Assembly: GCF_007004735.1 (NCBI RefSeq)
Contig: NZ_ML660182.1
Coordinates: forward strand, 738,130-802,129
Origin: Salinigranum halophilum
GTDB lineage: Archaea > Halobacteriota > Halobacteria > Halobacteriales > Haloferacaceae
Direction of reading: 5' to 3'
Length of the DNA stretch: 64,000 nucleotides
Shown here one piece after another: positions 1 to 64,000 of the stretch (the stretch's first letter is position 1; each line of letters starts with the position of its first letter). The notes under the pieces are model-generated. The model searched no databases and had not been told where the DNA came from. It saw nothing but the letters and a program-made list of their open reading frames with translations. Both the position numbers and the translations under genes were made by a program.

Positions 1-329
1 TTGAACGGCTTCGAGTAGTGACCCGAGTGGAGGACGAGCAGGCCCATCCCGTCTCGGACTCGCTCGCAGACGCGTTCGACGACGTCGTCGCGCACCTCGT
101 CGTGCGCGCGGTGTCCCCACCACGTGAGGACGTCGGTCGATTCGAGGACGTCGGGAGTGAGGCCGTGGTCGGGTTCGTCGAGTGTCGCCGTTCGCGTCTC
201 GAACCCGCGCTCGGCGAGGCCGTCGGCGATGGCGGTGTGGATGCCGTCGGGGTACACCGCGCGCACCGCGTCGGCGTCACGTTCGTGTCGGTACTCGTTC
301 CAGACGGTGACCCGTGTCTCGTGTGTCAT
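1..329 (-). CDS. ThuA-domain protein, N-terminal part (runs off the window)
   Basis: The minus-strand frame starts with ATG at 329 and stays open to the window edge, giving about 109 residues. It begins [16 protein letters not shown] and contains the ThuA signatures [14 protein letters not shown] and [14 protein letters not shown]. ThuA-like proteins are class I glutamine-amidotransferase-fold proteins linked to sugar (trehalose-type) utilisation, but their reaction is poorly known. The gene is cut only by the window boundary. It is divergent from the small membrane protein at 427. Family assignment is fairly sure; substrate is unknown. Confidence 0.75.
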
Positions 330-426
330 CGTGATACAGTCGCGTCGTCCCCGGGCGTGATGAACGTGTTGAGTGCGGTGGCCCGCACGGCGAACGGTTC
401 AAACCCGTCCGGTCCAACTCCCGTGC

Positions 427-792
427 GTGTTCGACCCCGAACCGGTCCGCCACCCGGACGACGAACCCGAGCGCGACGAGGCCGGGCCGTGGCTCGCGAT
501 TCTCGCGGGCTGTGCGGCCGTGTGGGTCGCCCTCGCGCTCGTCGACTGGCGACTCCTCTCGGAGGGGACGTTCCTGTGGGCGACGGCGAAGAGCCTCTAC
601 ACGCTCGTCCTCGCGCCACTCGCGGCCGCGGCGCTGCTGCAGGACACGCGCGCACTCGGCGTCGACGGCATCGAGGTCGGCCCGCTCAAGTGGGCGTACG
701 CGGCCGTCGCGCTGTTCTTCCCGCCCGTCGGTGGCCTGTACCTGTTCCACCGGCGCGCCATCTGCGACCGGGCGACGGCGTCCGTCGACTGA
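427..792 (+). CDS. Small haloarchaeal membrane protein, unknown function
   Basis: This is a 121-residue protein if translation starts at the GTG at 427 (FDPEPVRHPDDEP...). An upstream ATG at 373 would add an arginine-rich stretch unlike a haloarchaeal N-terminus, so I prefer the GTG. After an acidic 25-residue head come about three hydrophobic segments: LAILAGCAAVWVALALV, LYTLVLAPLAAAALL and WAYAAVALFFPPVGGLYLF. It ends with a short basic tail. I do not recognise a family. Nothing in the neighbourhood (a ThuA fragment upstream, halocyanin downstream) indicates a role. Confidence 0.6.
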   Translation: MFDPEPVRHPDDEPERDEAGPWLAILAGCAAVWVALALVDWRLLSEGTFLWATAKSLYTLVLAPLAAAALLQDTRALGVDGIEVGPLKWAYAAVALFFPPVGGLYLFHRRAICDRATASVD

Positions 793-849
793 GCGACCGC
801 ACGACAGAGAAACAGTCCCGATAAGACGACGGAGCCCCGAGCGACGGGT

Positions 850-1359
850 ATGTCCGAACGAACGACGTCGGTGACTCGCCGACGGGCTCTCCGTGTCGGC
901 GCACTGGCGTGTGTAGTGGGTGTCGCTGGCTGTTCCTCCGGCGGCGACGAGAGCGGCGGCGGGAGCGACGGCGAGCGCGAGGCGAGCAGCGATGACGACG
1001 GGAGCGGCGGCTCGGCCGACTACGCCGACTGGCTCGCGGACGCTCCCAACTACGACGGCTCGGCCGTCGACCGAACCGGCCAGGGCTCGGTGACGGTCAC
1101 CGTCGGCGCGGGGAACGGGCTGCTCTTCGACCCGGTCGCCGTCGAGGTGTCGCCCGGAACCACCGTCGTCTGGGAGTGGACCGGCCGCGGCGGGCAGCAC
1201 AACGTCGTCGAGGCGGACGGGGCGTTCGAGTCCGAACTCGCCTCCGCGCAGGGGACCACCTACGAGCGGACGTTCGACGAGCCGGGTGCCGTGCGGTACT
1301 ACTGCCTCCCTCACCAGGCGGTCGGGATGAAGGGCGTCGTTGACGTCGTCGAGGACTGA
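850..1359 (+). CDS. Halocyanin-like type 1 copper lipoprotein
   Basis: This 169-residue protein has a twin-arginine signal (TRRRALRVGALACVVG) followed by a lipobox ending at Cys28 (VAGC). It should therefore be exported folded by Tat and lipid-anchored outside the membrane. A Ser/Gly/Asp/Glu-rich linker follows. The C-terminal cupredoxin domain shows the four type 1 copper ligands: His117 (GGQHNVV), Cys152, His155 and Met160 (YYCLPHQAVGM). Halocyanins are small blue-copper electron carriers in haloarchaeal respiratory chains. The gene is convergent with menC, leaving only two bases between stop codons. The redox partner is not evident here. Confidence 0.9.
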   Translation: MSERTTSVTRRRALRVGALACVVGVAGCSSGGDESGGGSDGEREASSDDDGSGGSADYADWLADAPNYDGSAVDRTGQGSVTVTVGAGNGLLFDPVAVEVSPGTTVVWEWTGRGGQHNVVEADGAFESELASAQGTTYERTFDEPGAVRYYCLPHQAVGMKGVVDVVED

Positions 1360-1361
1360 CC

Positions 1362-2411
1362 TCAGCCGTCGGCGTCGAGACCAGAGAACGCCTCGCCGGC
1401 CAGGCCAGGACCCGCGGGGACCGTCATCCCGCCGTCGACGACCGGCGCGGGGTCGGCCGCGAGGTCGCGGGAGAGGAAGTCGCCAGTCGCGAGACCGCAC
1501 GCCGGCGGGTCGCCGAGCGCGGCGGCGACGTGGAGCGCGCCCGTCCGGGCGACGACGGCGTCGATGGTCGTGGTCACGACGCTGCCGAGGCCCGCCTCGC
1601 GCGCCTGCTCGGCGACCGCGAGGGCTTGGTCGACCCCGCCGAGCGCCATCGGCTTCAGCACGAGTACGTCCGCCGCCGCTCGGGCGAGTATCTCGTCGAC
1701 GGTGCTGGTGGCGAGCGTCTCGTCGACGGCGACGCGGAACGGACATCGCTCACGGAACGACGCGTGGCCCGCGACGTCTGCGGCGTCGAGCGGCTGTTCG
1801 ACGTACTCGAGGTCGACCCCACGCTCGGCGACACGCTCGACGAACCGCGTCGCCTCGTCTGTCGTCCACGCCCCGTTGGCGTCGACGCGCAGGGCCACCT
1901 CGGCGGCGGCCTCCCGTGCGGCGACGACGCGCTCGACGTCCCGCTCGACGAGGCCGACTCCGACCTTCAGCTTCACGCAGTCGTAGCCCGACGCCACGGC
2001 GGTCGTGACGGCGTCGGCCGTCTCGGTCGGCCCCTCGTCTCCGACGGTCGCGTTGACCGCGACCGTCTCGGCGACGTCCCCCCCATCGCCAACGAGAAAG
2101 CGTGCGAGCGACACACCCTCACCTCGCGCGCGCGCGTCGAACAGCGCGAGCGAGACGGCGTGGCGGGCCGCCGGCGCGTCGTCGAGAACGTTCGCCGAGA
2201 GCGCCGCGCCGAGGTCGTCGACGAGTTCGAGCGCGCGGCGGCAGTCGTCGTACGACTCGGTCCAGCCCGGCAGGGGCGTGGCCTCGCCGACCCCCTGAAC
2301 GTCGCCGACGGTCCCGCGAACGACGAAGCCCCTTCGAACGCTGATGTCGCCACGCGCCGTCGACAGTGGCCGCTCGAGCGGGAGGGCGAACCGAGTGACG
2401 TCGACGGACAT
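1362..2411 (-). CDS. menC: o-Succinylbenzoate synthase (enolase superfamily)
   Basis: MenC dehydrates SHCHC to o-succinylbenzoate in menaquinone synthesis. The 349-residue product shows the muconate-lactonising fold residues: a KxK pair (CVKLKVGVG), Asp in LRVDANGAW, Glu in EYVEQPL, Asp in VAVDETL and the late Lys in LVLKPMALGG. I start it at the ATG at 2411 (MSVDVTRFALPLE), two bases after the menA stop; the longer open frame upstream is arginine-rich and overlaps menA. The close spacing implies co-transcription with menA. MenC assignment rests on the motif set plus the men gene neighbours, since enolase-superfamily members are otherwise hard to separate. Confidence 0.9.
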   Translation of the reverse strand: MSVDVTRFALPLERPLSTARGDISVRRGFVVRGTVGDVQGVGEATPLPGWTESYDDCRRALELVDDLGAALSANVLDDAPAARHAVSLALFDARARGEGVSLARFLVGDGGDVAETVAVNATVGDEGPTETADAVTTAVASGYDCVKLKVGVGLVERDVERVVAAREAAAEVALRVDANGAWTTDEATRFVERVAERGVDLEYVEQPLDAADVAGHASFRERCPFRVAVDETLATSTVDEILARAAADVLVLKPMALGGVDQALAVAEQAREAGLGSVVTTTIDAVVARTGALHVAAALGDPPACGLATGDFLSRDLAADPAPVVDGGMTVPAGPGLAGEAFSGLDADG

Positions 2412-2413
2412 CG

Positions 2414-3355
2414 TCAGAGCGCGAACCCGACCGCCGCGAGCGCGGCGTACAGTGCGAGCGTCTTGCCGTTCTGTTCGAGCGCGGGGTTCAACGCAGCGCC
2501 GGACTCCTCGGTGAGCACCGTCCGGGTGACGAGCGCGGCGAGCGGGAGCGACAGTAGCGGCAGCAGTACCGGCAGCCCGAACGCGGGGGTGGTGAACAGG
2601 TAGAGTGGGACGGCGTACGCGAGTGCGAACAGCGCGACGTACTCGGCCCGTCCGAACCGGGCACCGAACCGGACGACGAGCGTTCGTTTCCCCGTGCGGG
2701 CGTCTTCTCGTCGGTCTCGCAGGTTGTTCACGACGAGGATGTTCGTCGAGATGGCGGCGATGGGAAGCGAGGCGACGACGGCTGCCGTGGTGACCGTATC
2801 GGGCGGAAGCCACAGCGGGAACGCCCCCGCGAGCACGGCCGCGGCCTGCACGTAGTACGTTCCGACGACGGCGACGAGGCCGAAGAAGACGAAGACGAAC
2901 ACGTCACCGAGGCCGTGGTAGCCCAGCGGGTAGGGGCCGCCGGTGTAGGCGATGCCCGAGAGGACCGAGAGGAGTCCCACGACGAGGATGGGCACCCCGC
3001 CGACGGAGACGAGGTAGGTGCCGACGACGACGGCGACGAGGAAGGTGAGGTACATCGCGCGCTTCACCTCCGGCGCGGAGATGAGTCCCGAGGCCGTCAC
3101 CCGCGTGAACCCCTCTCGCGCCTCGGTGTCCGCGCCCTGGACGGCGTCGTAGTAGTCGTTCGCGAAGTTGGTCCCGACCTGGATGAGCGCCGCACCGAGG
3201 AGGGCGAAGAGGGCGGGCAGTGCGGCGAAGACGCCGTCGTGGACCGCCAGCCCCGTCCCGACGACGACGGGGGCGATGGCCGCGGGCAGTGTCTGCGGGC
3301 GGGCGGCCATCACCCACGCCTTCGTCCGGGAGACGTCTGTCGAAGTCGCGCTCAT
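2414..3355 (-). CDS. menA: 1,4-Dihydroxy-2-naphthoate polyprenyltransferase
   Basis: MenA attaches the polyprenyl tail to DHNA at the membrane, giving demethylmenaquinone. The 313-residue protein is a UbiA-family integral membrane prenyltransferase. The first Asp-rich motif is NFANDYYDAVQGAD (about residues 64-76) and the second is NNLRDRREDARTGKRT (about residue 215). About eight or nine hydrophobic helices are visible. The start at 3355 (MSATSTDVSRTKAW) fits the family's short cytoplasmic head. It is the first gene of a menA-menC pair; menB lies upstream across a 674-base gap holding repeats. Confidence 0.92.
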   Translation of the reverse strand: MSATSTDVSRTKAWVMAARPQTLPAAIAPVVVGTGLAVHDGVFAALPALFALLGAALIQVGTNFANDYYDAVQGADTEAREGFTRVTASGLISAPEVKRAMYLTFLVAVVVGTYLVSVGGVPILVVGLLSVLSGIAYTGGPYPLGYHGLGDVFVFVFFGLVAVVGTYYVQAAAVLAGAFPLWLPPDTVTTAAVVASLPIAAISTNILVVNNLRDRREDARTGKRTLVVRFGARFGRAEYVALFALAYAVPLYLFTTPAFGLPVLLPLLSLPLAALVTRTVLTEESGAALNPALEQNGKTLALYAALAAVGFAL

Positions 3356-3778
3356 TGGCTCAGATTCAGGACGCGAGGAGCCTAAATGGTGCGTTTCGTG
3401 CAGGGGTTCGGGGTCGCCTTCCCCCTGTGCACGACGTCGTGCGACCTCTGTGATTCCTTCGTTCGGGGCAGAGCCCGGACAGAGGTGTACTCGGCCGAAG
3501 GTGTCCGGGAAGGCGCGAGCGAAACGGTCCGAGACGTGTTGTCGGCAGTGGTCACGGGGGGCGTGGGTCCTCCTGCATGGTGGTGACATTGTCTCGTCCT
3601 CTCTATTCGACAGGGAGCCCTCGTCAGCAGCTGGATCATTTCCAAATGCTCACACGATTTCGAGCCGAATTGCTCGTTTCTCACGCGGGTTCTATCTGGA
3701 AAAAGATTTTCTGACACCTGGTGAGCACGTTCGAGAAGAGACAGATTCGTCCGTGAGTGCGTCGTGCTGAGTCTCAGA

Positions 3779-3876
3779 CACCAGAGCGGTGAGACCACAG
3801 ACCTCCCCAGCCGATTCGCTCGTTCGCATCACTCACGCGCTCGTCCCTCACGTGTCGTCGCGGCCGGTGCCGCGAC
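3779..3876 (+). repeat. Dispersed structured element, copy 1
   Basis: The block opens with CACCAGAGCGGTG (3779-3791). CTCCCCAGCCGATTCGCTCG follows from 3803, then a spacer ending CTCGTCCCTCACG, then a perfect hairpin GTCGCGG / CCGCGAC (3857-3863 and 3870-3876) with a 6-nt loop. The same modules, in the same order and similar spacing, occur on the minus strand at 47902-48011. It is non-coding. Whether it is a mobile remnant, a structured RNA or a DNA site cannot be told from sequence alone. Confidence 0.6.
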
Positions 3877-3927
3877 TGTCGCGCCACCGTACGCTCGGCA
3901 GTCGCCCTGCGACTCTCCAGTGGCCGA

Positions 3928-3980
3928 CCGCGAGGCTCGCGTATACTCGCCTCGCGGCTCTTTTTTGACCGAGCTTTTTT
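3928..3980 (+). terminator. Stem-loop with oligo-T tracts, plus-strand orientation
   Basis: A perfect 9-bp inverted repeat, CCGCGAGGC (3928-3936) and GCCTCGCGG (3949-3957), with a 12-base loop, is followed by T6 at 3961-3966 and T6 at 3975-3980. This looks like an intrinsic terminator for plus-strand transcription. No plus-strand protein gene lies upstream within the gap, so either a non-coding transcript ends here or the structure belongs to the adjacent repeat. Confidence 0.45.
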
Positions 3981-4017
3981 CAACGAGCGGTTCGCGCAGA
4001 GCGCGAATCCGAGGCAC

Positions 4018-4022
4018 AAAAA
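4018..4022 (-). terminator. Oligo-T tract after menB
   Basis: Reading on the minus strand, five T residues follow the menB stop codon by about eight bases. Archaeal RNA polymerase commonly terminates at such tracts without a hairpin. Confidence 0.35.
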
Positions 4023-4029
4023 CGGTCGT

Positions 4030-4938
4030 CTAGTAGTGCCAGGGGAACTTTCGAAATTCAGGCTCGCGCTTCTCCAGGAAGGCATCTCTGCCCTCCTGGG
4101 CCTCGTCGGTCATGTACGCCAACCGCGTGGCCTCGCCCGCGAACACCTGTTGGCCGACCATCCCGTCGGTGTCGAGGTTGAACGCGTACTTGAGCATCCG
4201 AATCGCCGTCGGCGACTTCTTCGTAATCTCGTCGGCCCACGCCAGCGCCGTCTCCTCCAGTTCGTCGTGGTCCACGACTTCGTTCACCATCCCCATCTCG
4301 TGGGCTTCGGCGGCATCGTAGTCGCGCCCGAGGAAGAATATCTCGCGGGCCTTCTTCTGCCCGACCTGATGAGCGAGGTACGCCGAGCCGAATCCGCCGT
4401 CGAAGGAGGCGACGTCGGCGTCGGTCTGCTTGAACACGGCGTGCTCGCGCGAGGCGAGCGTGAGGTCACAGACCACGTGCAGCGAGTGACCGCCGCCGAC
4501 AGCCCACCCCGGGACCACGGCGATGACGGGTTTGGGCATGAACCGGATGAGTCGCTGTACCTCGAGGATGTGGAGTCGACCGACCTTCGGAGCCCCGTCG
4601 TCCGCGTCGCCCTGGGCGTCGTCGTCCTCGTACTCGTACCCCGACGCCCCCCGAATCGCCTGGTCGCCCCCGGACGAGAAGGCCCAACCGCCGTCTTTCT
4701 CCGAGGGGCCGTTGCCGGTGAGGAGCACGCAGCCGACCGCCGGGTCCTGCCGGGCGTGGTCGAGCGCGACGTACAGTTCGTCGACCGTCCGGGGCCTGAA
4801 GGCGTTTCGGACCGCCGGGCGGTCGAAGGCGATGCGGACCGCGGGCACGTCGGCGGCCCGGTGGTAGGTGACGTCGGTGAACTCCTCGGCCGCGTCGACT
4901 GGCTCCCACCGGTCGCCGTCGAAAATCTCAGAGACCAT
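4030..4938 (-). CDS. menB: 1,4-Dihydroxy-2-naphthoyl-CoA synthase
   Basis: MenB is the crotonase-fold enzyme that cyclises o-succinylbenzoyl-CoA to DHNA-CoA. The 302-residue product has the signatures FSSGGDQAIRG, the glycine-rich oxyanion segment GWAVGGGHSLHVVCDLTLAS, and SFDGGFGSAYLA, which separate MenB from ordinary enoyl-CoA hydratases. A stretch rich in Asp/Glu (EYEDDDAQGDADDGAP, about residue 100) is a haloarchaeal acidic insertion. The ATG at 4938 gives a normal-length protein. Substrate activation by MenE is needed upstream, and no menE is seen in this window. Confidence 0.94.
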   Translation of the reverse strand: MVSEIFDGDRWEPVDAAEEFTDVTYHRAADVPAVRIAFDRPAVRNAFRPRTVDELYVALDHARQDPAVGCVLLTGNGPSEKDGGWAFSSGGDQAIRGASGYEYEDDDAQGDADDGAPKVGRLHILEVQRLIRFMPKPVIAVVPGWAVGGGHSLHVVCDLTLASREHAVFKQTDADVASFDGGFGSAYLAHQVGQKKAREIFFLGRDYDAAEAHEMGMVNEVVDHDELEETALAWADEITKKSPTAIRMLKYAFNLDTDGMVGQQVFAGEATRLAYMTDEAQEGRDAFLEKREPEFRKFPWHY

Positions 4939-5004
4939 ACGCCGAGGGCGGGTCGGGCGCGCAAAAAGATTCGCGTCTGCGGGGTGACGAAGGGAGTCGA
5001 CGGG

Positions 5005-5469
5005 TCAGTCGGCGGAGCGCCCGACGAGAGCGACGAGCGGCGGGAACAGCCCCGCGCCGACCACACCGACGACAAACGCCGTCGGCAGCAAGAGCGAGGC
5101 GCCGGCACCGGTCGTCGCACCGACCAGGCCGGGCAGCGTGATACCGACGACGACGACCGTGTTGAAGTACGCGATGCGGGCGAGACTCAGTCGCGTGCTC
5201 GTCTTCGGCCACTCCGCCCCGACGGCGAGCGTGCGGCGTTTGACGGCCGCTGCGACGAGGATGAAGCCCGTCGCCGTGACGATGGTCCGGCCGCTGAGGG
5301 TGGCGCTGTTGAACAGGACGACGAGGACGAACGCGGGGATGGCGAAGACGACGAGTTCGGAGGTGGCGTCGAACAGGCGTTCGAGCCAGGTGCCGACGGC
5401 GTCGTTCTCCGGGCGGAGGCGGATGCGACGCTCTTCGATCTCGGGCGTCGTGCCGCGATGCTCGTCCAT
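5005..5469 (-). CDS. Four-helix membrane protein in the men block, unknown function
   Basis: This is a 154-residue protein. A charged N-terminus (MDEHRGTTPEIEERRIRLRPEND) is followed by four hydrophobic segments: VVFAIPAFVLVVLF, IVTATGFILVAAAV, IAYFNTVVVVGITLPGLVG and LLLPTAFVVGVVGAGLFPPLVALV. I do not recognise the family. It lies between menD and menB on the same strand, 66-68 bases from each, so it is probably co-transcribed. A quinone-related role is only suggested by position. Confidence 0.65.
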   Translation of the reverse strand: MDEHRGTTPEIEERRIRLRPENDAVGTWLERLFDATSELVVFAIPAFVLVVLFNSATLSGRTIVTATGFILVAAAVKRRTLAVGAEWPKTSTRLSLARIAYFNTVVVVGITLPGLVGATTGAGASLLLPTAFVVGVVGAGLFPPLVALVGRSAD

Positions 5470-5537
5470 GCAGGGGGGAACGAAGAGGAGTCAATTAACG
5501 GTGTTGGGCTCCGCCTGCCCGACCGCGCCGGACGCGC

Positions 5538-7295
5538 TCAGTTCGCGTCGAGCAGCCGGTCGACGACACGCGCTTTCAGCCGACTACGGACCCGATGGCT
5601 CGCCTCGGCGTCGGTCTCCACCTCGATGACCTGCGTCCCCTCGCGTGCGACCGACTCGGCGTACGCGTCACGGAACCCGTCCGCACCCACACGAGCGAAG
5701 GAGAGGTCGTACAGGTCCGCCGTGGGGGCGAAGTCCAGCCCGTGTGGCGTGACGAACTGCTCGGTGAACGGCGGCTCGAAGTCGGCGATGGGGAGCATAT
5801 GGAAGATGCCGCCGCCGTCGTTGTTCACGACGACGATGGTCGCGTCGACGTCACAGCGACCCAGCGCGAGCAGACCGTTCATGTCGTGGTAGTACGCGAG
5901 GTCACCCGTCACCAGCGTGAGTGGGTCGGTCGTCGCACTGCCCGCCCCGAGCGCCGTCGAGACGATGCCGTCGATGCCCGACGCGCCGCGGTTGCCCAGG
6001 ACGGTGAGGGATTTCGCGACCGGCGCGCCGAAGCGGTCGAGGTCGCGGACGGGCATGGAGTTCGAGACGAAGAGTGTGGACGGGTCCGGCGCGTCCCGTG
6101 CGACGGCCGCCAGCACGCGGCCCTCACAGAACGACGGCGACGACGCGAACTCGTCGAAGTGCGCGTCGTCGGCGTCGAGCCACCGCTGTTTCCACTGGTT
6201 GCTCCCGGAGCCGCGACCGAGCGTCTGTGCGAGCCGCCACGCGAGCGTCGAGGGGTCGGCGACGACGAGGTCCGTCGCCGTGAACTCCGCCTCGCGCCAC
6301 CCCGCCGCGGGGTCGACGAGGAACTGCCGCGCCCCCGTCCGAGCGAGGTACTTCCGGAGCGGTTTGGACGTGGGCGACGCGCCGATGCGGAGGACGACCT
6401 CGAGAGCCGGCCACGCCTCGGTGAGCCGCTCGTCGAGGAAGCCGTCGTAGCCGCCGACGACGGGCGTCGTTCGGACGTGCCCGCCGAACCGGAGGCCGGA
6501 GAGCGGGTCTGCGAGCACGGGAAAGTTCGTCGCGTGCGAGAGTGCGGCGACCGTCTCGGCGTCGACGCCCGGCGCGTCCGCGGGTCCGGCGACGATGAGG
6601 CCGCGCTCGGTGTCGAGTTCTCGCGCCACCGTACGCAGTTCTTTCTCGTCGACCTCCTGGACCCCTGGCGACGTGCGGACGAACGGCGTGTCGCCGTCGC
6701 GACCCTCGCGCGCCAGTGTCGAGAGCGAGTCCGGAACGTCGCCGTCGACGGGCGTCGGCTCCAGCGGCTTGCGGAACGGGACGTTGAGGTGGACCGGGCC
6801 CGCGGGCGCACCCGTCGCCTTCGCTACCGCTCGGCCTACCGTCGTCCGCAGCGACCGAAGTTTCCGGTCGGTGGCCTCGGGTTCGGCGACGTCGCGGTAC
6901 CATCGGGTCGACGTCCCGAACAGTTTCTCCTGGTCGATCGTCTGGTTCGCGCCCGAGTCACGGAGTTCCGGTGGGCGGTCCGCGGTCAAAACCAGGAGTG
7001 GGACACGCGACTGTGACGCCTCGATGACGGCGGGGTGGAAGTTGGCCGCCGCGGTTCCGGAGGTGCAGACGAGTGGCGTCACCTCGCCCGTCCGTCGCGC
7101 ACGGCCGAGCGCGAAGAACGCCGAGGACCGTTCGTCGAGGTGCGAGAAGACGTGGACGTCCTCGTGGCGGTCGAAGGCGACGGTGAGGGGGGTCGAACGG
7201 CTCCCCGGCGTGATACACACCGCGGAGACGCCGCCGCGGACGAGTTCGTCGACGAACGCCTCGGCCCAGAGGGTGTTCCGGTTCGGCGCGGTCAT
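5538..7295 (-). CDS. menD: SEPHCHC synthase (thiamine-diphosphate enzyme)
   Basis: MenD joins isochorismate and 2-oxoglutarate using ThDP, the first committed menaquinone step. The 585-residue protein carries the N-terminal motif CITPGSRSTPLTVAF, the central substrate segment and the ThDP/Mg region LVTGDLAYYHDMNGLLAL ... VVVNNDGGGIFHMLP. I use the ATG at 7295 (MTAPNRNTLWAEAFV); the upstream extension to 7400 lacks homologous character and would cover the regulatory region. The gap to the divergent HTH gene contains a 9-bp inverted repeat that could control menD. Confidence 0.94.
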   Translation of the reverse strand: MTAPNRNTLWAEAFVDELVRGGVSAVCITPGSRSTPLTVAFDRHEDVHVFSHLDERSSAFFALGRARRTGEVTPLVCTSGTAAANFHPAVIEASQSRVPLLVLTADRPPELRDSGANQTIDQEKLFGTSTRWYRDVAEPEATDRKLRSLRTTVGRAVAKATGAPAGPVHLNVPFRKPLEPTPVDGDVPDSLSTLAREGRDGDTPFVRTSPGVQEVDEKELRTVARELDTERGLIVAGPADAPGVDAETVAALSHATNFPVLADPLSGLRFGGHVRTTPVVGGYDGFLDERLTEAWPALEVVLRIGASPTSKPLRKYLARTGARQFLVDPAAGWREAEFTATDLVVADPSTLAWRLAQTLGRGSGSNQWKQRWLDADDAHFDEFASSPSFCEGRVLAAVARDAPDPSTLFVSNSMPVRDLDRFGAPVAKSLTVLGNRGASGIDGIVSTALGAGSATTDPLTLVTGDLAYYHDMNGLLALGRCDVDATIVVVNNDGGGIFHMLPIADFEPPFTEQFVTPHGLDFAPTADLYDLSFARVGADGFRDAYAESVAREGTQVIEVETDAEASHRVRSRLKARVVDRLLDAN

Positions 7296-7375
7296 TGCCC
7301 TGGGTTGGGGGGTCGGCGTCAATACTCCTGTGGGTTCGTGCCGCGTCCCCCACCGTAGAACGGGACGAATCCCGA

Positions 7376-7409
7376 ACGAAATATAGTGACGATAATACAC
7401 ATATTTCGT
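7376..7409. promoter_or_regulatory. Inverted repeat between menD and the HTH gene (candidate operator)
   Basis: ACGAAATAT (7376-7384) and ATATTTCGT (7401-7409) form a perfect 9-bp dyad with 16 intervening bases, so half-site centres are about 25 bases apart. It sits in an AT-rich stretch of the 161-base divergent region, where TATA elements for both genes are expected. This layout is typical of a dimeric regulator acting on its own promoter and its neighbour. The binding protein is inferred. Confidence 0.5.
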
Positions 7410-7456
7410 CTACTAGCTAACACTTTTGCGGTGATATGCGGATAGACTAGTCAGAG

Positions 7457-7954
7457 ATGAACCCGATGGGGGAGAACCTGGACGTTCTGTCTGAACTGCC
7501 CGTGCACGGCGAGGTGACGATGACGCTCCGGACGCGGACGCCCGTCTGTGGCGCGCGGACGACGGTCATCAATCGGCTGGGCCGGCTCCGGGCCGCCGGC
7601 GTCATCGAGGAGTTCGAGGTGCAGACGTGGCCCGACGAGGTGGTACTCTCGGACGGGGCGACGACGGACGACGCGGTGCAGACGTTCGAGCGCTTCGAAC
7701 GCTGGGCCGACGAACGAGGTGTGAGCGTCCGCCCGGCGTTCGACGTCCGGACGCTCTCGTCGCTCGTCGGGCGGAGTCGTGAGGTCCTCACGCTCCCGAT
7801 GATGAGCCTCGCCGTCCGGTCGGGCGACGACCTCGTCGGCGTGTTCCCTTCACAGCGCGGGGAACGGACGTGGACCATCGGCGACTGCCTGGACGCGTAC
7901 GAGCGTCACCTCGACGGTGGGCGGGGGGCCGACGGAGAACCAGCCAGCCCGTAG
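7457..7954 (+). CDS. Haloarchaeal HTH-type protein, probable regulator
   Basis: 165 residues, starting at ATG 7457 (MNPMGENLDVLSELP). A second ATG three codons later is also possible. Residues about 25-60 (RTRTPVCGARTTVINRLGRLRAAGVIEEFEVQTWP) read like a winged-helix unit: a helix-turn-helix with a glycine-rich wing. The C-terminal half resembles a small sensor domain found in haloarchaeal HTH proteins. I recall such families but cannot name the exact Pfam entry. It is divergent from menD and tail-to-tail with menF, so it interrupts the men genes and may regulate them. Confidence 0.6.
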   Translation: MNPMGENLDVLSELPVHGEVTMTLRTRTPVCGARTTVINRLGRLRAAGVIEEFEVQTWPDEVVLSDGATTDDAVQTFERFERWADERGVSVRPAFDVRTLSSLVGRSREVLTLPMMSLAVRSGDDLVGVFPSQRGERTWTIGDCLDAYERHLDGGRGADGEPASP

Positions 7955-7960
7955 CCCCGC

Positions 7961-9295
7961 TCACCCGTCCGTCTCGAGTTCGTCGAGGATCGGTCGGTAC
8001 TTCAACTGCACCTCGTCCCACTCGCGGTCGGGGTCCGAGTCGGCGACGATGCCGACGCCGGCGAACGCCGTCACCTTCTGCTGTGAGGCCACGGCCGACC
8101 GGAGCGCGACGGCGAACGAGCCGTAGCCGGCGGCGTCGATCCACCCGACGGGAGCGGCGTACCAGCCACGGTCGAACGGCTCGGTCTCGCGAATCGTCGC
8201 CAGCGCGGCCTCGGGCGGGAGTCCACCGACCGCCGGGGTGGGGTGGAGCGCCTCGACGAGGTCGAGCACGTGATAGTTCCGGCCGAGTTCGGCCGTGATG
8301 GGCGTCCAGAGGTGCTGGACCGTCGCAAGTCGGCGGACCTGACGCTCGCCCATCGCGACGGACGCCGCGAAGGGGGCGAGTTGGTCGCGGATGGTCTCGG
8401 CGACCAGGTCGTGTTCGTGGACGTTCTTCTCGGACTGCATGAGTTCGCGGGCGAGCCACTCGTCCTCGGTGGGCGTCTCGCCGCGGCCGGTCGTCCCCGC
8501 GAGCGCGCCGGTCTCGACCGTCCGCCCGCGGACGGAGACGAGCCGCTCGGGCGTCGCGCCGAAGAAACTCGCGTCCCCCTCCGCGGGCTCGACGAGGAAC
8601 CGGTGGCAGTCGGGGTACTTCTCTCCCAGGCGGACGAGCGTGTCGGAGAGCGACAGCGGCGCGTCGAGGTCGACCGCCAGGGCCTGTGCGAGCACGACTT
8701 TTCGGAGGTCGCCCGCGCGGATGCGTGCGACGGCCGCCTCGACCCCGTCACGCCAGTCTTCGAGCGCCGTCGTCCGGGTTCGCCCGCGGATGCCCGGTCG
8801 GGGGGACATCGGTTCGTCGGCGAGGTCTTCGAGGCGCTCGCGCTCGGCGCCGAGGCGCGCCTCGACGGCCTCGACCGTCGCGTCGGGGCCGACGGCGTTG
8901 ACCGTGAGCCACGTGCCGTTGTCGGCGTAGGTCACCTGGACTCTGGGGAAGACGAATCGGGCGTCGGGGAACGCCTCCCAGGGGCTCCGTTCGGCACCGT
9001 CGTCGTGGAACGCGAACCCGCCGAACAGTCGGGGGCGGGCCGCTTCGGTGCCGGCGTGGACGTCACCCGTCTCGAACAGCGCCTCGGCCGCCTCGCGCAC
9101 CCGGACGAAGCGGTCGGCCCCGTTCGCGGTGATGGTCGCCGCGGCGCCGCTGCCGACGATGGTCGCGTCGCCCGGGGCGCTCCAGACCGTTCGCGGACGC
9201 GTCGCGGTTTCGAGGACGGCTCGGAACGGTGGGTCACGGATCTGCACCGTCCGGCTGACGAGGTGTTCGACCTCGCCAGTCTGTAACGGTTCCAT
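7961..9295 (-). CDS. menF: Isochorismate synthase
   Basis: MenF isomerises chorismate to isochorismate, opening the menaquinone branch. The 444-residue protein has the chorismate-binding fold in its C-terminal 260 residues: RKVVLAQALAV, FFGATPERLVSVRGRTVETGALAGTTGRG, SEKNVHEHDLV, HPTPAVGG and FAGVGIVADSDP. The less conserved N-terminal half is normal for the family. The start at 9295 (MEPLQTGEVEHLV) gives the usual length. Anthranilate and salicylate synthases share this fold; the men neighbourhood supports isochorismate synthase. It is convergent with the HTH gene, with six bases between stops. Confidence 0.92.
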   Translation of the reverse strand: MEPLQTGEVEHLVSRTVQIRDPPFRAVLETATRPRTVWSAPGDATIVGSGAAATITANGADRFVRVREAAEALFETGDVHAGTEAARPRLFGGFAFHDDGAERSPWEAFPDARFVFPRVQVTYADNGTWLTVNAVGPDATVEAVEARLGAERERLEDLADEPMSPRPGIRGRTRTTALEDWRDGVEAAVARIRAGDLRKVVLAQALAVDLDAPLSLSDTLVRLGEKYPDCHRFLVEPAEGDASFFGATPERLVSVRGRTVETGALAGTTGRGETPTEDEWLARELMQSEKNVHEHDLVAETIRDQLAPFAASVAMGERQVRRLATVQHLWTPITAELGRNYHVLDLVEALHPTPAVGGLPPEAALATIRETEPFDRGWYAAPVGWIDAAGYGSFAVALRSAVASQQKVTAFAGVGIVADSDPDREWDEVQLKYRPILDELETDG

Positions 9296-9383
9296 TGCCC
9301 GTCTCTCAGGACCACGTGCTCTTGTACCTGACTATCGGGCCAGCCTCGTCGTGCCGAACGGCCGGGCTGGGGCCCCAGCGCGG

Positions 9384-9998
9384 TCAGGCGTACCGCTCTT
9401 CGGCCCAGGGGTTCGCGGTGTTCGAGTAGCCGCGCTTCTCCCAGTACCCCCGTTCGGGCTCGGTGAGGAACTCCACGCCGGAGACCCACTTGGCACCCTT
9501 GTACGCGTACTTGTGCGGCGTGACGACGCGGAGCGGTCCGCCGTGTTCTGCGGGCAGCGACTCGCCGTCGAACTCGGTGACGAACAACACACCCTCCGCG
9601 AGGCAGTCCTCGAGCGGCAGGTTGGTGGTGTAGTCGTCCATCGCGTGGAACATGACGTGGACGGCGTCGTCGGTGACACCGGCTGCGTCCGCCAGCGCCG
9701 TGAAGGGCACACCGGTGAACTCGCAGTCGAACTTGCTCCAGCCGGTGACACAGTGGAAGTCCTGTCTCTGTCTCTCGGTCGGGAGGGCCACGAACTCCTC
9801 CCAGGAGAGTGTCAGCGGGTCGTCGACGGCACCCCACACCTCGAACCGCCACGACTCGCGGTCGAAACTCGGCGTCCCGGACTTCGACAGGACGGGGAAT
9901 CGACTCGTCTCGCGCTGGCCCGGCGGGAGCCGGTCGTCGCCGTACGTGCGGTAGAGTCCCGTGAGGTCTTTCACATCCGTCCTTCGGTCGTGCACCAC
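9384..9998 (-). CDS. Molybdopterin-dependent oxidoreductase (sulfite-oxidase/YedY fold)
   Basis: The 204-residue protein is a single oxidoreductase molybdopterin-binding domain. The Mo-ligating cysteine is in DFHCVTGWSKFDCEFTGVPF (about residue 83). Other family segments are VHVMFHAMDDYTTNLPLEDCL, LPAEHGGPLRVVTPHKYAYKGAKWV and the C-terminal GYWEKRGYSN. No signal peptide is seen and the dimerisation domain of full sulfite oxidases is absent, so this is the short YedY-like type. It may be cytoplasmic. The substrate cannot be predicted; protein methionine sulfoxide reduction (MsrP-type) is one possibility, but MsrP is normally exported. Confidence 0.85.
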   Translation of the reverse strand: MVHDRRTDVKDLTGLYRTYGDDRLPPGQRETSRFPVLSKSGTPSFDRESWRFEVWGAVDDPLTLSWEEFVALPTERQRQDFHCVTGWSKFDCEFTGVPFTALADAAGVTDDAVHVMFHAMDDYTTNLPLEDCLAEGVLFVTEFDGESLPAEHGGPLRVVTPHKYAYKGAKWVSGVEFLTEPERGYWEKRGYSNTANPWAEERYA

Positions 9999-10093
9999 CT
10001 ATTCGTACCGACTTCCCGCGGGCCTCAGGGGTGACCGACCGCTGCCCGGACGGTCGTCTCACGTCCTGACGCGCCCACGAGCCCCCGCCAGAG

Positions 10094-10100
10094 TTAAATA
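10094..10100 (+). promoter_or_regulatory. TATA element for the RHH gene
   Basis: TTAAATA lies about 29 bases before the ATG at 10129, which predicts a transcript with little or no leader. Confidence 0.5.
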
Positions 10101-10128
10101 AGGTCCCTTCAAACCCCCGCACAGTCAG

Positions 10129-10338
10129 ATGCCGAACGTAGAGATAACCGTCCCCGAACACCTGGAGATGCAGATCGCACAGATGGTCGAACAGGGGGAG
10201 TTCGTCACCCGCGAGGAGGCCATCGAGGAACTGCTCTCGACGGGACTGCGCGCGTACAAGACGAGCGGCCCGCTCGAAGACGACCAGGAGTTCCAGGACG
10301 ACGGGATGATGGGGCACGAAGACGAGTACGTCTTCTGA
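10129..10338 (+). CDS. Ribbon-helix-helix (CopG-like) small protein
   Basis: 69 residues. An initial beta-strand (MPNVEITVPEHLEMQI) and two helices (EEAIEELLSTGLRAY) fit the ribbon-helix-helix pattern of small DNA-binding proteins. The tail is acidic (LEDDQEFQDDGMMGHEDEYVF) and lacks basic residues for DNA contacts. This is common in haloarchaea and might signal interaction with a partner. A TATA element close upstream implies independent transcription. There is no toxin gene beside it, so a simple toxin-antitoxin role is not supported. Confidence 0.75.
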   Translation: MPNVEITVPEHLEMQIAQMVEQGEFVTREEAIEELLSTGLRAYKTSGPLEDDQEFQDDGMMGHEDEYVF

Positions 10339-10498
10339 GCGGCGAGTAGCCCGGCAGGGCGACGGACGACCCCGAACGCAGCACAGACGTCCCCGCCGGT
10401 AAAGCGAGCGTGCGTCCCGCCTCGAGTCGATGGCGAGCCCCCGCTGTGTCAGACGGGCCCCAACAATCCTTAAACGGGACTCTCCCGTACCACGGAGT

Positions 10499-10777
10499 AT
10501 GCACAAGGACGAACTGCTCGAACTCCACGAGCAACTCGTGGTCATCAAAGATCACTTCAAGACGCGCGAGGAGGTCCCCGACGGCCTCTTCGACGAGTAC
10601 GAGAGCCTCGGCGTCGACCCCTCGCACGTCCACAAGTCGAAGTCGGAGCACAAACACGCCGTCTTCGTCCTCGGGAGCGCGCTCGCCTCGGCGATGTCCG
10701 ACGACGAGTTCTCCAGCGCCGGTCGCGTCGGCAAGCGGATGGAGGAACTCGCCGAGGACGCCGAGTCGAAGCTCTGA
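10499..10777 (+). CDS. UPF0058 family protein
   Basis: 92 residues starting at ATG 10499 (MHKDELLELHEQLVVIKDHF). The open frame extends further upstream, but this ATG matches the known start of the family and follows a TATA-like CCTTAAAC by about 24 bases, implying leaderless translation. It is all-helical in character, with a conserved HVHKSKSEHKHAVFVLG segment whose histidines could bind metal or nucleic acid. UPF0058 is widespread in archaea and its function is not established. Confidence 0.85.
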   Translation: MHKDELLELHEQLVVIKDHFKTREEVPDGLFDEYESLGVDPSHVHKSKSEHKHAVFVLGSALASAMSDDEFSSAGRVGKRMEELAEDAESKL

Positions 10778-10820
10778 GCGTGCGTGAGACCACCCCGCCC
10801 CTGACGTCCCGCCGCTAGCC

Positions 10821-12521
10821 GTGCAGTTCGCACTGCCCGCCGTCCCCCCGTGGCTCCCCCTCCAGCAGCTCGTCGTCGTCGTGGCCGTGGTCGCCTCGCT
10901 CCTCGCGGTCTGGTACGCCGAGCGCCCCGCCGGACGCTGGGGGGCGCGGCTGCGACACCGTTTCGTCGCCGGCGTCCCCTGGGGAACACTCGTCGTCGCG
11001 AGCGCGGTGCTCGGCTTCTACCTGTTCGTCCAGGCGGGACTCGACTACTGGTTCTCCCCAATCGTCATCCCGTTCCGGGCGTGGTCGTACTTCTACCCCC
11101 TGGGGATGGTCGCCTCCGGCTTCGCGCACGCGGGGCCGAACCACCTCCTCGGGAACCTCGTCGGCACGCTCGTCTTCGCCCCCATCGCCGAGTACGTCTG
11201 GGGGCACTTCCCCACGGCGCGCGGGTCGTCGTCGTTCTCGTCGTGGCGGACGAATCCCTACGTCCGGGCGTTTCTCCTCTTCCCCGGCGCTGTCTTCGCC
11301 GTGACGGTGCTGACCTCCGTGTTCGCCATCGGTCCGGTCGTCGGTTTCTCGGGTGCCGTGTTCGCCTTCGCCGGGTTCGCGCTCGTCCGGTACCCGCTGA
11401 CGACGGTGGTCGCGCTGGTCGCCGGCCGGGTGCTCGGACTCCTCCGGGCCGCCCTCCAGACGCCGACGGTGGAGGCGACGGCCCGGCCGACGTTCTCGAC
11501 CCCCTGGTGGGCCGAAATCGCCATCCAGGGTCACGCGATCGGCCTCTTCGCCGGCGTGTTGCTCGGGGTGTGGCTGCTCCGCCACCGTGGCGACGCCCGC
11601 CCGCCCGCCGGCCGAACCTGGGCTGGCGTTCTCCTCTTTGCGGTGTCGCAGTCGCTCTGGGCCGTCTACTGGTTCCGCGGCGGAGAGACGTACGTCCTGT
11701 TCCGCGCACTGGGCGTCGTCCTCGTCTTCTCGCTCGCGACGCTCGTCGCGCTCACTGTCACCGCCTCCGACCGGCCGCTGTTCGGACGGCCGGGGGGAAG
11801 CGGCGTCGACCGGTCCCTCCTCGCCCTGCCGCGCTGGCAGTGGGGCGTCGTCGTCATGGTGCTCGTGGCGTCGGCGCTCGCCGGCCCCGCCGTGCCAGTG
11901 AACCTCTTTACCGCCTCCGACGCCGACCTGCCCGGTGAGCCGGTCGAGATTCGCGACTACGAGGTGGTCTACGCCGAAGACGTCACCGACGGGATGGTCG
12001 CCGCCGTGAACGTCAGCGCGTTCGGCGAGACCACCTCGGTGAACACCTCCGGCGTCATCGTCCGCAGCGACGAGCGCGGCATCTGGACGACTGCGGTGAG
12101 CAAAGGTCGGCTCGGCTTCGAGGGCCGGACGGCCGTCCGCGTCGGCGGTGTCGGCTGGCGCGAGACCGTCGTCGTCGAGCGCCGCGGGTGGACCGTCACC
12201 GGTGGCAACGTCACCTACCTCGTCAACCTGACCCACGCGGGCGAGACGCGGACGGCCTACCGCGCTCCGCCCGCGCGGGCGTCACCCGTCATCGGCGGCC
12301 GCAACGTCTCGGTCGCCGTCGAGGAGCGTCGGTTCCTCGTCGGTGTCTCGCGCGACAACGAGACGGCCCGTGCACCGATTCCGCCGGTGAACGAGTCGGT
12401 GACGCTCGACGGAGTGACGTTCCGGCGGACCGAGAAGGGGCTCTTCGCCGTGTACGAGGGAACCAGGGTACAGGTCGCCACGCCCGAGACGTACCGCGGA
12501 CAGCGGGCACCGGCGGACTAG
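10821..12521 (+). CDS. Rhomboid-type intramembrane serine protease with glycosylatable ectodomain
   Basis: 566 residues from a GTG start at 10821. The first 350 residues form the rhomboid membrane domain. The HxxxN motif is in FAHAGPNHLLGN (His108, Asn112), the GxSG nucleophile is Ser177 (GFSGAVFAF) and the catalytic His238 is in QGHAIGLFAG. Residues about 355-566 form a soluble beta-rich domain after the last helix, with seven N-X-S/T sequons (Asn 397, 408, 463, 469, 495, 513, 524), so it probably faces outside and is a candidate AglB substrate. Its stop codon overlaps that of the convergent methylase gene in a shared CTAG. Cleavage substrates are unknown. Confidence 0.88.
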   Translation: MQFALPAVPPWLPLQQLVVVVAVVASLLAVWYAERPAGRWGARLRHRFVAGVPWGTLVVASAVLGFYLFVQAGLDYWFSPIVIPFRAWSYFYPLGMVASGFAHAGPNHLLGNLVGTLVFAPIAEYVWGHFPTARGSSSFSSWRTNPYVRAFLLFPGAVFAVTVLTSVFAIGPVVGFSGAVFAFAGFALVRYPLTTVVALVAGRVLGLLRAALQTPTVEATARPTFSTPWWAEIAIQGHAIGLFAGVLLGVWLLRHRGDARPPAGRTWAGVLLFAVSQSLWAVYWFRGGETYVLFRALGVVLVFSLATLVALTVTASDRPLFGRPGGSGVDRSLLALPRWQWGVVVMVLVASALAGPAVPVNLFTASDADLPGEPVEIRDYEVVYAEDVTDGMVAAVNVSAFGETTSVNTSGVIVRSDERGIWTTAVSKGRLGFEGRTAVRVGGVGWRETVVVERRGWTVTGGNVTYLVNLTHAGETRTAYRAPPARASPVIGGRNVSVAVEERRFLVGVSRDNETARAPIPPVNESVTLDGVTFRRTEKGLFAVYEGTRVQVATPETYRGQRAPAD

Positions 12522-13156
12522 TCGTCTCGCTCGGCGTCCCAGACGATTCGGTACACCTCGGTTCGGAGCTCCTTCCGCGCTTCCTCGTGGAAGTCGAACT
12601 GCCGTTCGAGGTCGAACGTCGCCTCGAACGCGTGGGTCACCTCGCCCCCGTTGTCGGCGGCGAACGCCTCGACGAACTCCTGGCTGCCCGCGTTGTGGAT
12701 GGAGTACGACACGTCGGCGATGGCTGCGGCGGTCGCGAGGAAGGCCCGGTCGGCGTGTTCGTGACCGCGCTGTGCGCCGAACGGCGGGTTCATCACGACG
12801 GTCGTCCGCTCCGTCGTCGTGATCGGACAGCGGGTCGCGTCGGCCTGCACCCAGTGGATTGGTGTGGTCGTTCCCACCCTGACTCGGTTGGTGCGGGCCG
12901 TCGACAGCGCGGCGCGGTCGACGTCAACGCCAACGACGCGCGCGGCACCACGGAGCGCTGCGCCGAGCGCGAGCATCCCGGTCCCCGTGCCGAGGTCGAC
13001 GACGGTCCGTCCCTCGATGTCGTCGTTGAGGTCCGCGACGTGGACGACGTGAGCGGCGAGGTCCGGCGGTGTCGGGTACTGTTCGAGGCTCACGCGTGGA
13101 CTCTCGAACCCCGCGACGACGGCGAGTTGGGTCTCCAGTGCAGCCTTCGTCGCCAC
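12518..13156 (-). CDS. METTL5-like predicted RNA methylase
   Basis: 212 residues from a GTG at 13156 (ATKAALETQLAVVAGF). The longer frame upstream is arginine-rich and unlikely to be coding. It shows SAM motif I VVDLGTGTGMLALGAAL, an acidic motif II (VVGVDVD) and the amino-methylase motif IV NPPFGAQ, which marks N6-adenine-type methyltransferases. Archaeal homologues resemble METTL5, an rRNA m6A methylase. EQYPTPPDLAAHVVHVADLN near residues 25-45 is typical. rRNA as substrate is inferred from the family. Confidence 0.85.
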   Translation of the reverse strand: MATKAALETQLAVVAGFESPRVSLEQYPTPPDLAAHVVHVADLNDDIEGRTVVDLGTGTGMLALGAALRGAARVVGVDVDRAALSTARTNRVRVGTTTPIHWVQADATRCPITTTERTTVVMNPPFGAQRGHEHADRAFLATAAAIADVSYSIHNAGSQEFVEAFAADNGGEVTHAFEATFDLERQFDFHEEARKELRTEVYRIVWDAERDD

Positions 13157-13494
13157 GGCTACGTCCCCCCTCGACCGTCGGTGGCCCGAGCGGGTCGCTC
13201 GTGACCGGTGCGTCTGCTTGTCGGATTCGGCGGCCGCGTCATACGTGTGATATTTTCGAGTTATGGTAAAAATCTCTCGTATGTGTAGAGGTAATCTTCC
13301 CCGACCGTCGCGCCGAGACCGGTCGGCCCGGTGCGCCGGCGAGTCGTCTCCGACGCGACCGGACACTCGTCGACCCCACTTGACTGCACTGTCGACGGAG
13401 AGGGCCGGTGACGCCGCCGTCGGGACACGGTTTTCGGACTGTATCAAAAATCTGTTACAAAGGTTTAAATTTACCCCTCACCACAAACCTTATA
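13157..13494. other. Promoter region of the methylase and TFB genes; no gene
   Basis: This 338-base divergent region drops in GC towards the TFB gene. No convincing coding frame was found. It holds the TATA element of the TFB gene and, at its left, presumably the methylase promoter. Confidence 0.55.
13464..13470 (+). promoter_or_regulatory. TATA element for the TFB gene
   Basis: TTTAAAT lies 25-31 bases before the ATG at 13495, in an AT-rich context. This predicts a leaderless TFB mRNA and supports that ATG over the longer open frame. Confidence 0.6.
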
Positions 13495-14448
13495 ATGGAA
13501 CGTCCGAGTCGGCAGCGTCAGCGCGAGCAGGCATCGGAACAGGAGTCGGACGAACAGGTCGTCTGTCCTGAGTGTGACTCGGAAAACATCATCACCGACG
13601 CCGACCAGGGCGAGTTGGTGTGTGACGACTGTGGGCTCGTTCTGGACGAGCGACAGATCGACCGCGGGCCGGAGTGGCGGGCGTTCAACCACTCCGAGCG
13701 CCAGTCGAAGTCGCGCGTCGGTGCCCCCATCACCGAGACGATGCACGACCGGGGACTGACGACGACCATCGACTGGAAGGACAAAGACGCCTACGGTCGG
13801 TCGCTCTCTTCCGAGAAACGCTCGCAGATGCACCGCCTGCGGAAGTGGCAAGAGCGCATCCGGACGAAGGACGCGGGCGAGCGTAACCTCCAGTTCGCGC
13901 TGAGCGAGATCGACCGGATGGCGAGCGCGCTCGGCGTGCCGCGGTCGGTGCGCGAGGTCGCGTCGGTCATCTATCGACGTGCGCTCAACGAGGACCTCAT
14001 CCGCGGGCGAAGTATCGAGGGTGTCGCCACCAGCGCGCTCTACGCCGCCTGCCGCCAGGAGGGTATCCCCCGCTCGCTGGACGAGGTCGCCGAGGTCTCC
14101 CGCGTCCCACAGAAGGAGATCGGTCGTACCTACCGGTACATCTCCCAGGAACTCGGCCTCGAACTCAAGCCGGTCGACCCCAAGCAGTTCGTCCCGCGCT
14201 TTGCGAGCGCGCTGAACCTCTCCGAGGAGGTCCAGGCGAAGGCCACCGAGATCATCGACGTCTCCGCCGAGCAGGGGCTGCTCTCGGGGAAGTCGCCCAC
14301 CGGCTTCGCGGCCGCGGCCATCTACGCGGCCTCGCTCCTCTGTAACGAGAAGAAGACCCAGCGTGAGGTCGCCGACGTCGCGCAGGTGACCGAGGTCACC
14401 ATCCGCAACCGGTATCAAGAACAGATCGAAGCGATGGGCTTCCGCTGA
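13495..14448 (+). CDS. tfb: Transcription initiation factor TFB
   Basis: The archaeal TFIIB homologue binds the TBP-promoter complex and recruits RNA polymerase. The 317-residue protein has an N-terminal zinc ribbon (CPEC ... CDDC, residues about 24-45), the B-reader segment ([19 protein letters not shown]) and two cyclin-fold repeats (about residues 120-310) ending in a helix-turn-helix region [22 protein letters not shown]. Haloarchaea carry several TFB paralogues, so the exact number cannot be assigned. The ATG at 13495 is chosen because it follows the TATA box at leaderless distance. Confidence 0.95.
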
Positions 14449-14476
14449 GCCTCGGCCGCGACGCCGTACTGGGGCG

Positions 14477-16060
14477 TTACGACCGTCCGACGAACACCAC
14501 GACTTCTCGGTTCCACAGCGCGAGGCGGTAGCGACTGCGCTCGTAGTCGGCCAGTTCGGGCCGGAGCGTCGGCGCGTCCTCCGGAGTGGTGACGACGACT
14601 GCCGGCGGCGTCTCGGGGAGCGGCGCGCCGGAGGGCAGCGTCGTCGACGACCCGCCCTCACGTGCGACGTACCACGGAAGCGGGAGCCGATTCCCCCACG
14701 CGTCCGGGACCGGCGGCCCGTCGGCTTCGGTCCACCCGCGCGTGTGGAACCGGTCGCCGTAGTACAGCACCGTCGACTCCCCGGAGAGGTTCGCCGCGAA
14801 GGGGTCGAGGTCGTCGGCCGGCTGAGCGTAGCCCGCGAGGGAACTGTCGGGCGTCGGCTCCCCGTAGACGTCGTCGGCGAAGACGGCACCGACGCCCGCG
14901 ACGGCCGCGGCACAGACGAGGAGCGCGCTGGCGACGACGGCGGCGTCCTCGCGCGCGACGGCGTCTCGCAGGAACGCGACGCCGCGAGCGAGGCCGACGG
15001 CGGCCGGCACGGCGAGCGGAACGACGACGTGGACTGCCGTCCAGGGGCCGTCGACTTCGGCGACCGTCGGGAAGACGAGGACGCCGACGCCCGCCCACGC
15101 GGCGAAGAAGGTGACGACCGGGCGGACGGACCCGACGTAGCGGTCGTAGAGCGCGCCGAAGACACCCGCGAGAAGCGTCACCGGTGCCGCGGCGAGGAGC
15201 ACTTCCAGGAGCGAGGAAACGAAGGGCCAGAGTTCGTGGGTCGCCCCATCCGCGTACCGGGACGCGACCCGGACCGCGAAGAACCGCCCGGGGGCCTCGT
15301 CGAAGACGAACGCCAGCACGTCGGGGAACGCGAGGGGGTTCCAGAGGCTCGCGCTCCCGCCTCGGGGGGCGAACAGGAAGACGACCGCCGCGACTCCCAC
15401 GAGGAACAGCCGGGCGACGAGGGTCGACCGCGCCCGCACCCTGTCGGGGAGCGCGACGAGGTCGTTGAGCGACACCCACCGGGCGTCGACGGAGACGGCG
15501 ACCGCGGCGACGACGCAGGCGGCAGTGGCGACGACGAACCCGGAGGCCGCGAGGGCGGCGACTGCCGCGAGCACGGCGGCGAAGGCTGCGCTCTGCCGTT
15601 CGGTGTCGACCGCGCGAACGACGAGGACACACGCGAGGAACGCCGCGGCCGCGAGCAGGAGGTCTCCACGGAGGACCCGCCCGTAGTACACGAGCGGTGG
15701 CGACCCGGCGAGGAGCGCGGCGAGGAGAACGGTCTCCGCGGCCGAGAGTCGTGTTCGCAGACCGAGCGCGGCGAGCGGGAGGAGGCCACCGACGAGGGCG
15801 ACGGGGAGGCGTGCCGCGGCGTCCGTAGCGCCGAGGAGCGACAGGGACGCCCGCGCGAGGTGGTACGGGAGCGGCCCACCGGCGACGGGGCGATACTCGA
15901 AGACCCCCATCCGGGCGAACCGGAGCGCCCAGACGCCGGCGCGCGCCTCGTCCCAGTGGAACGGCCGCTCGCCGAGCGCGACGACTCTGAGGACGACCCC
16001 CAGTACGGAGAGCGCGACGACGGCGGCGGTGAGACGAGCGGTGGGGTCGACGCGCGACAT
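14477..16060 (-). CDS. Agl23-like multi-pass membrane protein (TIGR03663 type)
   Basis: 527 residues with about 10-11 hydrophobic helices. The N-terminal first loop contains PFHWDEARAGVWALRFAR. The Asp-Glu of WDEA corresponds to the acidic first-loop motif of GT-C glycosyltransferases such as the PMT/ArnT type. A large soluble C-terminal part follows. As I recall, homologues are described as flippase-activity-associated (Agl23) in archaeal N-glycosylation, but the biochemical role is not settled. The start at 16060 (MSRVDPTARLTAAVV) avoids an unrelated extension. It is divergent from uspA and distant from the main agl locus at 44-64 kb. Confidence 0.75.
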   Translation of the reverse strand: MSRVDPTARLTAAVVALSVLGVVLRVVALGERPFHWDEARAGVWALRFARMGVFEYRPVAGGPLPYHLARASLSLLGATDAAARLPVALVGGLLPLAALGLRTRLSAAETVLLAALLAGSPPLVYYGRVLRGDLLLAAAAFLACVLVVRAVDTERQSAAFAAVLAAVAALAASGFVVATAACVVAAVAVSVDARWVSLNDLVALPDRVRARSTLVARLFLVGVAAVVFLFAPRGGSASLWNPLAFPDVLAFVFDEAPGRFFAVRVASRYADGATHELWPFVSSLLEVLLAAAPVTLLAGVFGALYDRYVGSVRPVVTFFAAWAGVGVLVFPTVAEVDGPWTAVHVVVPLAVPAAVGLARGVAFLRDAVAREDAAVVASALLVCAAAVAGVGAVFADDVYGEPTPDSSLAGYAQPADDLDPFAANLSGESTVLYYGDRFHTRGWTEADGPPVPDAWGNRLPLPWYVAREGGSSTTLPSGAPLPETPPAVVVTTPEDAPTLRPELADYERSRYRLALWNREVVVFVGRS

Positions 16061-16206
16061 GGCACTCGGTGCCGACGCGGGTGGCAGAAACGTTTCGATT
16101 CCGGCCGGTTCGACTCGGGGGCCCCGGACCTCGCCCGCCCGACTCGCCGCTCGGCCGCCGGGAACAGGTACCAACAGATAAGTCCTGCCCCCTTGATACG
16201 TCGGGT

Positions 16207-16674
16207 ATGTACGACGCAATCCTCGTCCCGACTGACGGCAGCGCCGCCGGCGACCGGGCAGTCGAACACGCAGTCGAGTTCGCGACGGCGTACGACGCGA
16301 CGGTCCACGCGCTGTACGTCGTCGACGCCGCGCTGTACTCCTCGCTGGAGGCTGGCGTCGACGCCGTCATCGACGCCCTGGAGTCGGAAGGACAGGCAGC
16401 CGTCGACGCGGTCGCCGACCGGTGTGAGGCCGAGGGAATCGACGTGGAGACCGCGGTGCTCGTCGGGACCATCCACCGAAGCATCCGTGACTACGTCACC
16501 GACCACGACATCGACCTCGTGGTGATGGGGACCCACGGGCGGAAGGGAATCGAACGGTTCCTGCTCGGGAGCGTGACGGAGCGGACCGTCCGAACCTCGC
16601 CGGTCCCCGTCCTCACGGTCCGCGCGCCCGACGAGGAGGAGGGCACAGAGACGGCCGACGACGACGACGCGTGA
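16207..16674 (+). CDS. Universal stress protein (UspA family)
   Basis: 155 residues from ATG 16207 (MYDAILVPTDGSAAG). It is a single Usp domain with the ATP-binding signature GTHGRKGIERFLLGSVTE (G-x2-G-x9-G-S) and the terminal strand VPVLTVRAP. It ends in an acidic tail. Usp proteins are cytoplasmic nucleotide-binding stress proteins, usually dimeric. Haloarchaea encode dozens, and the trigger for this one cannot be inferred. Confidence 0.9.
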   Translation: MYDAILVPTDGSAAGDRAVEHAVEFATAYDATVHALYVVDAALYSSLEAGVDAVIDALESEGQAAVDAVADRCEAEGIDVETAVLVGTIHRSIRDYVTDHDIDLVVMGTHGRKGIERFLLGSVTERTVRTSPVPVLTVRAPDEEEGTETADDDDA

Positions 16675-16709
16675 CCGGAGTTCGCGTCGCCTCGCGGCCG
16701 ACACGAGTG

Positions 16710-16716
16710 TATAAAG
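16710..16716 (+). promoter_or_regulatory. TATA element for the ferredoxin gene
   Basis: TATAAAG lies about 32 bases before the ATG at 16748, suggesting a very short leader and supporting that start. Confidence 0.5.
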
Positions 16717-16747
16717 AGTTTTGCGCCGGTCACCCGAAACCCGCGGT

Positions 16748-17071
16748 ATGACCGAATACACCGTCGAGTTCGTCGGGACCGGTGACACCATCACCGTCTC
16801 CGACAAGCAGACCATCCTCCGCGCCTGTATCGACGCCGGCATCGCCCAGGAGTACTCCTGCCGGGTCGGGATGTGTCTCGCCTGTTCGGCCGAGATTCTC
16901 GAAGGGGAGGTGACACAGCCGGCGGCGCACGCGCTCACCGACGAGGAGAAGACGTCGTACGCGCTCACCTGCATGGCCCGGCCGCAGTCCGACCTGAAGC
17001 TCGACCGTGGGTCGTACCCGCCGAGCATCGAGGCCGACGCGACGGCGGCCGACGCCGCGGCCGACGACTGA
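16748..17071 (+). CDS. Plant-type 2Fe-2S ferredoxin
   Basis: 107 residues. Four cluster ligands are visible: Cys38, Cys43 and Cys46 (YSCRVGMCLACS) and Cys75 (ALTCMARP), the plant/cyanobacterial arrangement. It lacks the N-terminal acidic insertion of the major haloarchaeal ferredoxin, so it is probably a minor paralogue. An Ala/Asp-rich tail ends the protein. An upstream in-frame ATG at 16721 is rejected because it overlaps the predicted transcription start. The electron partner is unknown; the rhodanese/MBL gene next door is convergent. Confidence 0.92.
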   Translation: MTEYTVEFVGTGDTITVSDKQTILRACIDAGIAQEYSCRVGMCLACSAEILEGEVTQPAAHALTDEEKTSYALTCMARPQSDLKLDRGSYPPSIEADATAADAAADD

Positions 17072-17112
17072 CCGGTTCCCCGGGAGGTCGAACCGGGCCC
17101 GAACCCCCGAGC

Positions 17113-18279
17113 CTAGTCGGCGTCGGCCGTCGCCGCGCAGTTGTTGGGTCCGAGTTCGAGTTCGAACGACTCCTCGTCGTCGACGGCGTCGCGTCCGAGG
17201 TTGACGGCGATGATTTCCTCGTAGTTGGCTGGCCGTGGCGGCAGTTCGCCCGAGACGCGTTCGACGAACGCCTCGCGGTCGAGCGACAGGGTCGGTATCC
17301 GCTCGCGGAGGTCCCCCAGTCGCGCCAGATACGCGCCCGACTCGCCCGGCCGCGCCGTCGAGAAGTGTCCGGGCGCGATGACCGTGTCGTCGTCGAGTGA
17401 CGCGATGGTGTCGTAGAGTCGGCGGGCCGCCTCGGCCGCGCCGTCGTCGCCCCGTTCGAGGTCCGGTCGGGCGACGCTCTCGCAAAAGACGGTGTCGCCG
17501 GCGAACAGGAGGTCGCCCAGCCGGAAGCCGAGGTGCTCCGTCGTGTGGCCGGGGAGCGCGACAACGTCGAGGGTCACGTCGCCGACGGTGAGCGGCTCTC
17601 CCGCCGAGAGGAGCGACGCGTCGAAGTCGAGGCCGCGCTCGCGGGCACCCGCGGGAAGCAGCACGTCGGCACCGGTCGCGTCGCGGAGGCCGCGCACGCC
17701 GCTGACGTGGTCGGCGTGGACGTGGGTGTCGACGACGGCGACGACCTCGGCACCGTGTTCGCGAGCGTCTTCGACGTAGCGGTCGGCGAACGCCCTGAGA
17801 GGGTCGACGACGAGCGCCTCGTCGCCAGAGACGACGAGGTACGCCAGACAGCCCGAGGAGGGCCGCTGGTACTGGACGACCGTGGCCGTTTCGACCGGGA
17901 GGTCGACCGCGTGGTAGACACGCGCCCACCCTCGCATCCCCTCGGCGAGGTTCGCAGCCTCGAGACCCTCCGCGAGGAGTCGCTCGGCGACGAACGCGCT
18001 GGCCTCCCCGCGACCGCAGACGACCAGGACCGGTTCGTCGAGTGCCGCGCGGACCGCTGTCGCCAGTTCGTCGACCGCGTCGTTCACCTTCGCCTCGACG
18101 AACCGGTAGTAGGGGAGGTGGTGCGTCGTAATCGTCTCACCCGACAGCGGCCACGCCTCCGCGTCGGCGCGGTTCCGTACGTCGAGGACCGAGACGGCCT
18201 CTCCCCGGCGAAGCCGAGCGGCCAGTTCCGCGGGCGACACCGCTTCGACGTCGCCCGACGCCTGTGGGTACTCGCTCAT
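17113..18279 (-). CDS. Rhodanese domain fused to metallo-beta-lactamase (persulfide-dioxygenase-like)
   Basis: 388 residues. Residues about 12-115 form a rhodanese domain whose active-site loop is VVCGRGEAS (Cys near 88). Residues about 125-330 form a metallo-beta-lactamase domain with THVHADHVSG, the metal ligand region LPGHTTEHLGF and LFAGDTVFCESVARPDL. This Fe/Zn site resembles ETHE1-type persulfide dioxygenases. The rhodanese-first order is the reverse of many bacterial fusions. A role in oxidising or transferring sulfane sulfur is likely; the actual substrate is inferred. Confidence 0.82.
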   Translation of the reverse strand: MSEYPQASGDVEAVSPAELAARLRRGEAVSVLDVRNRADAEAWPLSGETITTHHLPYYRFVEAKVNDAVDELATAVRAALDEPVLVVCGRGEASAFVAERLLAEGLEAANLAEGMRGWARVYHAVDLPVETATVVQYQRPSSGCLAYLVVSGDEALVVDPLRAFADRYVEDAREHGAEVVAVVDTHVHADHVSGVRGLRDATGADVLLPAGARERGLDFDASLLSAGEPLTVGDVTLDVVALPGHTTEHLGFRLGDLLFAGDTVFCESVARPDLERGDDGAAEAARRLYDTIASLDDDTVIAPGHFSTARPGESGAYLARLGDLRERIPTLSLDREAFVERVSGELPPRPANYEEIIAVNLGRDAVDDEESFELELGPNNCAATADAD

Positions 18280-18415
18280 GTCGTCGAGTAGGCGTGCGAG
18301 AGACAAAAGCGGGCTGGCGGGTCGGCGCGGGAGGTGTCGTCCGGAGAGGCGTGTAGCTTCACCTGCAGACGACGCCGGGGAAAACGTTGAACCCGAGGGG
18401 TTCGCATACACCGGT

Positions 18416-19048
18416 ATGGACGGCACCACCTTTCGCGAGTCGGTCGAGGCGTCGAAGCGGACGGAACTCGACCGGCTCGGCTCCTCGAAGCTACTCATCG
18501 CGCTGACGGGCGCGCGAATCGAGCGTCCTCGCGTCCTCGAGGTCGCGGCACACTCCGAACACGCCGCCCGAGAGACGTTCCGTGCCTGGGCCGCCGACGA
18601 GTCCCACCCCGACGCGCGCGCGGCGTTCGAGGCCGTCGCGGCGCAGGAAGACGAACACCTCGACCGCGTCCTCGACGCGCTCGACGGGGACGTGGACCTC
18701 GCCGACGGCGGCCCGATGCACGCGTATCTCCGCGGCCGCGAGGACACGGTCGAGCGCGTGGCGAGCGGGATGGTCGGCCGTCCGCTGGTCAGCATCCGCG
18801 CGCACAACCAGCTCATCGGGTTCTTCGTCAACGAGGCCGACGAGGTGGGCGCGAACCTCTTTCGTGACCTCAAGACCGAAACCGCCGCCGTCGTCGACGA
18901 CGGAGTCGCGCTCCTCGACGAACTGTGTGGGGACGACGCCGACTGGGAGCGCGCCGAGATGGTCGCCGAGTACGTGATTCAGGTCGCGTACGACGACTAC
19001 GCCGACTCGCTGACGGAGATGGGGCTGGGCGTCAAAGACATCTGCTGA
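18416..19048 (+). CDS. Ferritin-like / rubrerythrin-type protein
   Basis: 210 residues from ATG 18416 (MDGTTFRESVEASKRTE). The sequence is helical. It has an ExxH-type pair in AAQEDEHLDRVLDAL and an earlier AAHSEHAARETFRAW, as in ferritin-like four-helix bundles that bind a di-iron site. A complete second ExxH pair is not obvious (AEMVAEYVIQVAYDDYADSL may stand in), so iron binding may be partial or lost. Haloarchaeal homologues are loosely annotated as rubrerythrin or antitermination proteins; I make no functional claim. Confidence 0.6.
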   Translation: MDGTTFRESVEASKRTELDRLGSSKLLIALTGARIERPRVLEVAAHSEHAARETFRAWAADESHPDARAAFEAVAAQEDEHLDRVLDALDGDVDLADGGPMHAYLRGREDTVERVASGMVGRPLVSIRAHNQLIGFFVNEADEVGANLFRDLKTETAAVVDDGVALLDELCGDDADWERAEMVAEYVIQVAYDDYADSLTEMGLGVKDIC

Positions 19049-19116
19049 GGCGGGCGGTCGGGACGGCCCACGGTCGGTCGCGGCGCTGCCCGTTCTCAAA
19101 GGTAAGTTCTGGAGAG

Positions 19117-19130
19117 ATATAATTAAATAA
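19117..19130 (+). promoter_or_regulatory. AT-rich promoter core for the histidine kinase gene
   Basis: The segment ATATAATTAAATAA is strikingly AT-rich against the genome and lies 24-37 bases before the ATG at 19154, the usual TATA spacing for a leaderless haloarchaeal gene. Confidence 0.5.
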
Positions 19131-19153
19131 GATATTCACTTCCGGAGAATATA

Positions 19154-20836
19154 ATGGCGCTCTTCGGTCTCCCCGTGATGTTTTTGAGCTACGTGCTGGC
19201 CTTCGCGACGGCGACGTTGGTCTGCGGCGCTGCGCTGTTCCGAGCGCGACAGGTCGAAGACGACGCGACCCGCCGTGGGCTGGTCGCGCTCTTCGTCGGG
19301 AGCGGCGGCTGGGCCGCGTGGGAACTCGGCTTCCTCGTCGCTCCGACACCCGACCTCAAATACGCGAGCTATCTCGTCAGCCTCGTCATCGGCCTCACCA
19401 CCGTCGGTGCGTGGCTCTACTTCTGTTCGGCGTACACCGGGCGGTCGTTCCACACCGACCGGATGTATCGCCTCGGGGCCGTCGTCGTGTACCTCGTCAT
19501 CGTCGTGGTGAAGGTGACGAACCCGCTCCACGGCTACTACTTTACGACCGCGTACGTGGCCGAGCCGTTCCCCCACCTGACCGTCATGCACGGAACGTTC
19601 CACTGGGTCATCACCGGCCTCTCGTACGCGCTGGTCGCCGTCGGCTTCTTCATGCTCTACGAGCTGTTCTTGGAGGCCGACTACGACACCCACGCTCTCG
19701 GTGCCGTCGCGGCGCTCACCGGACTACCGGTGCTGTTCGACATCGTCGGGTTCGCCACCCCGGCGGTCATCGACATGAACTACGAGCCGCTCGGCGTGGC
19801 CGTCTTCGCCGTCGGCGTGCTCTTCGTCTTCGAAGAGCAGTTCCTCGCCGTCCAGCTCTCCGACGGCGTCGACGACCCCGTCGTCTACCTCGACGACGAG
19901 GGGCGGATCCGCCAGTTCAACGACCAGGCACGCCTGCTGTTTCCCGCTCTCTCGGGGGCAGTCGGCTCGACACTCCCGGCCGTCCTCCCCGACGTCGCCG
20001 ACCGACTCTCCTCGGAGGAGCGGGTCATCGACCGGACGTACGAGGGCGAGCGCCGGCACTACCTCGTGAGCGACACCTCGTTCACGATGGGCCAGACCGA
20101 CATCGGGCGCATCGTCGTGTTCACCGACGTGACACGGACGGAGCGTCAGCGTCGCGAACTCGACAGACAGAACGAACAGCTCGAAGGGTTCGCCGCCGCC
20201 ATCAGGCACGAACTGCTCAACACCCTCCAAATCGTCAACGGGCGCGTGACCATCGCCGGGGAGGCGCTCGAAGACGGCGACGTGCAGACCGCCCGCGACT
20301 CGCTCCGGACGGCGTCGCAGACGGCCGACCGGATGTCGGACATCGTCGACGACCTCGCTCGGCTCGCCCGTCAGGGGCAGACGCTCGAGGCGACCGGCTG
20401 CGTCGACGTCGACGCCGCCGCTCGAGAGGCGTGGAACGGCCTCGAGACGGACGGGATCTCGCTGTCGCTCCGCGCCGAGGGGAGCATCGACGCCGACGCC
20501 GGCCGGACCCACGGCCTCTTCGAGAGCGCGTTCGCCTTCGCCCGTCACAACGGCGCTTCCGTGGTGAGTGTCACACTCCGCGACGACGGGTTCGTCATCA
20601 CCGACGACGGCGACCCCGTGGGGACGGCGAACCCCGAGGACTTCTTCGCGTACGGCGTCTCGGTACCGGACGCGGCCGCCGGGATGTTGCTGCCGAACCT
20701 GCGGACGCTCGCGCGTACCCACGGCTGGGAGGCGACCATCGACACCGCCTACACCGAAGGGGTTCGCCTCGTCGTCTCCGGGGTAGACGTGCGGCTCCCG
20801 ACGGACGAGGTGGGCAGCGAAGGACAGGCCGCCTGA
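19154..20836 (+). CDS. 7TM-sensor histidine kinase with degenerate ATPase domain
   Basis: 560 residues. Seven hydrophobic helices (residues 1-230) form a histidine-kinase N-terminal 7TM sensor. A PAS-like domain (about 240-328, DPVVYLDDEGRIRQFNDQARLLFP) follows. The dimerisation/phosphoacceptor helix has His352 (AAAIRHELLNTLQIVNGR). The HATPase region is unusual: the expected N-box reads LFESAFAFARHNG and the G1-like segment ITDDGDPVGT lacks the usual DxGxG glycines. Autophosphorylation may therefore be weak or absent. No response regulator is adjacent. The signal is unknown. Confidence 0.82.
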   Translation: MALFGLPVMFLSYVLAFATATLVCGAALFRARQVEDDATRRGLVALFVGSGGWAAWELGFLVAPTPDLKYASYLVSLVIGLTTVGAWLYFCSAYTGRSFHTDRMYRLGAVVVYLVIVVVKVTNPLHGYYFTTAYVAEPFPHLTVMHGTFHWVITGLSYALVAVGFFMLYELFLEADYDTHALGAVAALTGLPVLFDIVGFATPAVIDMNYEPLGVAVFAVGVLFVFEEQFLAVQLSDGVDDPVVYLDDEGRIRQFNDQARLLFPALSGAVGSTLPAVLPDVADRLSSEERVIDRTYEGERRHYLVSDTSFTMGQTDIGRIVVFTDVTRTERQRRELDRQNEQLEGFAAAIRHELLNTLQIVNGRVTIAGEALEDGDVQTARDSLRTASQTADRMSDIVDDLARLARQGQTLEATGCVDVDAAAREAWNGLETDGISLSLRAEGSIDADAGRTHGLFESAFAFARHNGASVVSVTLRDDGFVITDDGDPVGTANPEDFFAYGVSVPDAAAGMLLPNLRTLARTHGWEATIDTAYTEGVRLVVSGVDVRLPTDEVGSEGQAA

Positions 20837-20890
20837 GGCCCGACCGCCTGCACCCCGAACCGCTTTCTCTCCTCGTCGCCTCGGTCACCT

Positions 20891-21406
20891 ATGGGACGCG
20901 TCGAAGCCCTGTTCACGGCACCGGCCGACGGCGAGCCGATGCGAGCCCACGAGACCGTCGACGTCGTCGACGGGGGCATCCGCGGCGACCGCTACCTGCT
21001 CGGGACGGGCCACTACGCCCCGTTCGACGTCTGCGAGGTGACGTTCGTCGCGAGCGAGGGGCTCGAGTTCGTCCGCGACGAGTACGACATCGACCTCTCG
21101 GACGGCCGCCACCGACGAAACGTCGTCACGCGGGACGTCGACCTCCGCGCCCTCCTGGAGACGACCTTCCGCGTCGGCGACGCCGTCTTCAGGGGGACGC
21201 GGCCGCGACCACCGTGTGCCCACGTCGGGCGCGTCGCCGGCGAGGAGGGGGTCGCCCGTGCGCTGAAGGAGGGCCGCGGTGGCATCTGTGCCGACGTCGT
21301 CGACCCCGGCTCGGTGACGGTGGGTGACGACGTCGCTGTCGTCGAGGCCGCTCCGCGCGACGTCGGCCGTGATATCGCGGCGCGACTTCGTGAGACACGG
21401 GAGTGA
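20891..21406 (+). CDS. MOSC-domain protein
   Basis: 171 residues. The fold core is visible as GGIRGDRYLLGTGHY, HRRNVVTRDVDLRALLETTFRVGDAVFRGTRPRPPCAHVGRV (the Arg-rich and Cys-containing MOSC signature) and GRGGICADVVDPGSVTVGD. MOSC domains bind molybdenum cofactor or carry sulfur for MoCo sulfurase-type reactions. The Cys in RPPCAHVG is the candidate persulfide residue. It starts at the ATG at 20891, close after the kinase gene. The substrate is unassigned. Confidence 0.85.
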   Translation: MGRVEALFTAPADGEPMRAHETVDVVDGGIRGDRYLLGTGHYAPFDVCEVTFVASEGLEFVRDEYDIDLSDGRHRRNVVTRDVDLRALLETTFRVGDAVFRGTRPRPPCAHVGRVAGEEGVARALKEGRGGICADVVDPGSVTVGDDVAVVEAAPRDVGRDIAARLRETRE

Positions 21407-21484
21407 CTCGACACGAGACGGGCGCAGTTCCCCTCGACGACCCCCGGGTTTGAAGCCCTCTCCTCGAAGACTCACGAGCCACAC

Positions 21485-22675
21485 ATGACGACCAGGGAGG
21501 CGCGAAGCGCGTTCGAGGCGGCGTACGGTCGAGAGCCGACCACGGTGGCGAGTGCGCCGGGTCGGGTGAACCTCGTCGGCGGCCACACCGACTACAACGA
21601 GGGGTTCGTCCTCCCCATGGCCATCGACCGCCGCACGGCCGTCGCCGTCGCCCCGCGCGACGACGGGCAGTTCAGACTGGAGTCGGCCGACGTCGGGGCC
21701 GCAGTCGCGGTCGACGACGTCCCCGCGGAACCGCTCACGGCCGACGACGAGGTGTGGGCGAACTACCCGCTCGGCGTGCTCGTCGACCTCGCCGCCGCGG
21801 GGCGGTTCGAGCCACGGGGACTCGACCTGCTCGTCGCGGGCGACGTGCCCCGGGGCGCTGGTCTCTCCTCGTCGGCGGCACTGGAAGTAGCGACTGCGGC
21901 CGCAGCGTACGCGGTCGACCGTCCCGGGGTCGGGACGGCCGACCTCCCGAAGCGCGACCTCGCCGAGGCGGCCTGGCGCGCAGAGACCGGCTTCGTCGGC
22001 CTCGACTGTGGCATCATGGACCAGTACGCCAGCGCACTCTGTCGCGTTGACGAGGTACTCTTTCTCGACTGTCGGTCCCGCGAGACGCGAGGCGTTCCCT
22101 TCGGCGACGCCGGACTCAACGTCGTCGTCGTCGACACGCGCGTCGAACACGAACTCGCCTCGTCGGCGTACAACGACCGGGTGCGCGAGTGCGAGGAAGC
22201 GGTCGAACGGCTCGACGGACTGCTTGGCGGTGTCGCATCGCTCAGAGACGTCGACCGCGACGCGTTCCTCGCACACGCTGCCGACCTCCCCGGTGAACTC
22301 CGCCGCCGGGCGCGACACGTCATCACCGAGAACGAGCGGGTGGAGGCGGCCGTCGACGCCCTCGAAAGCGGGGACGTGGACGCCGTCGGCGACTGCATGT
22401 TCGAGTCACACGCCAGCCTCCGCGACGACTACGAGGTCTCCTGTGGGGAGCTCGACACCGTCGTCGAACTCGCGTGGGAGACCGAGGGCGTCGTCGGTGC
22501 CCGGATGACCGGCGGCGGCTTCGGTGGGAGCGTGGTCGCCCTCGTGGAGACCGACGCGGTCGACGGCTTTCGAGCCACCGTCGACGCGGAGTACGCCGAC
22601 CGCGCGGGCGTCGACGTCGAGCCCCGCACGTTCGTCTGCTCGTCCGCCGAGGGTGTTCGACTCGACTCCGCGTGA
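21485..22675 (+). CDS. galK: GHMP-family sugar kinase, galactokinase type
   Basis: 396 residues. The galactokinase signature near residues 24-37 reads GRVNLVGGHTDYNEG. The ATP-binding GHMP motif is VPRGAGLSSSAALEVATA (about residue 121), the Asp-containing FVGLDCGIMDQYASAL follows, and the third motif is GARMTGGGFGGSVVALV. In most galactokinases the first motif is GEHTDY, whose Glu contacts the sugar; here it is Gly, so sugar preference could differ. No other Leloir enzyme is adjacent. Kinase family is sure; galactose as substrate is likely. Confidence 0.85.
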   Translation: MTTREARSAFEAAYGREPTTVASAPGRVNLVGGHTDYNEGFVLPMAIDRRTAVAVAPRDDGQFRLESADVGAAVAVDDVPAEPLTADDEVWANYPLGVLVDLAAAGRFEPRGLDLLVAGDVPRGAGLSSSAALEVATAAAAYAVDRPGVGTADLPKRDLAEAAWRAETGFVGLDCGIMDQYASALCRVDEVLFLDCRSRETRGVPFGDAGLNVVVVDTRVEHELASSAYNDRVRECEEAVERLDGLLGGVASLRDVDRDAFLAHAADLPGELRRRARHVITENERVEAAVDALESGDVDAVGDCMFESHASLRDDYEVSCGELDTVVELAWETEGVVGARMTGGGFGGSVVALVETDAVDGFRATVDAEYADRAGVDVEPRTFVCSSAEGVRLDSA

Positions 22676-22705
22676 ACGGAGCCGTCCCGTCGGTGTTCAC
22701 CCCGG

Positions 22706-23662
22706 TCAGGGGAAGATGCTCTCCGGTAGATACGCCGTCACCGTCCAGTTGGGTGCGTCGACCACCTCGCTGATCTTCAGGTCGACGGCGGCCGAACAGA
22801 GGATGTACGCTTCCGACCGCGACAGACCGCGTTCGGCCTCGAGGTGGTCGAGCATGTGGCGGACAGCCTTCTTCGTCGCCTCCATCAGGTCGTCGGCGAT
22901 GCCCGCCGTCCCGTACATCGGTTCGTCCCGACCGGTGGGCGTGAACGGGCCCGTCGTCTCCAGTTCGGGTTGGGAGATGGACTTGTCCTTCAGCACGTCG
23001 AAACGAGCCGTGACGAACATCGGGGCTTCGATGCCCGTCACACAGACTTCACCGTCGCCCTGTGCGGCGTGGCAGTCGGCGGTCGAAAAGAGCGCACCAT
23101 CGACCTCCACGGGCAGATAGAGCGTCGACCCCGCCGTCAGGTGTTTGATGTCGAAGTTGCCGCCCGTATCGCGGGGTGGGAGCGTGTCGTGTTCGCCGTC
23201 TTCCGCCGGCGCGACGCCGGCGATGCCCGGGAACATATCGAGCGGTACCTCGATGCCGTCGACGAAGTGCGCTACCTCCTCGTCGAGGTCCCAGACGTGT
23301 AGCCCGGCCTCGGGGAACTCCTCGGGGAGGAGTCCGAGTCCCATCTCGCCCGGCATGAAGCCCGTGAAGCCCCAGCCCTTGTGCTCGAAGTCGAGAAAGT
23401 CGACGGCGAGCACGTCGCCCGGTTCGGCACCCTCGACGGCGACCGGTCCGGTGAGCGGGTGGACGGGGTCGAAACTCGCGTTCGCGAGGTCCTCGACACC
23501 CGATTCGGGACCGACCTGTCCGTCGAGCGCGTCGCGACATTCGAAACGGACGACTTCGCCCGCCTCGACGGTGAGAATCGGGTCGAGGCTGTTGTCCCAC
23601 GCGTTGTGGATGTGTCTGTCGGCGTCTGAGAGTTCGTGATCGACCGAATACTCTGTCGACAT
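22706..23662 (-). CDS. Acetamidase/formamidase family amidohydrolase
   Basis: 318 residues, the normal length of the family, from ATG 23662 (MSTEYSVDHELSDADRHIHNAWD). Recognisable segments are VHPLTGPVAVEGAEPGDVLAVDFLD, PPRDTGGNFDIKHLTAGSTLYLPVEVDGALFSTADCHAAQGDGEVCVTGIE and the C-terminal YILCSAAVDLKISEVVDAPN. These enzymes hydrolyse short-chain amides to ammonia and the acid in the cytoplasm. It is convergent with galK and upstream of a PD-(D/E)XK-like gene on the same strand; no amide transporter is present, so physiological substrate is open. Confidence 0.92.
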   Translation of the reverse strand: MSTEYSVDHELSDADRHIHNAWDNSLDPILTVEAGEVVRFECRDALDGQVGPESGVEDLANASFDPVHPLTGPVAVEGAEPGDVLAVDFLDFEHKGWGFTGFMPGEMGLGLLPEEFPEAGLHVWDLDEEVAHFVDGIEVPLDMFPGIAGVAPAEDGEHDTLPPRDTGGNFDIKHLTAGSTLYLPVEVDGALFSTADCHAAQGDGEVCVTGIEAPMFVTARFDVLKDKSISQPELETTGPFTPTGRDEPMYGTAGIADDLMEATKKAVRHMLDHLEAERGLSRSEAYILCSAAVDLKISEVVDAPNWTVTAYLPESIFP

Positions 23663-23747
23663 TAGAGTAGCGACCACGTGGCGTGTCGACAAAACTGTTG
23701 GCTCGACTCCATGTGGGTGGCGACGTCCGCGTCGAGCGCGACCGGGC

Positions 23748-24341
23748 TCACCCCCGTTCGAGTCCCCACGTGATGACCGCGCCCTGCTGATGCACCGGAT
23801 GGCGTAACCCAGAGAACCGCCCGATTGCACGCGTCCTCGCGTCCACGCCGAACCAGTACTCGACGTCCAGACAGACCTTCTCCGCCAGCGTCGCGGGGCT
23901 CATCGGCGGCGTGTCCTCACCGGTCCGGTCGTAGTAGAGACCGAGCAGTCCACCGGGGGTCTCGAAGTCACTCTCGACGAGTTTCGTGGCGTCCGCGACG
24001 AGTGAGTTCGAGAAGGGGTCGAAGACGGTCCCGAACGTGTTCGGCTCGCGGTCGCCGTTGTCGCGGCGGAACCGGAGCAGTTTCGCCTCGACCGGAACGC
24101 GTCGTCCGTTCGCTTCGACCACCAGGTCACATCGCCGGTCGCCGTTCGGATACGTGACCTCGCGCTCGACCGTCCAGTCGCCCGTATCGCGGAGCGCCCC
24201 GACGAGCAGTTCGAGCTGTCTCTCCGCTTCGAACGCACCGAGACCGGGTTGCCACCGTTCGTGTTCGGCCGTCGCGTCGATTCGTGGGACGACGGCCGCG
24301 AGGTCACGCGCGAGTCGGTCGAGCAGGTGGTCGCTGGTCAT
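23748..24341 (-). CDS. Small PD-(D/E)XK nuclease-like protein, unknown function
   Basis: 197 residues, no family name recalled. The segment GDRRCDLVVEANGRRVPVEAKLLRF gives Asp72 and Glu85-x-Lys87, the D...ExK core of the restriction-endonuclease-like fold, with a beta-hairpin between. The N-terminus is helical (LLDRLARDLAAVVPRID). The C-terminal half has aromatic-rich strands. No methylase or helicase partner is adjacent, so it is not a recognisable restriction system. Nuclease activity is inferred from the motif only. Confidence 0.55.
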   Translation of the reverse strand: MTSDHLLDRLARDLAAVVPRIDATAEHERWQPGLGAFEAERQLELLVGALRDTGDWTVEREVTYPNGDRRCDLVVEANGRRVPVEAKLLRFRRDNGDREPNTFGTVFDPFSNSLVADATKLVESDFETPGGLLGLYYDRTGEDTPPMSPATLAEKVCLDVEYWFGVDARTRAIGRFSGLRHPVHQQGAVITWGLERG

Positions 24342-24422
24342 CCAGGTCGGCTCACAGCCGCCAGCAGGAAGAAGCAGTCGGATGGATTCCGACCCACGAC
24401 GCGCGTCGCGCGTCGAACGGTA

Positions 24423-24523
24423 CCGGGCAGCGCGTCACGCTGCTGGCTTGCTGAATCTACGACTCGTCGAACAGCGCAGCACTGCGTGCTGCTGGCTCGA
24501 CGAAGCTACGCTTCATCAAACAA
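24423..24523. repeat. Tandem duplication of a gene 3' end with hairpins
   Basis: Two imperfect units of about 50 bases lie head-to-tail: 24475-24523, which includes the last codons and stop of the dehydratase gene, and 24423-24474 just downstream. Read on the minus strand, the second unit would again encode LFDES plus TAG, mirroring the real LFDEA plus TAG. Each unit has its own hairpin: GCAGCAC/GTGCTGC in one and GCAGCG/CGCTGC in the other. These hairpins may act in 3'-end formation. Confidence 0.55.
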
Positions 24524-25744
24524 CGTCTCGCCCTCGACCATGTGCGCCTCGACGGCGTCCATGTCGAGCGTCACACCGAGACCCGGTTCCTCGGGGATAG
24601 TGATGTAGCCGTCTTCGATGACGGTCTCTTCGACCAGGTCCTCCCACCAGCCGAGTTCGTACGAGTGGTACTCGACGGCGAGGGAGTTCGGGATGGACGT
24701 CCCGACGTGCGCGGAGGCCATCGTCGCGACGGGCGAGGAGACGTTGTGCATCGCCACCGGCACGTAGTACTGGTTGGCGACGTCGGCGATCTTTCGTGTC
24801 TCGCGCATCCCACCGACCTTGGGCAGGTCGGGCGCGATGATGTCGACCGCCTGGTTCTCGATGAGGCGACGCTCCTCGGTGACTCGGTACCGGTTCTCGC
24901 CCACGGTGATGGGCGTCGTCGTCGACTTCGTGACCTCCTCTTGCACCTTGAGGTTCTCCGGCGGGACGGGGTCTTCGAGCCACCAGACGTCGTACTCCTC
25001 GATGGCGGCGGCGAGTCGCTTCGCGGAGCCGCCGGAGAAGGTCCAGTGACAGTCGAAGGCGACGTCGGCGCGGTCTCTCACGCGCTCTGTGACCTTCTCG
25101 ACGATTTCGGCCTTGTGGCGAATCTCGCCGGGGCGGAGGTGACGGTTCGCGCGGTCCTTCTCCAACCCGGACGGAACGTCCAGGTCGAACTTCAGCGCGT
25201 CGTACCCGAGTTCCTCGACGACGCGCTCGGCCTCGTCGGCGCAAGCGTCGGGGTCGGCCTCCTCCTCGGTGTGACAGTCACAGTAGACGCGGACCTGGTC
25301 GCGGTACTTCCCGCCGAGGAGCTGGTAGGCCGGAACCTCCAGAATCTTGCCCGCGAGGTCGTGCAGCGCGATTTCGATACCCGCGATGGCGGTGACCGTG
25401 ACGCCCTCGACGCTCCCCTCGCCGGACATCTTCTGGACGAGGTGCTCGAAGAGACGGTCGATGTCGAGGGGGTTCTCGCCGACGACGAACGGCGTCATCC
25501 GTTCGATGAGTTCCGGGACGCCCGCACCCCAGTAGGCCTCGCCGGTGCCGACGATGCCGGCGTCGGTGTAGATGCGCACGAGCGTCCACGGGAAGTTGCC
25601 GTCGACCATCGTCGTCTGGACGTCGGTAATCTCGACGTCGCGGCCGCCCCCGCGCTTCGCCGTGACGCCCATCGTCTCGCTGGAGAGCTCCCGCATCGTG
25701 TACTCCGCGTTCGGATCGTGGAGCGAACCGTAGTCGATTCCCAT
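24506..25744 (-). CDS. xacD: Sugar-acid dehydratase, xylonate dehydratase type (enolase superfamily)
   Basis: 412 residues, strongly resembling from memory the Haloferax volcanii xylonate/arabinonate dehydratase: YGSLHDPNAEYTMREL, TMGVTAKRGGGRDVEITDVQ, LFEHLVQKMSGEGS and the C-terminal EAHMVEGETLFDEA. Enolase-superfamily residues are present: KFDLDV, DVAFDCHW, WWLEDPVPPEN, ITVGENRYR and VAMHNVSSP. It would convert xylonate or arabinonate to the 2-keto-3-deoxy acid in the oxidative pentose degradation route. The other xac genes are not nearby, so a related sugar acid such as gluconate cannot be excluded. Confidence 0.8.
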   Translation of the reverse strand: MGIDYGSLHDPNAEYTMRELSSETMGVTAKRGGGRDVEITDVQTTMVDGNFPWTLVRIYTDAGIVGTGEAYWGAGVPELIERMTPFVVGENPLDIDRLFEHLVQKMSGEGSVEGVTVTAIAGIEIALHDLAGKILEVPAYQLLGGKYRDQVRVYCDCHTEEEADPDACADEAERVVEELGYDALKFDLDVPSGLEKDRANRHLRPGEIRHKAEIVEKVTERVRDRADVAFDCHWTFSGGSAKRLAAAIEEYDVWWLEDPVPPENLKVQEEVTKSTTTPITVGENRYRVTEERRLIENQAVDIIAPDLPKVGGMRETRKIADVANQYYVPVAMHNVSSPVATMASAHVGTSIPNSLAVEYHSYELGWWEDLVEETVIEDGYITIPEEPGLGVTLDMDAVEAHMVEGETLFDEA

Positions 25745-25847
25745 GGTCGTGGGTTTACTGGACGAGTGGTAAATCTTTGGAGATTCCGGAGCGGGGGCGC
25801 TCGCGCGGCGTTCGCCGGTGTGCCTGCCGACGGGCCAGGCAGCGCCT

Positions 25848-26261
25848 TCAGGCGCTTGTCTCGCCCGGACCGCCCGCTCGCGGTCCGACCAACAGCGCGG
25901 CGAGTTCGGTGCTCGCGCCGAGCCGTCGGAGGTGCGTGTCGGCGTCGAACGCCCGCGCTCGTGACCCGGCGTGCTGGAGATACGCCACCCGGGCCAGTCG
26001 GATGGCCCCGGGGACGTCCGCGGGCGAACGGACTCGGTACCGAACGAGCGCCGGCACCCCCGGAACGCTGTCGGCGAAGCCGTCAGTCAACAGCTGGTCG
26101 CGGAGGGCGGGCGTCGTCGGGACGGTGAGGGAACCGTGCCGAGAGAGGTGTGCGAAGGTCCGGCCGCCGACCCGGAACGTCTCCCCGTCGTGGCTCGAAT
26201 CGGTGTCGACGCCGGACCATCGGGAGACGCGGTGTGTGATGGGCGCGAGTGTCGAGTTCAT
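25848..26261 (-). CDS. Luciferase-domain (DUF5519-like) protein
   Basis: 137 residues from ATG 26261 (MNSTLAPITHRVSRWSG). The upstream open frame is arginine-rich and rejected. The core GETFRVGGRTFAHLSRHGSLTVP, then a helix (ALRDQLLTDGF) and RSPADVPGAIRLARVAYLQHAG, matches the small luciferase/DUF5519 family found in many prokaryotes, whose members are not known to emit light. Function is unknown. It lies between the dehydratase and HAD genes on the same strand, with about 70-100 bases on each side. Confidence 0.65.
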   Translation of the reverse strand: MNSTLAPITHRVSRWSGVDTDSSHDGETFRVGGRTFAHLSRHGSLTVPTTPALRDQLLTDGFADSVPGVPALVRYRVRSPADVPGAIRLARVAYLQHAGSRARAFDADTHLRRLGASTELAALLVGPRAGGPGETSA

Positions 26262-26332
26262 GTTGGGTGAGATTCCGTCTGGGGTCCGAACGTACGCGCC
26301 GTGTCGGCATAAGCTTCCTCGGCACTCGACCC

Positions 26333-27574
26333 CTAGAGGTCGGCGAGCAGGTTCATCACGTATATCGTCCGGAGCATCGCCGCCGCGCCACCGCGGTCGA
26401 AGACGAGCCCGTCGGTCGAGCGGACGTGGTCGAGCACCGCCGCCGAGGAGTGTTCCGGCGCGGCGGCGATGCCGCACTCGTTCTCGGCGGCCCACTCCAT
26501 CACCCGGAGGTCGGACTTCGAGTCGCCCATCACGACCAGGAACGGGTCGTCGATGCCGAGGACCTCGAGCGCGGCCCCCACGCCGCGGGGCTTGTTGAGT
26601 TCCAGCGAGCCGACCTCGGCCGCGTCGGCGTGGTAGTAGGCGACGTCGACGCGCTCGAAGATGGCAGTCACGGCCTCGGGCACCTCGTCGGGTGCGCAGT
26701 CGACGGACGCGCCCTCGCTCTCGAACACCTGTTCGATTTCGGGGTCGGCGGCCGCGAAGTACGCCCGCGCCCAGTCGGAGCCACGCGTCGTCACCTCGTC
26801 GGTCTCGGCCGCGACGGCCTCGCCCAGGAGGTCGACGAGGTAGACCAGCCCGCGGTCGATGACGCGCTCTGCCTCGGGAGAGCCCACATCGAAGTTCGGT
26901 TTGAGCGTGACGTTGAACTCGTTACCCTGGAGGTGGATGCCGCGGGCGACGTCGTCCGGAGCCTCCGGGAGGACGCGCGAGCGTACCTCGTCGAAGACCG
27001 AGATCATCTCCTCGTCGAGTTCGTCGTAGAGGAGCCGTTTCGTCTGTGAGCCGTGGCCGGGCGTGAACACCCCCGTGCCGGTCTCGTAGACGATACTCAC
27101 GTCGCTCGAGTGGACGAGTTCGTTCCCGAGCCCCTGGATGAGAAACCCCTTGACGTTCTCCAGGGTCTGACCCGTGCAGATGACGATGGGGACGCCGGCC
27201 TCGTGGAACTCCGTGAGCGCGTGGAGGGTCTCGCGGGGGATCTCGTTGTCCGTCCCACCCGCCGAGCGGAGCGTCTCGTCGACGTCGAGGACGAGCACGT
27301 TCACCGCGCGTCCGTACTTCGAGTGGAGGTCGAGGCCGGTGAAGGCGTGGTCGCGGTCGGCCGTCGCGGCGATTTCGACGAGCGTCTCGCCGACGGCGAA
27401 CGAGTCGCGTACCTCCGCCTTCCGCGTGTCGAGTTCGGCCCGGGCGTCCTGCCAGTAGTCGAGGGCGACCCGCGAGTCGACGGCCGGGAAGACGTCGACG
27501 AACGTCTGGAGGTCCCGGATGGCGGCCGTGTCGAAGTCCTCGTAGAGCCGGTAGAGGAGGTCGTATCGTTCCAT
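26333..27574 (-). CDS. HAD-superfamily phosphatase with N-terminal extension
   Basis: 413 residues. HAD motif I is VLVLDVDETLRSAGG (nucleophile Asp near residue 95), motif II is VICTGQT (about 133), the lysine motif is in ELNKPRGVGAALEVLGI, and motif IV is LVVMGDSKSDLRVMEWA. The cap type and spacing fit the Cof/phosphoglycolate-phosphatase-like IIB group. The first 90 residues (helical, acidic) are an extra domain seen in haloarchaeal members. A sugar- or polyol-phosphate substrate is likely but unassigned. Confidence 0.85.
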   Translation of the reverse strand: MERYDLLYRLYEDFDTAAIRDLQTFVDVFPAVDSRVALDYWQDARAELDTRKAEVRDSFAVGETLVEIAATADRDHAFTGLDLHSKYGRAVNVLVLDVDETLRSAGGTDNEIPRETLHALTEFHEAGVPIVICTGQTLENVKGFLIQGLGNELVHSSDVSIVYETGTGVFTPGHGSQTKRLLYDELDEEMISVFDEVRSRVLPEAPDDVARGIHLQGNEFNVTLKPNFDVGSPEAERVIDRGLVYLVDLLGEAVAAETDEVTTRGSDWARAYFAAADPEIEQVFESEGASVDCAPDEVPEAVTAIFERVDVAYYHADAAEVGSLELNKPRGVGAALEVLGIDDPFLVVMGDSKSDLRVMEWAAENECGIAAAPEHSSAAVLDHVRSTDGLVFDRGGAAAMLRTIYVMNLLADL

Positions 27575-27681
27575 AGCTCGAAACGGACCGAGGAGGTATT
27601 AAAAACCGGTCGGTCCGACGGTCGGTGCGCCGCCGGAGACGCGGGGAAACCCTGATACGCCGCCTCGTCATACGCTCGGGC

Positions 27682-28125
27682 ATGGCAGACTGGACCGACC
27701 GTATCGTCGGCGACCGGATGACGGTCGACAGGGAGTTCAACGACCGCGTGATGGCCTCCGAGTTCGCGAGTCAGGAGTGGAGCCTCATCATGACTGCGAC
27801 GGAGTTCGAGATCGAGAACGCAGACGACCCCGAGCGGGCACGGATCGTCGCGAACACCGACAAACTCGAGGGGATGATGCCGCACATCGAGGAGGCGGGC
27901 AAGCGCCAGCAGTCGATGGCCGGCGGGGGTGGCCGTGACGACGGCGGGGGCGACAGCATCATCGATACGGTCAAAGGCGCGCTCGGACTCGGAAACGGGA
28001 GAGAGGACCACGACGCCAAACTCGCCGCTGCCGAGAAACTCGTCCAGGAGTACGCCGACGAACTCCAGTCCCACCTCGAATCGCGGGGGAAGTGGGAGCA
28101 GGTCCGACGGTCGTACGAGAGTTAA
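27682..28125 (+). CDS. Conserved haloarchaeal protein (DUF5799-like)
   Basis: 147 residues from ATG 27682 (MADWTDRIVGDRMTVDREFNDRV). I recall this opening as the haloarchaea-restricted DUF5799 group, with moderate confidence. It is predicted to be helix-rich, with a Gly/Asp linker (AGGGGRDDGGGD, about residues 92-103) separating two halves, and no membrane segment. Its stop codon TAA overlaps the convergent small gene by three or four bases. Function is unknown. Confidence 0.75.
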   Translation: MADWTDRIVGDRMTVDREFNDRVMASEFASQEWSLIMTATEFEIENADDPERARIVANTDKLEGMMPHIEEAGKRQQSMAGGGGRDDGGGDSIIDTVKGALGLGNGREDHDAKLAAAEKLVQEYADELQSHLESRGKWEQVRRSYES

Positions 28126-28271
28126 TACTCGTCGCCCGCGTGGAACAGCGTCATCTCGCTGGCCCGGTAGATGTTGATGAGTTCGTTGATTATCTCGTCG
28201 TACTCCTCGTCCTCGACACGGAGTCCGTCGAGTCGCTCCAGCGTCTCTTCGTCGACCTGTATCTGTGCCAT
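28122..28271 (-). CDS. Very small antitoxin-like protein
   Basis: 49 residues (MAQIQVDEETLERLDGLRVEDEEYDEIINELINIY...). The N-terminal strand and two helices resemble ribbon-helix-helix antitoxins or the haloarchaeal DUF7557 group. A TATA-like GGATTTAAGG (minus strand) lies about 25 bases before the ATG at 28271, supporting this start and leaderless expression. No toxin gene is adjacent. It is convergent with, and overlaps the stop of, the gene at 27682. Confidence 0.65.
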   Translation of the reverse strand: MAQIQVDEETLERLDGLRVEDEEYDEIINELINIYRASEMTLFHAGDEY

Positions 28272-28359
28272 AGATGAGAGGAAACGCCGCGCGGCCTTAA
28301 ATCCACCAGCGAACTCCGCTCGAACCGAGCGAGACGGCGAGACGACGAACAGACCGCGC

Positions 28360-28608
28360 CACTCGAGAACACAGTCGCTTCGACCGCGCGAACAGCCGCC
28401 CACCGGTCGCGTTCGACCGCTGTGCCGGTGGCGACGACGTCGGCGCTGGCGATGTCTTCTGCGGTCAGTTCGTTCTGTGGGCTCATCGACCCTCGCACCG
28501 CGCCTCGATGTCGTGGCCCCTCTCTCGAGTGGTCGTCTCGGCGTTCTCGGCGGCCATCTGGCTGTGCGCGATACCGGTCGAGCACGCGGTGCCTGCGACG
28601 ATGCTCAC
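28360..28608 (-). pseudogene. Frameshifted fructose-PTS EIIB remnant
   Basis: A GTG at 28608 overlaps the ptsI stop (GTGA), as in a coupled gene. Its frame reads VSIVAGTACSTGIAHSQMAAEN then TTTRERGHDIEARCEGR and stops at 28483. This matches the PTS EIIB (fructose) active-site loop C-P-T-G-I-A-H-T/S with the Pro changed to Ser. The expected continuation (MSPQNELTAEDIASADVV ... ERDRWAAV) appears in another frame from about 28493 to 28366 and then dissolves. I read this as a decayed EIIB. The alternative is a sequence error, but the missing C-terminus argues for real decay. Confidence 0.65.
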
Positions 28609-30323
28609 GGCGACTCCCCCTGCGACGTCAGTCGGTCGACTACTTGCTCTTTGGTGCTGGCGCTGGCGACGTGGGTGGCGAGTTCCCTCGCCTCGTCGGT
28701 GTCGACCGCCGTGACGCGCTGTTTCACCGCGGGGACGGTCACGGCGCTCATCGACAGTTCGTCGAGGCCCAGTCCGAGGAGGAGTTCGGTCAGGTCGGGG
28801 TCGCCGGCCATCTCGCCGCACATCCCGACCCAGCACTCTGTGCCCTCCGCGGCGCGGACGGTCTCTCGAATCGCACGGATGACTGCTGGCTGGCGGAAGT
28901 CGCGCAGTTCCGAGACACGTTCGTTCCCGCGTGCGGCGGCCATCACGTACTGTGCGAGGTCGTTCGTCCCGATGCTGAAGAAGTCGACCTCGCTCGCCAG
29001 GTCGGGGCCCATAAGCACCGCCGCGGGCGTCTCGATCATCACGCCGAACTCGGGAATCGCGTGGTCGACGCCCGCCTCGTCGAGCGCGGACGCGACCGCT
29101 TCGAGTCGTGTCCGGGCCGCACGGACCTCCTCGACCGTCGAGACGAGCGGGAGCATCACGGCCAGGTCGCCGGCCCCGTCGGCAGCCGCCCGCAACAGTG
29201 CGCGGAGCTGTGTCTCGAACAGGTCGGCGTCGTTTCCGAGCGACCGTCTGATACCCCTGTCTCCCAGGAAGGGGTTCTCCTCCTCGGGGAGGTCGAGGTA
29301 CGGGACGGGCTTGTCGCCACCGATGTCGAGCGTGCGGACGACGACCCGCCCGTCGGGGAACGCGTCGAGCGCGTCGCGGTAGGCCTCGTACTGCTCTGCT
29401 TCTCCCGGCGGCGCGTCCCGGTCGACGAAGAGGAACTCCGACCGATACAGCCCCACACCGTCGGCACCGCGCTCGACCGCGGCCTCGATTTCGGCCGGGC
29501 GACCGACGTTCGCGGCGACTTCGATCTCTCTCCCGTCGCTGGTCTCGACGGGGGCCTCGCGGACGGGCGCGTCGAGCCCGTCGCTCGCGCGCGCTCTCGT
29601 CTCCTCGGTCGGGTTCAGCACCACTTCGCCGGCGTCACCGTCGACGACGACTTCAGTCCCTTCGTCGACCTCGTACAGCCCCGCGCCGACTCCGACCACG
29701 GCAGGGAGGGCGAGCGAGCGGGCGAAGATGGCCGCGTGCGACGTGCGACCGCCCGTCGCGGTGACGAATCCCGCGACGACCGCCGGGTCGAGCTGTGCAG
29801 TGTCGGACGGGGTGAGCCGCTCGGCGAAGACGACGCTGCCCTCGGGGAGCGACCGGAGGTCGACCCGCTCGGCCCCAGTCAGGATGCGGAGCAGTCGGTC
29901 GCGCACGTCGCGGAGGTCGTCCGCGCGTTCTTTCATCCGCCCGTCCATCCCCTCGAACTGCTCGATGGGGCCGGCGAAGGCCGCCCGGACCGCGTGCGGG
30001 GCGGGCAAACCGTCGTCGGTGACGGCCGCCTCGACCCCGTCTTCGATTATCGGGTCCGAGAGGAACTGGAGGTGCGCACCGAACACTTCGGCTTCCTCCT
30101 CGCCGACATGCTCGCGGGTCTCTTCGCGCTCGCGTTCGAGTTCCGTGCGGGCGGTCTCGATGGCTTCTTCGAACCGTGCGAGTTCCGCCTTCGGGTCGAC
30201 GTCATCGGGTGGTTCGTCCAGGTCGACCGAGTCGTCGGGGCGGTACCACACGACGGTTCCGACCCCCGCGAGCGGTGTCGCGCCCTCGCCCTGAAGACGA
30301 CGGTCGACGGCGGGGCCACTCAT
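28605..30323 (-). CDS. ptsI: Phosphoenolpyruvate-protein phosphotransferase (PTS enzyme I)
   Basis: EI takes phosphate from PEP and passes it to HPr. The 572-residue product is full length. It has the phospho-His loop TATGGRTSHAAIFARSLALP (about residue 188), a PEP-binding barrel with RTLDIGGDKPVPYLDLPEEENPFLGDRGIR, and C-terminal GTECWVGMCGEMAGDP carrying the catalytic Cys. The start ATG at 30323 overlaps the upstream EIIA-like stop (ATGA). No HPr or EIIC gene is in the window and both neighbours look broken. Either this EI serves a distant PTS (for example dihydroxyacetone kinase) or it is on the way to loss. Confidence 0.93.
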   Translation of the reverse strand: MSGPAVDRRLQGEGATPLAGVGTVVWYRPDDSVDLDEPPDDVDPKAELARFEEAIETARTELEREREETREHVGEEEAEVFGAHLQFLSDPIIEDGVEAAVTDDGLPAPHAVRAAFAGPIEQFEGMDGRMKERADDLRDVRDRLLRILTGAERVDLRSLPEGSVVFAERLTPSDTAQLDPAVVAGFVTATGGRTSHAAIFARSLALPAVVGVGAGLYEVDEGTEVVVDGDAGEVVLNPTEETRARASDGLDAPVREAPVETSDGREIEVAANVGRPAEIEAAVERGADGVGLYRSEFLFVDRDAPPGEAEQYEAYRDALDAFPDGRVVVRTLDIGGDKPVPYLDLPEEENPFLGDRGIRRSLGNDADLFETQLRALLRAAADGAGDLAVMLPLVSTVEEVRAARTRLEAVASALDEAGVDHAIPEFGVMIETPAAVLMGPDLASEVDFFSIGTNDLAQYVMAAARGNERVSELRDFRQPAVIRAIRETVRAAEGTECWVGMCGEMAGDPDLTELLLGLGLDELSMSAVTVPAVKQRVTAVDTDEARELATHVASASTKEQVVDRLTSQGESP

Positions 30324-30484
30324 CGGACCGCCCCCGTGAGCGCCTCGAATTCGTCGAGGCGGCTCGTCTCGGTGGCCCCGTCGAGCAGGAACTCGGTGCG
30401 GGCGTCTCTCGGCGCGGGCGGTCGTTCGAGCGTTACCGGGTCGGGCGGGGTGAGTCGGTCGATGTCGGTGGAGTCGATGGTCAT
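30320..30484 (-). pseudogene. Truncated PTS EIIA-like remnant
   Basis: 54 residues from ATG 30484 (MTIDSTDIDRLTPPDPVTLERPPAPRDA...). The pattern of two short strands followed by a helix (TEFLLDGATETSRLDEFEALTGAV) resembles the first 50-55 residues of fructose-type EIIA. Translation stops where the rest of EIIA, including its phospho-His GIGIPHA motif, should follow. The stop overlaps the ptsI ATG (ATGA), so it could still drive coupled translation of ptsI. The EIIA identity is tentative; it may be a short leader ORF instead. Confidence 0.4.
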
Positions 30485-30781
30485 GAGAGGTCTGTGATGG
30501 GTGTCGGTCCGTTCGGTGAGTATAGTCGTCGCGGGGCGAGACAAAAAGTCCGCTCCCGGATATCGCAGGCCGCGGTGGCAACGACTCGCCGAGCGGTGAG
30601 CGTGCGTTCGAGGTCCCGGTTCCCTCTTCGAGGTCGTCCCTGCGGAGGGTCGTCGGCGACAACGACGCGGACGTGGACGTCGGCTGCGTCGAACCGCCCG
30701 GGTCTTGGCTGGTCTACCAGGACGTCGACTCCGCACGCCCGGTTCAGCCCGTGACTATCCACGAGAATCAGACGGCCGGCA

Positions 30782-31762
30782 CTAGTCGAGGCGGTCGACG
30801 ACTGCTGCGGTGACGTCCTCGGTCGAGGCGTCGCCGCCGAGGTCGGGCGTCCGCGGGCCGTCGGCGAGGACGTCCTCGACGGCGGTGTGGACGGCCTGTG
30901 ACTCCTCGTGGTGGCCGAGCGACTCTAAGAGCATCGCGGCGGAGAGGATGGTCGCCGAGGGGTTCGCGATGCCCTCGCCCGCGATGTCCGGGGCGCTCCC
31001 GTGGACGGGTTCGAAGAGGCCACGGGCGGGGCCGAGATTCGCCGAGGGGAGGAGGCCGAGCCCACCGACCAGGCCGGCAGCGAGGTCAGACAGCATGTCG
31101 CCCGCGAGGTTCGGACAGACGATGACGCCGTACTCCTCCGGGTGGAGACAGAGGTGCATCGCCAGCGCGTCCATCAGGGCGTCGTCGGTGTCGACACCGC
31201 GCTTGCGAGCGACGTCCTCGACGGCGTTCTTGAACCGACCGTCCGTCTCGCGCATCACGTTCGCCTTGTGGGCGACGGTGAAGCCGTCCCACGCGCCGTC
31301 GTCGACGTAGTCGCAGGCGAAGCGTGCGAGTCGACGCGAGGCCGAGTCGGTGACGACGCGCGTGAGCGTCGAGAGGTCCTCGGTCAACCGGTGTTCGTGA
31401 CCGCCGTAGACGCCCTCGGTGTTCTCGCGGAGGAACACCAGGTCGGTCTCGGGTTGGAGCGCGTCGACGCCGGGGTACGCCTTCGCCGGGCGGACGTTGA
31501 CGAACGAGTCCACCGCGTGTCGAAGCGGGATGATGACGTCGGCGGCCGTCTCACCGGCCGCTCCGAACAGCGTCGCGTCCGCGCTCGCCGCGAGGTCGAA
31601 CGTCTCGTCCGGCAGTGCCTCGCCCTCGCTCTCGAGCACGTGGTCGCCCGCGCGGGCCTCGACGAAGTCGAAGTCGCCGACGGTCTCGAGAACCTCGCGT
31701 GCGGCCGGCACCACTTCCTGTCCGATTCCGTCACCGGGAATGACGACGATCTCGTCGGTCAT
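30782..31762 (-). CDS. leuB: 3-Isopropylmalate dehydrogenase
   Basis: LeuB oxidatively decarboxylates 3-isopropylmalate in leucine synthesis. The 326-residue protein has the NAD-dependent beta-decarboxylating family signatures: [35 protein letters not shown] and [28 protein letters not shown] followed by [13 protein letters not shown]. Isocitrate dehydrogenase and homoisocitrate dehydrogenase are related, but the leuC/leuD neighbours support LeuB. It is separated from leuD by a convergent small gene, so it probably has its own promoter in the 190 bases upstream. Confidence 0.93.
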
Positions 31763-31952
31763 GGCTAATGAGGTGAGCGGGCCCCTGATGAATGGGTCGG
31801 TACGGAGCCGTGCGTCTGACGCGCGACCGACTGAGACTTATCAACGACCGGGGCGACAGCCCGGGTATGTATCGGCGATGGCGGCTCGACGTGACAGAGA
31901 GCGGGACAGTGTCGCGCACACGAGGGCCACAGCCAGGGTGGGGAGACGCCAC

Positions 31953-32294
31953 ATGAGCGACACGGACGCGGGCGCGAACGAGAAGCCGAGCCGGCACGTC
32001 TCGATCGAGATCATCGAACCACCGGAGCCCGGCGAATCGCTCGAGGTCGACCCCGCGACCCGGGTGGACACGATGGTCCAGGACCGACTGCTCCCGACGG
32101 CCCGGCTGAGCGACGGGCGGTACGTCGCCTGGTGGTTCGACACCGACGCGCCCGACCCGGACGACGACCTGACGACGGAGTGGGTCGTCGCCCCGACGCG
32201 GTTCCTGGCGGCGGCGACCTTTCGAGAGTTGACCGAGGACCCCGCCCGGTTCGAGGCGCTGGTGTCGGCCGACGAGAACGGCGCCATCGAGTAG
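31953..32294 (+). CDS. Small acidic haloarchaeal protein between leuB and leuD
   Basis: 113 residues from ATG 31953 (MSDTDAGANEKPSRHVSIEII). An in-frame ATG at 31878 would add 25 basic residues, unlike haloarchaeal proteins. The body (VDTMVQDRLLPTARLSDGRYVAWWFDTDAPDPDDDLTTEWVVAPTRFLAAATFRELTEDPARFEALV) is unrecognised, soluble and probably alpha/beta. It is oriented opposite to the surrounding leu genes, so it breaks the operon. I cannot suggest a function. Confidence 0.6.
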   Translation: MSDTDAGANEKPSRHVSIEIIEPPEPGESLEVDPATRVDTMVQDRLLPTARLSDGRYVAWWFDTDAPDPDDDLTTEWVVAPTRFLAAATFRELTEDPARFEALVSADENGAIE

Positions 32295-32379
32295 CGGTCG
32301 CTCGCTGGTGTGACCGAACCCGCGCGCAGAACCGTTCTCGCTGGTAACGAAGCGAACCGAGAGGATGCGGTACGGCGGC

Positions 32380-32997
32380 TTACGCGTCGAGGTCGACGTA
32401 CGGAAGCGACTCGGCCAGTTCGCGCACCGCGTTCTGGTTCGAGCGCATCAGCGCCGTCGTGTCCCACTCGCCGTCGACGAGCGCCTTCCGCTGGGCGTCG
32501 TCGACGGTCACGTCGACGGTCGTGTCGCCGTAGGTCACCGTCTCCGCCTCGACGTCGACCTCGAGTTCGATGTCGGGGTTCTCGTCGACGAAGTCCTGAA
32601 TCGCCTCGACCGTCTCCGAGTCCGCCGTGACGGTCGGGATGCCGAGCGCGAGGCAGTTGCCCGCGAAGATTTCGGCGAACGACTCGCCGATGATGGCGTC
32701 GATGCCCCAGCGCATGAGCGCCTGCGGGGCGTGTTCGCGCGAGGAGCCACAGCCGAAGTTGGCGTTGACGACCATCACGGAGGCGTCCTGGAACCGCTCC
32801 TCGTTGAACGGGTGTTCCTTCGGCGTGTCGTCGTCTTCGAACCGCAGGTCGAAGAAGGCGAACTCGCCGAGGCCGTCGAAGGTGACGACCTTCATGAAGC
32901 GCGCCGGGATGATCTGGTCGGTGTCGATGTCGTTCCCGCGGATGGGGATTCCGGTGCCAGCGGCGTAATCAATCTGTGGAATCTCGGCGTCGCTCAT
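32380..32997 (-). CDS. leuD: 3-Isopropylmalate dehydratase, small subunit
   Basis: LeuD pairs with LeuC to isomerise 2- to 3-isopropylmalate. The 205-residue swivelling domain shows [16 protein letters not shown], the conserved [15 protein letters not shown] loop and [17 protein letters not shown]. The start ATG at 32997 overlaps the leuC stop (ATGA), showing translational coupling. Length and motifs match the bacterial-type LeuD rather than the shorter archaeal homoaconitase small subunit. Confidence 0.94.
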
Positions 32998-34415
32998 GCC
33001 AGGGCCACCTCCTTCAGGTCGCGCACGTCGGTCACTTCTCCCTTGAGGGCCGCGGCGGCGACCATCCGGGGGTTCATGAGCACCGTGCGACCGTCTTTCG
33101 AGCCCTGCCGCCCGATGAAGTTCCGGTTCGACGACGAGGCACAGGCTTCGTCGCCCTGCAGCTGGTCCTCGTTCATGCCGAGACACATCGAACAGCCCGC
33201 GTTGCGCCAGTCGAAGCCGGCCTCGGTGAAGATTTCCTTCAGGCCCTCCTCCTCGGCGGCGCGCTGGACGCGCTGACTGCCGGGGACGACCATCGCGCGG
33301 ACGTCCGGGTGGACCTGTCGGCCCTTGACGATTTTCGCCGCTCTGCGGAGGTCGGCGAGCCGGGAGTTCGTACAGGAGCCGAGGAAGGCCACGTCGATCT
33401 CGTACCCCTCCATCGTGTCGCCGGGACTCACGCGCATGTGCTCTTGGGCACGACGGGCGGTCTCTTGCTTTGCCTTCGGGAGGTCGTCGGGGTCCGGGAT
33501 GGGCTCGGAGATGCCGATGCCCTGTCCGGGGGTCGTCCCCCAGGTGACCACGGGTTCGAGGTCTGCGCCGTCGATGACGACGACGTCGTCGTACTCGGCG
33601 TCCTCGTCCGACCGGACCGACTCCCAGTAGGGCTTCAGCCGCTCGAACTTCTCGGGGTCGTCTCCGAACTCGTCCGTCTCGGCGAGCCACTCGTAGGTCG
33701 TCTCGTCGGGGTTGACGTAGCCCGCGCGGGCACCGCCCTCGATGGACATGTTGCAGATGCTCATCCGCCCTTCCATGTCCAGCGACTCGATGGCCTCGCC
33801 GGCGTACTCGTAGACGTAGCCGACGCCACCTTCGGTGCCGAGCCGGCGGATAATCTCGAGGATGACGTCCTTCGCCTCGACGCCGTCGCCGAGTTCGCCG
33901 GTGACCTCGATCTTCCGCACCTTCTGTTTCTCCATGGCGATACAGCCCGTCGCCAGGACGTCGCGAATCTGCGACGTGCCGATACCGAACGCCAGCGCGC
34001 CGAACGCGCCGTGCGTCGACGTGTGGCTGTCACCGCAGACGATGGTCTTGCCGGGCTGGGTGATGCCCTGCTCCGGGCCGATGACGTGGACGATACCCTG
34101 GTTGCCCGTCGTGGGGTCGTCGAACTCGATGCCCGCGTCGCGGACGTTCTGTTCGAGTTCGGCCATCATCTCCTCGGCGGCACCGTCGCCGTAGGGGCGA
34201 GACTGGTCCGCCGTCGGGACGATGTGGTCGACCGTCGCGTGCGTCAGTTCCGGGTAGGCCACCTCGAGCCCGCGCTCGCGGAGCATCCCGAACGCCTGGG
34301 GGCTCGTCACCTCGTGGATGAGGTGCAGTCCGACGAACAGCTGCGTCTGTCCCGTCGGGAGCGTGGTGACCGTGTGTCGGTCCCAGACCTTGTCGTACAG
34401 CGTTCCCTCACTCAT
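32994..34415 (-). CDS. leuC: 3-Isopropylmalate dehydratase, large subunit
   Basis: LeuC carries the 4Fe-4S cluster and catalytic residues of isopropylmalate isomerase. The 473-residue protein contains [42 protein letters not shown] and [15 protein letters not shown], which include the three cluster cysteines. It starts at ATG 34415 ([16 protein letters not shown]), overlapping the stop of the 83-aa gene by 8 bases, and ends overlapping leuD. It is thus tightly coupled within the ilv-leu operon. Confidence 0.95.
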
Positions 34416-34659
34416 CGTCCCGTTCTACCGTCTCTGCACGGTTGGCTTCGTCGGTCGCCTCACGGTCGTCGGGACCGCGCTCCCAGACCTCGTTCGCGCC
34501 GTCACCGTCGGGCGATTCGTGTTCGATGTCTTTCATCTCGTCGCCCTCGGTGCCGCCGTCGGCCGCCGCGGGCCCCCGCGTGAAGACGCCTCCGTTCGCG
34601 CCGAAGGCCTCCCCGGTGTGGGGGTTCGTGTGTTCGATGTCTCCCATTCGTCGTGTCAT
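34408..34659 (-). CDS. 83-aa acidic protein in the ilv-leu operon, internally duplicated
   Basis: [20 protein letters not shown] is followed by a second similar unit beginning [13 protein letters not shown]. Each unit has M-x-DIEH, a Pro and then a hydrophobic/aromatic residue before RGP (VFTRGP, VWERGP), so the protein is two related halves of about 30 residues. It is very acidic, probably unstructured or small-domain. The start could be 34659 or the ATG at 34647 (MGDIEH). It begins one base after the ilvC stop and overlaps leuC, indicating co-translation with the pathway. I recall similar small ORFs at this place in other haloarchaea; function is unknown. Confidence 0.7.
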
Positions 34660-34660
34660 C

Positions 34661-35731
34661 TTACTCGCTCAGTGTGATCTTCTCGTCTTCCGCTTCGTCT
34701 TCGGTCTCGTCGTCGGCCCACGCGAACAGGCCCCGGAGGCGTGCGCCGACCTCCTCGATCTCGTGGTTCTCCTCTTGGGCGCGGAGCTGCCAGTACTTCG
34801 GTCGATTCGCCTGGTTCTCGGTGATCCACTCCTGGGCGAACTCGCCGTTCTGGACCTCCTCGAGGACCGCCTCCATGTTCGCGCGGGCGTGCTCGTCGAT
34901 GATGCGGTCGCCGCGGGTGAGGCCGCCGAACTCGGCGGTGTCGGAGACGGAGCCCCACATCGCGCCGAGCCCGCCCTCGTACATCAGGTCGACGATGAGT
35001 TTCATCTCGTTGAGACACTCGAAGTACGCCATCTCCTTCGAGTAGCCGGCGTCGACGAGGGTCTCGTACCCCTGCTTGATGAGCGACGCGATGCCGCCGC
35101 AGAGGACGGCCTGCTCGCCGAAGAGGTCCGTCTCGGTCTCCTCGCGGAACGTCGTCTCGACGACGCCCGCGCGGGTGCAGCCGATGGCGTGGGCGTACGC
35201 CAGCGCCTCTTCTTTGGCCTCGCCGGTGGCGTCCTGGTACACCGCCAGCAGGCCGGGGGTGCCCTCGCCGCTCTCGTACGTCCGGCGGACGATGTGCCCC
35301 GGCGACTTCGGCGCGATCATCGTCACGTCGACGTCTTCTGGCGGTCGAATCTGGTTGTAGTGGATGTTGAATCCGTGGGCGAACTGCAGGGTGTTGCCCG
35401 GTTCGAGTTCGTCGCGGATGGCCTCGAACACCGCCGGCTGGACGGTGTCGGGGACCAGTACGGACACGATGTCCGCCTCGGCCGCGGCCTCGACCGGCGT
35501 CGCGACCTGGAGGCCGTCGGATTCGGCGACGTCCCACGAGGAGGAACTCTCGCGGAGGCCGACGATGACGTCGACGCCCGAGTCGGAGAGGTTCTGCGCG
35601 TGGGCGTGGCCCTGGCTGCCGTAGCCGAGGACGGCGACCGTCTTGTCGTCGATGTGCGAGCGGTCCGCGTCGTCGTCGTAGTAGACGTCGATGGTGAATT
35701 CAGAGTCTGCGTTTGCGCTTGAGTCTGACAT
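34661..35731 (-). CDS. ilvC: Ketol-acid reductoisomerase
   Basis: IlvC rearranges and reduces acetolactate/acetohydroxybutyrate with NADPH. The 356-residue class I protein has the Rossmann motif [15 protein letters not shown], the cofactor loop [23 protein letters not shown] and knotted C-terminal residues such as [12 protein letters not shown] and [18 protein letters not shown]. Acidic N- and C-terminal extensions ([17 protein letters not shown]) are haloarchaeal. It follows ilvN by about 50 bases on the minus strand. Confidence 0.96.
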
Positions 35732-35782
35732 GGATGGATAGGTGGGAAACTGTGGTTTTTACGTTTCGATACGTCGGCGGGG

Positions 35783-36442
35783 TCAGTCGTCGGGCCAGTG
35801 TTTCGCCGTCGCGTTCGCGCCCGCCTCGAGCGCGGCCGTCCCGGTGCGGACGATCTCGCGGACGCCGAAGCGCTCGAACGTGTCGAGCGCGTTCTCGATG
35901 GTCGTGCTGGTGCCCGTCACCTCGATGGTGATGGCCTCGGCGCTCGCGTCCACGACGGTGCCGTCGTACATGTCGGCGACCGCGGCGATCTGGTCGGGAT
36001 GCTCGCCGTCGACCTTGATGAGCGCGAGTTCGCGCCGCACCGCGTCTTCCGTCAGTTCGGTCACGGAGATGACCGGCACGAGCTTTTCTAACTGCTTTTT
36101 CGCCTGCTCGATGCCCGGTTCGGGCTCGCGAACGACGAGCGTGATGCGCGAGTACTCCTCGTCCTGGGTGGTCCCGACGGTGAGCGACTCGATGTTGAAC
36201 TGCCGTCGAGCGAACAGTCCGGAGGCGCGGGCGAGGACGCCCGGCTCGTTGAGCACGAGCGCGGAGAGGACCGCCTCGCGCACCTCGGGTTCGGCTTCGA
36301 CCTCGGGGTCGATGCGGATACCCTGGGAGTTGCGCCGCCCCTCGGGGTGTGGGCGTTCGTCGGGTGCGGGCCCTTTCAGGCCACGTCGGTGGGTGTCCTC
36401 CGCTCTGGACGTCTCGGTGTCGGGAGAGTGTTCCGAACTCAT
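35783..36442 (-). CDS. ilvN: Acetolactate synthase small (regulatory) subunit
   Basis: IlvN binds IlvB and confers valine feedback. The 219-residue protein has an N-terminal ACT domain (LSALVLNEPGVLARASGLFARRQFNIESLTVG, about residues 57-90) and a C-terminal ALS_ss domain (RELALIKVDGEHPDQI ... FGVREIVRTG). About 50 extra charged residues precede the ACT domain. The start ATG 36442 follows the ilvB stop directly, with two bases between, which implies coupling. Confidence 0.94.
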   Translation of the reverse strand: MSSEHSPDTETSRAEDTHRRGLKGPAPDERPHPEGRRNSQGIRIDPEVEAEPEVREAVLSALVLNEPGVLARASGLFARRQFNIESLTVGTTQDEEYSRITLVVREPEPGIEQAKKQLEKLVPVISVTELTEDAVRRELALIKVDGEHPDQIAAVADMYDGTVVDASAEAITIEVTGTSTTIENALDTFERFGVREIVRTGTAALEAGANATAKHWPDD

Positions 36443-36444
36443 GG

Positions 36445-38250
36445 TTACAGCTGGTCCTCCGAGAGGGCGAACTGTCCGTTGGGCGCACCGGAGGCGACCA
36501 TCGGGTAGACGTTCTCCGCGGGGTCGACGTGGAAGTCGATGACCGACGGACCGTCGTACGCGAGGGCCTCCTCGATGGCGTCGGCGACCTGGTCGTAGTC
36601 GTCGACGCGCCAGCCGCGCGCGCCGAACGCCTCCGCGAGACGGTCGAACTCGGGACACCAGTTGTACTCGGCCGCCATTCGACGACCCTCGTAGAAGGCG
36701 TCCTGCCACTGTCGAACCATCCCGATGTACTCGTTGTTGAGGACCGCGACGGTGATGTCCATGTTCTCGCGGACGGCCACGGACAGCTCCTGCATCGTCA
36801 TCAGGAACGAGCCGTCGCCGTCGAAACAGACCACCGAACGGTCCTCCTGTCCCATCTGGTCGGCGGCGAGACGGGCACCGATTGCGGCGGGGAGGCCGTA
36901 CCCCATCGTCCCTAACCCGTGCGATGAGACCCACGTCCGCGGTTCACGGTAGGTCCAGTACTGGGAGGCCCACATCTGGTGCTGGCCGACGCCCGTGGTG
37001 ACGATGGTGTCGTCGCCGGTGGCCTCGTCGAACGCTTCGACGACGAACTGCGGTTTGATGGGTTCGTCCGACGGCGCTGCGTAGTCCATCGGATACTCCT
37101 CTTTCCACGTCTGGCACTGCTCGCGCCACTCGCGCGCGTCGGGCGAGTGGTCCATCCGCGCGTCGACCTGGTCGAGCACCCGGCCGGCGTCACCGACGAG
37201 CGGGTAGTCCGCGTGGACGTTCTTGCTAATCTCGGCGGGGTCGATGTCGATGTGGACCACCTCCGCCTCGGGCGCGAACGTGTCGATGCCGCCTGTCAGC
37301 CGGTCGTCGAACCGGGTGCCGACTGCGATGAGGAGGTCGGTGTGGGTGATGGCCATGTTCGCGTAGCCGGTCCCGTGCATCCCGGCCCACGACAGACAGA
37401 GGTCGTGGTCCTCGGGGAAGGTTCCGATGCCGGGCATCGTCGTCACCACGGGGATGCCGTGGTCGATGGCGAACGCCCGAGCCGTCTCGGTGGCGTTGCC
37501 CTTGACGACGCCGCCGCCGAACAGCAACACGGGCTTCTCGGCGTTCTCGATGGCCCGTGCCGCGACCTTCACGTCCTTCTCGTCCGCCTCCATCTGGGGG
37601 TTGTACGTCTTCGGCGGGCGCGCGGGCCCGGGCTCGCGCCCGGTCTCGCTCTGTGTGATGTCCTTCGGCAGGTCGACCAGCGTCGGTCCCGGTCGGCCCA
37701 TACCCGCGAGGGCGAACGCCTCGCCGACGGTGTCGCCGACGGTGTCCGCGTCGCCCGCGAAGTAGTTGTGTTTCGTGACCGGCGAGGTGACGCCGATGGT
37801 GTCGGTCTCTTGGAAGGCGTCCGAGCCGACCATGTCGCTCGGCACCTGGCCCGTGAGCGCCAACACGGCGTCGGAGTCCATGTTCGCGTCGGCGAGGCCG
37901 GTCACGAGGTTCGTCGCACCCGGCCCCGACGTGGCGAGACAGACGCCCGGCTCGCCCTTGACGACGCCGTACGCGTCCGCCGCGTGAGATGCGCCCTGTT
38001 CGTGGGCCATCATCACGTGTCGGATCGAGGAGTCGTACAGCGCGTCGTAGACGGGCATAATCGCGCCGCCCTGGACGCCGAAGGCCGCCTCGACGCCCGC
38101 GTTCTCGAGCGCGCGAACGACGGAGGACGCACCGGTCGTGACCGGTCGTTCCTCGGCTCGCTGTTCGTCCGCTCGTGGCTGTTCCTCCGCTTCGGTCGAC
38201 TCCGGTGTGGAGTCGTCCGCTTCGGGTGTCGGTGTCGCACGTTCGCTCAT
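36445..38250 (-). CDS. ilvB: Acetolactate synthase large (catalytic) subunit
   Basis: IlvB is the ThDP enzyme that condenses pyruvate with pyruvate or 2-oxobutyrate. The 601-residue protein shows FGVQGGAIMPVYDAL, the catalytic Glu segment MMAHEQGASHAADAY, the FAD-domain motifs and the ThDP motif FDGDGSFLMTMQELSVAVRENM ... NNEYIGMVRQWQ. About 40 acidic residues precede the core. It is the first structural gene after a roughly 180-base leader with strong secondary structure, and it begins the ilvB-ilvN-ilvC-(83 aa)-leuC-leuD run. Confidence 0.95.
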   Translation of the reverse strand: MSERATPTPEADDSTPESTEAEEQPRADEQRAEERPVTTGASSVVRALENAGVEAAFGVQGGAIMPVYDALYDSSIRHVMMAHEQGASHAADAYGVVKGEPGVCLATSGPGATNLVTGLADANMDSDAVLALTGQVPSDMVGSDAFQETDTIGVTSPVTKHNYFAGDADTVGDTVGEAFALAGMGRPGPTLVDLPKDITQSETGREPGPARPPKTYNPQMEADEKDVKVAARAIENAEKPVLLFGGGVVKGNATETARAFAIDHGIPVVTTMPGIGTFPEDHDLCLSWAGMHGTGYANMAITHTDLLIAVGTRFDDRLTGGIDTFAPEAEVVHIDIDPAEISKNVHADYPLVGDAGRVLDQVDARMDHSPDAREWREQCQTWKEEYPMDYAAPSDEPIKPQFVVEAFDEATGDDTIVTTGVGQHQMWASQYWTYREPRTWVSSHGLGTMGYGLPAAIGARLAADQMGQEDRSVVCFDGDGSFLMTMQELSVAVRENMDITVAVLNNEYIGMVRQWQDAFYEGRRMAAEYNWCPEFDRLAEAFGARGWRVDDYDQVADAIEEALAYDGPSVIDFHVDPAENVYPMVASGAPNGQFALSEDQL

Positions 38251-38333
38251 GTGTGTGTCTCGGCTTGGTGTGGTGATCGCTGCACTCGGTGGTCGGTTCT
38301 GAACTGGCCGGTCGGCGAGGAGAAGAGTGTGTG

Positions 38334-38435
38334 AGGGGCTAGGCGGCCCCTACAATCGACCCGATAGCGGCGACACTGTCCGTGCCCGACGGGCGGGCGT
38401 CGCACGAAGTGGGACAGTGTCTCATCGTATCGGGT
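38334..38435 (-). promoter_or_regulatory. Nested stem-loop in the ilvB leader (candidate attenuator or riboregulator)
   Basis: Three nested perfect stems were found: 38359-38366 with 38428-38435 (8 bp, ACCCGATA/TATCGGGT), 38372-38381 with 38412-38421 (10 bp, GACACTGTCC/GGACAGTGTC) and 38384-38388 with 38394-38398 (5 bp). The outer internal loop is only 5 by 6 bases. A separate hairpin, 38334-38339 with 38346-38351 (6 bp), lies nearer ilvB. The TATA element predicts transcription starting near 38430, so most of the structure should be in the RNA. Function is inferred. Confidence 0.55.
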
Positions 38436-38451
38436 GAGATACGCTCGTCTC

Positions 38452-38457
38452 ATAAAA
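38452..38457 (-). promoter_or_regulatory. TATA element of the ilv operon
   Basis: On the minus strand TTTTAT lies about 200 bases before the ilvB ATG. Transcription is expected about 25 bases downstream, near 38430, giving an unusually long leader for a haloarchaeon. Confidence 0.5.
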
Positions 38458-38562
38458 CCCTTTCGTGAGCGTCGTCGCGCACGCGGACGCCCACGGGGTC
38501 GCACCGGTCCGCCGTCACGGACCTGCCGCTCGCGGACGGTCGCGAACGGGAGGGAGGGCATC

Positions 38563-39802
38563 CTACGCCCGGACCTCCTCTTCCTCGTCGACGTGGTCGA
38601 CGCCGACCTCGTCGGCGAACCGCTCCAGCTCGGTCATCGTGACCCGCTGCTTCTCCGCGCCGTAGTCCTTGACGCGCCGGGTGATCTCTCGCACCTGCGC
38701 GTCCGTCGGCTCGTAGCCCGCGTCCGACAGGCGCTTGCGGACGGAGTGGGTGCCCGTGTGCTTGCCGAGGACGAACTCCCGGGAGGCACCGACCATCTCG
38801 GGGGTCATCACGCCCGGCTCGAACGTGCTCGCGTTCTCCAGCACGCCGGCGGCGTGGATGCCGCTCTCGTGGGAGAAGGCGTTCCGCCCGACGACGGGTT
38901 TGTTCTGCGGCACCGGGATGTCGCTCGCCGCCTCGACGATGCGCGACAGCTCCGTGATGCGCCGCGTCTCGATGCCGGTGTCCACGCCGTACAGTGACTC
39001 GGCGGACATGACGACCTCTTCGTAGGCCGCGTTGCCCGCGCGCTCGCCGATGCCGTTGACGGACACCTGCGCCTGTGTGGCACCCGCCTCGAAGCCGGCC
39101 ATCGCGTTCGCGGTGGCGAGGCCGAAGTCGTCGTGCGCGTGCACGTCGATGTTGGCGTCGGTGACCTCGACGATCTCGCCGACCAGGTTCGCCATCCGCG
39201 TCGGGGTGCAGACCCCACAGGTGTCGGGGATGTTGATCCAGTCGACGTCCTCTCCCGAGACGGCCTCGATGACCTCGAAGAGGAAGGCCTTCTCCGTCCG
39301 GGTGGCGTCCATCGGCGAGAACATACACTCCACGCCGGCGTCCTTGACGCGACGGACGCTCTCGACCGCGCGCTCGACGGCCTCCTCGCGGGAGGCGTGC
39401 ATGGAGTCTTGCAACTGGACGTCGCTGGTGGACACGAAGACGTGCACCATATCAACGCCCGAGTCGAGCGCGGCCTCGACGTCCTTGTCGACGACGCGGG
39501 CCAGGCCACACGTCGTCGTCTGGGAGGCGTCGGCGATGTCTCTGACTGCCTCGAACTCGGCGTCCGAGTTCACGGGGAAGCCCGCCTCGATGACGTGCGT
39601 CCCCATCGCGTCGAGCAGCGTCGCTATCTCTCGTTTCTCGTCGTACGAGAACGAAGTGCGTGGCGACTGCTCACCGTCGCGGAGCGTCGTGTCGAAAACC
39701 CGTACCGTCTCGATCTCAGATGTGGTTTCCAGTGTGCCCTGGAAGAACTCGACCCGCCGGGGAACCCGACGAAGTGTCCTCCACGTCCATGTTGTTGGAC
39801 AT
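38563..39802 (-). CDS. leuA: 2-Isopropylmalate synthase-type enzyme, 5' end frameshifted as given
   Basis: The conserved frame runs from 39753 (VEFFQGTLETTSEIETVRVFD) through DTTLRDGEQ and metal/substrate motifs (HAHDDFGLATANA, QVSVNGIGERAGNAAYEEV) to 38563. It has no ATG, GTG or TTG before 39606, where starting would delete the catalytic DTTLRDGEQ. A leaderless-type ATG at 39802 is one frame off. Removing one C from the C4 run (plus-strand G4, 39759-39762) would join them as MSNNMDVEDTSSGSRRVEFFQG. About 400 residues, without the C-terminal allosteric LeuA domain. Citramalate synthase is the alternative; the ilv/leu context favours LeuA. Confidence 0.85.
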
Positions 39803-40165
39803 TGTAGTCGTTCACATACTACGCCGCCATATAAAGGTGTCCTTCCGCGTCGGCGTCAGCCGTACTCGTGTCTCCCGTCTGCCAGCTCTGTCCCGACGAA
39901 TCACCCGGCATCAACGGCCTATGACGCCCCATATCTCCTAGTATGAGACTATCTGTGGCACCGGGCGTGTCGGAACGCGGCTGAGCAGACCCCGTATTTT
40001 TCGCCCGATTTGTGTGAAATGCACGCGCGAACGGTCGCACGCGCCGAGCGATTGAACGTTCGTCTACGGCTGTGGTGAGTGGGTGGGTCCCCGAGATGGG
40101 CTGCGCCCCGACCCGGTCTCCGTCTCCGACCGAACGCTTTTCTCGTACGACCGCAACCGACGGAT
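39803..40165. other. Divergent promoter region of leuA and the DUF5779 gene; no gene
   Basis: 363 bases with lower GC in the middle (CCCCATATCTCCTAGTATGA, CCCGTATTTTTCGCCCGATT). It holds the leuA TATA element. I found no coding frame of haloarchaeal composition and no tRNA-like fold. Confidence 0.55.
39829..39835 (-). promoter_or_regulatory. TATA element of leuA
   Basis: TTTATAT on the minus strand lies 27-33 bases before the ATG at 39802. It marks that ATG as a probable leaderless start, which is why the out-of-frame link to the leuA body matters. Confidence 0.6.
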
Positions 40166-40456
40166 ATGGCCGACTTCGACCTCGACCTCCGCGGCGCGGA
40201 GGAGTACCTCGACACCGACGACATCGAGGGGAACGTCATCCTCGGCGTCCTCGACGGGTCGACGCCCCCCGAGGAGTGGATCGCTGCCGTCGAGAGCGGG
40301 AGCGTCCTGTTCCTCGCCATCGAGGGGGACCTCAACCGCCTCGCCGCGGGCTTCGCGCGCGACGTCCGAGACATGGGCGGTGAACTGATGCACTTCCGCA
40401 CGTTCCTCGTCGTCGCTCCCCCGGGCGTCCGCATCGACACCGAGCGTCTCTCCTGA
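40166..40456 (+). CDS. Conserved haloarchaeal protein (DUF5779-like)
   Basis: 96 residues from ATG 40166 (MADFDLDLRGAEEYLDTDD). The upstream frame is proline/arginine-rich and not used. The body GNVILGVLDGSTPPEEWIAAVESGSVLFLAIEGDLNRLAAGFARDVRDMGGELMHFRTFLVVAPPGV has an alternating strand-helix pattern of a small alpha/beta protein. I recall it as the DUF5779 group, found only in haloarchaea. Function unknown. Confidence 0.75.
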   Translation: MADFDLDLRGAEEYLDTDDIEGNVILGVLDGSTPPEEWIAAVESGSVLFLAIEGDLNRLAAGFARDVRDMGGELMHFRTFLVVAPPGVRIDTERLS

Positions 40457-40661
40457 ACCGACGCGCACCCGGCTCGACCCGCTCGGGCCGACACCGCCTC
40501 GTCCCCGACCGTTCTTATCCGATGAGGCGGCCCACCGTGTCCGTGCGCTGACCGCCGCCGACGGACGGGTCGCGACGTGACGACACGCCGTCCGCCGACT
40601 CGCTCTCGCCCCACCTCGTGTCGTCCGTTCGCCCCTCCTCGATGTCTCGTGTCCCGCCGCG

Positions 40662-41351
40662 CTACGCCCGTGACTCGTCGACGAAGGTGAGAACGTGGCC
40701 GTCGGCCTCTCTGACCCGAACCCCGCCGTCGACCGTCTCGACCGTTGCCTCCGGCGCGACGGCCTCGGCGGCGAGAACAGGGTCGTCCGCGGCGAACCTG
40801 GCGTCGACGTGGACGCCCCCGCGCGCGTCGGCGATACCCAACTGCGGCTCCCACAGTTCGAGGTCCATCGGGCCCCGCAGTCGGACACGTCGACGGTCGC
40901 CGCCCCGGTCGACGACCTCGAACCCGAGCGTCTGATACCGCTCGACTGCGGGCGCGAGCGACTCGACTTCGAGCACGAGTTCGAAGACGCCCACGAGGCC
41001 GTCGGTGGCCTGCTCCGAGACGGTCCCGACCTCGACACAGTGGTCGTCGGGGTCGTCGACGTACAGCGACCGCGACCCGCCGAAGTCGAACGCGACGGTG
41101 GGGAGCGCCGAGAGCCGCGCCTCCCAGGTCTCGTACGCGTCCGCGCCCGTCGCGAAGGCGTAGTGGACGTGGAGGCCGCCGCGTGGAACCCCGTCGGGGC
41201 GCCGGAGCACGAGTCGCGTCTCGCCGACCTCGAAGACGACCTCGCTCTCGGTCGCTTCGACGGGGTCGAGGTCGAAGTACTCGGCGTAGAAGTCACGAGC
41301 CCTGTCGAGGTACTTCACTTCGAGTGCGAGTTGGGTGAGCGCGGAGAGCAT
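40662..41351 (-). CDS. VOC-superfamily (glyoxalase/dioxygenase fold) protein
   Basis: 229 residues from ATG 41351 (MLSALTQLALEVKYLDRARDFYAEYFDLDPVE). Two VOC modules are visible. The first (residues about 1-110) ends with SRSLYVDDPDDHCVEVGT; the second starts VGVFELVLEVESLAPAVERYQTLGFEVVDRGGDRRRVRL. Candidate metal ligands are the His in LHVHYAF and Glu in HCVEVG. Family members include glyoxalase I, catechol extradiol dioxygenases and antibiotic-resistance proteins; substrate cannot be assigned. Confidence 0.78.
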   Translation of the reverse strand: MLSALTQLALEVKYLDRARDFYAEYFDLDPVEATESEVVFEVGETRLVLRRPDGVPRGGLHVHYAFATGADAYETWEARLSALPTVAFDFGGSRSLYVDDPDDHCVEVGTVSEQATDGLVGVFELVLEVESLAPAVERYQTLGFEVVDRGGDRRRVRLRGPMDLELWEPQLGIADARGGVHVDARFAADDPVLAAEAVAPEATVETVDGGVRVREADGHVLTFVDESRA

Positions 41352-41454
41352 CAGCCGGTGTTCGTCGGCCCGCGTGTTATACTGTCGGTCACGTCGGGGT
41401 GCGCAGCCGGTCGCAGTCGGGTTTTTTATGCGCGTCCGACCCGTGAATCCGACC

Positions 41455-42138
41455 ATGCCGATGAAGGGTAGCGGAACGTCGCAACTGCGGGAGATCGACC
41501 GGTGGGACGGTGGGGTCGGCTGGATCGCCTATCCCGACGAGGGGATGCAACGGGCGAGCCACGCGCTGGCTGGCGACGACGGCGGGACGTGGGTCGTCGA
41601 CCCGGTGGACGTTCGTGGCGTCGACGACCTCCTCGACTCGGTGGGCGACGTCGCCGGTGTCGTCGTCTGTCTCGACCGGCACAAACGCGACGCCGCCGCC
41701 GTCGCCCGCCGACACGACGTGTCGGTGTACGTCCCCAACTGGATGACCGGGGTCGCCTCGGACCTCGACGCGCCGACGGAGCGGTTCGGTCGCGACCTGG
41801 CCAGCAGCGGCTACCGCTCTGTGACCGTCGTCGACCGCTCGCTCCCGCCGTGGCAGGAGGCCGCCCTCTACCACGACGAGTCCGAGACACTCGTCGTTCC
41901 GGAGGCCGTGGGAACGGCCGAGTACTTCTGTGCGCCGGGGGAACCGCTCGGCGTCCACCCGATGCTCCGGCCGTCCCCGCCGAAGCGGGCGTTCCGTGGG
42001 CTTGACCCCGAGCGAGTCCTCGTCGGTCACGGCCCGGGCGTGTTCGAAGACGCCGGCACGGCCCTGCACGACGCGCTCGACAACGCCCGCGCACGACTCC
42101 CGGCCGCCTACGCCAGGGCGTTTCGGAGTCTCCTCTGA
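41455..42138 (+). CDS. Metallo-beta-lactamase-like haloarchaeal protein, degenerate metal site
   Basis: 227 residues from ATG 41455 (MPMKGSGTSQLREIDRWDGG). A TATA-like TTTTTTATG 25-30 bases upstream supports this over the ATG at 41428. The layout resembles the MBL fold: VGWIAYPDEGMQRASHAL, GTWVVDPVDVRGVDDLLDSVGDVAGVVVCLDRHKRDAAAVA, TLVVPEAVGTAEYFC and a terminal VLVGHGPGVFEDAG. The HxHxDH metal motif is replaced by CLDRHKRDA, so it may not be a hydrolase. I do not know its function. Confidence 0.6.
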   Translation: MPMKGSGTSQLREIDRWDGGVGWIAYPDEGMQRASHALAGDDGGTWVVDPVDVRGVDDLLDSVGDVAGVVVCLDRHKRDAAAVARRHDVSVYVPNWMTGVASDLDAPTERFGRDLASSGYRSVTVVDRSLPPWQEAALYHDESETLVVPEAVGTAEYFCAPGEPLGVHPMLRPSPPKRAFRGLDPERVLVGHGPGVFEDAGTALHDALDNARARLPAAYARAFRSLL

Positions 42139-42213
42139 GGCGGGACGAGAGACGGAGTCGAGTCACGACCGGTCGGCAACACACTTTTTCGCGCCTGAGC
42201 ACCTACAGCGAAC

Positions 42214-42693
42214 GTGAACGACGTGGGCCAGTCGAGTGAAGCGACGAGTCACGGCGACGACCGCCAGCCGCTGTACGTCACGAGTGCGCTCCTCGACGTC
42301 CTCCTCGACATGAGCGAGAGCGACGAACCCGACGCGCTCAGTGTCGTGTTGACGTCGACCCGTGCGGGCGCGTTCGACACTGACCTCGGTCTCGACAGCG
42401 ACACACCCGTCCTGTCGCACTTTTACCTCCCCGACGCAGGGCGCTCGGTCAACGCGGTCTTCGGACTGGACCTGTCGACACCCGCGGGACGGGGCCGCGC
42501 GCGGTTTCACGCCCACCCCCAGGGACCACGTGAACCGACGAAGCGCGACGACTTCGCGGCCGCCGTCATCGTCGCCGTCCCGCCGTGGGACCGGACGGCG
42601 GTCCGGGCGTACGGTCGCTCGGGCGAGCGACTGGCGCTCGAAACCGTGGACGCGGAGCCGCCGGAGGAGACACTCGGAGACGCATCACTGTGA
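42214..42693 (+). CDS. JAMM/MPN-like protein (putative metalloprotease)
   Basis: 159 residues from a GTG at 42214. Residues 99-112 read HAHPQGPREPTKRD, that is His-x-His, seven residues, Thr-x-x-Asp. This is the JAMM metal signature (HxHx7SxxD) with Ser replaced by Thr. The N-terminal helix and strand (YVTSALLDVLLDMSESDEPDALSVVLTS) fit the JAB fold, with Glu35 or Glu38 as the candidate catalytic Glu. Haloarchaea use JAMM enzymes to remove ubiquitin-like SAMPs; whether this one does is unknown. A small haloarchaea-specific family of other function is the alternative. Confidence 0.55.
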   Translation: MNDVGQSSEATSHGDDRQPLYVTSALLDVLLDMSESDEPDALSVVLTSTRAGAFDTDLGLDSDTPVLSHFYLPDAGRSVNAVFGLDLSTPAGRGRARFHAHPQGPREPTKRDDFAAAVIVAVPPWDRTAVRAYGRSGERLALETVDAEPPEETLGDASL

Positions 42694-42721
42694 CGCCGCA
42701 CACAGGGGACGACGCCCTGGG

Positions 42722-42931
42722 TTACTCGAGATAGCCCAGGTCGACGAGCTGGTCGGCGATCTCCTCGAACTCCGCCTCGGTCAGCTCCCCGGTCCGTTCG
42801 TGCTGGATGACGATGCTCCGGAGCAGAAAGCGCACGAGGTCGCTCGTCGAGGAGAAGCTCGTCCCCTCGATGGTGTCTTCGACACGTTCGGCGAGCTCCT
42901 TCGGAATCGAAACCGTCGTGTAGTCGGTCAC
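42722..42931 (-). CDS. Ribbon-helix-helix (CopG-like) small protein
   Basis: 69 residues from a GTG at 42931 (TDYTTVSIPKELAERVEDTIEG). The beta-strand TTVSIP followed by helices ELAERVEDTI and STSDLVRFLLRSIVIQHE is the standard RHH DNA-binding arrangement; STSDLVRFLLR is the conserved second helix. The acidic C-terminus (EAEFEEIADQLVDLGYLE) may contact a partner. It is convergent with the JAMM-like gene and divergent from the DUF5789-like gene; the target promoter is unknown. Confidence 0.82.
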   Translation of the reverse strand: MTDYTTVSIPKELAERVEDTIEGTSFSSTSDLVRFLLRSIVIQHERTGELTEAEFEEIADQLVDLGYLE

Positions 42932-43091
42932 GACTGGAGAGTGACGGTGACACGAGTTACGCCTTGTGGAGTTCGATGGACTACAGCGACGCCCGGCAGT
43001 CACTGGTTTCGACGCGGGACGCGTCTGGAATCTCCGGCGCGCCCACGCGTCTTCGGGAGTTTTTCAACACAGGACCACGTACGCGGCAGTG

Positions 43092-43415
43092 ATGGGAGTC
43101 AGGCCACCACAGCAGGACGGGTCGGACGCCGACCACATCGAGTTCGGCATCGCGGCGCTCGAGCCCCACATCGACGAGCGAATCGACTACCCCGCGACAG
43201 CCGACGAAATCGTCGAGACCGTCGGCGACGTCCAGGTCTCGTACGACGCCTCCGGCGGCACGGTCGCGCTGTCGGAAATCCTCGAAGCGGCCCCTGCCCG
43301 TCGGTTCGAATCGAAGCGCGACCTGCTCGACACGCTCCACCCGGTGTTCGAGGAGTACCGTGCCGCCACGTCGAACAGCCTCGTCGGGCGACTCCGCGGT
43401 CTCCTCCCGTTCTAG
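43092..43415 (+). CDS. Conserved haloarchaeal protein (DUF5789-like)
   Basis: 107 residues from ATG 43092 (MGVRPPQQDGSDADHIEFGI). The helical, acidic body ALEPHIDERIDYPATADEIVETVGDVQVSYDASGGTVALSEILEAAP and FESKRDLLDTLHPVFEEYR resembles the DUF5789 group, which is frequent and often multicopy in haloarchaea. A possible nucleic-acid or protein-adaptor role is unproven. It is convergent with aglJ. Confidence 0.72.
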   Translation: MGVRPPQQDGSDADHIEFGIAALEPHIDERIDYPATADEIVETVGDVQVSYDASGGTVALSEILEAAPARRFESKRDLLDTLHPVFEEYRAATSNSLVGRLRGLLPF

Positions 43416-43451
43416 CGGTCGCTGACTCGGGCCGTCTCCCGGACGCCGACC

Positions 43452-44378
43452 TCACTCGCGTCGCTCTTCGAGGCGGTCGAGCCGTTGCATCTGCTCTCTG
43501 TGGAGCGAGAAGATGAGGTCCGAGAGGACGCCGAACATCAGCAGTTGAACGCCGAAGAGGATGCCCGACGCCGCGACGACCGCCATGACCTCGTGTGAGA
43601 TACTGCGGGTGACCCACTCGACACCGACCCAGATGGCGATGCCGAGGCCGACCGCCGTCGAGACGAAGCCGACGCTCCCGAAGTAAAACAGCGGGTTGTT
43701 CGTCTTCGCGCGGCGGTACAGTTCGAGGAGGATGATGCTCCCGTCGCGCAGCGGGCTGAGGTTCGTGTTCGACCCCGACGGCCGCGGGAGGTAGGTGATG
43801 GGAACGACGGTGGTCTCGATGCGGTGTTTCGCACACTCGACCGCCATCTCCGTCTCGATACCGAACCCCTCCGCGGTGAGCGTCATCCGCTCGAACGACT
43901 CCCGAGAGAACGCCCGGTAGCCCGAGAGGATGTCGCCGAAGTCGGTCCCGTGGATGTACGCGAAGGCCCGGTTGAACAGTCGGTTTCCGACCCGATTGAG
44001 CCGCGTCATCGCCCCCGCACGCATGTCGGCGAAGCGGTCTCCGATGACGTGTTCGTACCCCTCGTCGAGCGGTTCGAGCATCGCCTCGGCGTCCGACGGC
44101 AGATACGTCCCGTCCCCGTCCACCATCAGGACGTACGGTGCCTCGATGTGCTCCGAGACGGCTTCACGGACGGCCTGCCCCTTGCCGGTCCCCGCCTGTG
44201 AGACGACTCGCGCACCCGCGTCGGTCGCCGCGTCGACGGTTCCGTCGGTCGACCCGCCGTCGATTACGAGCACGTTCTCGAACCCCGCCTCACGGTAGTC
44301 GCGGACGACGTCTCCGATGGTCTCTGCCTCGTCGAGCGTCGGCACGAGGACGCAGACGTCGTCACGCGGTGGCATCAT
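43452..44378 (-). CDS. aglJ: Dolichol-phosphate hexosyltransferase of N-glycosylation
   Basis: AglJ adds the first hexose to dolichol phosphate in haloarchaeal N-glycan assembly. The 308-residue protein is GT2: VCVLVPTLDEAETIGDVV, VIDGGSTDGT, the DxD motif VDGDGTYLPSDAEAM, FADMRAGAMTRLNRVGNRLFNRAFAYIHG, DILSGYRAFSRESFERMTLTAEGFGIETE and two C-terminal membrane helices. It closely resembles my memory of Haloferax AglJ. ATG 44378 or 44375 both fit, since the TATA lies about 20-28 bases upstream (leaderless). Confidence 0.9.
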   Translation of the reverse strand: MMPPRDDVCVLVPTLDEAETIGDVVRDYREAGFENVLVIDGGSTDGTVDAATDAGARVVSQAGTGKGQAVREAVSEHIEAPYVLMVDGDGTYLPSDAEAMLEPLDEGYEHVIGDRFADMRAGAMTRLNRVGNRLFNRAFAYIHGTDFGDILSGYRAFSRESFERMTLTAEGFGIETEMAVECAKHRIETTVVPITYLPRPSGSNTNLSPLRDGSIILLELYRRAKTNNPLFYFGSVGFVSTAVGLGIAIWVGVEWVTRSISHEVMAVVAASGILFGVQLLMFGVLSDLIFSLHREQMQRLDRLEERRE

Positions 44379-44395
44379 CGGCGGTAACGTGCATG

Positions 44396-44406
44396 GTTTA
44401 AATAAC
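44396..44406 (-). promoter_or_regulatory. TATA element of aglJ
   Basis: GTTATTTAAAC on the minus strand lies 18-28 bases before the aglJ start, predicting a leaderless transcript. A separate TATA-like GCATATACAA (44488-44497) serves the divergent nucleotidyltransferase gene. Confidence 0.55.
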
Positions 44407-44524
44407 ACTTCCGCTCTCCCCACGTCAGCCGGGGTCCGAGCCCGGTCGCAGGCTGTGGGTACCGGCGTGAAAGTTGTGCTAGGCGCAGCATATACAAGGA
44501 CGTCCGGCGCATCTGCAAGAGAGT

Positions 44525-45682
44525 ATGCACGCAGTTATTCTTGCGGCGGGGGAGGGGATGCGCCTCCGACCGCTCACCCGCACGAGGCCGAAACCGATGG
44601 TCCCCATCGGGAACCGGCCGCTTCTCGAGTACGTCCTCGAAGCAGTCGCCGACGCGGGCATCGAGGACGTCGTCCTCGTCGTCGGGTACAAGCGCGAACG
44701 GATCCAGAGCCACTTCGGCGACGGCAACGACTGGGAGGTCGATATCACCTACGCCGTCCAGGACAAACAGCTCGGCACGGGGCACGCTGTCGCCCAGGCC
44801 GAACCGTACGTCGACGGCGAGTTCATCGTCCTGAACGGAGACCGAATCATCGACAGCTCGCTCGTCTCACGCATCGCCGACGACGCGACGCCGGCCCCCG
44901 CAGTGGCCATCCGACGGTCGGAGACGCCGAGCGCGTACGGCGTCGTCGACCTCGACGGCGACAGGGTCGTCTCGGTCGACGAGAAACCCCGGGGTCGAAC
45001 CCCGGCGAGCGACCTCATCAACGCGGGCGTCTACAAGTTCACGCCGAGCGTCTTCGACGCCATCGGCCGGATAGACACCGTCGGCGAGTCGCCCATCACG
45101 GCCGCGCTCGACCACCTCGCTGCGGAGGGGTCGGTCCGGGCCGTCCGGTACGACGGCCGCTGGCTCGACGTCTCGGTCCCGTGGGACCTCCTGTCGGTGA
45201 ACGCCAGCGTCCTCGACGAGACGGGCGGCCACGTCGACGACGCCGCCGTCATCCACGACTCCGCGACCGTCGCGGGCCCCGTCGACATCGACGAGGACAC
45301 CCACGTCCACCCGAACGCGACGCTCCTCGCGGGCACCAGCCTCGGCGCCAACGCCGAAGTCGGGGCCAACGCGGTCGTCTCTAACACCGTCGTCCTCCCC
45401 GACGCCACCGTCGAGGCCGGCGCGGTGTTGCACGACTGCATCGTCGGCTCCAACACCGTCGTCGGCGCGAACGGAACCGTCTCGGGCGGCCTCGCAACCG
45501 TCGCCATCGCGGGCGAACTGTACGAGTCGGCCCGCATCGGCGCCGTCGTCGGCGACAACGTCGACATCGGCGGCGGCGTCACGCTGGCACCCGGCACGAT
45601 CATCGGGAACGACGCACGCGTCCACGAGGGGACGACGGTCGACGGGCAGGTCGAAGACGGCGCGACCATCAGGAGAGGGTAA
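44525..45682 (+). CDS. GlmU-like sugar-1-phosphate nucleotidyltransferase
   Basis: 385 residues. The N-terminal nucleotidyltransferase domain (1-235) begins MHAVILAAGEGMRLRPLTRTRPKPMVPIGNRP with the pyrophosphorylase signature GxGxRxxPxTxxxPKP; other motifs are QLGTGHAVAQAE and LNGDRII. The C-terminal part (about 240-385) is a left-handed beta-helix of hexapeptide repeats (VHPNATLLAGTSLGANAEVGANAVVSNT). This architecture is that of archaeal UDP-GlcNAc or glucose-1-phosphate pyrophosphorylases with possible acetyltransferase activity. Position before glmS favours UDP-GlcNAc synthesis; AglF-type UTP-glucose activity is the alternative. Confidence 0.88.
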   Translation: MHAVILAAGEGMRLRPLTRTRPKPMVPIGNRPLLEYVLEAVADAGIEDVVLVVGYKRERIQSHFGDGNDWEVDITYAVQDKQLGTGHAVAQAEPYVDGEFIVLNGDRIIDSSLVSRIADDATPAPAVAIRRSETPSAYGVVDLDGDRVVSVDEKPRGRTPASDLINAGVYKFTPSVFDAIGRIDTVGESPITAALDHLAAEGSVRAVRYDGRWLDVSVPWDLLSVNASVLDETGGHVDDAAVIHDSATVAGPVDIDEDTHVHPNATLLAGTSLGANAEVGANAVVSNTVVLPDATVEAGAVLHDCIVGSNTVVGANGTVSGGLATVAIAGELYESARIGAVVGDNVDIGGGVTLAPGTIIGNDARVHEGTTVDGQVEDGATIRRG

Positions 45683-45684
45683 CC

Positions 45685-47487
45685 ATGTGTGGAATCATCG
45701 GCTACATCGGCGAGGAACGAGCACTGCCGATTCTTCAGACCGGCCTGGAGAATCTCGAGTACCGCGGCTACGACTCCGTGGGCGTCGCGCTCCGGGGCGT
45801 CGACGACCTCCGCCTGTTCAAGCAGGCGGGGCGCATCAAGGACCTCACGCTCCCCGACACCGACGACGCGACGGTCGGCATCGGCCACACCCGCTGGAGC
45901 ACTCACGGCGAGCCGACGGACGCGAACGCCCACCCCCACACCGACTGCACGGGCACCGTCGCCGTAGTCCACAACGGTATCATCGAGAACTACGACAGCC
46001 TCCGCGAGGAACTCGCCGACCACGCGTTCACCTCGGAGACGGACACCGAGGTGGTCCCCCACCTCATCGAGGAGTACCTCGCGGAGGGGGACGACCTGCC
46101 CGAGGCGGTCGACAAGGTCCTCGAACGCCTCGAGGGAACGTTCGCGCTCGGAATCGTTAGCACCGACTTCGACGGCATCGTCGCCGCCCGGCAGGACAGC
46201 CCGCTCGTCATCGGGCACGGTGAGACGGGCGCGTTCATCGCCAGCGACGTCACCGCCTTCCTCGAACACACCCGCGACGTGACCTACGTCGAGGACGGCG
46301 ACGTCGCCGTCCTCACCGACGAGGGCGTCGAGATTCGGAACGACGGCGCGCTCGTCGAGCGTCCACACGAACACGTCGAGTGGGAGGCCGAAGCCGCCGA
46401 GAAGAGCGGCTACGACCACTACATGCTCAAGGAGATCCACGAGCAGCCGACGGCGCTCCGCCAGACCCTCTCGGGACGCATCGACGAACTCAACGGCGAG
46501 GTCGACCTCGACGTCGACCTCCCGAAGGAGTACCTCAACTCCCTCGAAGAGGTGACGTTCGTGGCCTGTGGGACATCTTACCACGCAGGACTGTACGCCG
46601 CGCGCCTCGTCGAGTCGCTGGCCGACGTCCGCGCCTCCGCGGAGATCGCCAGCGAGTACGAGTTCGACGGCGGCCGCGACCCCTGGCGCACCCTCGTCGT
46701 TCCCGTCACCCAGAGCGGCGAGACCGCCGACACCCTCTCGGCACTCCGCCGGGCGAAGCGCGCCGGCGCACGGAGTCTCGCCGTGACGAACACGCTCGGC
46801 AGTACCGTGACCCGCGAGGCCGACGAGACCGTGTTCATCCGCGCCGGCCCCGAGATCGGCGTGGCGGCGACCAAGACGTTCGTCTCGCAGGTCGCGACTC
46901 TCGCCCTCCTCACGGTCTCCGTCGCCCGCGCACGCGGTGAGATGTCGACCACGGACGCCATCGAGTTCCTCGGCCACGTCCGCCAACTCCCGGGGGCCGT
47001 CCAGAAGGTCCTCGACGAGGAGGCCGGGTTCAAGGAGGCCGCGGCGGAGTACGCCGACGGCGAGGCGTTCTTCTTCATCGGCCGCAACCTCGGCTATCCG
47101 GTGGCGCTGGAGGGCGCGCTCAAACTGAAGGAGATCGCGTACGTCCACGCCGAGGGCTTCGCCGCCGGCGAGCTGAAACACGGACCGCTCGCGCTCGTCA
47201 CGCCGAAGTCGCCGGTGCTCGCGGTCCTCACGCAGGGGTCGCGCCCGGAGGCGACGCTCAACAACGTGAAGGAGGTCGAATCACGCGGCGCGCCCGTCAT
47301 CGGCTGTACCTCGCTCGACGACGCGGAGAAGTTCCTCGACGTCACGTTCGAGATGCCCGAACTGGGCGACCTCTCGCCGCTCATCGCGAACGTCTGTTTC
47401 CAGCTGTTCGCCTACCACGTGGCGAACCTGAAGGGACGATCAATCGACAAACCGCGGAACCTCGCGAAGAGCGTCACGGTCGAGTAA
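45685..47487 (+). CDS. glmS: Glucosamine-fructose-6-phosphate aminotransferase
   Basis: GlmS makes glucosamine-6-phosphate from fructose-6-phosphate and glutamine. The 600-residue protein has the N-terminal nucleophile Cys2 (MCGIIGYIG), glutaminase motifs TRWSTHGEPTDANAHPH and VVHNGIIENY, two SIS domains (VACGTSYHAGLYAARLVE; TQSGETADTL) and C-terminal KPRNLAKSVTVE. The ATG comes two bases after the upstream stop, and a strong ribosome-binding sequence (AGGAGAGGG) overlaps the end of that gene. This indicates Shine-Dalgarno-driven translation inside an operon. Confidence 0.96.
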   Translation: MCGIIGYIGEERALPILQTGLENLEYRGYDSVGVALRGVDDLRLFKQAGRIKDLTLPDTDDATVGIGHTRWSTHGEPTDANAHPHTDCTGTVAVVHNGIIENYDSLREELADHAFTSETDTEVVPHLIEEYLAEGDDLPEAVDKVLERLEGTFALGIVSTDFDGIVAARQDSPLVIGHGETGAFIASDVTAFLEHTRDVTYVEDGDVAVLTDEGVEIRNDGALVERPHEHVEWEAEAAEKSGYDHYMLKEIHEQPTALRQTLSGRIDELNGEVDLDVDLPKEYLNSLEEVTFVACGTSYHAGLYAARLVESLADVRASAEIASEYEFDGGRDPWRTLVVPVTQSGETADTLSALRRAKRAGARSLAVTNTLGSTVTREADETVFIRAGPEIGVAATKTFVSQVATLALLTVSVARARGEMSTTDAIEFLGHVRQLPGAVQKVLDEEAGFKEAAAEYADGEAFFFIGRNLGYPVALEGALKLKEIAYVHAEGFAAGELKHGPLALVTPKSPVLAVLTQGSRPEATLNNVKEVESRGAPVIGCTSLDDAEKFLDVTFEMPELGDLSPLIANVCFQLFAYHVANLKGRSIDKPRNLAKSVTVE

Positions 47488-47790
47488 ATCCGGTAGACTG
47501 CGCCGCCGTTCTTTCACCGGTTCAGACGGTCTGTCCTCGTTCTGACCGGGTCGTCACCGTTGCTGGAGATCGAAGCTGATAGCGGTTCGCAACGAACATC
47601 GTCGATTCGTGTGCTCCGGCAGGCTGCACACGCGCCGTGGGATCTGTACAGCGCGTCTCCATCGCGGATGGAGGCAACTACTCAGAAGTAGTGCTGTGAG
47701 TGTACGTACTGAGTGACACGAGTTGGGTCAGTGGTTGAGCTGTGAGGACGAACAGTGAGCGTATGGAGTCGCCAGGGCAGTGGACCGCAG

Positions 47791-47818
47791 CCTCACTCCT
47801 CCCCGGCCGGTCGCTCGC
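47791..47818 (+). repeat. Partial copy of the dispersed element (inverted relative to 47902-48011)
   Basis: CCTCACTCCTCCCCGGCCGG TCGCTCGC matches about 70 percent of the reverse complement of 47968-47995 by eye. The two face each other across about 150 GC-rich bases, like imperfect terminal inverted repeats. Confidence 0.45.
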
Positions 47819-47901
47819 GCACGGGGGCGCGAGCAGACCCTCGCGCGCTGTTCGCTCGTTGCCCTCGCTCACTTCCGCGCGCCGACCGCCACGACACGAG
47901 G

Positions 47902-48011
47902 GCGCGTGACGGTCGCGGACGGAGCCGCGACCACACGCGCGAGGGGCGAGTGAGCGACCGAAGGGAGGCGAGCGAGTCGGTTGGGGTGGGTGAGGTTACA
48001 CCGCCCTGGTG
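47902..48011 (-). repeat. Dispersed structured element, copy 2
   Basis: Read on the minus strand it begins CACCAGGGCGGTG (48011-47999). It continues with ACCCCAACCGACTCGCTCG, then CTCGCCCCTCGCG, and ends in a hairpin GGTCGCGG/CCGCGACC (47925-47932 with 47911-47918, 6-nt loop) extended by GCGCGTG/CACGCGC (47902-47908 with 47934-47940). The same modules in the same order form copy 1 at 3779-3876. Confidence 0.6.
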
Positions 48012-48173
48012 ACTGCTCTCGTACGGTGCCTCTCTGACACTCATCGCTGTGTCGACACTCTCGCCGAATGACGAGCCGATCAACTGTCTCTCGTACGCTA
48101 CTCCTCCCACGTCTGACCGCTCACGCTGAGACGTACGAGGACGTGGGTCAGTCGCGTATGACGACAGACCGAC

Positions 48174-49157
48174 TCAGGAGTCGAAGACGAGCGGTTCGTA
48201 CCACTCCCGGTTGTCGCGGTACCAGTCGATGAACTTCGAGACGCCCTCGCGAATCGACGTCGACGGCTCGTAGCCGACGAGTTCCTTCGCACGCGAGACG
48301 TCCGAGTGGGTGTGCCGCGCGTCGGCCTCGAGCGCCTCCTGATAGACGATTTCGACGTCCGCGCCCGTCTCGTCGACGACGTACTGCGCGAGGTCGGTGA
48401 TGGTGATGTTCCCCGTCGACCCGACGTTCATCGTCTCGCCGTCCGCGGCGTCCGTGTCGAGCAGTTTCAGATTCGCCCCGACGATGTCGTCGACGTAGGT
48501 GAAGTCCCGCGTCTGCTTCCCGTCGCCGTAGATGAGCGGCGGGTCACCGTTCAGACAGCGCGAGACGAAGTTCGAGATGGCCATGTTCGGGCGCATCCGG
48601 GGCCCGTAGACGGTGAAGTACCGGAGGTTCACACAGGGGAGGTCGAAGAGGTCCGTCCAGACGTTGCAGTAGTGTTCCGCCGTGAGTTTGGTGACGCCGT
48701 AGGGGGAGCGGGGGTTCGTCGGATGCTCCTCGTCGTACGGGAGATACTGGTCGCGCCCGTAGACCGACGAGGACGAGGCGTGGACGAACCGCTGGACGTC
48801 GTGGTCGGCGGCGGCTTCGAGAAGGTTCAAGAGGCCGGTAGTGTTGACCGCGTGGACGCGTTTGGGGTCCTCGACGCTCGCGCGGACACCCGCCTGTGCG
48901 GCCTGGTGGTAGACGAACTCGACGTCGTACTCGTCGAAGAGCGACTCGACGCGCTCCTCGTCGAGGATGGTGCCGTCGACGAAGGTGTAGTGGTCGCCGC
49001 CGAGTTCGCGGCAGGTGTCGACGTTGTGCTGCTTGATCCCGACGTCGTAGTACGGTTCGAGGTTGTCGAAGACGACGACGTCGTGGCCCGCCTCGAGGAG
49101 GCCTTCGGTGATGTGTGAGCCGATGAATCCGGCACCGCCGGTTACGAGGACACGCAT
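48174..49157 (-). CDS. NAD-dependent sugar epimerase (UDP-hexose/uronate 4-epimerase type)
   Basis: 327 residues, an extended short-chain dehydrogenase. GGAGFIGSHI is the NAD-binding GxxGxxG, the catalytic Ser/Tyr/Lys are in HASSSSVYG and SPYGVTKLTAEHY, and RYFTVYGPRMRPNMAI is the substrate loop of UDP-glucose or UDP-glucuronate 4-epimerases. The start ATG at 49157 is unambiguous. It opens the left edge of the sugar-modification locus and is divergent from the aminotransferase gene. The exact nucleotide sugar is unknown. Confidence 0.88.
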   Translation of the reverse strand: MRVLVTGGAGFIGSHITEGLLEAGHDVVVFDNLEPYYDVGIKQHNVDTCRELGGDHYTFVDGTILDEERVESLFDEYDVEFVYHQAAQAGVRASVEDPKRVHAVNTTGLLNLLEAAADHDVQRFVHASSSSVYGRDQYLPYDEEHPTNPRSPYGVTKLTAEHYCNVWTDLFDLPCVNLRYFTVYGPRMRPNMAISNFVSRCLNGDPPLIYGDGKQTRDFTYVDDIVGANLKLLDTDAADGETMNVGSTGNITITDLAQYVVDETGADVEIVYQEALEADARHTHSDVSRAKELVGYEPSTSIREGVSKFIDWYRDNREWYEPLVFDS

Positions 49158-49318
49158 TGTCCTCTGTATTTCGCCCGGGTGGTTTGTGGATTCCGGTTGC
49201 TGAAGCGTCGAGAACAGGTCGGACGTGGTGACCCCGACCGGTCACGACCCAGAACGGTCGACGACCCGGTGAGCACCGGCGACGCTGCATTGATATGTAC
49301 CGACAGGTCAGATGGAGT

Positions 49319-50485
49319 ATGAGCGACCGATACGTCAGCGTGGCCGAGCCGATTCTCGGGCCCGAAGAACACGAGAACGTCGAGGCGGTCCTGGAGAGCG
49401 GCCGGTTCCTCCAGGGACCGTACGTCGAGGAGTTCGAGCAGAAGTGGGCCGACCTGGTCGGTGTCGACCACGCCATCGCCGTGAGCAACGGCACCACCGC
49501 CATCCAGCTCTCGCTGAAGGCGCTCGGTCTCCGGCCCGGTGACGAGGTCGTCGTCCCCAGCCTGACGTTCGGGTCGACGGCGACCGCCATCGTCCACCAG
49601 GCGGGTGTCCCCGTCTTCGCCGACATCGACCGCGAGCTCTACACCCTCGACCACACCGACGTCGAGCGCTGTCTGAGCGACCGGACCGCGGCCGTCATGC
49701 CGGTCCACCTCTACGGCCATCCGGCGGAGATGGACGAGATCTGCGCCTTCGCCGACGAGCACGACCTCGCGGTCATCGAGGACGCCGCACAGGCGCACGG
49801 CGCGCGGTACAGAGGTGACGTGGTCGGGAGCATCGGCGACGTGGGCTGTTTCTCCTTCTACGCGACGAAGAACATCACCACGGGTGAGGGCGGCGTCGTC
49901 ACCACCGACGACGACGACCTCGCCGCCGAGATTCGTCTCCTCCGGAGCCACGGGATGGCGAACCGTGACGAGCACGTCACCCTCGGCTACAACTATCGAA
50001 TGAGCGACCTCAACGGAGCCATCGGCTCCGCGCAGGTCGACCGTCTCGCCGGGTTCAATCAGCGTCGCCGAGAGATCTCCGAGCGACTCTTCGAGGAACT
50101 GTCTGACCTCGACTGGCTCCGCCCGGCAGTCGTTCGCGACTACGTCGACCACGCGTACTTCTGGGCGCCGTTCGAGATCGATACCGACGCCATCGGGATG
50201 AGCGGCAAGGAGGTGTGGCGCGAACTCAAAGAGCGGGGCGTCGAGACGCGTCACCGCTACGTCGACCCGCTGTACGACCAGCCGGTGTTCGCCGAACACC
50301 GCGGGTTCAACAGCGACTTCCCGTGGAGTGCGAACGAACACGCCCACGACTACGACCTCTCGCTCCCGAACGTCGAGGCCGTCGCGGGCAACACCATCGG
50401 CCTCCCGAACCATCCGGGCCTCGACGACGAGGACGTCGACTACGTCGTCGAGACGGTACAGGCGTTCGGTGACGAGGTGCGGTGA
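49319..50485 (+). CDS. DegT/DnrJ/EryC1-family PLP sugar aminotransferase
   Basis: 388 residues from ATG 49319 (MSDRYVSVAEPILGPEEHENV); the ATG at 49295 adds eight unlikely residues. Signatures are GPYVEEFEQKWADLVGVDHAIAVSNGTTAIQLSLKAL, VIEDAAQAHGARYRG and the PLP lysine in CFSFYATKNITTGEGG, then LGYNYRMSDLNGAIGSAQ. These enzymes aminate keto-sugar nucleotides to make 3- or 4-amino-deoxy sugars. In this locus it would supply the amino group that the deacetylase, formyltransferase-like and acyltransferase genes could then process. Confidence 0.92.
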   Translation: MSDRYVSVAEPILGPEEHENVEAVLESGRFLQGPYVEEFEQKWADLVGVDHAIAVSNGTTAIQLSLKALGLRPGDEVVVPSLTFGSTATAIVHQAGVPVFADIDRELYTLDHTDVERCLSDRTAAVMPVHLYGHPAEMDEICAFADEHDLAVIEDAAQAHGARYRGDVVGSIGDVGCFSFYATKNITTGEGGVVTTDDDDLAAEIRLLRSHGMANRDEHVTLGYNYRMSDLNGAIGSAQVDRLAGFNQRRREISERLFEELSDLDWLRPAVVRDYVDHAYFWAPFEIDTDAIGMSGKEVWRELKERGVETRHRYVDPLYDQPVFAEHRGFNSDFPWSANEHAHDYDLSLPNVEAVAGNTIGLPNHPGLDDEDVDYVVETVQAFGDEVR

Positions 50486-50503
50486 CGTCCGGCGGAGTAG
50501 TCC

Positions 50504-51493
50504 TCACTCGACGTAGCCGAGCATCCGGAGCCGTTCTGCGGCGGTGCCGTCGTCGAACTGTTCGCGCTGGCGGGGTGGCTCACTCGTGATGTCCCGTCGT
50601 TCGTCCGCCTCAGAGACGAACCACGGGACCTCGGTCAGTGCGGGAATCAACACGCCGAGCGGGTGGCCGTACACCCGGATGGGGAACGGCCACGCGAACT
50701 CGCCGAACGCCTCGCCGTGGTCGGCCGTCACCACCGTCTTCCCCGGTATCTCGTCGAGCAGGTCGTGAACGACCGGCATCGCCCGGTCGAGGTTAGACCG
50801 ATACGCCGACCACACGGTCTCCTTCGAGAGGTCGCCGCGGGCGAGGCGTTCGAACGAGGTCGGCTCCCGCTCTGCGTGAGCCTTCGCCTCCCGACCCAGG
50901 GCCTTCTCACGGAGGGCAGAGTCTCGAACCCCGAGTCTCTGCTCGCCGACGAACGGCTCGTGTGGCTGGACGAAGTGGAAGACGTGGCGCTTGTTCGGAT
51001 ACTGTTCGAGTGCGGCCCGACAGGCCGCACCCATCGCCTCGGGCGTGACCGTGTTCAGTTCGTCGTCCCAGTTGTCACGCCAAGCCGGGACGACGGCGTG
51101 GAAGGTGTCGTCGTCGAGCAGCGTGTTCACGTACGCGTTCGCTGTGACGTACACGGTGTCGTGGAACTGGCCGTCTGAGAAGTTCTCACGGAGGAAGCCG
51201 GGCGTCCCCGACTCACGCGAGATGCGCCGCTCCAGACGCCCGTCGAGCCCGTGTTCGGCCGCCGCGCGCTGGAAGGCGTCGTACCGACAGGCGTCGAGGA
51301 TAACGAGCGTGTCCCAGTCGGCTTCGTGGACCGGCCGGTCCGCACTGTCATCCACCCGACGAAAGTACCGGCTCACGGCGTGGGTGAGAAACCGCTGGCG
51401 CCACCAGAACGTGTTCCGACCGTTCGTTCGAATCTCGTCGAGGGCGTACGCGATGCGAGACGTGGGGAGAGACACGACCAATCGAGTAATCAT
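50504..51493 (-). CDS. Alkaline-phosphatase-fold (sulfatase-like) protein
   Basis: 329 residues from ATG 51493 (MITRLVVSLPTSRIAYALDE). Metal-site motifs of the AlkP superfamily are visible: WDTLVILDACRYDAF (N-terminal Asp), FVQPHEPFVG and VVTADHGEAFGEFAWPFPIRVYGHP. No signal peptide or membrane helix is seen, so it is probably cytoplasmic or released. Such proteins recur in haloarchaeal surface-glycan clusters; transfer or hydrolysis of sulfate or phosphate groups is possible. It shares a 58-base divergent promoter with the epimerase gene. Confidence 0.75.
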   Translation of the reverse strand: MITRLVVSLPTSRIAYALDEIRTNGRNTFWWRQRFLTHAVSRYFRRVDDSADRPVHEADWDTLVILDACRYDAFQRAAAEHGLDGRLERRISRESGTPGFLRENFSDGQFHDTVYVTANAYVNTLLDDDTFHAVVPAWRDNWDDELNTVTPEAMGAACRAALEQYPNKRHVFHFVQPHEPFVGEQRLGVRDSALREKALGREAKAHAEREPTSFERLARGDLSKETVWSAYRSNLDRAMPVVHDLLDEIPGKTVVTADHGEAFGEFAWPFPIRVYGHPLGVLIPALTEVPWFVSEADERRDITSEPPRQREQFDDGTAAERLRMLGYVE

Positions 51494-51551
51494 CGCGACT
51501 GATAAATAAAAACAAAGTGTTTAACCTCCGCTTGGTATATCGCCGCGTGAG
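51494..51551. promoter_or_regulatory. Compact divergent promoter with two TATA elements
   Basis: The 58-base gap is AT-rich. On the minus strand TTTTTATTTATC (51501-51512) lies 8-19 bases before the AlkP-fold start. On the plus strand GTTTAAC (51519-51525) lies 27-33 bases before the epimerase ATG at 51552. Both genes appear leaderless and must share regulatory space. Confidence 0.5.
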
Positions 51552-52547
51552 ATGCGAGTACTCGTCACGGGCGGCGCCGGCTACATCGGGAACTACATCA
51601 TCGAGGAACTCCTCCAGAACGGTCACGACGTTCGTGTGCTCGACTCGATGCTCTTCGGAGACGACGCACTCGAGCCGTTCTTCGACCACGAGCGACTCGA
51701 GATTCGAGAGGGCGACATCCGCCACATCGAGGACCTGTCTTACGCTCTCGAGGACATGGAGGCGGTCGTCCACATGGCCGGTATCGTCGGCGACCCCGCG
51801 TGTGACGTGAACGAACAGGCGACCCAGTCGGTGAATATCGAGGCGACGAAGGCGCTCGTCGAGACGTGCAAGCTCCACGACATCGACCGCCTCGTCTTCG
51901 CCTCCACCTGTAGCGTCTACGGCGCGAGCGAACTGATGGAACTCAACGAGGGGTCGTATCTCAACCCGCTCTCGCTGTACGCCGAGTCGAAGATCGAGTC
52001 CGAGGAGATCATCCTCCACGCGACGAACGAGAAGTTCGCCGACGCGAACGACCTCACGCCGACGATTCTCCGACTGGGGACCCTCTTCGGCTGGTCGCGG
52101 CGGATGCGGTTCGACCTCGTGGTGAACCTCCTGACCGCGAAGGCAGTGCTCGAAGGCGACATCCCCGTCTACGGTGGCGAACAGTACCGCCCGCTCGTCC
52201 ACGCCCAGGACGCCGCCCGGGCGTTCGTCGCCGTGCTGGAAGCCCCGAGGGAGAAGGTCGACCAGCAGATTTTCAACGTCGGCGACAACGACCTCAACTA
52301 CCAGATCAAGGAGGTGGGTCGCATCGTCGAGGAGAACGTCCCCGACGCCGAGGTGCGCTTCGTCGAGCACAAGGAGGACGAACGCACCTATCGGGTGAGC
52401 TTCGACAAGATCAACTACATCCTCGGCTGGGAGGCGGAGAAGGACATCGCGGACGGTGTCGGGGAAATCAAGGCGTGGATGGATCAAGAAGACATCACCG
52501 AGTACGGAAAGGACGCGTTCCGGAACTCCGAGTACCCGTATATATAA
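51552..52547 (+). CDS. NAD-dependent epimerase/dehydratase
   Basis: 331 residues. GGAGYIGNYIIEEL is the NAD motif, FASTCSVYGAS and SLYAESKIESE hold the Ser/Tyr-x3-Lys site, and YRPLVHAQDAARAF is the family's C-terminal segment. It is closer to the NDP-sugar epimerase/reductase branch than to GalE, since the 4-epimerase loop is absent. The C-terminus has a lower GC and more Lys/Asn (DKINYILGWEAEKDI) than neighbours, a mild hint of transfer. The substrate is unknown. Confidence 0.85.
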   Translation: MRVLVTGGAGYIGNYIIEELLQNGHDVRVLDSMLFGDDALEPFFDHERLEIREGDIRHIEDLSYALEDMEAVVHMAGIVGDPACDVNEQATQSVNIEATKALVETCKLHDIDRLVFASTCSVYGASELMELNEGSYLNPLSLYAESKIESEEIILHATNEKFADANDLTPTILRLGTLFGWSRRMRFDLVVNLLTAKAVLEGDIPVYGGEQYRPLVHAQDAARAFVAVLEAPREKVDQQIFNVGDNDLNYQIKEVGRIVEENVPDAEVRFVEHKEDERTYRVSFDKINYILGWEAEKDIADGVGEIKAWMDQEDITEYGKDAFRNSEYPYI

Positions 52548-52567
52548 CCTCCTCGCTGCGCTGGGCC

Positions 52568-53665
52568 TCACTCGGCCGCCTCGTACATCGAGTCGAGTAC
52601 CCTCGCTAGTTCGTCGACGAGCTGTGACCGTGAGAACCGTTCGTAGACTGCCGTCGAGGCACCGTGGAACTGCCCGTCTCGAAGTTGACGAAGTGCCGTC
52701 GCGACCTCCGCGGGGTCGTCCGGTGAGGCGACGACGCCGAGGTCGTGCTCTTCGATGAACGTGGCGACTCGAAACGACGGGTCGACGACGGCCAGAATCG
52801 GTCGTCTCGAAGCGATGTAGTCCCAGATCTTCGAGGGGACGTTTCGTGCGTTCTTCTCGTCGGTTCCGCCGATGTACAACACCGCATCCGACCCGTTGAG
52901 CACAGGGACGATTTCCTCGTGGGGAACGAACCCGTGTGTTCGAACGACCGTATCGACGGCGTGGTCTTCGGCATACTGCTGATACTCGTCGCACCAGTCG
53001 CCGTAGAACTGGACGACGATGTCGTCATCAGCGTCCCGGATGAACTGGTTGAGGCCGTCGAGGAACGAGAACGGCTCCAGCCAGCCGGGGTAGAACGACC
53101 CCGCGTAGGTAATCGTGAACGTGTCGTAGGCGGCCGCTCCCGCGTCCTCGAAGCGGTCCGGGACGAACCCGAGGAACGGGAGCCGTTCGATATCCGCGTT
53201 GTGATCGGGGTACTGTGTGCGGAAGTAGTCCGGTGGGAGTTGGATACCGTCGATCCACACCACCTTCGTCGCACGGGAGACGACCAGCTGCTCGACGAGC
53301 CGTCTGGCGTGATACCGGGCAGAGCCCGCTGCCACGTCGGGATCAGTCACGAGTGCGTCCCGGAGTTCGGCGAGCCACGGGAGCCCACAGAGGAGGCTGA
53401 TGACGAACCCGATGAGGTGCAGGTGGAACGGGTTGTTGATAGAGTGAACCACGTCCACGTCGTGTTTTCGAGCCATGCGGACACCCCGAATGATCGCCAC
53501 AGGAAGGGTGAGGACGTAGGGCTCGTCGACCGGGCAGATGACGAGATTCCACCCTCGCTCATCGAGCAGCACCTCCCTCGTCGCCAGTTTCTCCGCACGT
53601 CCACCGGGGTCCGTCGGGAGGTAATCCGAGACCAGGAGTACTGTCCGCTGATTCGGTCGGGTCAC
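52568..53665 (-). CDS. GT4-family glycosyltransferase
   Basis: 365 residues from a GTG at 53665 (TRPNQRTVLLVSDYLPTDPGGRAEK). It has the two-Rossmann GT-B layout: an acceptor domain with VVHSINNPFHLHLIGF and AELRDALVTDP, and a donor domain with TYAGSFYPGWLEPFSFLDGLNQF, THGFVPHEEIVPVLNGSDAVLYIGG and the nucleotide-sugar loop NVPSKIWDYIASRRPILAV (a K...E motif variant). It would add a sugar to the lipid-linked or surface glycan on the cytoplasmic face. Donor and acceptor are unassigned. It is convergent with the epimerase, with 20 bases between stops. Confidence 0.85.
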   Translation of the reverse strand: MTRPNQRTVLLVSDYLPTDPGGRAEKLATREVLLDERGWNLVICPVDEPYVLTLPVAIIRGVRMARKHDVDVVHSINNPFHLHLIGFVISLLCGLPWLAELRDALVTDPDVAAGSARYHARRLVEQLVVSRATKVVWIDGIQLPPDYFRTQYPDHNADIERLPFLGFVPDRFEDAGAAAYDTFTITYAGSFYPGWLEPFSFLDGLNQFIRDADDDIVVQFYGDWCDEYQQYAEDHAVDTVVRTHGFVPHEEIVPVLNGSDAVLYIGGTDEKNARNVPSKIWDYIASRRPILAVVDPSFRVATFIEEHDLGVVASPDDPAEVATALRQLRDGQFHGASTAVYERFSRSQLVDELARVLDSMYEAAE

Positions 53666-53859
53666 AGCTCTCAGCTAGCCACTTCGAGAAGCCGTCCGAA
53701 AACACTACTCATCCGAATCAGCGACGTCTGACTCCCTGACAACGCCGTGGGATTCGCTGGCTGGTCAGCACGTCGGAACGAACCATTATCACGACTCGAC
53801 CCGACTGCTCCGCGTATGGGCTCGAAGGTCAGACGCGACAGAGACACCATCGACGGCAC

Positions 53860-54339
53860 ATGACCGGGACGATTCACCAGCCGAGCGTGGTCATCGATGA
53901 GGAGAACCTGGCGCTCCACGAGACGGGGCGCATCGACGCGTTCTGTTACATCAACTGCAGTGGCGGGGTCGAAATCGGTCCCGAATCCGTCATCCACTGC
54001 GGGAGCCACGTCGTCGGTGCCGGCGGGCTGGTTATGGGGGCACGAAGCGTCGTGACGTACAACTGTGTCCTCGCCACGGCGGTCCCGGGGATGGACGGCC
54101 CGATGTCGTCGATGGTCGACAAACGTGAGGTGAACCGGAACGTCGCTCCCATAACGATCGGTGACGAGGCGTTCGTCGGCTCGTGTGCGGTGGTTATGCC
54201 AGGGGTGACGATTCACGACGCCGGTGTGGTAGCCGCTGGCGCCTACGTCGACAGAGACGTCCCACCGGGGACCGTCCTGATGCCCGACGGGTCGACTCGT
54301 GAGCGGCCGGGGGAGTGGTCACGGTTCACTAACCGGTGA
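53860..54339 (+). CDS. Left-handed beta-helix acyltransferase (hexapeptide family)
   Basis: 159 residues from ATG 53860 (MTGTIHQPSVVIDEENLALHE). Hexapeptide turns run from IDAFCYINCSGGVEIGPESVIHCGSHVVGAG to ITIGDEAFVGSCAVVMPGVTIHDAGVVAAGAYVDRDVPPGTV, typical of O- or N-acetyltransferases that modify sugars or nucleotide sugars. The catalytic His is most likely in SVIHCGSH or VTIHDAG. Its 3' end overlaps the convergent deacetylase gene by 11 bases. Acetylation of an amino sugar in this locus is the natural guess. Confidence 0.8.
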   Translation: MTGTIHQPSVVIDEENLALHETGRIDAFCYINCSGGVEIGPESVIHCGSHVVGAGGLVMGARSVVTYNCVLATAVPGMDGPMSSMVDKREVNRNVAPITIGDEAFVGSCAVVMPGVTIHDAGVVAAGAYVDRDVPPGTVLMPDGSTRERPGEWSRFTNR

Positions 54340-54988
54340 GCGCGTCGTCGAAATCGAACCACCGGACGATGTTGAACGCCTCCGCGTGGTCGTAGCCGAC
54401 CTCCATGCCACGTTGTCTGGCCTTCGTTCGAATCCCTTCGACCGAGCGCGGGTGTGGCCACTCCTCGACCTCGGACTCGATTTTCCGCATCGCCTCGACC
54501 TTCTGGTCGATGGTCTCCGAGACGTCGGTGTAGAAGTTCGGAGCGAACGGTTCCGGCCCCCACTCGCTCGACGAGAGCACCTCTAGCGTAGCGATTCCGA
54601 CCGGTTTCTCTATGGAGCGGCCGACGACCATCGCGCTCCGGAACGCCGCCCAGTGGTCCTGGTTGACGTCACCCTCGTCGAGCGTGAGGATGACGTCCGG
54701 GTCGAGCCCGAGTTCGTCGAACGCGATGTTGATGTCGATGAGCGGGGTCGTATCGAGCTTCATCGTCGGGAAGTCCAGGAAGTGGATGTGGTCCGACGGG
54801 ACTCCAAGCGACCCGAGCGCCTCGTGGGCGTTGTCCCGGTTGTCGTAGTTCTTCTCCGGGTGGTAGTTGTAGTCCTCAGTCAAGTACACGACGTCGACGG
54901 TGTGCCCGGCCTCGACCATCTGTGGAATCGTCCCACCACAGCCGAGAACGCCGTCGTCGACGTGGCAGACGTAGATGACGACCTGCAT
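54329..54988 (-). CDS. PIG-L/LmbE-family sugar N-deacetylase
   Basis: 219 residues from ATG 54988. PIG-L enzymes remove N-acetyl groups using zinc bound by an AHPDDE motif and a distal His. Here the motif reads CHVDDGVLGCGGT (His9, Asp11, Asp12), so the metal ligands remain but Pro and the terminal Glu are replaced; the distal motif DVNQDHWAAF (His112) is intact. The longer frame upstream covers the formyltransferase-like gene and is not used. The start overlaps that gene's stop (ATGA), so deacetylase and formyltransferase-like protein are co-translated. Confidence 0.85.
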   Translation of the reverse strand: MQVVIYVCHVDDGVLGCGGTIPQMVEAGHTVDVVYLTEDYNYHPEKNYDNRDNAHEALGSLGVPSDHIHFLDFPTMKLDTTPLIDINIAFDELGLDPDVILTLDEGDVNQDHWAAFRSAMVVGRSIEKPVGIATLEVLSSSEWGPEPFAPNFYTDVSETIDQKVEAMRKIESEVEEWPHPRSVEGIRTKARQRGMEVGYDHAEAFNIVRWFDFDDALTG

Positions 54989-55896
54989 CAGTACGGTGCC
55001 GCCCCCAGACGGTCTCCCGCTGTCGCAGGATTGTCGTCGTTCGTGTACTCGACTGAGAGGTCGACGGTCCCCTCGCCGCACTGGACGACGACGCGGTCGG
55101 TCTCCGCTGTCGCGTCGAGGACAGCCCCCGGTGCGGCCTTCGTCACGGTCGGGTGGGACACGCGGCTCTCCCACGCAGTCACCTTGTTCATTTCGTGGTA
55201 GGAGAACGCGCCAGGGTATGGGTGTGACTGTCCGCGGACGAAGTTGTGGACGTCCCACGCCGAATCGGTCCAGTCGATGATTCCCATGTCTGGCCGTCGC
55301 GGATGGGTATAGGTCGCGTCGCCGGCGTCCTGTGGGTCCGCAGAGAAGTCGCCCTCGCAGAACCGTGGGAGGAGCGACTCCTCGAGGAGCGTAATCGACT
55401 CCTGGGTACACTTGTCGTGAAGCTCCTGAGCGTGGTCGTCAGGAGCGATGTCTACGATACCCTGTTCGAGGATGGGACCGGAGTCGACGCCCTCGTCGAG
55501 CCAGAACAGCGAGACACCCGTCCGGTCGAGGCCGTGAATGAGTGCCCACGCCACCGGCGCTCGCCCCCGACGTTCGGGCAGCAGTGAGAGGTGTCGGCCG
55601 ACGCACCCGACGTTCGGCGTCTCGAGCGCGTCCTCGTGGAGCAACTCTGGCCACCCCATGACGAGGAGGACGTCGATATCGTGTTCTCGCAGCGCGTCGA
55701 GCGCCTCCGGGGAGTTGATCGTCTCGACCCGGAGCCACGGGTCGTACGACTCGTACGCCACCCCTCGACCGTACGTCGCTTCGACCTCGTCGGTGAACGA
55801 GATGACCAGTTCCGGGTCGACGTCGATGGCGTCGAGTATCTCTTTGGTAACCGTGCTGTACCCGAGATAGCCGACGTTCAGATTCTCGTGAGACAT
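54988..55896 (-). CDS. Formyltransferase-like protein (methionyl-tRNA/sugar N-formyltransferase fold)
   Basis: 302 residues from ATG 55896. The fold core is VLLVMGWPELLHEDAL, VGRHLSLLPERRGRAPVAWALIHG and SLFWLDEGVDSGPILEQG, with a C-terminal OB-like part. The catalytic triad of the family is Asn-x-His ... Asp with 36 residues between His and Asp. Here His102 and Asp138 fit exactly, but residue 100 is Gly instead of Asn. Bacterial sugar N-formyltransferases use 10-formyl-THF to formylate 4-amino sugars. Coupling to a deacetylase and nearby aminotransferase favours a sugar over tRNA. Activity with Gly100 is uncertain. Confidence 0.8.
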   Translation of the reverse strand: MSHENLNVGYLGYSTVTKEILDAIDVDPELVISFTDEVEATYGRGVAYESYDPWLRVETINSPEALDALREHDIDVLLVMGWPELLHEDALETPNVGCVGRHLSLLPERRGRAPVAWALIHGLDRTGVSLFWLDEGVDSGPILEQGIVDIAPDDHAQELHDKCTQESITLLEESLLPRFCEGDFSADPQDAGDATYTHPRRPDMGIIDWTDSAWDVHNFVRGQSHPYPGAFSYHEMNKVTAWESRVSHPTVTKAAPGAVLDATAETDRVVVQCGEGTVDLSVEYTNDDNPATAGDRLGAAPY

Positions 55897-56071
55897 CTTG
55901 TCATCTGATTCGCAATGCGTCCACCAACGTATAACAACAGGTCACTGGTACTGCTCCTGCTAGCACCACGGCAGCGCACGGCGAGTCCGGTGAATTCGAA
56001 GCGGGGTACAACGAGGGCGGACATAGAAAGATACACGTAATCCACTCGTAGAATATGGCACGAATCGTCTC

Positions 56072-57433
56072 ATGCAGAATCTCCTCCTGATCACCGTCGA
56101 CTCGCTCCGAGCCGACCACATGAGCTGTTACGGCTACGAGCGAGAGACGTCCCCGTCGCTCGACGCACTCGCGGCGTCCTCCCATCGGTTCACCAGCGCG
56201 TTCGCTCACGCCCACGCGACCCGCGCGTCGTTCCCGAGCATCCTGACGTCGACGTATCCGACGATGTACGGCGGGTTCGAACGGCTCGCCCCCGAGCAGA
56301 CCGTCGTCGCGGAGCCGCTCCAGGAGGCCGGGCTCGACACGGCGGGCTTTCACTCCAATCCGTTCCTCTCGCGGGGGTTCGGCTACGAGCGCGGGTTCGA
56401 CACGTTCTACGACTCACAGTCGGAGCCGACGCTCTTCTCGAAGCTCCGCGAGTGGGTGAAACAGAACCTCGACAACGACGGGGTCGTCTTCGGCCTCCTG
56501 AGTTCGGCGTTCAACGCGACCGAACGGAAGGCGGGTATCGAAATCGGGTCGTCGTACGTCAAGGCGGACGACCTGACCGACCGAGCGGTCGAGTGGGTGG
56601 ACAGACCCGACGCGTCTGCGACGGGGAACTTCCTCTGGGTCCACTACATGGACGTCCACCATCCGTACGTGCCACCCGAACGGTACCAGCGGCTGTTCCG
56701 GTCGGAGCCGGTCGCCGACCGCCGGTCCATCCGCCTGCGCCGGAAGATGCTCCAGACCCCCGCAGACGTTACGGACGAGGAACTGCAGACCATCGTCGAC
56801 CTGTACGACGCCGAGATCCGGTTCGTGGACGACGAGGTCGACCGACTCCTGCGTCACGTCGCCGAGCGCTGGGGAGAGACGGCCGTGTTCTTCACGGCCG
56901 ACCACGGCGAGGAGTTCCGCGACCACGGCGCGTTCAGTCACGGGACGCTCCACGACGAGGGGATTCACGTCCCGCTCGTCGTCGACCTCGACGACACCGG
57001 CGGGACGCACGACGAACTCGTCGGACTCCTCGACCTCGCCCCGACGATTCTCGACTACGCCGGCGTCGAGGCACCGGAGACGTATCTGGGGCGGAGCTTC
57101 AGACCCCTGCTCGACGGCGGGACGTGGACCCGCGACCACGTCATCGGCGAGCGGGGTTCGGACGACGAGACGGGTAACGCCCGGATGTACTACCGCGACC
57201 GCCGCTGGAAGTACCTCGTCGACGGCGGTCCACCGCAGCTGTTCGACGTCGTCGCCGACCCCGACGAACGCGACGACGTCATCGACCAGCACCCCGAGGT
57301 GAGTGCGCGCATCGCCGAGGTCCTCTCGGACCACCGGGCGACCGTCGACCGCACGGACACCGACCTCGACGCCGTCGAACTGGACGACGACATCGAGGAC
57401 CGGCTGACTGCCCTCGGGTACCGGGACGAGTAA
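56072..57433 (+). CDS. Sulfatase-family protein without a formylglycine motif
   Basis: 453 residues. AlkP-superfamily metal motifs are clear: LLLITVDSLRADHMSCYGYERETSPSLD, WVHYMDVHHPYVPPERY, VFFTADHGEEFRDHGAFSHG and the C-terminal RRWKYLVDGGPPQLFDVVADPDE. The nucleophile region reads AHATRASFPSILTS, with no Cys or Ser in the C/S-x-P-x-R position. It is therefore not a classical formylglycine sulfatase and may use Thr or act as a transferase. The ATG at 56072 gives a normal length. It lies 10 bases before the flippase gene and is surely co-transcribed with it. Confidence 0.82.
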   Translation: MQNLLLITVDSLRADHMSCYGYERETSPSLDALAASSHRFTSAFAHAHATRASFPSILTSTYPTMYGGFERLAPEQTVVAEPLQEAGLDTAGFHSNPFLSRGFGYERGFDTFYDSQSEPTLFSKLREWVKQNLDNDGVVFGLLSSAFNATERKAGIEIGSSYVKADDLTDRAVEWVDRPDASATGNFLWVHYMDVHHPYVPPERYQRLFRSEPVADRRSIRLRRKMLQTPADVTDEELQTIVDLYDAEIRFVDDEVDRLLRHVAERWGETAVFFTADHGEEFRDHGAFSHGTLHDEGIHVPLVVDLDDTGGTHDELVGLLDLAPTILDYAGVEAPETYLGRSFRPLLDGGTWTRDHVIGERGSDDETGNARMYYRDRRWKYLVDGGPPQLFDVVADPDERDDVIDQHPEVSARIAEVLSDHRATVDRTDTDLDAVELDDDIEDRLTALGYRDE

Positions 57434-57443
57434 CGCCGCTGCA

Positions 57444-58847
57444 ATGCGTATCGGACAGAACTCGGTCATCGCCTTTCTCTCACAGGCCCTCACGTCCGTT
57501 GCGGGATTCGTCGCGACCGTCTACATCGCCCGCGAACTGGGTGAGGCGACACTCGGCGTGTACAGCCTGGTGTTGGCCGTCGTCATCTGGCTGAAGATCA
57601 TCGGCGGGCTCGGGATTCAAACCGCGCTCAAGAAGCGGCTCTCCGAACCCGGCGACGACGGGCCGTATCTCGTCGCCGGCGTGGTGACGCAACTGATCGT
57701 CTTCGTCGTGCTGGCCAGCGTCGTGGTCGGCCTCGGCCCGTGGCTCTCGTCGTACCTCCGCGGGACGCCCGTCGGGACCGTCGTCGCCCTGTTCGCCCTC
57801 ACGCTCTCGTTCGCGTTCGTGACGACGGCACTCGAAGGGCAGAACCGCGTCCACATCGCCTCGCTCCTCGCCCCGGCGGACCGACTCGTCCGGAGCGTCG
57901 TCCAGATCCTCCTCATCGTCGTCGGGTTCGGTCTCACCGGGCTCCTGTTCGGCTACGGCCTCGGCGCGCTCGTCGGCACCCTCCTCGGAGTCGTGTTCTT
58001 CTCGGTGCCGCTCGCGCTCCCGACGAGGGAACACTTCGAGGCCATCACCGGCTACGCGAAGTACTCGTGGCTGAGCAATCTGAGCAACCGTGCGTTCGCG
58101 TCGATGGACACCCTCGTCCTCGGGCTGTTCGTCGCCGACGGGCTCATCGGGGTGTACGAGGTGGCGTGGAACCTCGCGTCGGTTCTCGCCGTGTTCGGCG
58201 TCGCCATCGGGACGGCGATGTTCCCGGCGATGAGCGAACTCTCGAGCGAGGGGAACCTCGAGGAGGTCCGGTACCTGTTCTCGGACTCGATGTCGTTCAC
58301 CGGACTGCTCCTCATCCCGGGGCTCGTCGGCGCGGCGCTCGTCGGCGACCTCGTCTTGACGCTGTACGGGCAGTCGTTCTCACGCGGCCATCTCGTCTTG
58401 GTCGTCCTGACGTTCTCCCGGACGGTGTACGCGTACGAGTTCCAGATCGTCAACACACTGAACGCACTCGACCGGCCCGACCGCGCGTTCCGTATCGACG
58501 GTGTGTTCATCACGGTGAACGTCGCGCTCAACCTCGTCCTCGTCTGGCAGTTCGGCTGGGTCGGTGCCGCCGCGGCGACCGCTGTCTCGGCCGTCGTCGC
58601 CCTCGCGCTCGGACACCGTGCGGTGCAGGACGTCGTCGGGGTGCAGTTGCCACTGGACGAGATCGGACGCCAGCTGCTCGCCGCGGTCGTCATGGGGCTC
58701 GTCGTGGCCGGGGGGCGATACCTCCTCGCCCCGACGCTCGTGACTGGCGTCGTCCTCGTCGTTGTCGGCGGGGTCGTCTACTTCGCCGCGCTGACGGGGC
58801 TCTCGGTTCGGTTCCGGGAGGTCGTCGTCGACAACGTTCCCTTCTGA
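57444..58847 (+). CDS. Polysaccharide/oligosaccharide flippase (Wzx/AglR-like MOP family)
   Basis: 467 residues with about 14 hydrophobic helices. The N-terminus NSVIAFLSQALTSVAGFVATVYIARELGEATLGVYSL is the typical MOP-family opening, the mid-region is YAKYSWLSNLSNRAFASMDTLVLGLFVADGLIGVYEVAW, and VGIAMFPAMSEL-type segments follow. It should translocate a lipid-linked glycan across the membrane. In Haloferax the homologue AglR flips mannosyl-dolichol phosphate, and by position this gene could play that role. It is in an operon with the sulfatase-like gene. Confidence 0.9.
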   Translation: MRIGQNSVIAFLSQALTSVAGFVATVYIARELGEATLGVYSLVLAVVIWLKIIGGLGIQTALKKRLSEPGDDGPYLVAGVVTQLIVFVVLASVVVGLGPWLSSYLRGTPVGTVVALFALTLSFAFVTTALEGQNRVHIASLLAPADRLVRSVVQILLIVVGFGLTGLLFGYGLGALVGTLLGVVFFSVPLALPTREHFEAITGYAKYSWLSNLSNRAFASMDTLVLGLFVADGLIGVYEVAWNLASVLAVFGVAIGTAMFPAMSELSSEGNLEEVRYLFSDSMSFTGLLLIPGLVGAALVGDLVLTLYGQSFSRGHLVLVVLTFSRTVYAYEFQIVNTLNALDRPDRAFRIDGVFITVNVALNLVLVWQFGWVGAAAATAVSAVVALALGHRAVQDVVGVQLPLDEIGRQLLAAVVMGLVVAGGRYLLAPTLVTGVVLVVVGGVVYFAALTGLSVRFREVVVDNVPF

Positions 58848-58861
58848 CCGGCAGCGGACGG

Positions 58862-60013
58862 TTACTCGTCGACGAGCACGCCCGGGAGGAAGCGGTCCTC
58901 GTGGGCCTCGATGCGGTCGCGGTGGTCGACGAGCGAGCCGAACACGTCGTGGATGCCGTCTTCGAGCGTCTGGCGCTGTCCGCCGACGAGGTCGATGAAC
59001 CGGTCGTTGTCGATCTCCATCTTGTGGCTCTCGTCCTCGTCGCGCGGGTTCTCGTAGTGTTTCACCTCGGCGTCGATGCCGTACTCAGCGGCGACGTCGG
59101 CGATCGTCTCGGCGAGTTCCACGATGGCGACGGGTCGCGTGACCTGGTTGTACACGTCGACCGTCCCTGACTCGCCGGCGTGTCCCCGCTCGGTGAGGCG
59201 GACGAGGCTCTCGACGGTGTCTTCGAGGCTCACCATCGGTTTCCGCTGTTCGCCCTTACCGTACACCGTGATGGGGTAGCCGGCCACCGCCTGTGCACAG
59301 AACCGGTTGACGACGGTGCCGAAGTAGTAGTCGAAGTCGAACCGCGTCTCCAGCCCGGTGTCGTCGGTCTCGGGCGTGCGCGTCCCGTAGACGATGGCGG
59401 TCCGAACGTCGCTGACGTCGAGGTCGAAGTCGGCGGCGGCGAGGCGCATGTTGCCCGCGTCGAACGCCTTTGTCTGGTGGTACCAGCTCCCACCCATCGC
59501 GGGGAACGGAACGTGGTCGCGCTCGCCGTCGTTCTCCATCACCGCGCCGCCCTCGGGAATCGGGAAGCCGGGTGCGCCGTAGACGCCGGTGGTCGTCGTC
59601 TCGACGAAGTGCGTATCGTCCAGTCCGGCCTCGTGCAGGCCGTGGAGGAGGTTCAGTGCACACGAGACGTTGTTTCGCTGGGTGTACAGCGCCCGTTCGC
59701 CGTTGATACCCGCGTAGGGGGCGCTCGGCTGTGCCGCGAGGTGGAGCACGGTGTCGGGTTCGTGCACGTCGAGCAAGCCGGCCACGACGTCGCGGTCGGC
59801 GAGGTCGCCCTCGACGAAGCTCAGGTTCTCTCTCGCCGCGAACCGGTCGGCGGGCGAGTCGACCGGGACGGCAGAGACGCTTCCGACCTGTTCGACCCAC
59901 TCACGCCGGCCGAGGTTGTCGACGCAGACGACGCGTTCGTCCAGCTGGTCCGCGAGTCGGAGCGCCGTCGGCCACCCGACGTAGCCGTCCGCTCCGGTGA
60001 GAAGTACGGTCAT
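58862..60013 (-). CDS. UDP-sulfoquinovose synthase-like enzyme (SQD1/Agl3 type)
   Basis: 383 residues from ATG 60013 (MTVLLTGADGYVGWPTALRLA); a TTG two codons earlier is less likely. It is an extended SDR with SQD1-like features: HLAAQPSAPYAGINGERALYTQRNNVSCALNLL, VETTTTGVYG, MGGSWYHQTKAFDAGNMRLAA and GTRTPETDDTGLETRFDFDYYFGTVVNRFCAQA. In plants SQD1, and in Sulfolobus Agl3, join sulfite to UDP-glucose to make UDP-sulfoquinovose. A sulfonated sugar in the glycan is thus suggested. A TATA-like ACTTAATATCC 24-30 bases upstream indicates its own leaderless transcript despite following aglG. Confidence 0.85.
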   Translation of the reverse strand: MTVLLTGADGYVGWPTALRLADQLDERVVCVDNLGRREWVEQVGSVSAVPVDSPADRFAARENLSFVEGDLADRDVVAGLLDVHEPDTVLHLAAQPSAPYAGINGERALYTQRNNVSCALNLLHGLHEAGLDDTHFVETTTTGVYGAPGFPIPEGGAVMENDGERDHVPFPAMGGSWYHQTKAFDAGNMRLAAADFDLDVSDVRTAIVYGTRTPETDDTGLETRFDFDYYFGTVVNRFCAQAVAGYPITVYGKGEQRKPMVSLEDTVESLVRLTERGHAGESGTVDVYNQVTRPVAIVELAETIADVAAEYGIDAEVKHYENPRDEDESHKMEIDNDRFIDLVGGQRQTLEDGIHDVFGSLVDHRDRIEAHEDRFLPGVLVDE

Positions 60014-60037
60014 ACGCAAGCATCCCCGATGGGGATA

Positions 60038-60988
60038 TTAAGTATGTTGCTCTGGTGAACGGTCAGCACGCCAGCGGTCGACGGTGGCGAAGGCGAAACC
60101 GAGGCCCACCGTCGCCGTGAGGGCGACGAGGAACCCCAACTGGAGCGCACTCGCCGCGGTCCGTTCGGTGACGACCGCCCGGAGACGAGCGGGGACGAAC
60201 GCGAACAGCAGCTGCCGCAGGAACGCACTCTCTTCCCCGCCGTCCTCGTCCGGAAGGATGTCGGCCATCACCCGCTTCGAGTAGCCCTGCCAGAATGCGC
60301 GCTCCAGCAGCCACTTTGGCTTCGTCCGGTAGTCGAACACCTTGTGTTCTACCACCGCCTCGGGGTCGTACCACACACCCTCCCCGTACCGCGTTCGCAT
60401 CCGCGCGGCGAACTCCGTCTCCTCCCCCTGGAGGTTCTGCTCGCCCGCGCGACCGAGGTCCGTCTCGAACCCACCCAGTTCCTCGAAGACCTCCTTCCGA
60501 AAGGAGATGTTCGACCCGAACGTGTTTCTGACTTCGCACTCCTCGAGGGGGAATCCCCGGTGAGTGACGCCGACGAGCCAGTAGAACTCCGCGGGGAGGA
60601 ACGTCGGCTTGCCCGCGACCCACCGGCCGGTCATCCGGCCGCCGGCGGCGACGGCGTCGTGTCGTTCGTAGAGGGAGACGAGTCGTTCGACCCACTCCGG
60701 GTGTGCGACAGCGTCGTCGTCGAGGAAGGCGACGACGTCGCCCGACGCTCGTTCGACACCGACGTTTCGACTCGCCGACAGGCCCAGGTTCTCGTCGTTG
60801 CAGTGGACGACCACGTCGTCGTGACGCCCGTATCGGTCGCGGACGCGCTCGAAGAGGGACTCGTCACCGTCGACGACGACGACGACCTCGACGTCGTCGT
60901 ACGTCCCCGCGAGGACGCTGTTGACCGCGTCGACGAAGTGGTCGAACACGTCGGGTGCGTACGTGCAGATGACGACGGAGACCTTCAC
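60038..60988 (-). CDS. aglG: GT2 glycosyltransferase of N-glycan assembly (AglG-like)
   Basis: 316 residues from a GTG at 60988 (KVSVVICTYAPDVFDHFVDA). It has a GT2 catalytic domain (VVVVDGDESLFERV, HCNDENLGLSASRNVGVERASGDVVAFLDDDAV with the DDD motif), then FYWLVGVTHRGFPLEECEVRNTFGSNISFRKEVFEELGG, AFWQGYSKRVMA and two short membrane segments near the C-terminus. It closely resembles, from memory, Haloferax AglG, which adds glucuronic acid to glucosyl-dolichol phosphate. The neighbouring aglM would provide UDP-glucuronate. AglE or AglI are related alternatives. Confidence 0.75.
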   Translation of the reverse strand: MKVSVVICTYAPDVFDHFVDAVNSVLAGTYDDVEVVVVVDGDESLFERVRDRYGRHDDVVVHCNDENLGLSASRNVGVERASGDVVAFLDDDAVAHPEWVERLVSLYERHDAVAAGGRMTGRWVAGKPTFLPAEFYWLVGVTHRGFPLEECEVRNTFGSNISFRKEVFEELGGFETDLGRAGEQNLQGEETEFAARMRTRYGEGVWYDPEAVVEHKVFDYRTKPKWLLERAFWQGYSKRVMADILPDEDGGEESAFLRQLLFAFVPARLRAVVTERTAASALQLGFLVALTATVGLGFAFATVDRWRADRSPEQHT

Positions 60989-61104
60989 TGGAGGGTGATA
61001 TCGACCCGGCGAAATAGCTCTTCTCGTCTCCGTCGTGCTCGGAGCTGTCGCGTGGTGGCTTCTCTCACACACCCTTTTTGCCGCCGCCCGACAGTCAGAG
61101 AACC

Positions 61105-62409
61105 ATGGATATCAGCGTCATCGGGAGCGGGTACGTCGGCACGACGCTCGCAGCCTGTCTCGCGGAACTGGGCCACGACGTCGTCAACGTCGACATCGAC
61201 GAGGAGGTCGTCGCGACGCTCACCCGCGGCGAACCGCCCATCCACGAGGAACACCTCCCGGAACTGGTCTCACGGCACGTCTTAGAAACAGAGCGCCTCA
61301 GCGCGACGACCGACTACACGGCCGTCCTCGACACGGAAGCGACGTTCGTCGCGCTGCCGACGCCCTCTCGTGAGGACGGGAGTATCGACCTCTCCATCAT
61401 GGAGGCCGGGGCGGAGCAGTTGGGCGAAACCCTCACGGAGAAAGACGCGTGGCACACGGTCATCGTCAAGAGTACCGTCGTTCCGGGGTCGACGCAGGAC
61501 CTCATCGCGCCGCTCGTCGCCGAGGCGAGCGGGAACGAGCTGGGCGAGGAGGTCGGCGTCGGGATGAACCCCGAGTTCCTGCGCGAGGGGACCGCCGTGA
61601 TGGACTTCATGGAGCCGGACAAGGTAGTGCTGGGCGCGGACGACGACCGGACGCTCGCCGTCCAGCGGCGTGTCTACGAGCCCCTCACCGACCGGTACGA
61701 CACCAGCGTCGTCGAGACCGGCACCAGAGAGGCGGAGATGATGAAGTACGCGAACAACGCGTTCCTCGCGGCAAAAGTGTCACTCATCAACGATTTGGGG
61801 AACATCTGCAAGGAACTCGGCGTCGACACCTACGAGATCGCCGACGCGATGGGGCTGGACGACCGCATCACGCGGTCGTTCCTCGACTCCGGGTTGGGAT
61901 GGGGCGGCTCGTGCTTCCCGAAGGACGTCGCGGCCATCATCGCGGCGGCCCGTGCCGAGGGGTACGAACCCCCGATGCTGACGGCCGCGGTCGAGGTGAA
62001 CGAGATGATGCCCGAGCGGCTCCTCGGTCTGTTGGACGACCATCTCGACGTCACCGGCAAGCGCGTGGCACTGCTCGGCCTGTCGTTCAAACCCGGTACC
62101 GACGACGTCCGAGAGACGCGCTCGGCACCGCTCCTGCGCGGGCTCGCGGAACGGGGAGCCGACGTCGTCGCCCACGACCCGGCGGCCGTCGAGACGATGC
62201 GGAAGGCGTACCCCGACCTCGAGTTCGCCGTCGCCGACAGTCCCGAAGAAGCGCTCGACGGTGCGTACGCGTGTCTCGTCGCGACGGACTGGCCCGAGTA
62301 CGCCGACCTCGACGCGGCGTTCGACGCGATGGCACACCCGCTCGTCCTCGACGGGAGACACTGTATCGAGCCGCGCGAGGGACTCGTCTACGAAGGGCTG
62401 ACCTGGTAG
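61105..62409 (+). CDS. aglM: UDP-glucose 6-dehydrogenase
   Basis: AglM oxidises UDP-glucose to UDP-glucuronate. The 434-residue protein shows the NAD motif ISVIGSGYVGTTLAACLAELGH, EMMKYANNAFLAAKVSLINDLGNIC (catalytic Lys region), the active-site Cys loop GLGWGGSCFPKDVAA and LGLSFKPGTDDVRETRS. GDP-mannose dehydrogenases share this architecture; the aglG and aglB neighbours support the UDP-glucose enzyme. It is divergent from aglG across 116 bases. Confidence 0.9.
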   Translation: MDISVIGSGYVGTTLAACLAELGHDVVNVDIDEEVVATLTRGEPPIHEEHLPELVSRHVLETERLSATTDYTAVLDTEATFVALPTPSREDGSIDLSIMEAGAEQLGETLTEKDAWHTVIVKSTVVPGSTQDLIAPLVAEASGNELGEEVGVGMNPEFLREGTAVMDFMEPDKVVLGADDDRTLAVQRRVYEPLTDRYDTSVVETGTREAEMMKYANNAFLAAKVSLINDLGNICKELGVDTYEIADAMGLDDRITRSFLDSGLGWGGSCFPKDVAAIIAAARAEGYEPPMLTAAVEVNEMMPERLLGLLDDHLDVTGKRVALLGLSFKPGTDDVRETRSAPLLRGLAERGADVVAHDPAAVETMRKAYPDLEFAVADSPEEALDGAYACLVATDWPEYADLDAAFDAMAHPLVLDGRHCIEPREGLVYEGLTW

Positions 62410-62550
62410 GGCGGGTCGACCCCCGGCCTGGACGTGACGGGCGAGACCGGTACAGCGGATGTGTGGCGATGACACGCTCACCCGCGTGAGTACGCCGTTT
62501 CGGACATCGTTTCACAAGGCTTATGCGCGAGATGGCGGTCCACACGAACA

Positions 62551-64000
62551 ATGAGTCAGCGTAGCGAGCGTGCCGAGGACGACGGCGGATCCGTCCTCGA
62601 CATCTTCGAAGACTGGTTCCACGTCCCCGCCCTCCTGGTGGCGATGGCCTTCATGGTAGGCCTCCGCCTCCAGGAACTGGACTCGTTCACACGGGGGGGA
62701 ACCGTCTACTTCTCCGGAAACGACGCATGGTATCACCTCCGCGAGGTGAACTACACGGTTCGGAACTGGCCGACGACGATGCCGTTCGACCCCTGGACGT
62801 ACTTCCCGTTCGGGACGAGTGTCGGCCAGTTCGGGACGCTGTACGACCAGCTCGTCGCGACGGGCGCGCTCGTCATCGGTCTCGGGGCACCGAGCGACTC
62901 GCAGGTCTCGATGGCCCTGCTCGTCGCGCCGACGGTGTTCGGTGCGCTTGCGGCCGTCCCGACGTACTACCTCGGGAAGCGCCTCGGCGGACGCGTCGGC
63001 GGGCTGTTCGGCGTGGTCGTCCTCGCCCTCCTGCCGGGGACGTTCCTCCAGCGGACCCTGGTCGGATTCGCCGACCACAACGGGGCCGAGCCGTTCTTCC
63101 AGGCGCTCGCCGTGCTCGGCATCGTCGTCGCGCTGTCCGTCGCCGAGCGCGAGTTGCCCGTCTGGGAACTCGTGACGGACGGCGAGTGGGACGCGCTCCG
63201 ACGGCCCACGGCGTACGCCGCGCTCGGCGGCCTCGCGCTCGCCGCCTACATGTGGGTGTGGCCGCCGGGCGTGCTGCTCGTCGGCGTCTTCGGCGTGTTC
63301 ACGCTGGTGAAGCTCTCGAGTCGCGTCGTCGCCGGCGAGACGCCCGAACCAGTCGCGTACGCCGTGGCCGTCATCGGCGTCGTCACGGCCCTGTTGATGC
63401 TCGTACAGGTCGACGTCGTGGGCTTTTCCGTCACCGACTTCTCGCTCCTGCAGGTCGTCGCACCCCTCGGCGTGGGTGCCGCCGCCGTCTTCTTGGGCTG
63501 GCTCGCGCGCCAGTGGGAGACGCGCGACGTCGACACGTCGCTGTACCCGGTCGCGGTGCTCGGCATCGTGGTCGTCGGGGCCGGAATCGTCGCCGTCGCC
63601 CTCCCCTCGGTGCTCTCGTTGGTCCAGACGAACCTCCTCCGCATCGTCGGGTTCTCACAGGGTGCGGCCGCCCGGACCATCGGCGAGGCACAGCCGTTCT
63701 TGAGCCCGAGCCTCCTCCAGCAACAGGGGGTGGACGCGACGGGACGACTCCTCCTCGAGTACGGCTTCACCCTCTTCACCGGCGTCGCCGCTGCCGTCTG
63801 GTTCCTCGCGAAGCCGCTGGTCGACGAGGGCGAGACGCGCCACCTCGCGTACGTCCTCGGGTCACTCGTCGTCGTCGCGCTCGTCTTCCTCGTCCCGAGC
63901 CTCTTCGGAGCCATCGGCGGTGTCGTCGGCCTGAACGCACAGGTCACGAGCCTCGTCGTCGTGGCGGCACTCATCGTCGGTGCGGCGCTCCTCACCGACT
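62551..64000 (+). CDS. aglB: Oligosaccharyltransferase AglB (5' part, runs off the window)
   Basis: AglB transfers the lipid-linked glycan to Asn in N-X-S/T outside the membrane. The visible 483 residues cover the membrane domain with about 11-13 helices. The STT3-family motifs present are the first-loop DxD-like YFSGNDAWYHLREVNYTVRN, the second GFADHNGAEPFFQ and the external-loop SQGAAARTIGEAQPFLSP (SxxE-type Glu). The WWDYG motif lies beyond the window. ATG 62551 follows a TATA-like CTTATG by about 27 bases. The gene continues to the right. Confidence 0.93.
   Translation, partial: MSQRSERAEDDGGSVLDIFEDWFHVPALLVAMAFMVGLRLQELDSFTRGGTVYFSGNDAWYHLREVNYTVRNWPTTMPFDPWTYFPFGTSVGQFGTLYDQLVATGALVIGLGAPSDSQVSMALLVAPTVFGALAAVPTYYLGKRLGGRVGGLFGVVVLALLPGTFLQRTLVGFADHNGAEPFFQALAVLGIVVALSVAERELPVWELVTDGEWDALRRPTAYAALGGLALAAYMWVWPPGVLLVGVFGVFTLVKLSSRVVAGETPEPVAYAVAVIGVVTALLMLVQVDVVGFSVTDFSLLQVVAPLGVGAAAVFLGWLARQWETRDVDTSLYPVAVLGIVVVGAGIVAVALPSVLSLVQTNLLRIVGFSQGAAARTIGEAQPFLSPSLLQQQGVDATGRLLLEYGFTLFTGVAAAVWFLAKPLVDEGETRHLAYVLGSLVVVALVFLVPSLFGAIGGVVGLNAQVTSLVVVAALIVGAALLTD

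Follow-up and report, generated by a model that had tools for sequence, protein, structure and literature searches.

Beside leuB, Salinigranum halophilum carries an intact gene for PTS enzyme I (EI) between broken genes for EIIA and EIIB, which raises the question why the general donor should have been kept while the sugar-specific genes around it decayed. A first-pass annotation of the window, i.e. the whole stretch of 64,000 nucleotides that was analysed (contig NZ_ML660182.1, positions 738,130 to 802,129), had regarded this EI as an orphan, either repurposed or not yet lost. Our genome-wide analysis leads to a different answer: very probably the fructose PTS decayed in place and EI was kept as the sole donor for an HPr-DhaM branch that serves a dihydroxyacetone (DHA) kinase.

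An intact ptsI among fructose PTS remnants

The genome's only EI gene, ptsI (28605..30323, minus strand), encodes 572 amino acids. The first-pass annotation had called it intact, with its phospho-His loop, and this is borne out by the open reading frame, the domains and the alignment to solved EI structures. In profile searches the product showed the three-domain architecture of EI (PF05524, PF00391 and PF02896) above curated cut-offs and scored 520 bits against TIGR01417, the cut-off being 341.7. It could be aligned to 2hro and 2wqd across the phospho-His loop, GGRTSHAAIFARSL, and across the GTND and GMCGEMAGD motifs, and for the residues of all three regions we assume the roles that they have in EI. 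One other PF02896 match was found in the genome, in a frame of 784 amino acids that would appear to encode a PEP synthase-like protein rather than a second EI.

For a comparison within the genus we used S. halophilum (G000) and three congeners, G195, G196 and G197. The dN/dS of ptsI, a measure that the first-pass annotation had proposed, was 0.144 against the nearest congener, G196 (first 470 codons), 0.176 against G195 and 0.202 against G197. This resembles leuB in the same pairs (0.15-0.17; 0.168 against G196), while dhaM gave 0.08-0.11 (0.100 against G196). Ordinary purifying selection acts on ptsI. In a tree of EI sequences the S. halophilum branch, with a length of 0.085 as compared to 0.073 for G196, is not markedly accelerated; the branch of G197 measures 0.17 versus 0.095 for G195, and there is a hint that EI may be relaxed in G197, but not in S. 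halophilum.

The gene that follows ptsI is a ptfB pseudogene (28361..28608, minus strand). Its GTG start at 28608 overlaps the ptsI stop, and its frame begins with VSIVAGTACSTGIAHSQ and ends at a stop at 28483-28485. Haloarchaeal EIIB is matched at up to 66% over the first 39 residues, after which homology resumes in another frame, with the C-terminal block LFARxKRL still recognisable near 28370; only the first 32 positions match PF02302. In the alignment to G196 a gap of 1 nt is seen, a large internal part is deleted, and the original stop no longer exists. An EIIB active-site loop followed by a frameshift and degeneration, as originally described, is thus confirmed by both the second-frame homology and the G196 alignment.

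On the other side, an open frame of 54 codons (30320..30484, minus strand) is what is left of ptfA. In a tblastn comparison to intact ptfA it aligned with the N-terminal end of EIIA from haloarchaea (45.7% over 46 amino acids, E 1e-8), and its DNA is 80.7% identical over 135 nt to codons 1-45 of G196 ptfA. As its last codons (about five) fit the end of ptfA, the stump represents an internally deleted ptfA. The GIGIPHAKT region of the intact gene, which we take to be the phospho-His region of EIIA, is missing, and the earlier description of a truncated EIIA that lacks the phospho-His ahead of ptsI is therefore correct. We also considered ptsH1 as a source of the tail of this frame and rejected it: in the congeners ptfA is followed by ptsI with no ptsH in between, and the tail agrees with the ptfA end. 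Further upstream, a scrap of 46 nt (30651..30696, minus strand) is left of glpR, from its 3' end; it is 80% identical to the end of the G196 gene, with an E value of 5e-8 that applies within the small locus comparison.

The remnants are framed by syntenic anchors, namely leuB upstream (30782..31762, minus strand) and, downstream, a small conserved acidic ORF (28122..28271, minus), a conserved ORF of unknown function (27646..28125, plus) and a HAD-IIB-like ORF (26333..27574, minus). What the window retains is leuB, the glpR scrap, the ptfA stump, ptsI, the ptfB pseudogene and the usual downstream ORFs. In intact relatives the order is leuB-glpR-pfkB-ptfC-ptfA-ptsH1-ptsI-ptfB, as evidenced by mapped pieces of G149, G092, G126 and Haloferax, with leuB itself observed in the first three; in G149 and G092 the cluster is then followed by the same small ORF as the S. 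halophilum ptfB pseudogene.

The congeners are found at other stages. In G195 the locus reads leuB-glpR-ptfA-ptsI-ptfB, and pfkB-ptfC-HPr-ptfB lies about 1.5 Mb away. In G196 it reads leuB-glpR-ptfC-ptfA-ptsI-ptfB with a frameshifted ptsI, and pfkB-ptfC-ptfA-HPr lies elsewhere. G197 retains leuB and ptsI with a gutted ptfA between them, and its genome gave no PF02378 match to EIIC. A tree of the flanking genes pairs S. halophilum with G196, and G197 with G195, with a bootstrap of 100%. In none of the four genus members does a ptsH separate ptfA from ptsI; the local HPr was thus probably lost before the other genes. Note that the two parts of the fructose PTS in G195 are complementary, the first (L148 3507-7329) lacking ptfC and HPr, the second (L152 7338-10419) ptfA and ptsI. 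The same genome has an additional divergent HPr (L153 6083-6349), 47% identical to the dha HPr, with a weak EIIA-like match on the opposite strand.

Synteny with the intact clusters and the congeners at different stages support in-place decay of a leuB-linked fructose PTS, as had been suggested at first reading; EIIC, fructose-1-phosphate kinase, glpR, EIIA, EIIB and the local HPr are all missing or broken at this locus. Genome-wide, the EIIC that a functional fructose PTS requires gave no PF02378 match at E<=1, an absence that is not absolute, since this profile overlooks some divergent EIIC (genus g29). Likewise, no PF00359 match to an intact EIIA_2 was found at E<=1, and the search for an intact EIIB with PF02302 returned the remnant and two matches below the cut-off. 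The first of the ptfB lesions concerns one base only and might in itself be taken for an error of sequencing or assembly in a working fructose cluster. The deletions in ptfA and ptfB are large, however, little of glpR and nothing of ptfC is left, EIIC and EIIA_2 have no match elsewhere in the genome, and G197 has decayed differently at the same place. These several large lesions rule out an assembly error as the entire cause, and that such an error disrupted a working cluster is extremely improbable. We recognised no description of the decay of this cluster in the literature searched, which comprised passages of a few papers, and do not claim that it is unpublished.

The probable remaining client of EI

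A genome-wide search for ptsH, EIIC and dhaM, as proposed in the first-pass annotation, found HPr and dhaM, but no EIIC. The statement that HPr and EIIC are absent thus stands for EIIC, while for HPr it is true of the window only: the sole HPr gene of the genome (G000:C1:817477-817719) lies 15 kb past the window end. Together with dhaK, dhaL and dhaM it is found about 49-52 kb from ptsI, and all four genes are complete, scoring above curated NCBIfam cut-offs, with the HPr of the haloarchaeal type. EI, HPr and EIIA-man occur once each, and the gene set of a PEP-dependent DHA kinase PTS, DhaK, DhaL, DhaM, HPr and EI, is present in full. Alignment to the solved DhaM 3ct6 located the region VVVSHS, whose histidine is presumably the phospho-His of DhaM. 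HPr-dhaM-dhaL-dhaK with glpK and glpA are kept in all four genus members, dhaL of G196 being split by a frameshift.

Since HPr and dhaKLM need an EI and ptsI is the only one, the designation as an orphan was wrong; by gene content, the DHA kinase PTS is a set elsewhere in the genome that can use this EI. Phosphate would pass from PEP to EI, on to the HPr encoded with dhaKLM and then to DhaM, which would recharge the nucleotide on DhaL, and DhaL would phosphorylate the dihydroxyacetone bound to DhaK. We infer this flow from the protein families; directly shown are the genes present, their synteny, the lesions and the selection. The same relay is described in passages of PMC3863723, according to which the main DHA route in Haloferax volcanii is glycerol kinase and not DHA kinase. 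The selection on the DHA branch may therefore be modest, and its strength is uncertain. On this reading EI is maintained, under ordinary selection, as the sole donor that the remaining PTS branch has.

It may still be asked whether EI is a functionless late survivor of a PTS that is decaying as a whole, as one might gather from the broken genes adjoining it and from the ptsI of G196, which is frameshifted in a G-run. We consider this very unlikely, as 572 codons have stayed open with the catalytic motifs retained, dN/dS is close to that of leuB, the branch shows no marked acceleration and the user, HPr-DhaM, is intact, while the adjacent ptfA stump has already reached a dN/dS of 0.80. The shift in G196 may moreover be a sequencing error, given that its dhaL is also shifted in a G-run. 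Just as doubtful is the proposal that EI was repurposed as a regulator or for a partner outside the known PTS families. It can draw on two genomes of the order that keep leuB-HPr-EI with no match to EIIC, DhaM or DhaK; S. halophilum, however, has an HPr and a DhaM of the standard kind, so that no new partner is needed. With HPr and dhaKLM kept and a sole EI to serve them, neither half of the original alternative, repurposed or not yet lost, is upheld. As a separate observation, the frameshifts of G196 ptsI (L150 ~4210-4240) and dhaL (L156 ~9400) represent either sequencing errors or parallel loss.

The EIIA stump as a possible leader

The stop codon of the ptfA stump overlaps the start of ptsI as ATGA. 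The dN/dS of the stump is 0.80 against G196 and 0.36 against G195, as compared to 0.20 between two intact ptfA, all over short stretches, and selection on its amino acid sequence is relaxed. A TATA-like sequence (30518..30524, minus strand), 40 nt before the ATG of the stump, is a candidate promoter identified by eye only; a scan for sigma-70-type promoters, not made for archaea, gave no match.

As an addition to the retention of EI for the DHA branch, it is possible, if less than probable, that selection keeps the stump as a translated leader from which ribosomes reinitiate at ptsI over the ATGA. The gutted ptfA genes of S. halophilum and G197 retain different parts, codons 21-45 being present in the former only and codons 95-152 in the latter only. 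Neither can thus be derived from the other, and the gene was gutted twice independently, in line with the fully supported quartet of the flanking genes; yet both stumps have kept an open frame whose stop forms the ATGA with the start of ptsI. Translation coupling by overlapping stop-start pairs is known in haloarchaea, and passages of PMC6728339 report strict coupling of overlapping gene pairs in 13 of 14 cases tested in Haloferax volcanii and E. coli. On the other hand, a random deletion preserves the ATGA overlap in 33% of simulated cases and two retained overlaps are expected by chance 1 time in 9, which renders the case suggestive only. The relaxed amino acid sequence of the stump also speaks against a leader, as does the strong GGAGGTGA before ptsI in G197, where ptsI may consequently not need coupling. 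More tentative still is the full scenario in which the fructose PTS was discarded, EI was kept for the DHA kinase and delivering ribosomes to ptsI became the sole job of an in-frame EIIA stump, at least twice in the genus.

EI across the order and known systems

Among 195 genomes of the order, EI was found in 87, HPr in 86, EIIC in 47 and EIIA-man in 66, after weak rows had been dropped for G037 (EIIC), G003 and G020 (EIIA-man, just over the family cut-off) and G021 (HPr). Dak1 was found in 67 genomes, including a fragment in G021. EI is accompanied by both EIIC and EIIA-man in 33 genomes, by EIIC only in 14, by EIIA-man only in 32 and by neither in 8. EIIC was in no case found without EI, and a single genome, G096, which is 61% complete, has EIIA-man without EI. 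In the order, EI nearly always accompanies EIIC or DhaM. The eight genomes with neither comprise five of genus g29 (G097, G118, G142, G181 and G186), of which the two inspected, G097 and G118, contain a divergent ptfC, further G157, with an EI fragment only, and finally G115 and G138. The latter two keep leuB-HPr-EI (L157 5218-8291 and L158 5165-8291) and gave no match for EIIC (PF02378), DhaM (PF03610) or DhaK (PF02733), which indicates that EI can persist without either known user and makes them real candidates for an orphan general PTS.

EI adjoins leuB in 11 of 36 mapped EI loci, which were chosen for having no EIIC match, Haloprofundus marisrubri being judged from its 15.7-kb locus alone. 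On an EI tree of 108 rows (81 labelled, 27 unlabelled) made by a quick method, the presence of EIIC changes 13 times, at least 8 of these forced by well supported branches, as compared to 25.7 in shuffles; counts of this sort do not distinguish losses from gains. An internal deletion like that of the S. halophilum ptfB occurs in ptfB of G086, and ptfC is broken in G036. We also noted dhaKLM directly after HPr-EI in G005 (L163), G061 (L171) and G139 (L180, beside leuB), followed in G005 and G139 by the usual downstream ORFs, an arrangement that looks like an in-place replacement of fructose genes by DHA genes. In G021, a genome with no EI match, dhaK and HPr fragments adjoin (G021:C17:21051-21445), and here it is the DHA branch that decays instead.

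The locus illustrates how a phosphorelay in common use can limit gene loss: the genes specific to the sugar may decay while a distant client holds the general donor in place. It also cautions against calling a single EI on a contig or in a window an orphan before the whole genome has been searched for HPr and DhaM. With its recurrence in haloarchaea, the pattern offers a tractable natural series of decay stages.

The published archaeal DHA-only PTS is that of Haloquadratum walsbyi (passages of PMC1544339 and PMC2841640). As described there (PMC1544339), it is a PEP-dependent PTS for a cytosolic DHA kinase, with no membrane EII, and going by its genes alone S. halophilum would have the same. 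Unlike in Haloquadratum, EI of S. halophilum is located at the old fructose locus with relics of EIIA, EIIB and glpR, and HPr is encoded with dhaKLM. With the fructose cluster of Haloferax, HVO_1494-1499 in the passages of PMC2841640, the locus shares an orthologous ptsI and the gene order, as well as the leuB neighbourhood of the Haloferax-like G126, but it lacks ptfC, pfkB, fba and ptsH1 and its EIIA and EIIB are broken. The retained branch corresponds to the Haloferax DHA PTS operon (HVO_1543-1546, same source) in that dhaKLM come with their own HPr, the latter seen in G126; Haloferax, unlike S. halophilum, retains its fructose PTS besides. The PTS of S. halophilum is a known kind of system, caught mid-decay.

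Follow-up and report, generated by a model that had tools for sequence, protein, structure and literature searches.

How is the branched-chain biosynthetic operon of a haloarchaeon controlled from the leader that precedes ilvB? The window analysed here, a stretch of 64,000 nucleotides, is haloarchaeal DNA of the genus Salinigranum, and its IlvB is 93% identical to that of S. salinum. The minus strand carries, in order, leuA (to 38563), a promoter and leader, ilvB, ilvN, ilvC and leuC; ilvB (36445..38250), which encodes the acetolactate synthase large subunit (TIGR00118, E 3.5e-207), is the first gene behind the putative attenuator. In Haloferax volcanii, ilvB1 (HVO_1508) is required to make all three branched-chain amino acids (PMC4300041). 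An earlier note on this DNA had proposed a possible archaeal attenuator or riboregulator upstream of ilvB, built from nested stems and a competing pairing. The comparison presented here strengthens the case for an attenuator, but the anatomy proposed for it has largely been replaced by one in which a leader ORF, its control codons and a terminal hairpin are decisive.

Up to 400 nt upstream of ilvB were taken from 98 haloarchaeal loci with GTAGGGG as the search anchor, a motif found in every locus tried. Four loci without a usable start were set aside, and 94 share a common design; because many of these are closely related, about a third being from Halorubrum, counts over the 94 loci are not independent events. 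The leader is present in all four Salinigranum genomes. All features of the window described below lie on the minus strand. The TATA box TTTTAT, seen earlier, is present at 38457-38452 (38452..38457) with a BRE-like CGAAAGGG just upstream (38465-38458), and its position predicts a transcription start in the region 38424..38430 (about 38427), a few nucleotides from the ATG of a leader ORF that is absent from the earlier note. In 68 of the 94 relatives an AT-rich hexamer lies at -32 or -33 relative to the leader ATG, and the distance from the start of the TATA box to the first ATG is 31–33 nt in 79 of 94. Since the ATG follows the first TATA base by about 32 nt and the archaeal TATA box is centred near -27, transcription is predicted to begin within a few nucleotides of the ATG, making this a leaderless ORF.

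The stems reported before were found again: an 8-bp stem formed by ACCCGATA (38435-38428) and TATCGGGT (38366-38359), a 10-bp stem formed by GACACTGTCC (38421-38412) and GGACAGTGTC (38381-38372) that encloses a small 5-bp hairpin, and a 6-bp hairpin formed by AGGGGC (38351-38346) and GCCCCT (38339-38334), as was the CGTATC/GATACG repeat. RNA spanning 38437-38320 folds at -53.3 kcal/mol, compared with -37.7 ± 3.7 kcal/mol for dinucleotide shuffles (z = -4.2); none of the 200 shuffles folds as well, and the leader is therefore structured beyond chance. Two elements of the earlier proposal, the 8-bp outer stem and the CGTATC/GATACG switch, were nonetheless rejected. The 5′ arm of the stem lies upstream of the predicted start, the competing pair lies upstream of or at it, and none of the three other Salinigranum genomes keeps the stem intact.

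Covariation in relatives, proposed earlier as a check on the stems, failed to support the outer stem, which is not conserved within the genus, but did support the 10-bp stem, whose arms coevolve across genera. Among 28 genus-level groups, arms of this stem paired with their own partners at a mean of -21.3 kcal/mol versus -17.4 ± 0.56 kcal/mol with those of other groups (0 of 300 permutations), and a control segment upstream of the ATG gave -15.2 versus -14.4 kcal/mol in the same arm-swap comparison. Relative to dinucleotide-shuffled arms the mean z was -1.2. Within Salinigranum, GACAC/GTGTC changes to GGCAT/ATGCC, both arms together. Judged by sequence comparison, the 10-bp pairing forms part of a conserved, co-varying stem inside the leader ORF (38372..38421), where it pairs codons just past the ATG with a segment some six codons ahead of the control codons. 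The strong folding of the leader and the conservation of a stem within the ORF are also what a translation-independent riboswitch or protein-binding RNA acting through the nested stems, of the kind suggested by the alternative pairing in the earlier note, would produce. We regard such an RNA as very improbable, since the outer stem is not conserved and is predicted to be untranscribed, the body of the sequence lacks the conservation expected of a ligand pocket, no Rfam match was obtained, and the reading frame is kept with control codons that track the downstream gene.

The leader ORF (38339..38425), a short frame between the promoter and the first structural gene, encodes MRHCPTSCDARPSGTDSVAAIGSIVGAA in 28 codons followed by a TAG stop; it spans the stems and stops within the 6-bp hairpin. 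When the TATA box was picked by composition alone and the first ATG beyond it was taken, this ATG shared the frame of the hairpin codons at 93 of the 94 loci, over 21 ORF lengths that range from 14 to 43 codons. The leaders retain the stop but differ in which codon provides it (TAG in 47 relatives, TAA in 30 and TGA in 17). The encoded C-terminus follows the pattern (Leu)-(Ile)-Ile-Val-Gly-(Ala/Val)-(x)-stop in the 94 relatives. Control codons in the window are ATT (Ile) and GTA (Val) at 38351..38356, with a further ATC (Ile) codon at 38365-38363. The codon preceding GTA specifies Ile in 92 relatives and Val in two, and GTA and GGG are invariant in all 94, although this invariance arises partly by construction because GTAGGGG was the search anchor. 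Only two of the control codons do not vary. Isoleucine accounts for 42% of the four codons ending at GTA versus 1.5% of the remaining peptide. Rare codons appear to serve as the control codons, because five genes of the window use GTA at 1 of 193 Val positions and ATT at 5 of 80 Ile positions. Third-position changes are not in excess in the peptide body, where variability does not peak at this codon position; constraint at the protein level is therefore apparent only at the ends of the leader ORF.

The 6-bp hairpin had been ranked as a mere further hairpin; it is among the decisive elements. It forms the core (38351-38346 / 38339-38334) of the putative attenuator hairpin, TGTAGGGGC-CGCCTA-GCCCCTCACA (38330..38354), which was identified by folding and scores 39.7 bits with R1, a covariance model of the leader hairpin. 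The Ile/Val codons run into this structure, GGGGC-CGCCTA-GCCCC in the window, and the leader stop codon (38341-38339) lies inside it, made up of loop bases and the first base of the 3′ arm; 93 of the 94 relatives have their stop codon within the loop or next to it. Among the 94 relatives GTAGGGG(C/T) pairs with (G/A)CCCC, followed by TAC or TCAC, with a mean energy of -12.6 kcal/mol and a mean z of -4.6 against mononucleotide shuffles. The loop-closing pair switches between C-G and U-A (35 cells versus 17.2 in shuffles). The genome to which the window belongs contains two other GGGGC..TAGCCCC sites, neither of which resembles a promoter-proximal leader. The hairpin is followed by a G-free stretch (38317..38334; median 17 nt among the 94 relatives) with a T/C-rich patch (CTCTTCTCCT), a candidate termination site by its composition. 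TTC, TTTC or TTTT occurs at +9 to +20 past the hairpin in 76 of 94 relatives versus 12% of background windows, and in most relatives the T-rich patch is located at +12 to +14 (T 55–67%), not as a U-run adjacent to the conserved hairpin.

Taken together, ribosome-mediated attenuation by a leader peptide is the probable function of the element. Sequence comparison shows an ORF, control codons and a hairpin that are conserved and coevolve, with codons that match the gene behind, and the sensing of charged tRNA is well supported. Stalling, hairpin occlusion and transcription termination as the output are the steps that we infer from this arrangement. Translation of the predicted leaderless transcript would begin at its 5′ end, and the ribosome on the leader would gauge charged Ile- and Val-tRNA, in many relatives Leu-tRNA as well, at rare codons directly ahead of, or inside, the 5′ arm of the hairpin. 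When Ile- or Val-tRNA is uncharged, the ribosome would stall at ATT/GTA with its footprint over GGGGC; because the stalled ribosome would cover the 5′ arm, the hairpin would not form, and transcription would therefore continue into ilvB-ilvN-ilvC and the leu genes. When the tRNAs are charged, the ribosome would reach the stop codon in the hairpin loop and leave, the hairpin would form, and RNA polymerase would stop at the T/C-rich patch 12–16 nt downstream. The stem in the ORF would probably synchronise RNA polymerase with the ribosome. Among 13 folded representatives, none showed a mutually exclusive antiterminator, and in most of them the ORF stem and the terminal hairpin form side by side.

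Several features of the leader speak against this reading. Besides the lack of an antiterminator in the folds, the small number of invariant control codons and a peptide body with no surplus of third-position changes, the T-rich patch is short and lies 12 nt past the hairpin, unlike a classical intrinsic terminator. Another is a tentative second small ORF (38247..38285), which has only a GTG start in the window and whose TGA overlaps the ilvB start as ATGA; the overlap suggests translational coupling, probably the role of this ORF, and points to a possible translational output. An ATG-started second ORF between the hairpin and ilvB ends in ATGA in 67 of 94 relatives, compared with 2 and 4 in the other frames, and the ilvB start has no recognisable Shine-Dalgarno sequence in 54 of 94. 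The main rival explanation rests on this overlap: the same codon sensor would act without transcription termination, stalling or termination on the leader gating the second ORF and the ATGA-coupled ilvB start. We consider this unlikely, though by no means negligible, as a termination site accounts better for the fixed G-free stretch and T-rich patch. The second small ORF is also rich in His and Arg.

The near-invariant Val-Gly-(Ala/Val) C-terminus ahead of ilvB raises a different possibility, that of an arrest peptide whose nascent IVGA-stop end would respond to a free amino acid by halting the ribosome at the stop codon, in place of a stall caused by uncharged tRNA at the control codons. VGA is also common to the leaders of valS described below, but those of ileS end in IIAG[QHR], the final residues differ among leaders (A, V, L, S, N, H, P, R), the hairpin needs the invariant bases as well, and codon changes match the gene behind, so that arrest by the peptide has only a slim probability.

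The distribution of the hairpin bears further on attenuation by the leader peptide. R1 matched 280 of 292 Halobacteria genomes, representing 74 of 78 genera, with 12 genomes lacking a match. One genome of the same family (G012, locus L302) has an ilvB without a recognisable leader. Outside the Halobacteria, 13 weak matches were obtained, and the four that were inspected look like chance. Many genomes carry a second match, and in the 16 genomes followed up, most of the second matches read lie upstream of valS. Direct inspection upstream of valS found leaders in 14 of 30 diverse genomes, none of them in Salinigranum or the other Haloferacaceae sampled. These leaders end in VFVGA[PSAF], AFVGAP, VVGAS or VRVGA[SP]; all 14 retain Val codons and none has Ile at the control position. 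For ileS, inspection of the upstream region by eye revealed no leader in 29 of 30 genomes, the exception being Haloferax, where a leader is common to 15 of 15 genomes. It reads Ile-Ile (ATT ATT or ATT ATC), GCG GGG, CAG/CAC/CGC and TAG, with Ala in place of Val, and the hairpin is kept with other bases (GCGGGGC-AGTA-GCCTCGC). No leuS leader was found in 15 loci inspected. The control codons thus match the gene behind them, (Leu-)Ile-Ile-Val for ilvB, Val for valS and Ile for ileS, which would be expected from codon-specific sensing and not from a translation-independent RNA. It is fairly probable that these leaders constitute a class-wide archaeal regulon (ilvB, valS, ileS) controlled by attenuation on leaderless leader peptides, with the stop inside the hairpin and the stalled ribosome as the sole antiterminator.

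Leader-peptide attenuation is a textbook bacterial mechanism that requires coupled transcription and translation, and the ilvL and ivbL leaders of enterobacteria are ribosome-mediated transcription attenuators of branched-chain operons. Bacterial ilvB leaders are well known, that of Corynebacterium among them (PMC10272879, PMC11857589). Bacterial branched-chain attenuators share with the haloarchaeal leader a short ORF with terminal branched-chain codons, a hairpin at or after these codons and a biosynthetic operon behind. The haloarchaeal leader differs in its archaeal promoter, its predicted leaderless ORF, its few and rare control codons, a stop inside the hairpin, the lack of any separate antiterminator found, a U-rich patch 12 nt past the hairpin, and its occurrence before valS and ileS as well. 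T-box leaders of Gram-positive bacteria likewise use one device for a biosynthetic operon and synthetase genes, with the codon matched to the gene, but T-box RNA reads tRNA directly without translation, whereas the haloarchaeal codons appear to sit in a translated frame. A catalogued RNA leader such as the T-box, or a catalogued leader-peptide family, was rejected for want of database matches: Rfam covariance models produced no hit at the gathering score, and relaxing the cut-off to E 10 brought up nothing but unrelated chance matches; five leader peptides compared with Pfam and NCBIfam had no match up to E 10.

In H. volcanii, termination in vivo reached 95% of transcripts at a T stretch ending in C and 59%, with readthrough, at one tested hairpin (PMC7237163). 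Both elements, a T stretch ending in C and a hairpin, recur in the leader; the terminators in the passages concerned are ends after or within genes, and the word attenuation does not occur in the paper's text. No case of archaeal leader-peptide attenuation was found in the open-access literature searched, and because most subscription papers lie outside this literature, the claim to novelty is limited to it: within that scope, and if the reading is true, the haloarchaeal leaders would represent the first documented archaeal example. A device in nearly all Halobacteria with codons suited to the pathway or synthetase behind it would make coupling, leaderless initiation and regulated termination testable together, and Haloferax volcanii offers a tractable model for archaeal coupling.

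Several further leaders were observed. A second ilvB paralogue (L184, genome G089) has its own leader ending in VAIIGAQ, with Ile-Ile and no Val codon. An intact-looking extra leader ending in ..ARLIVGV, with the hairpin kept, is present at about position 460 of the reverse complement of locus L303 (genome G224); it has no obvious same-strand gene behind it and may be an orphan copy or a small RNA. In Haloferax (L246-L260), a transcript carrying the long ileS leader would give an IleRS extended at its N-terminus (MSESD.. preceding the usual MEDIADQYTP), and the extension contains a second, leaderless promoter (TTTTGATATATA). The Haloferax ileS leader together with its second ORF resembles a copy of the ilvB leader region.
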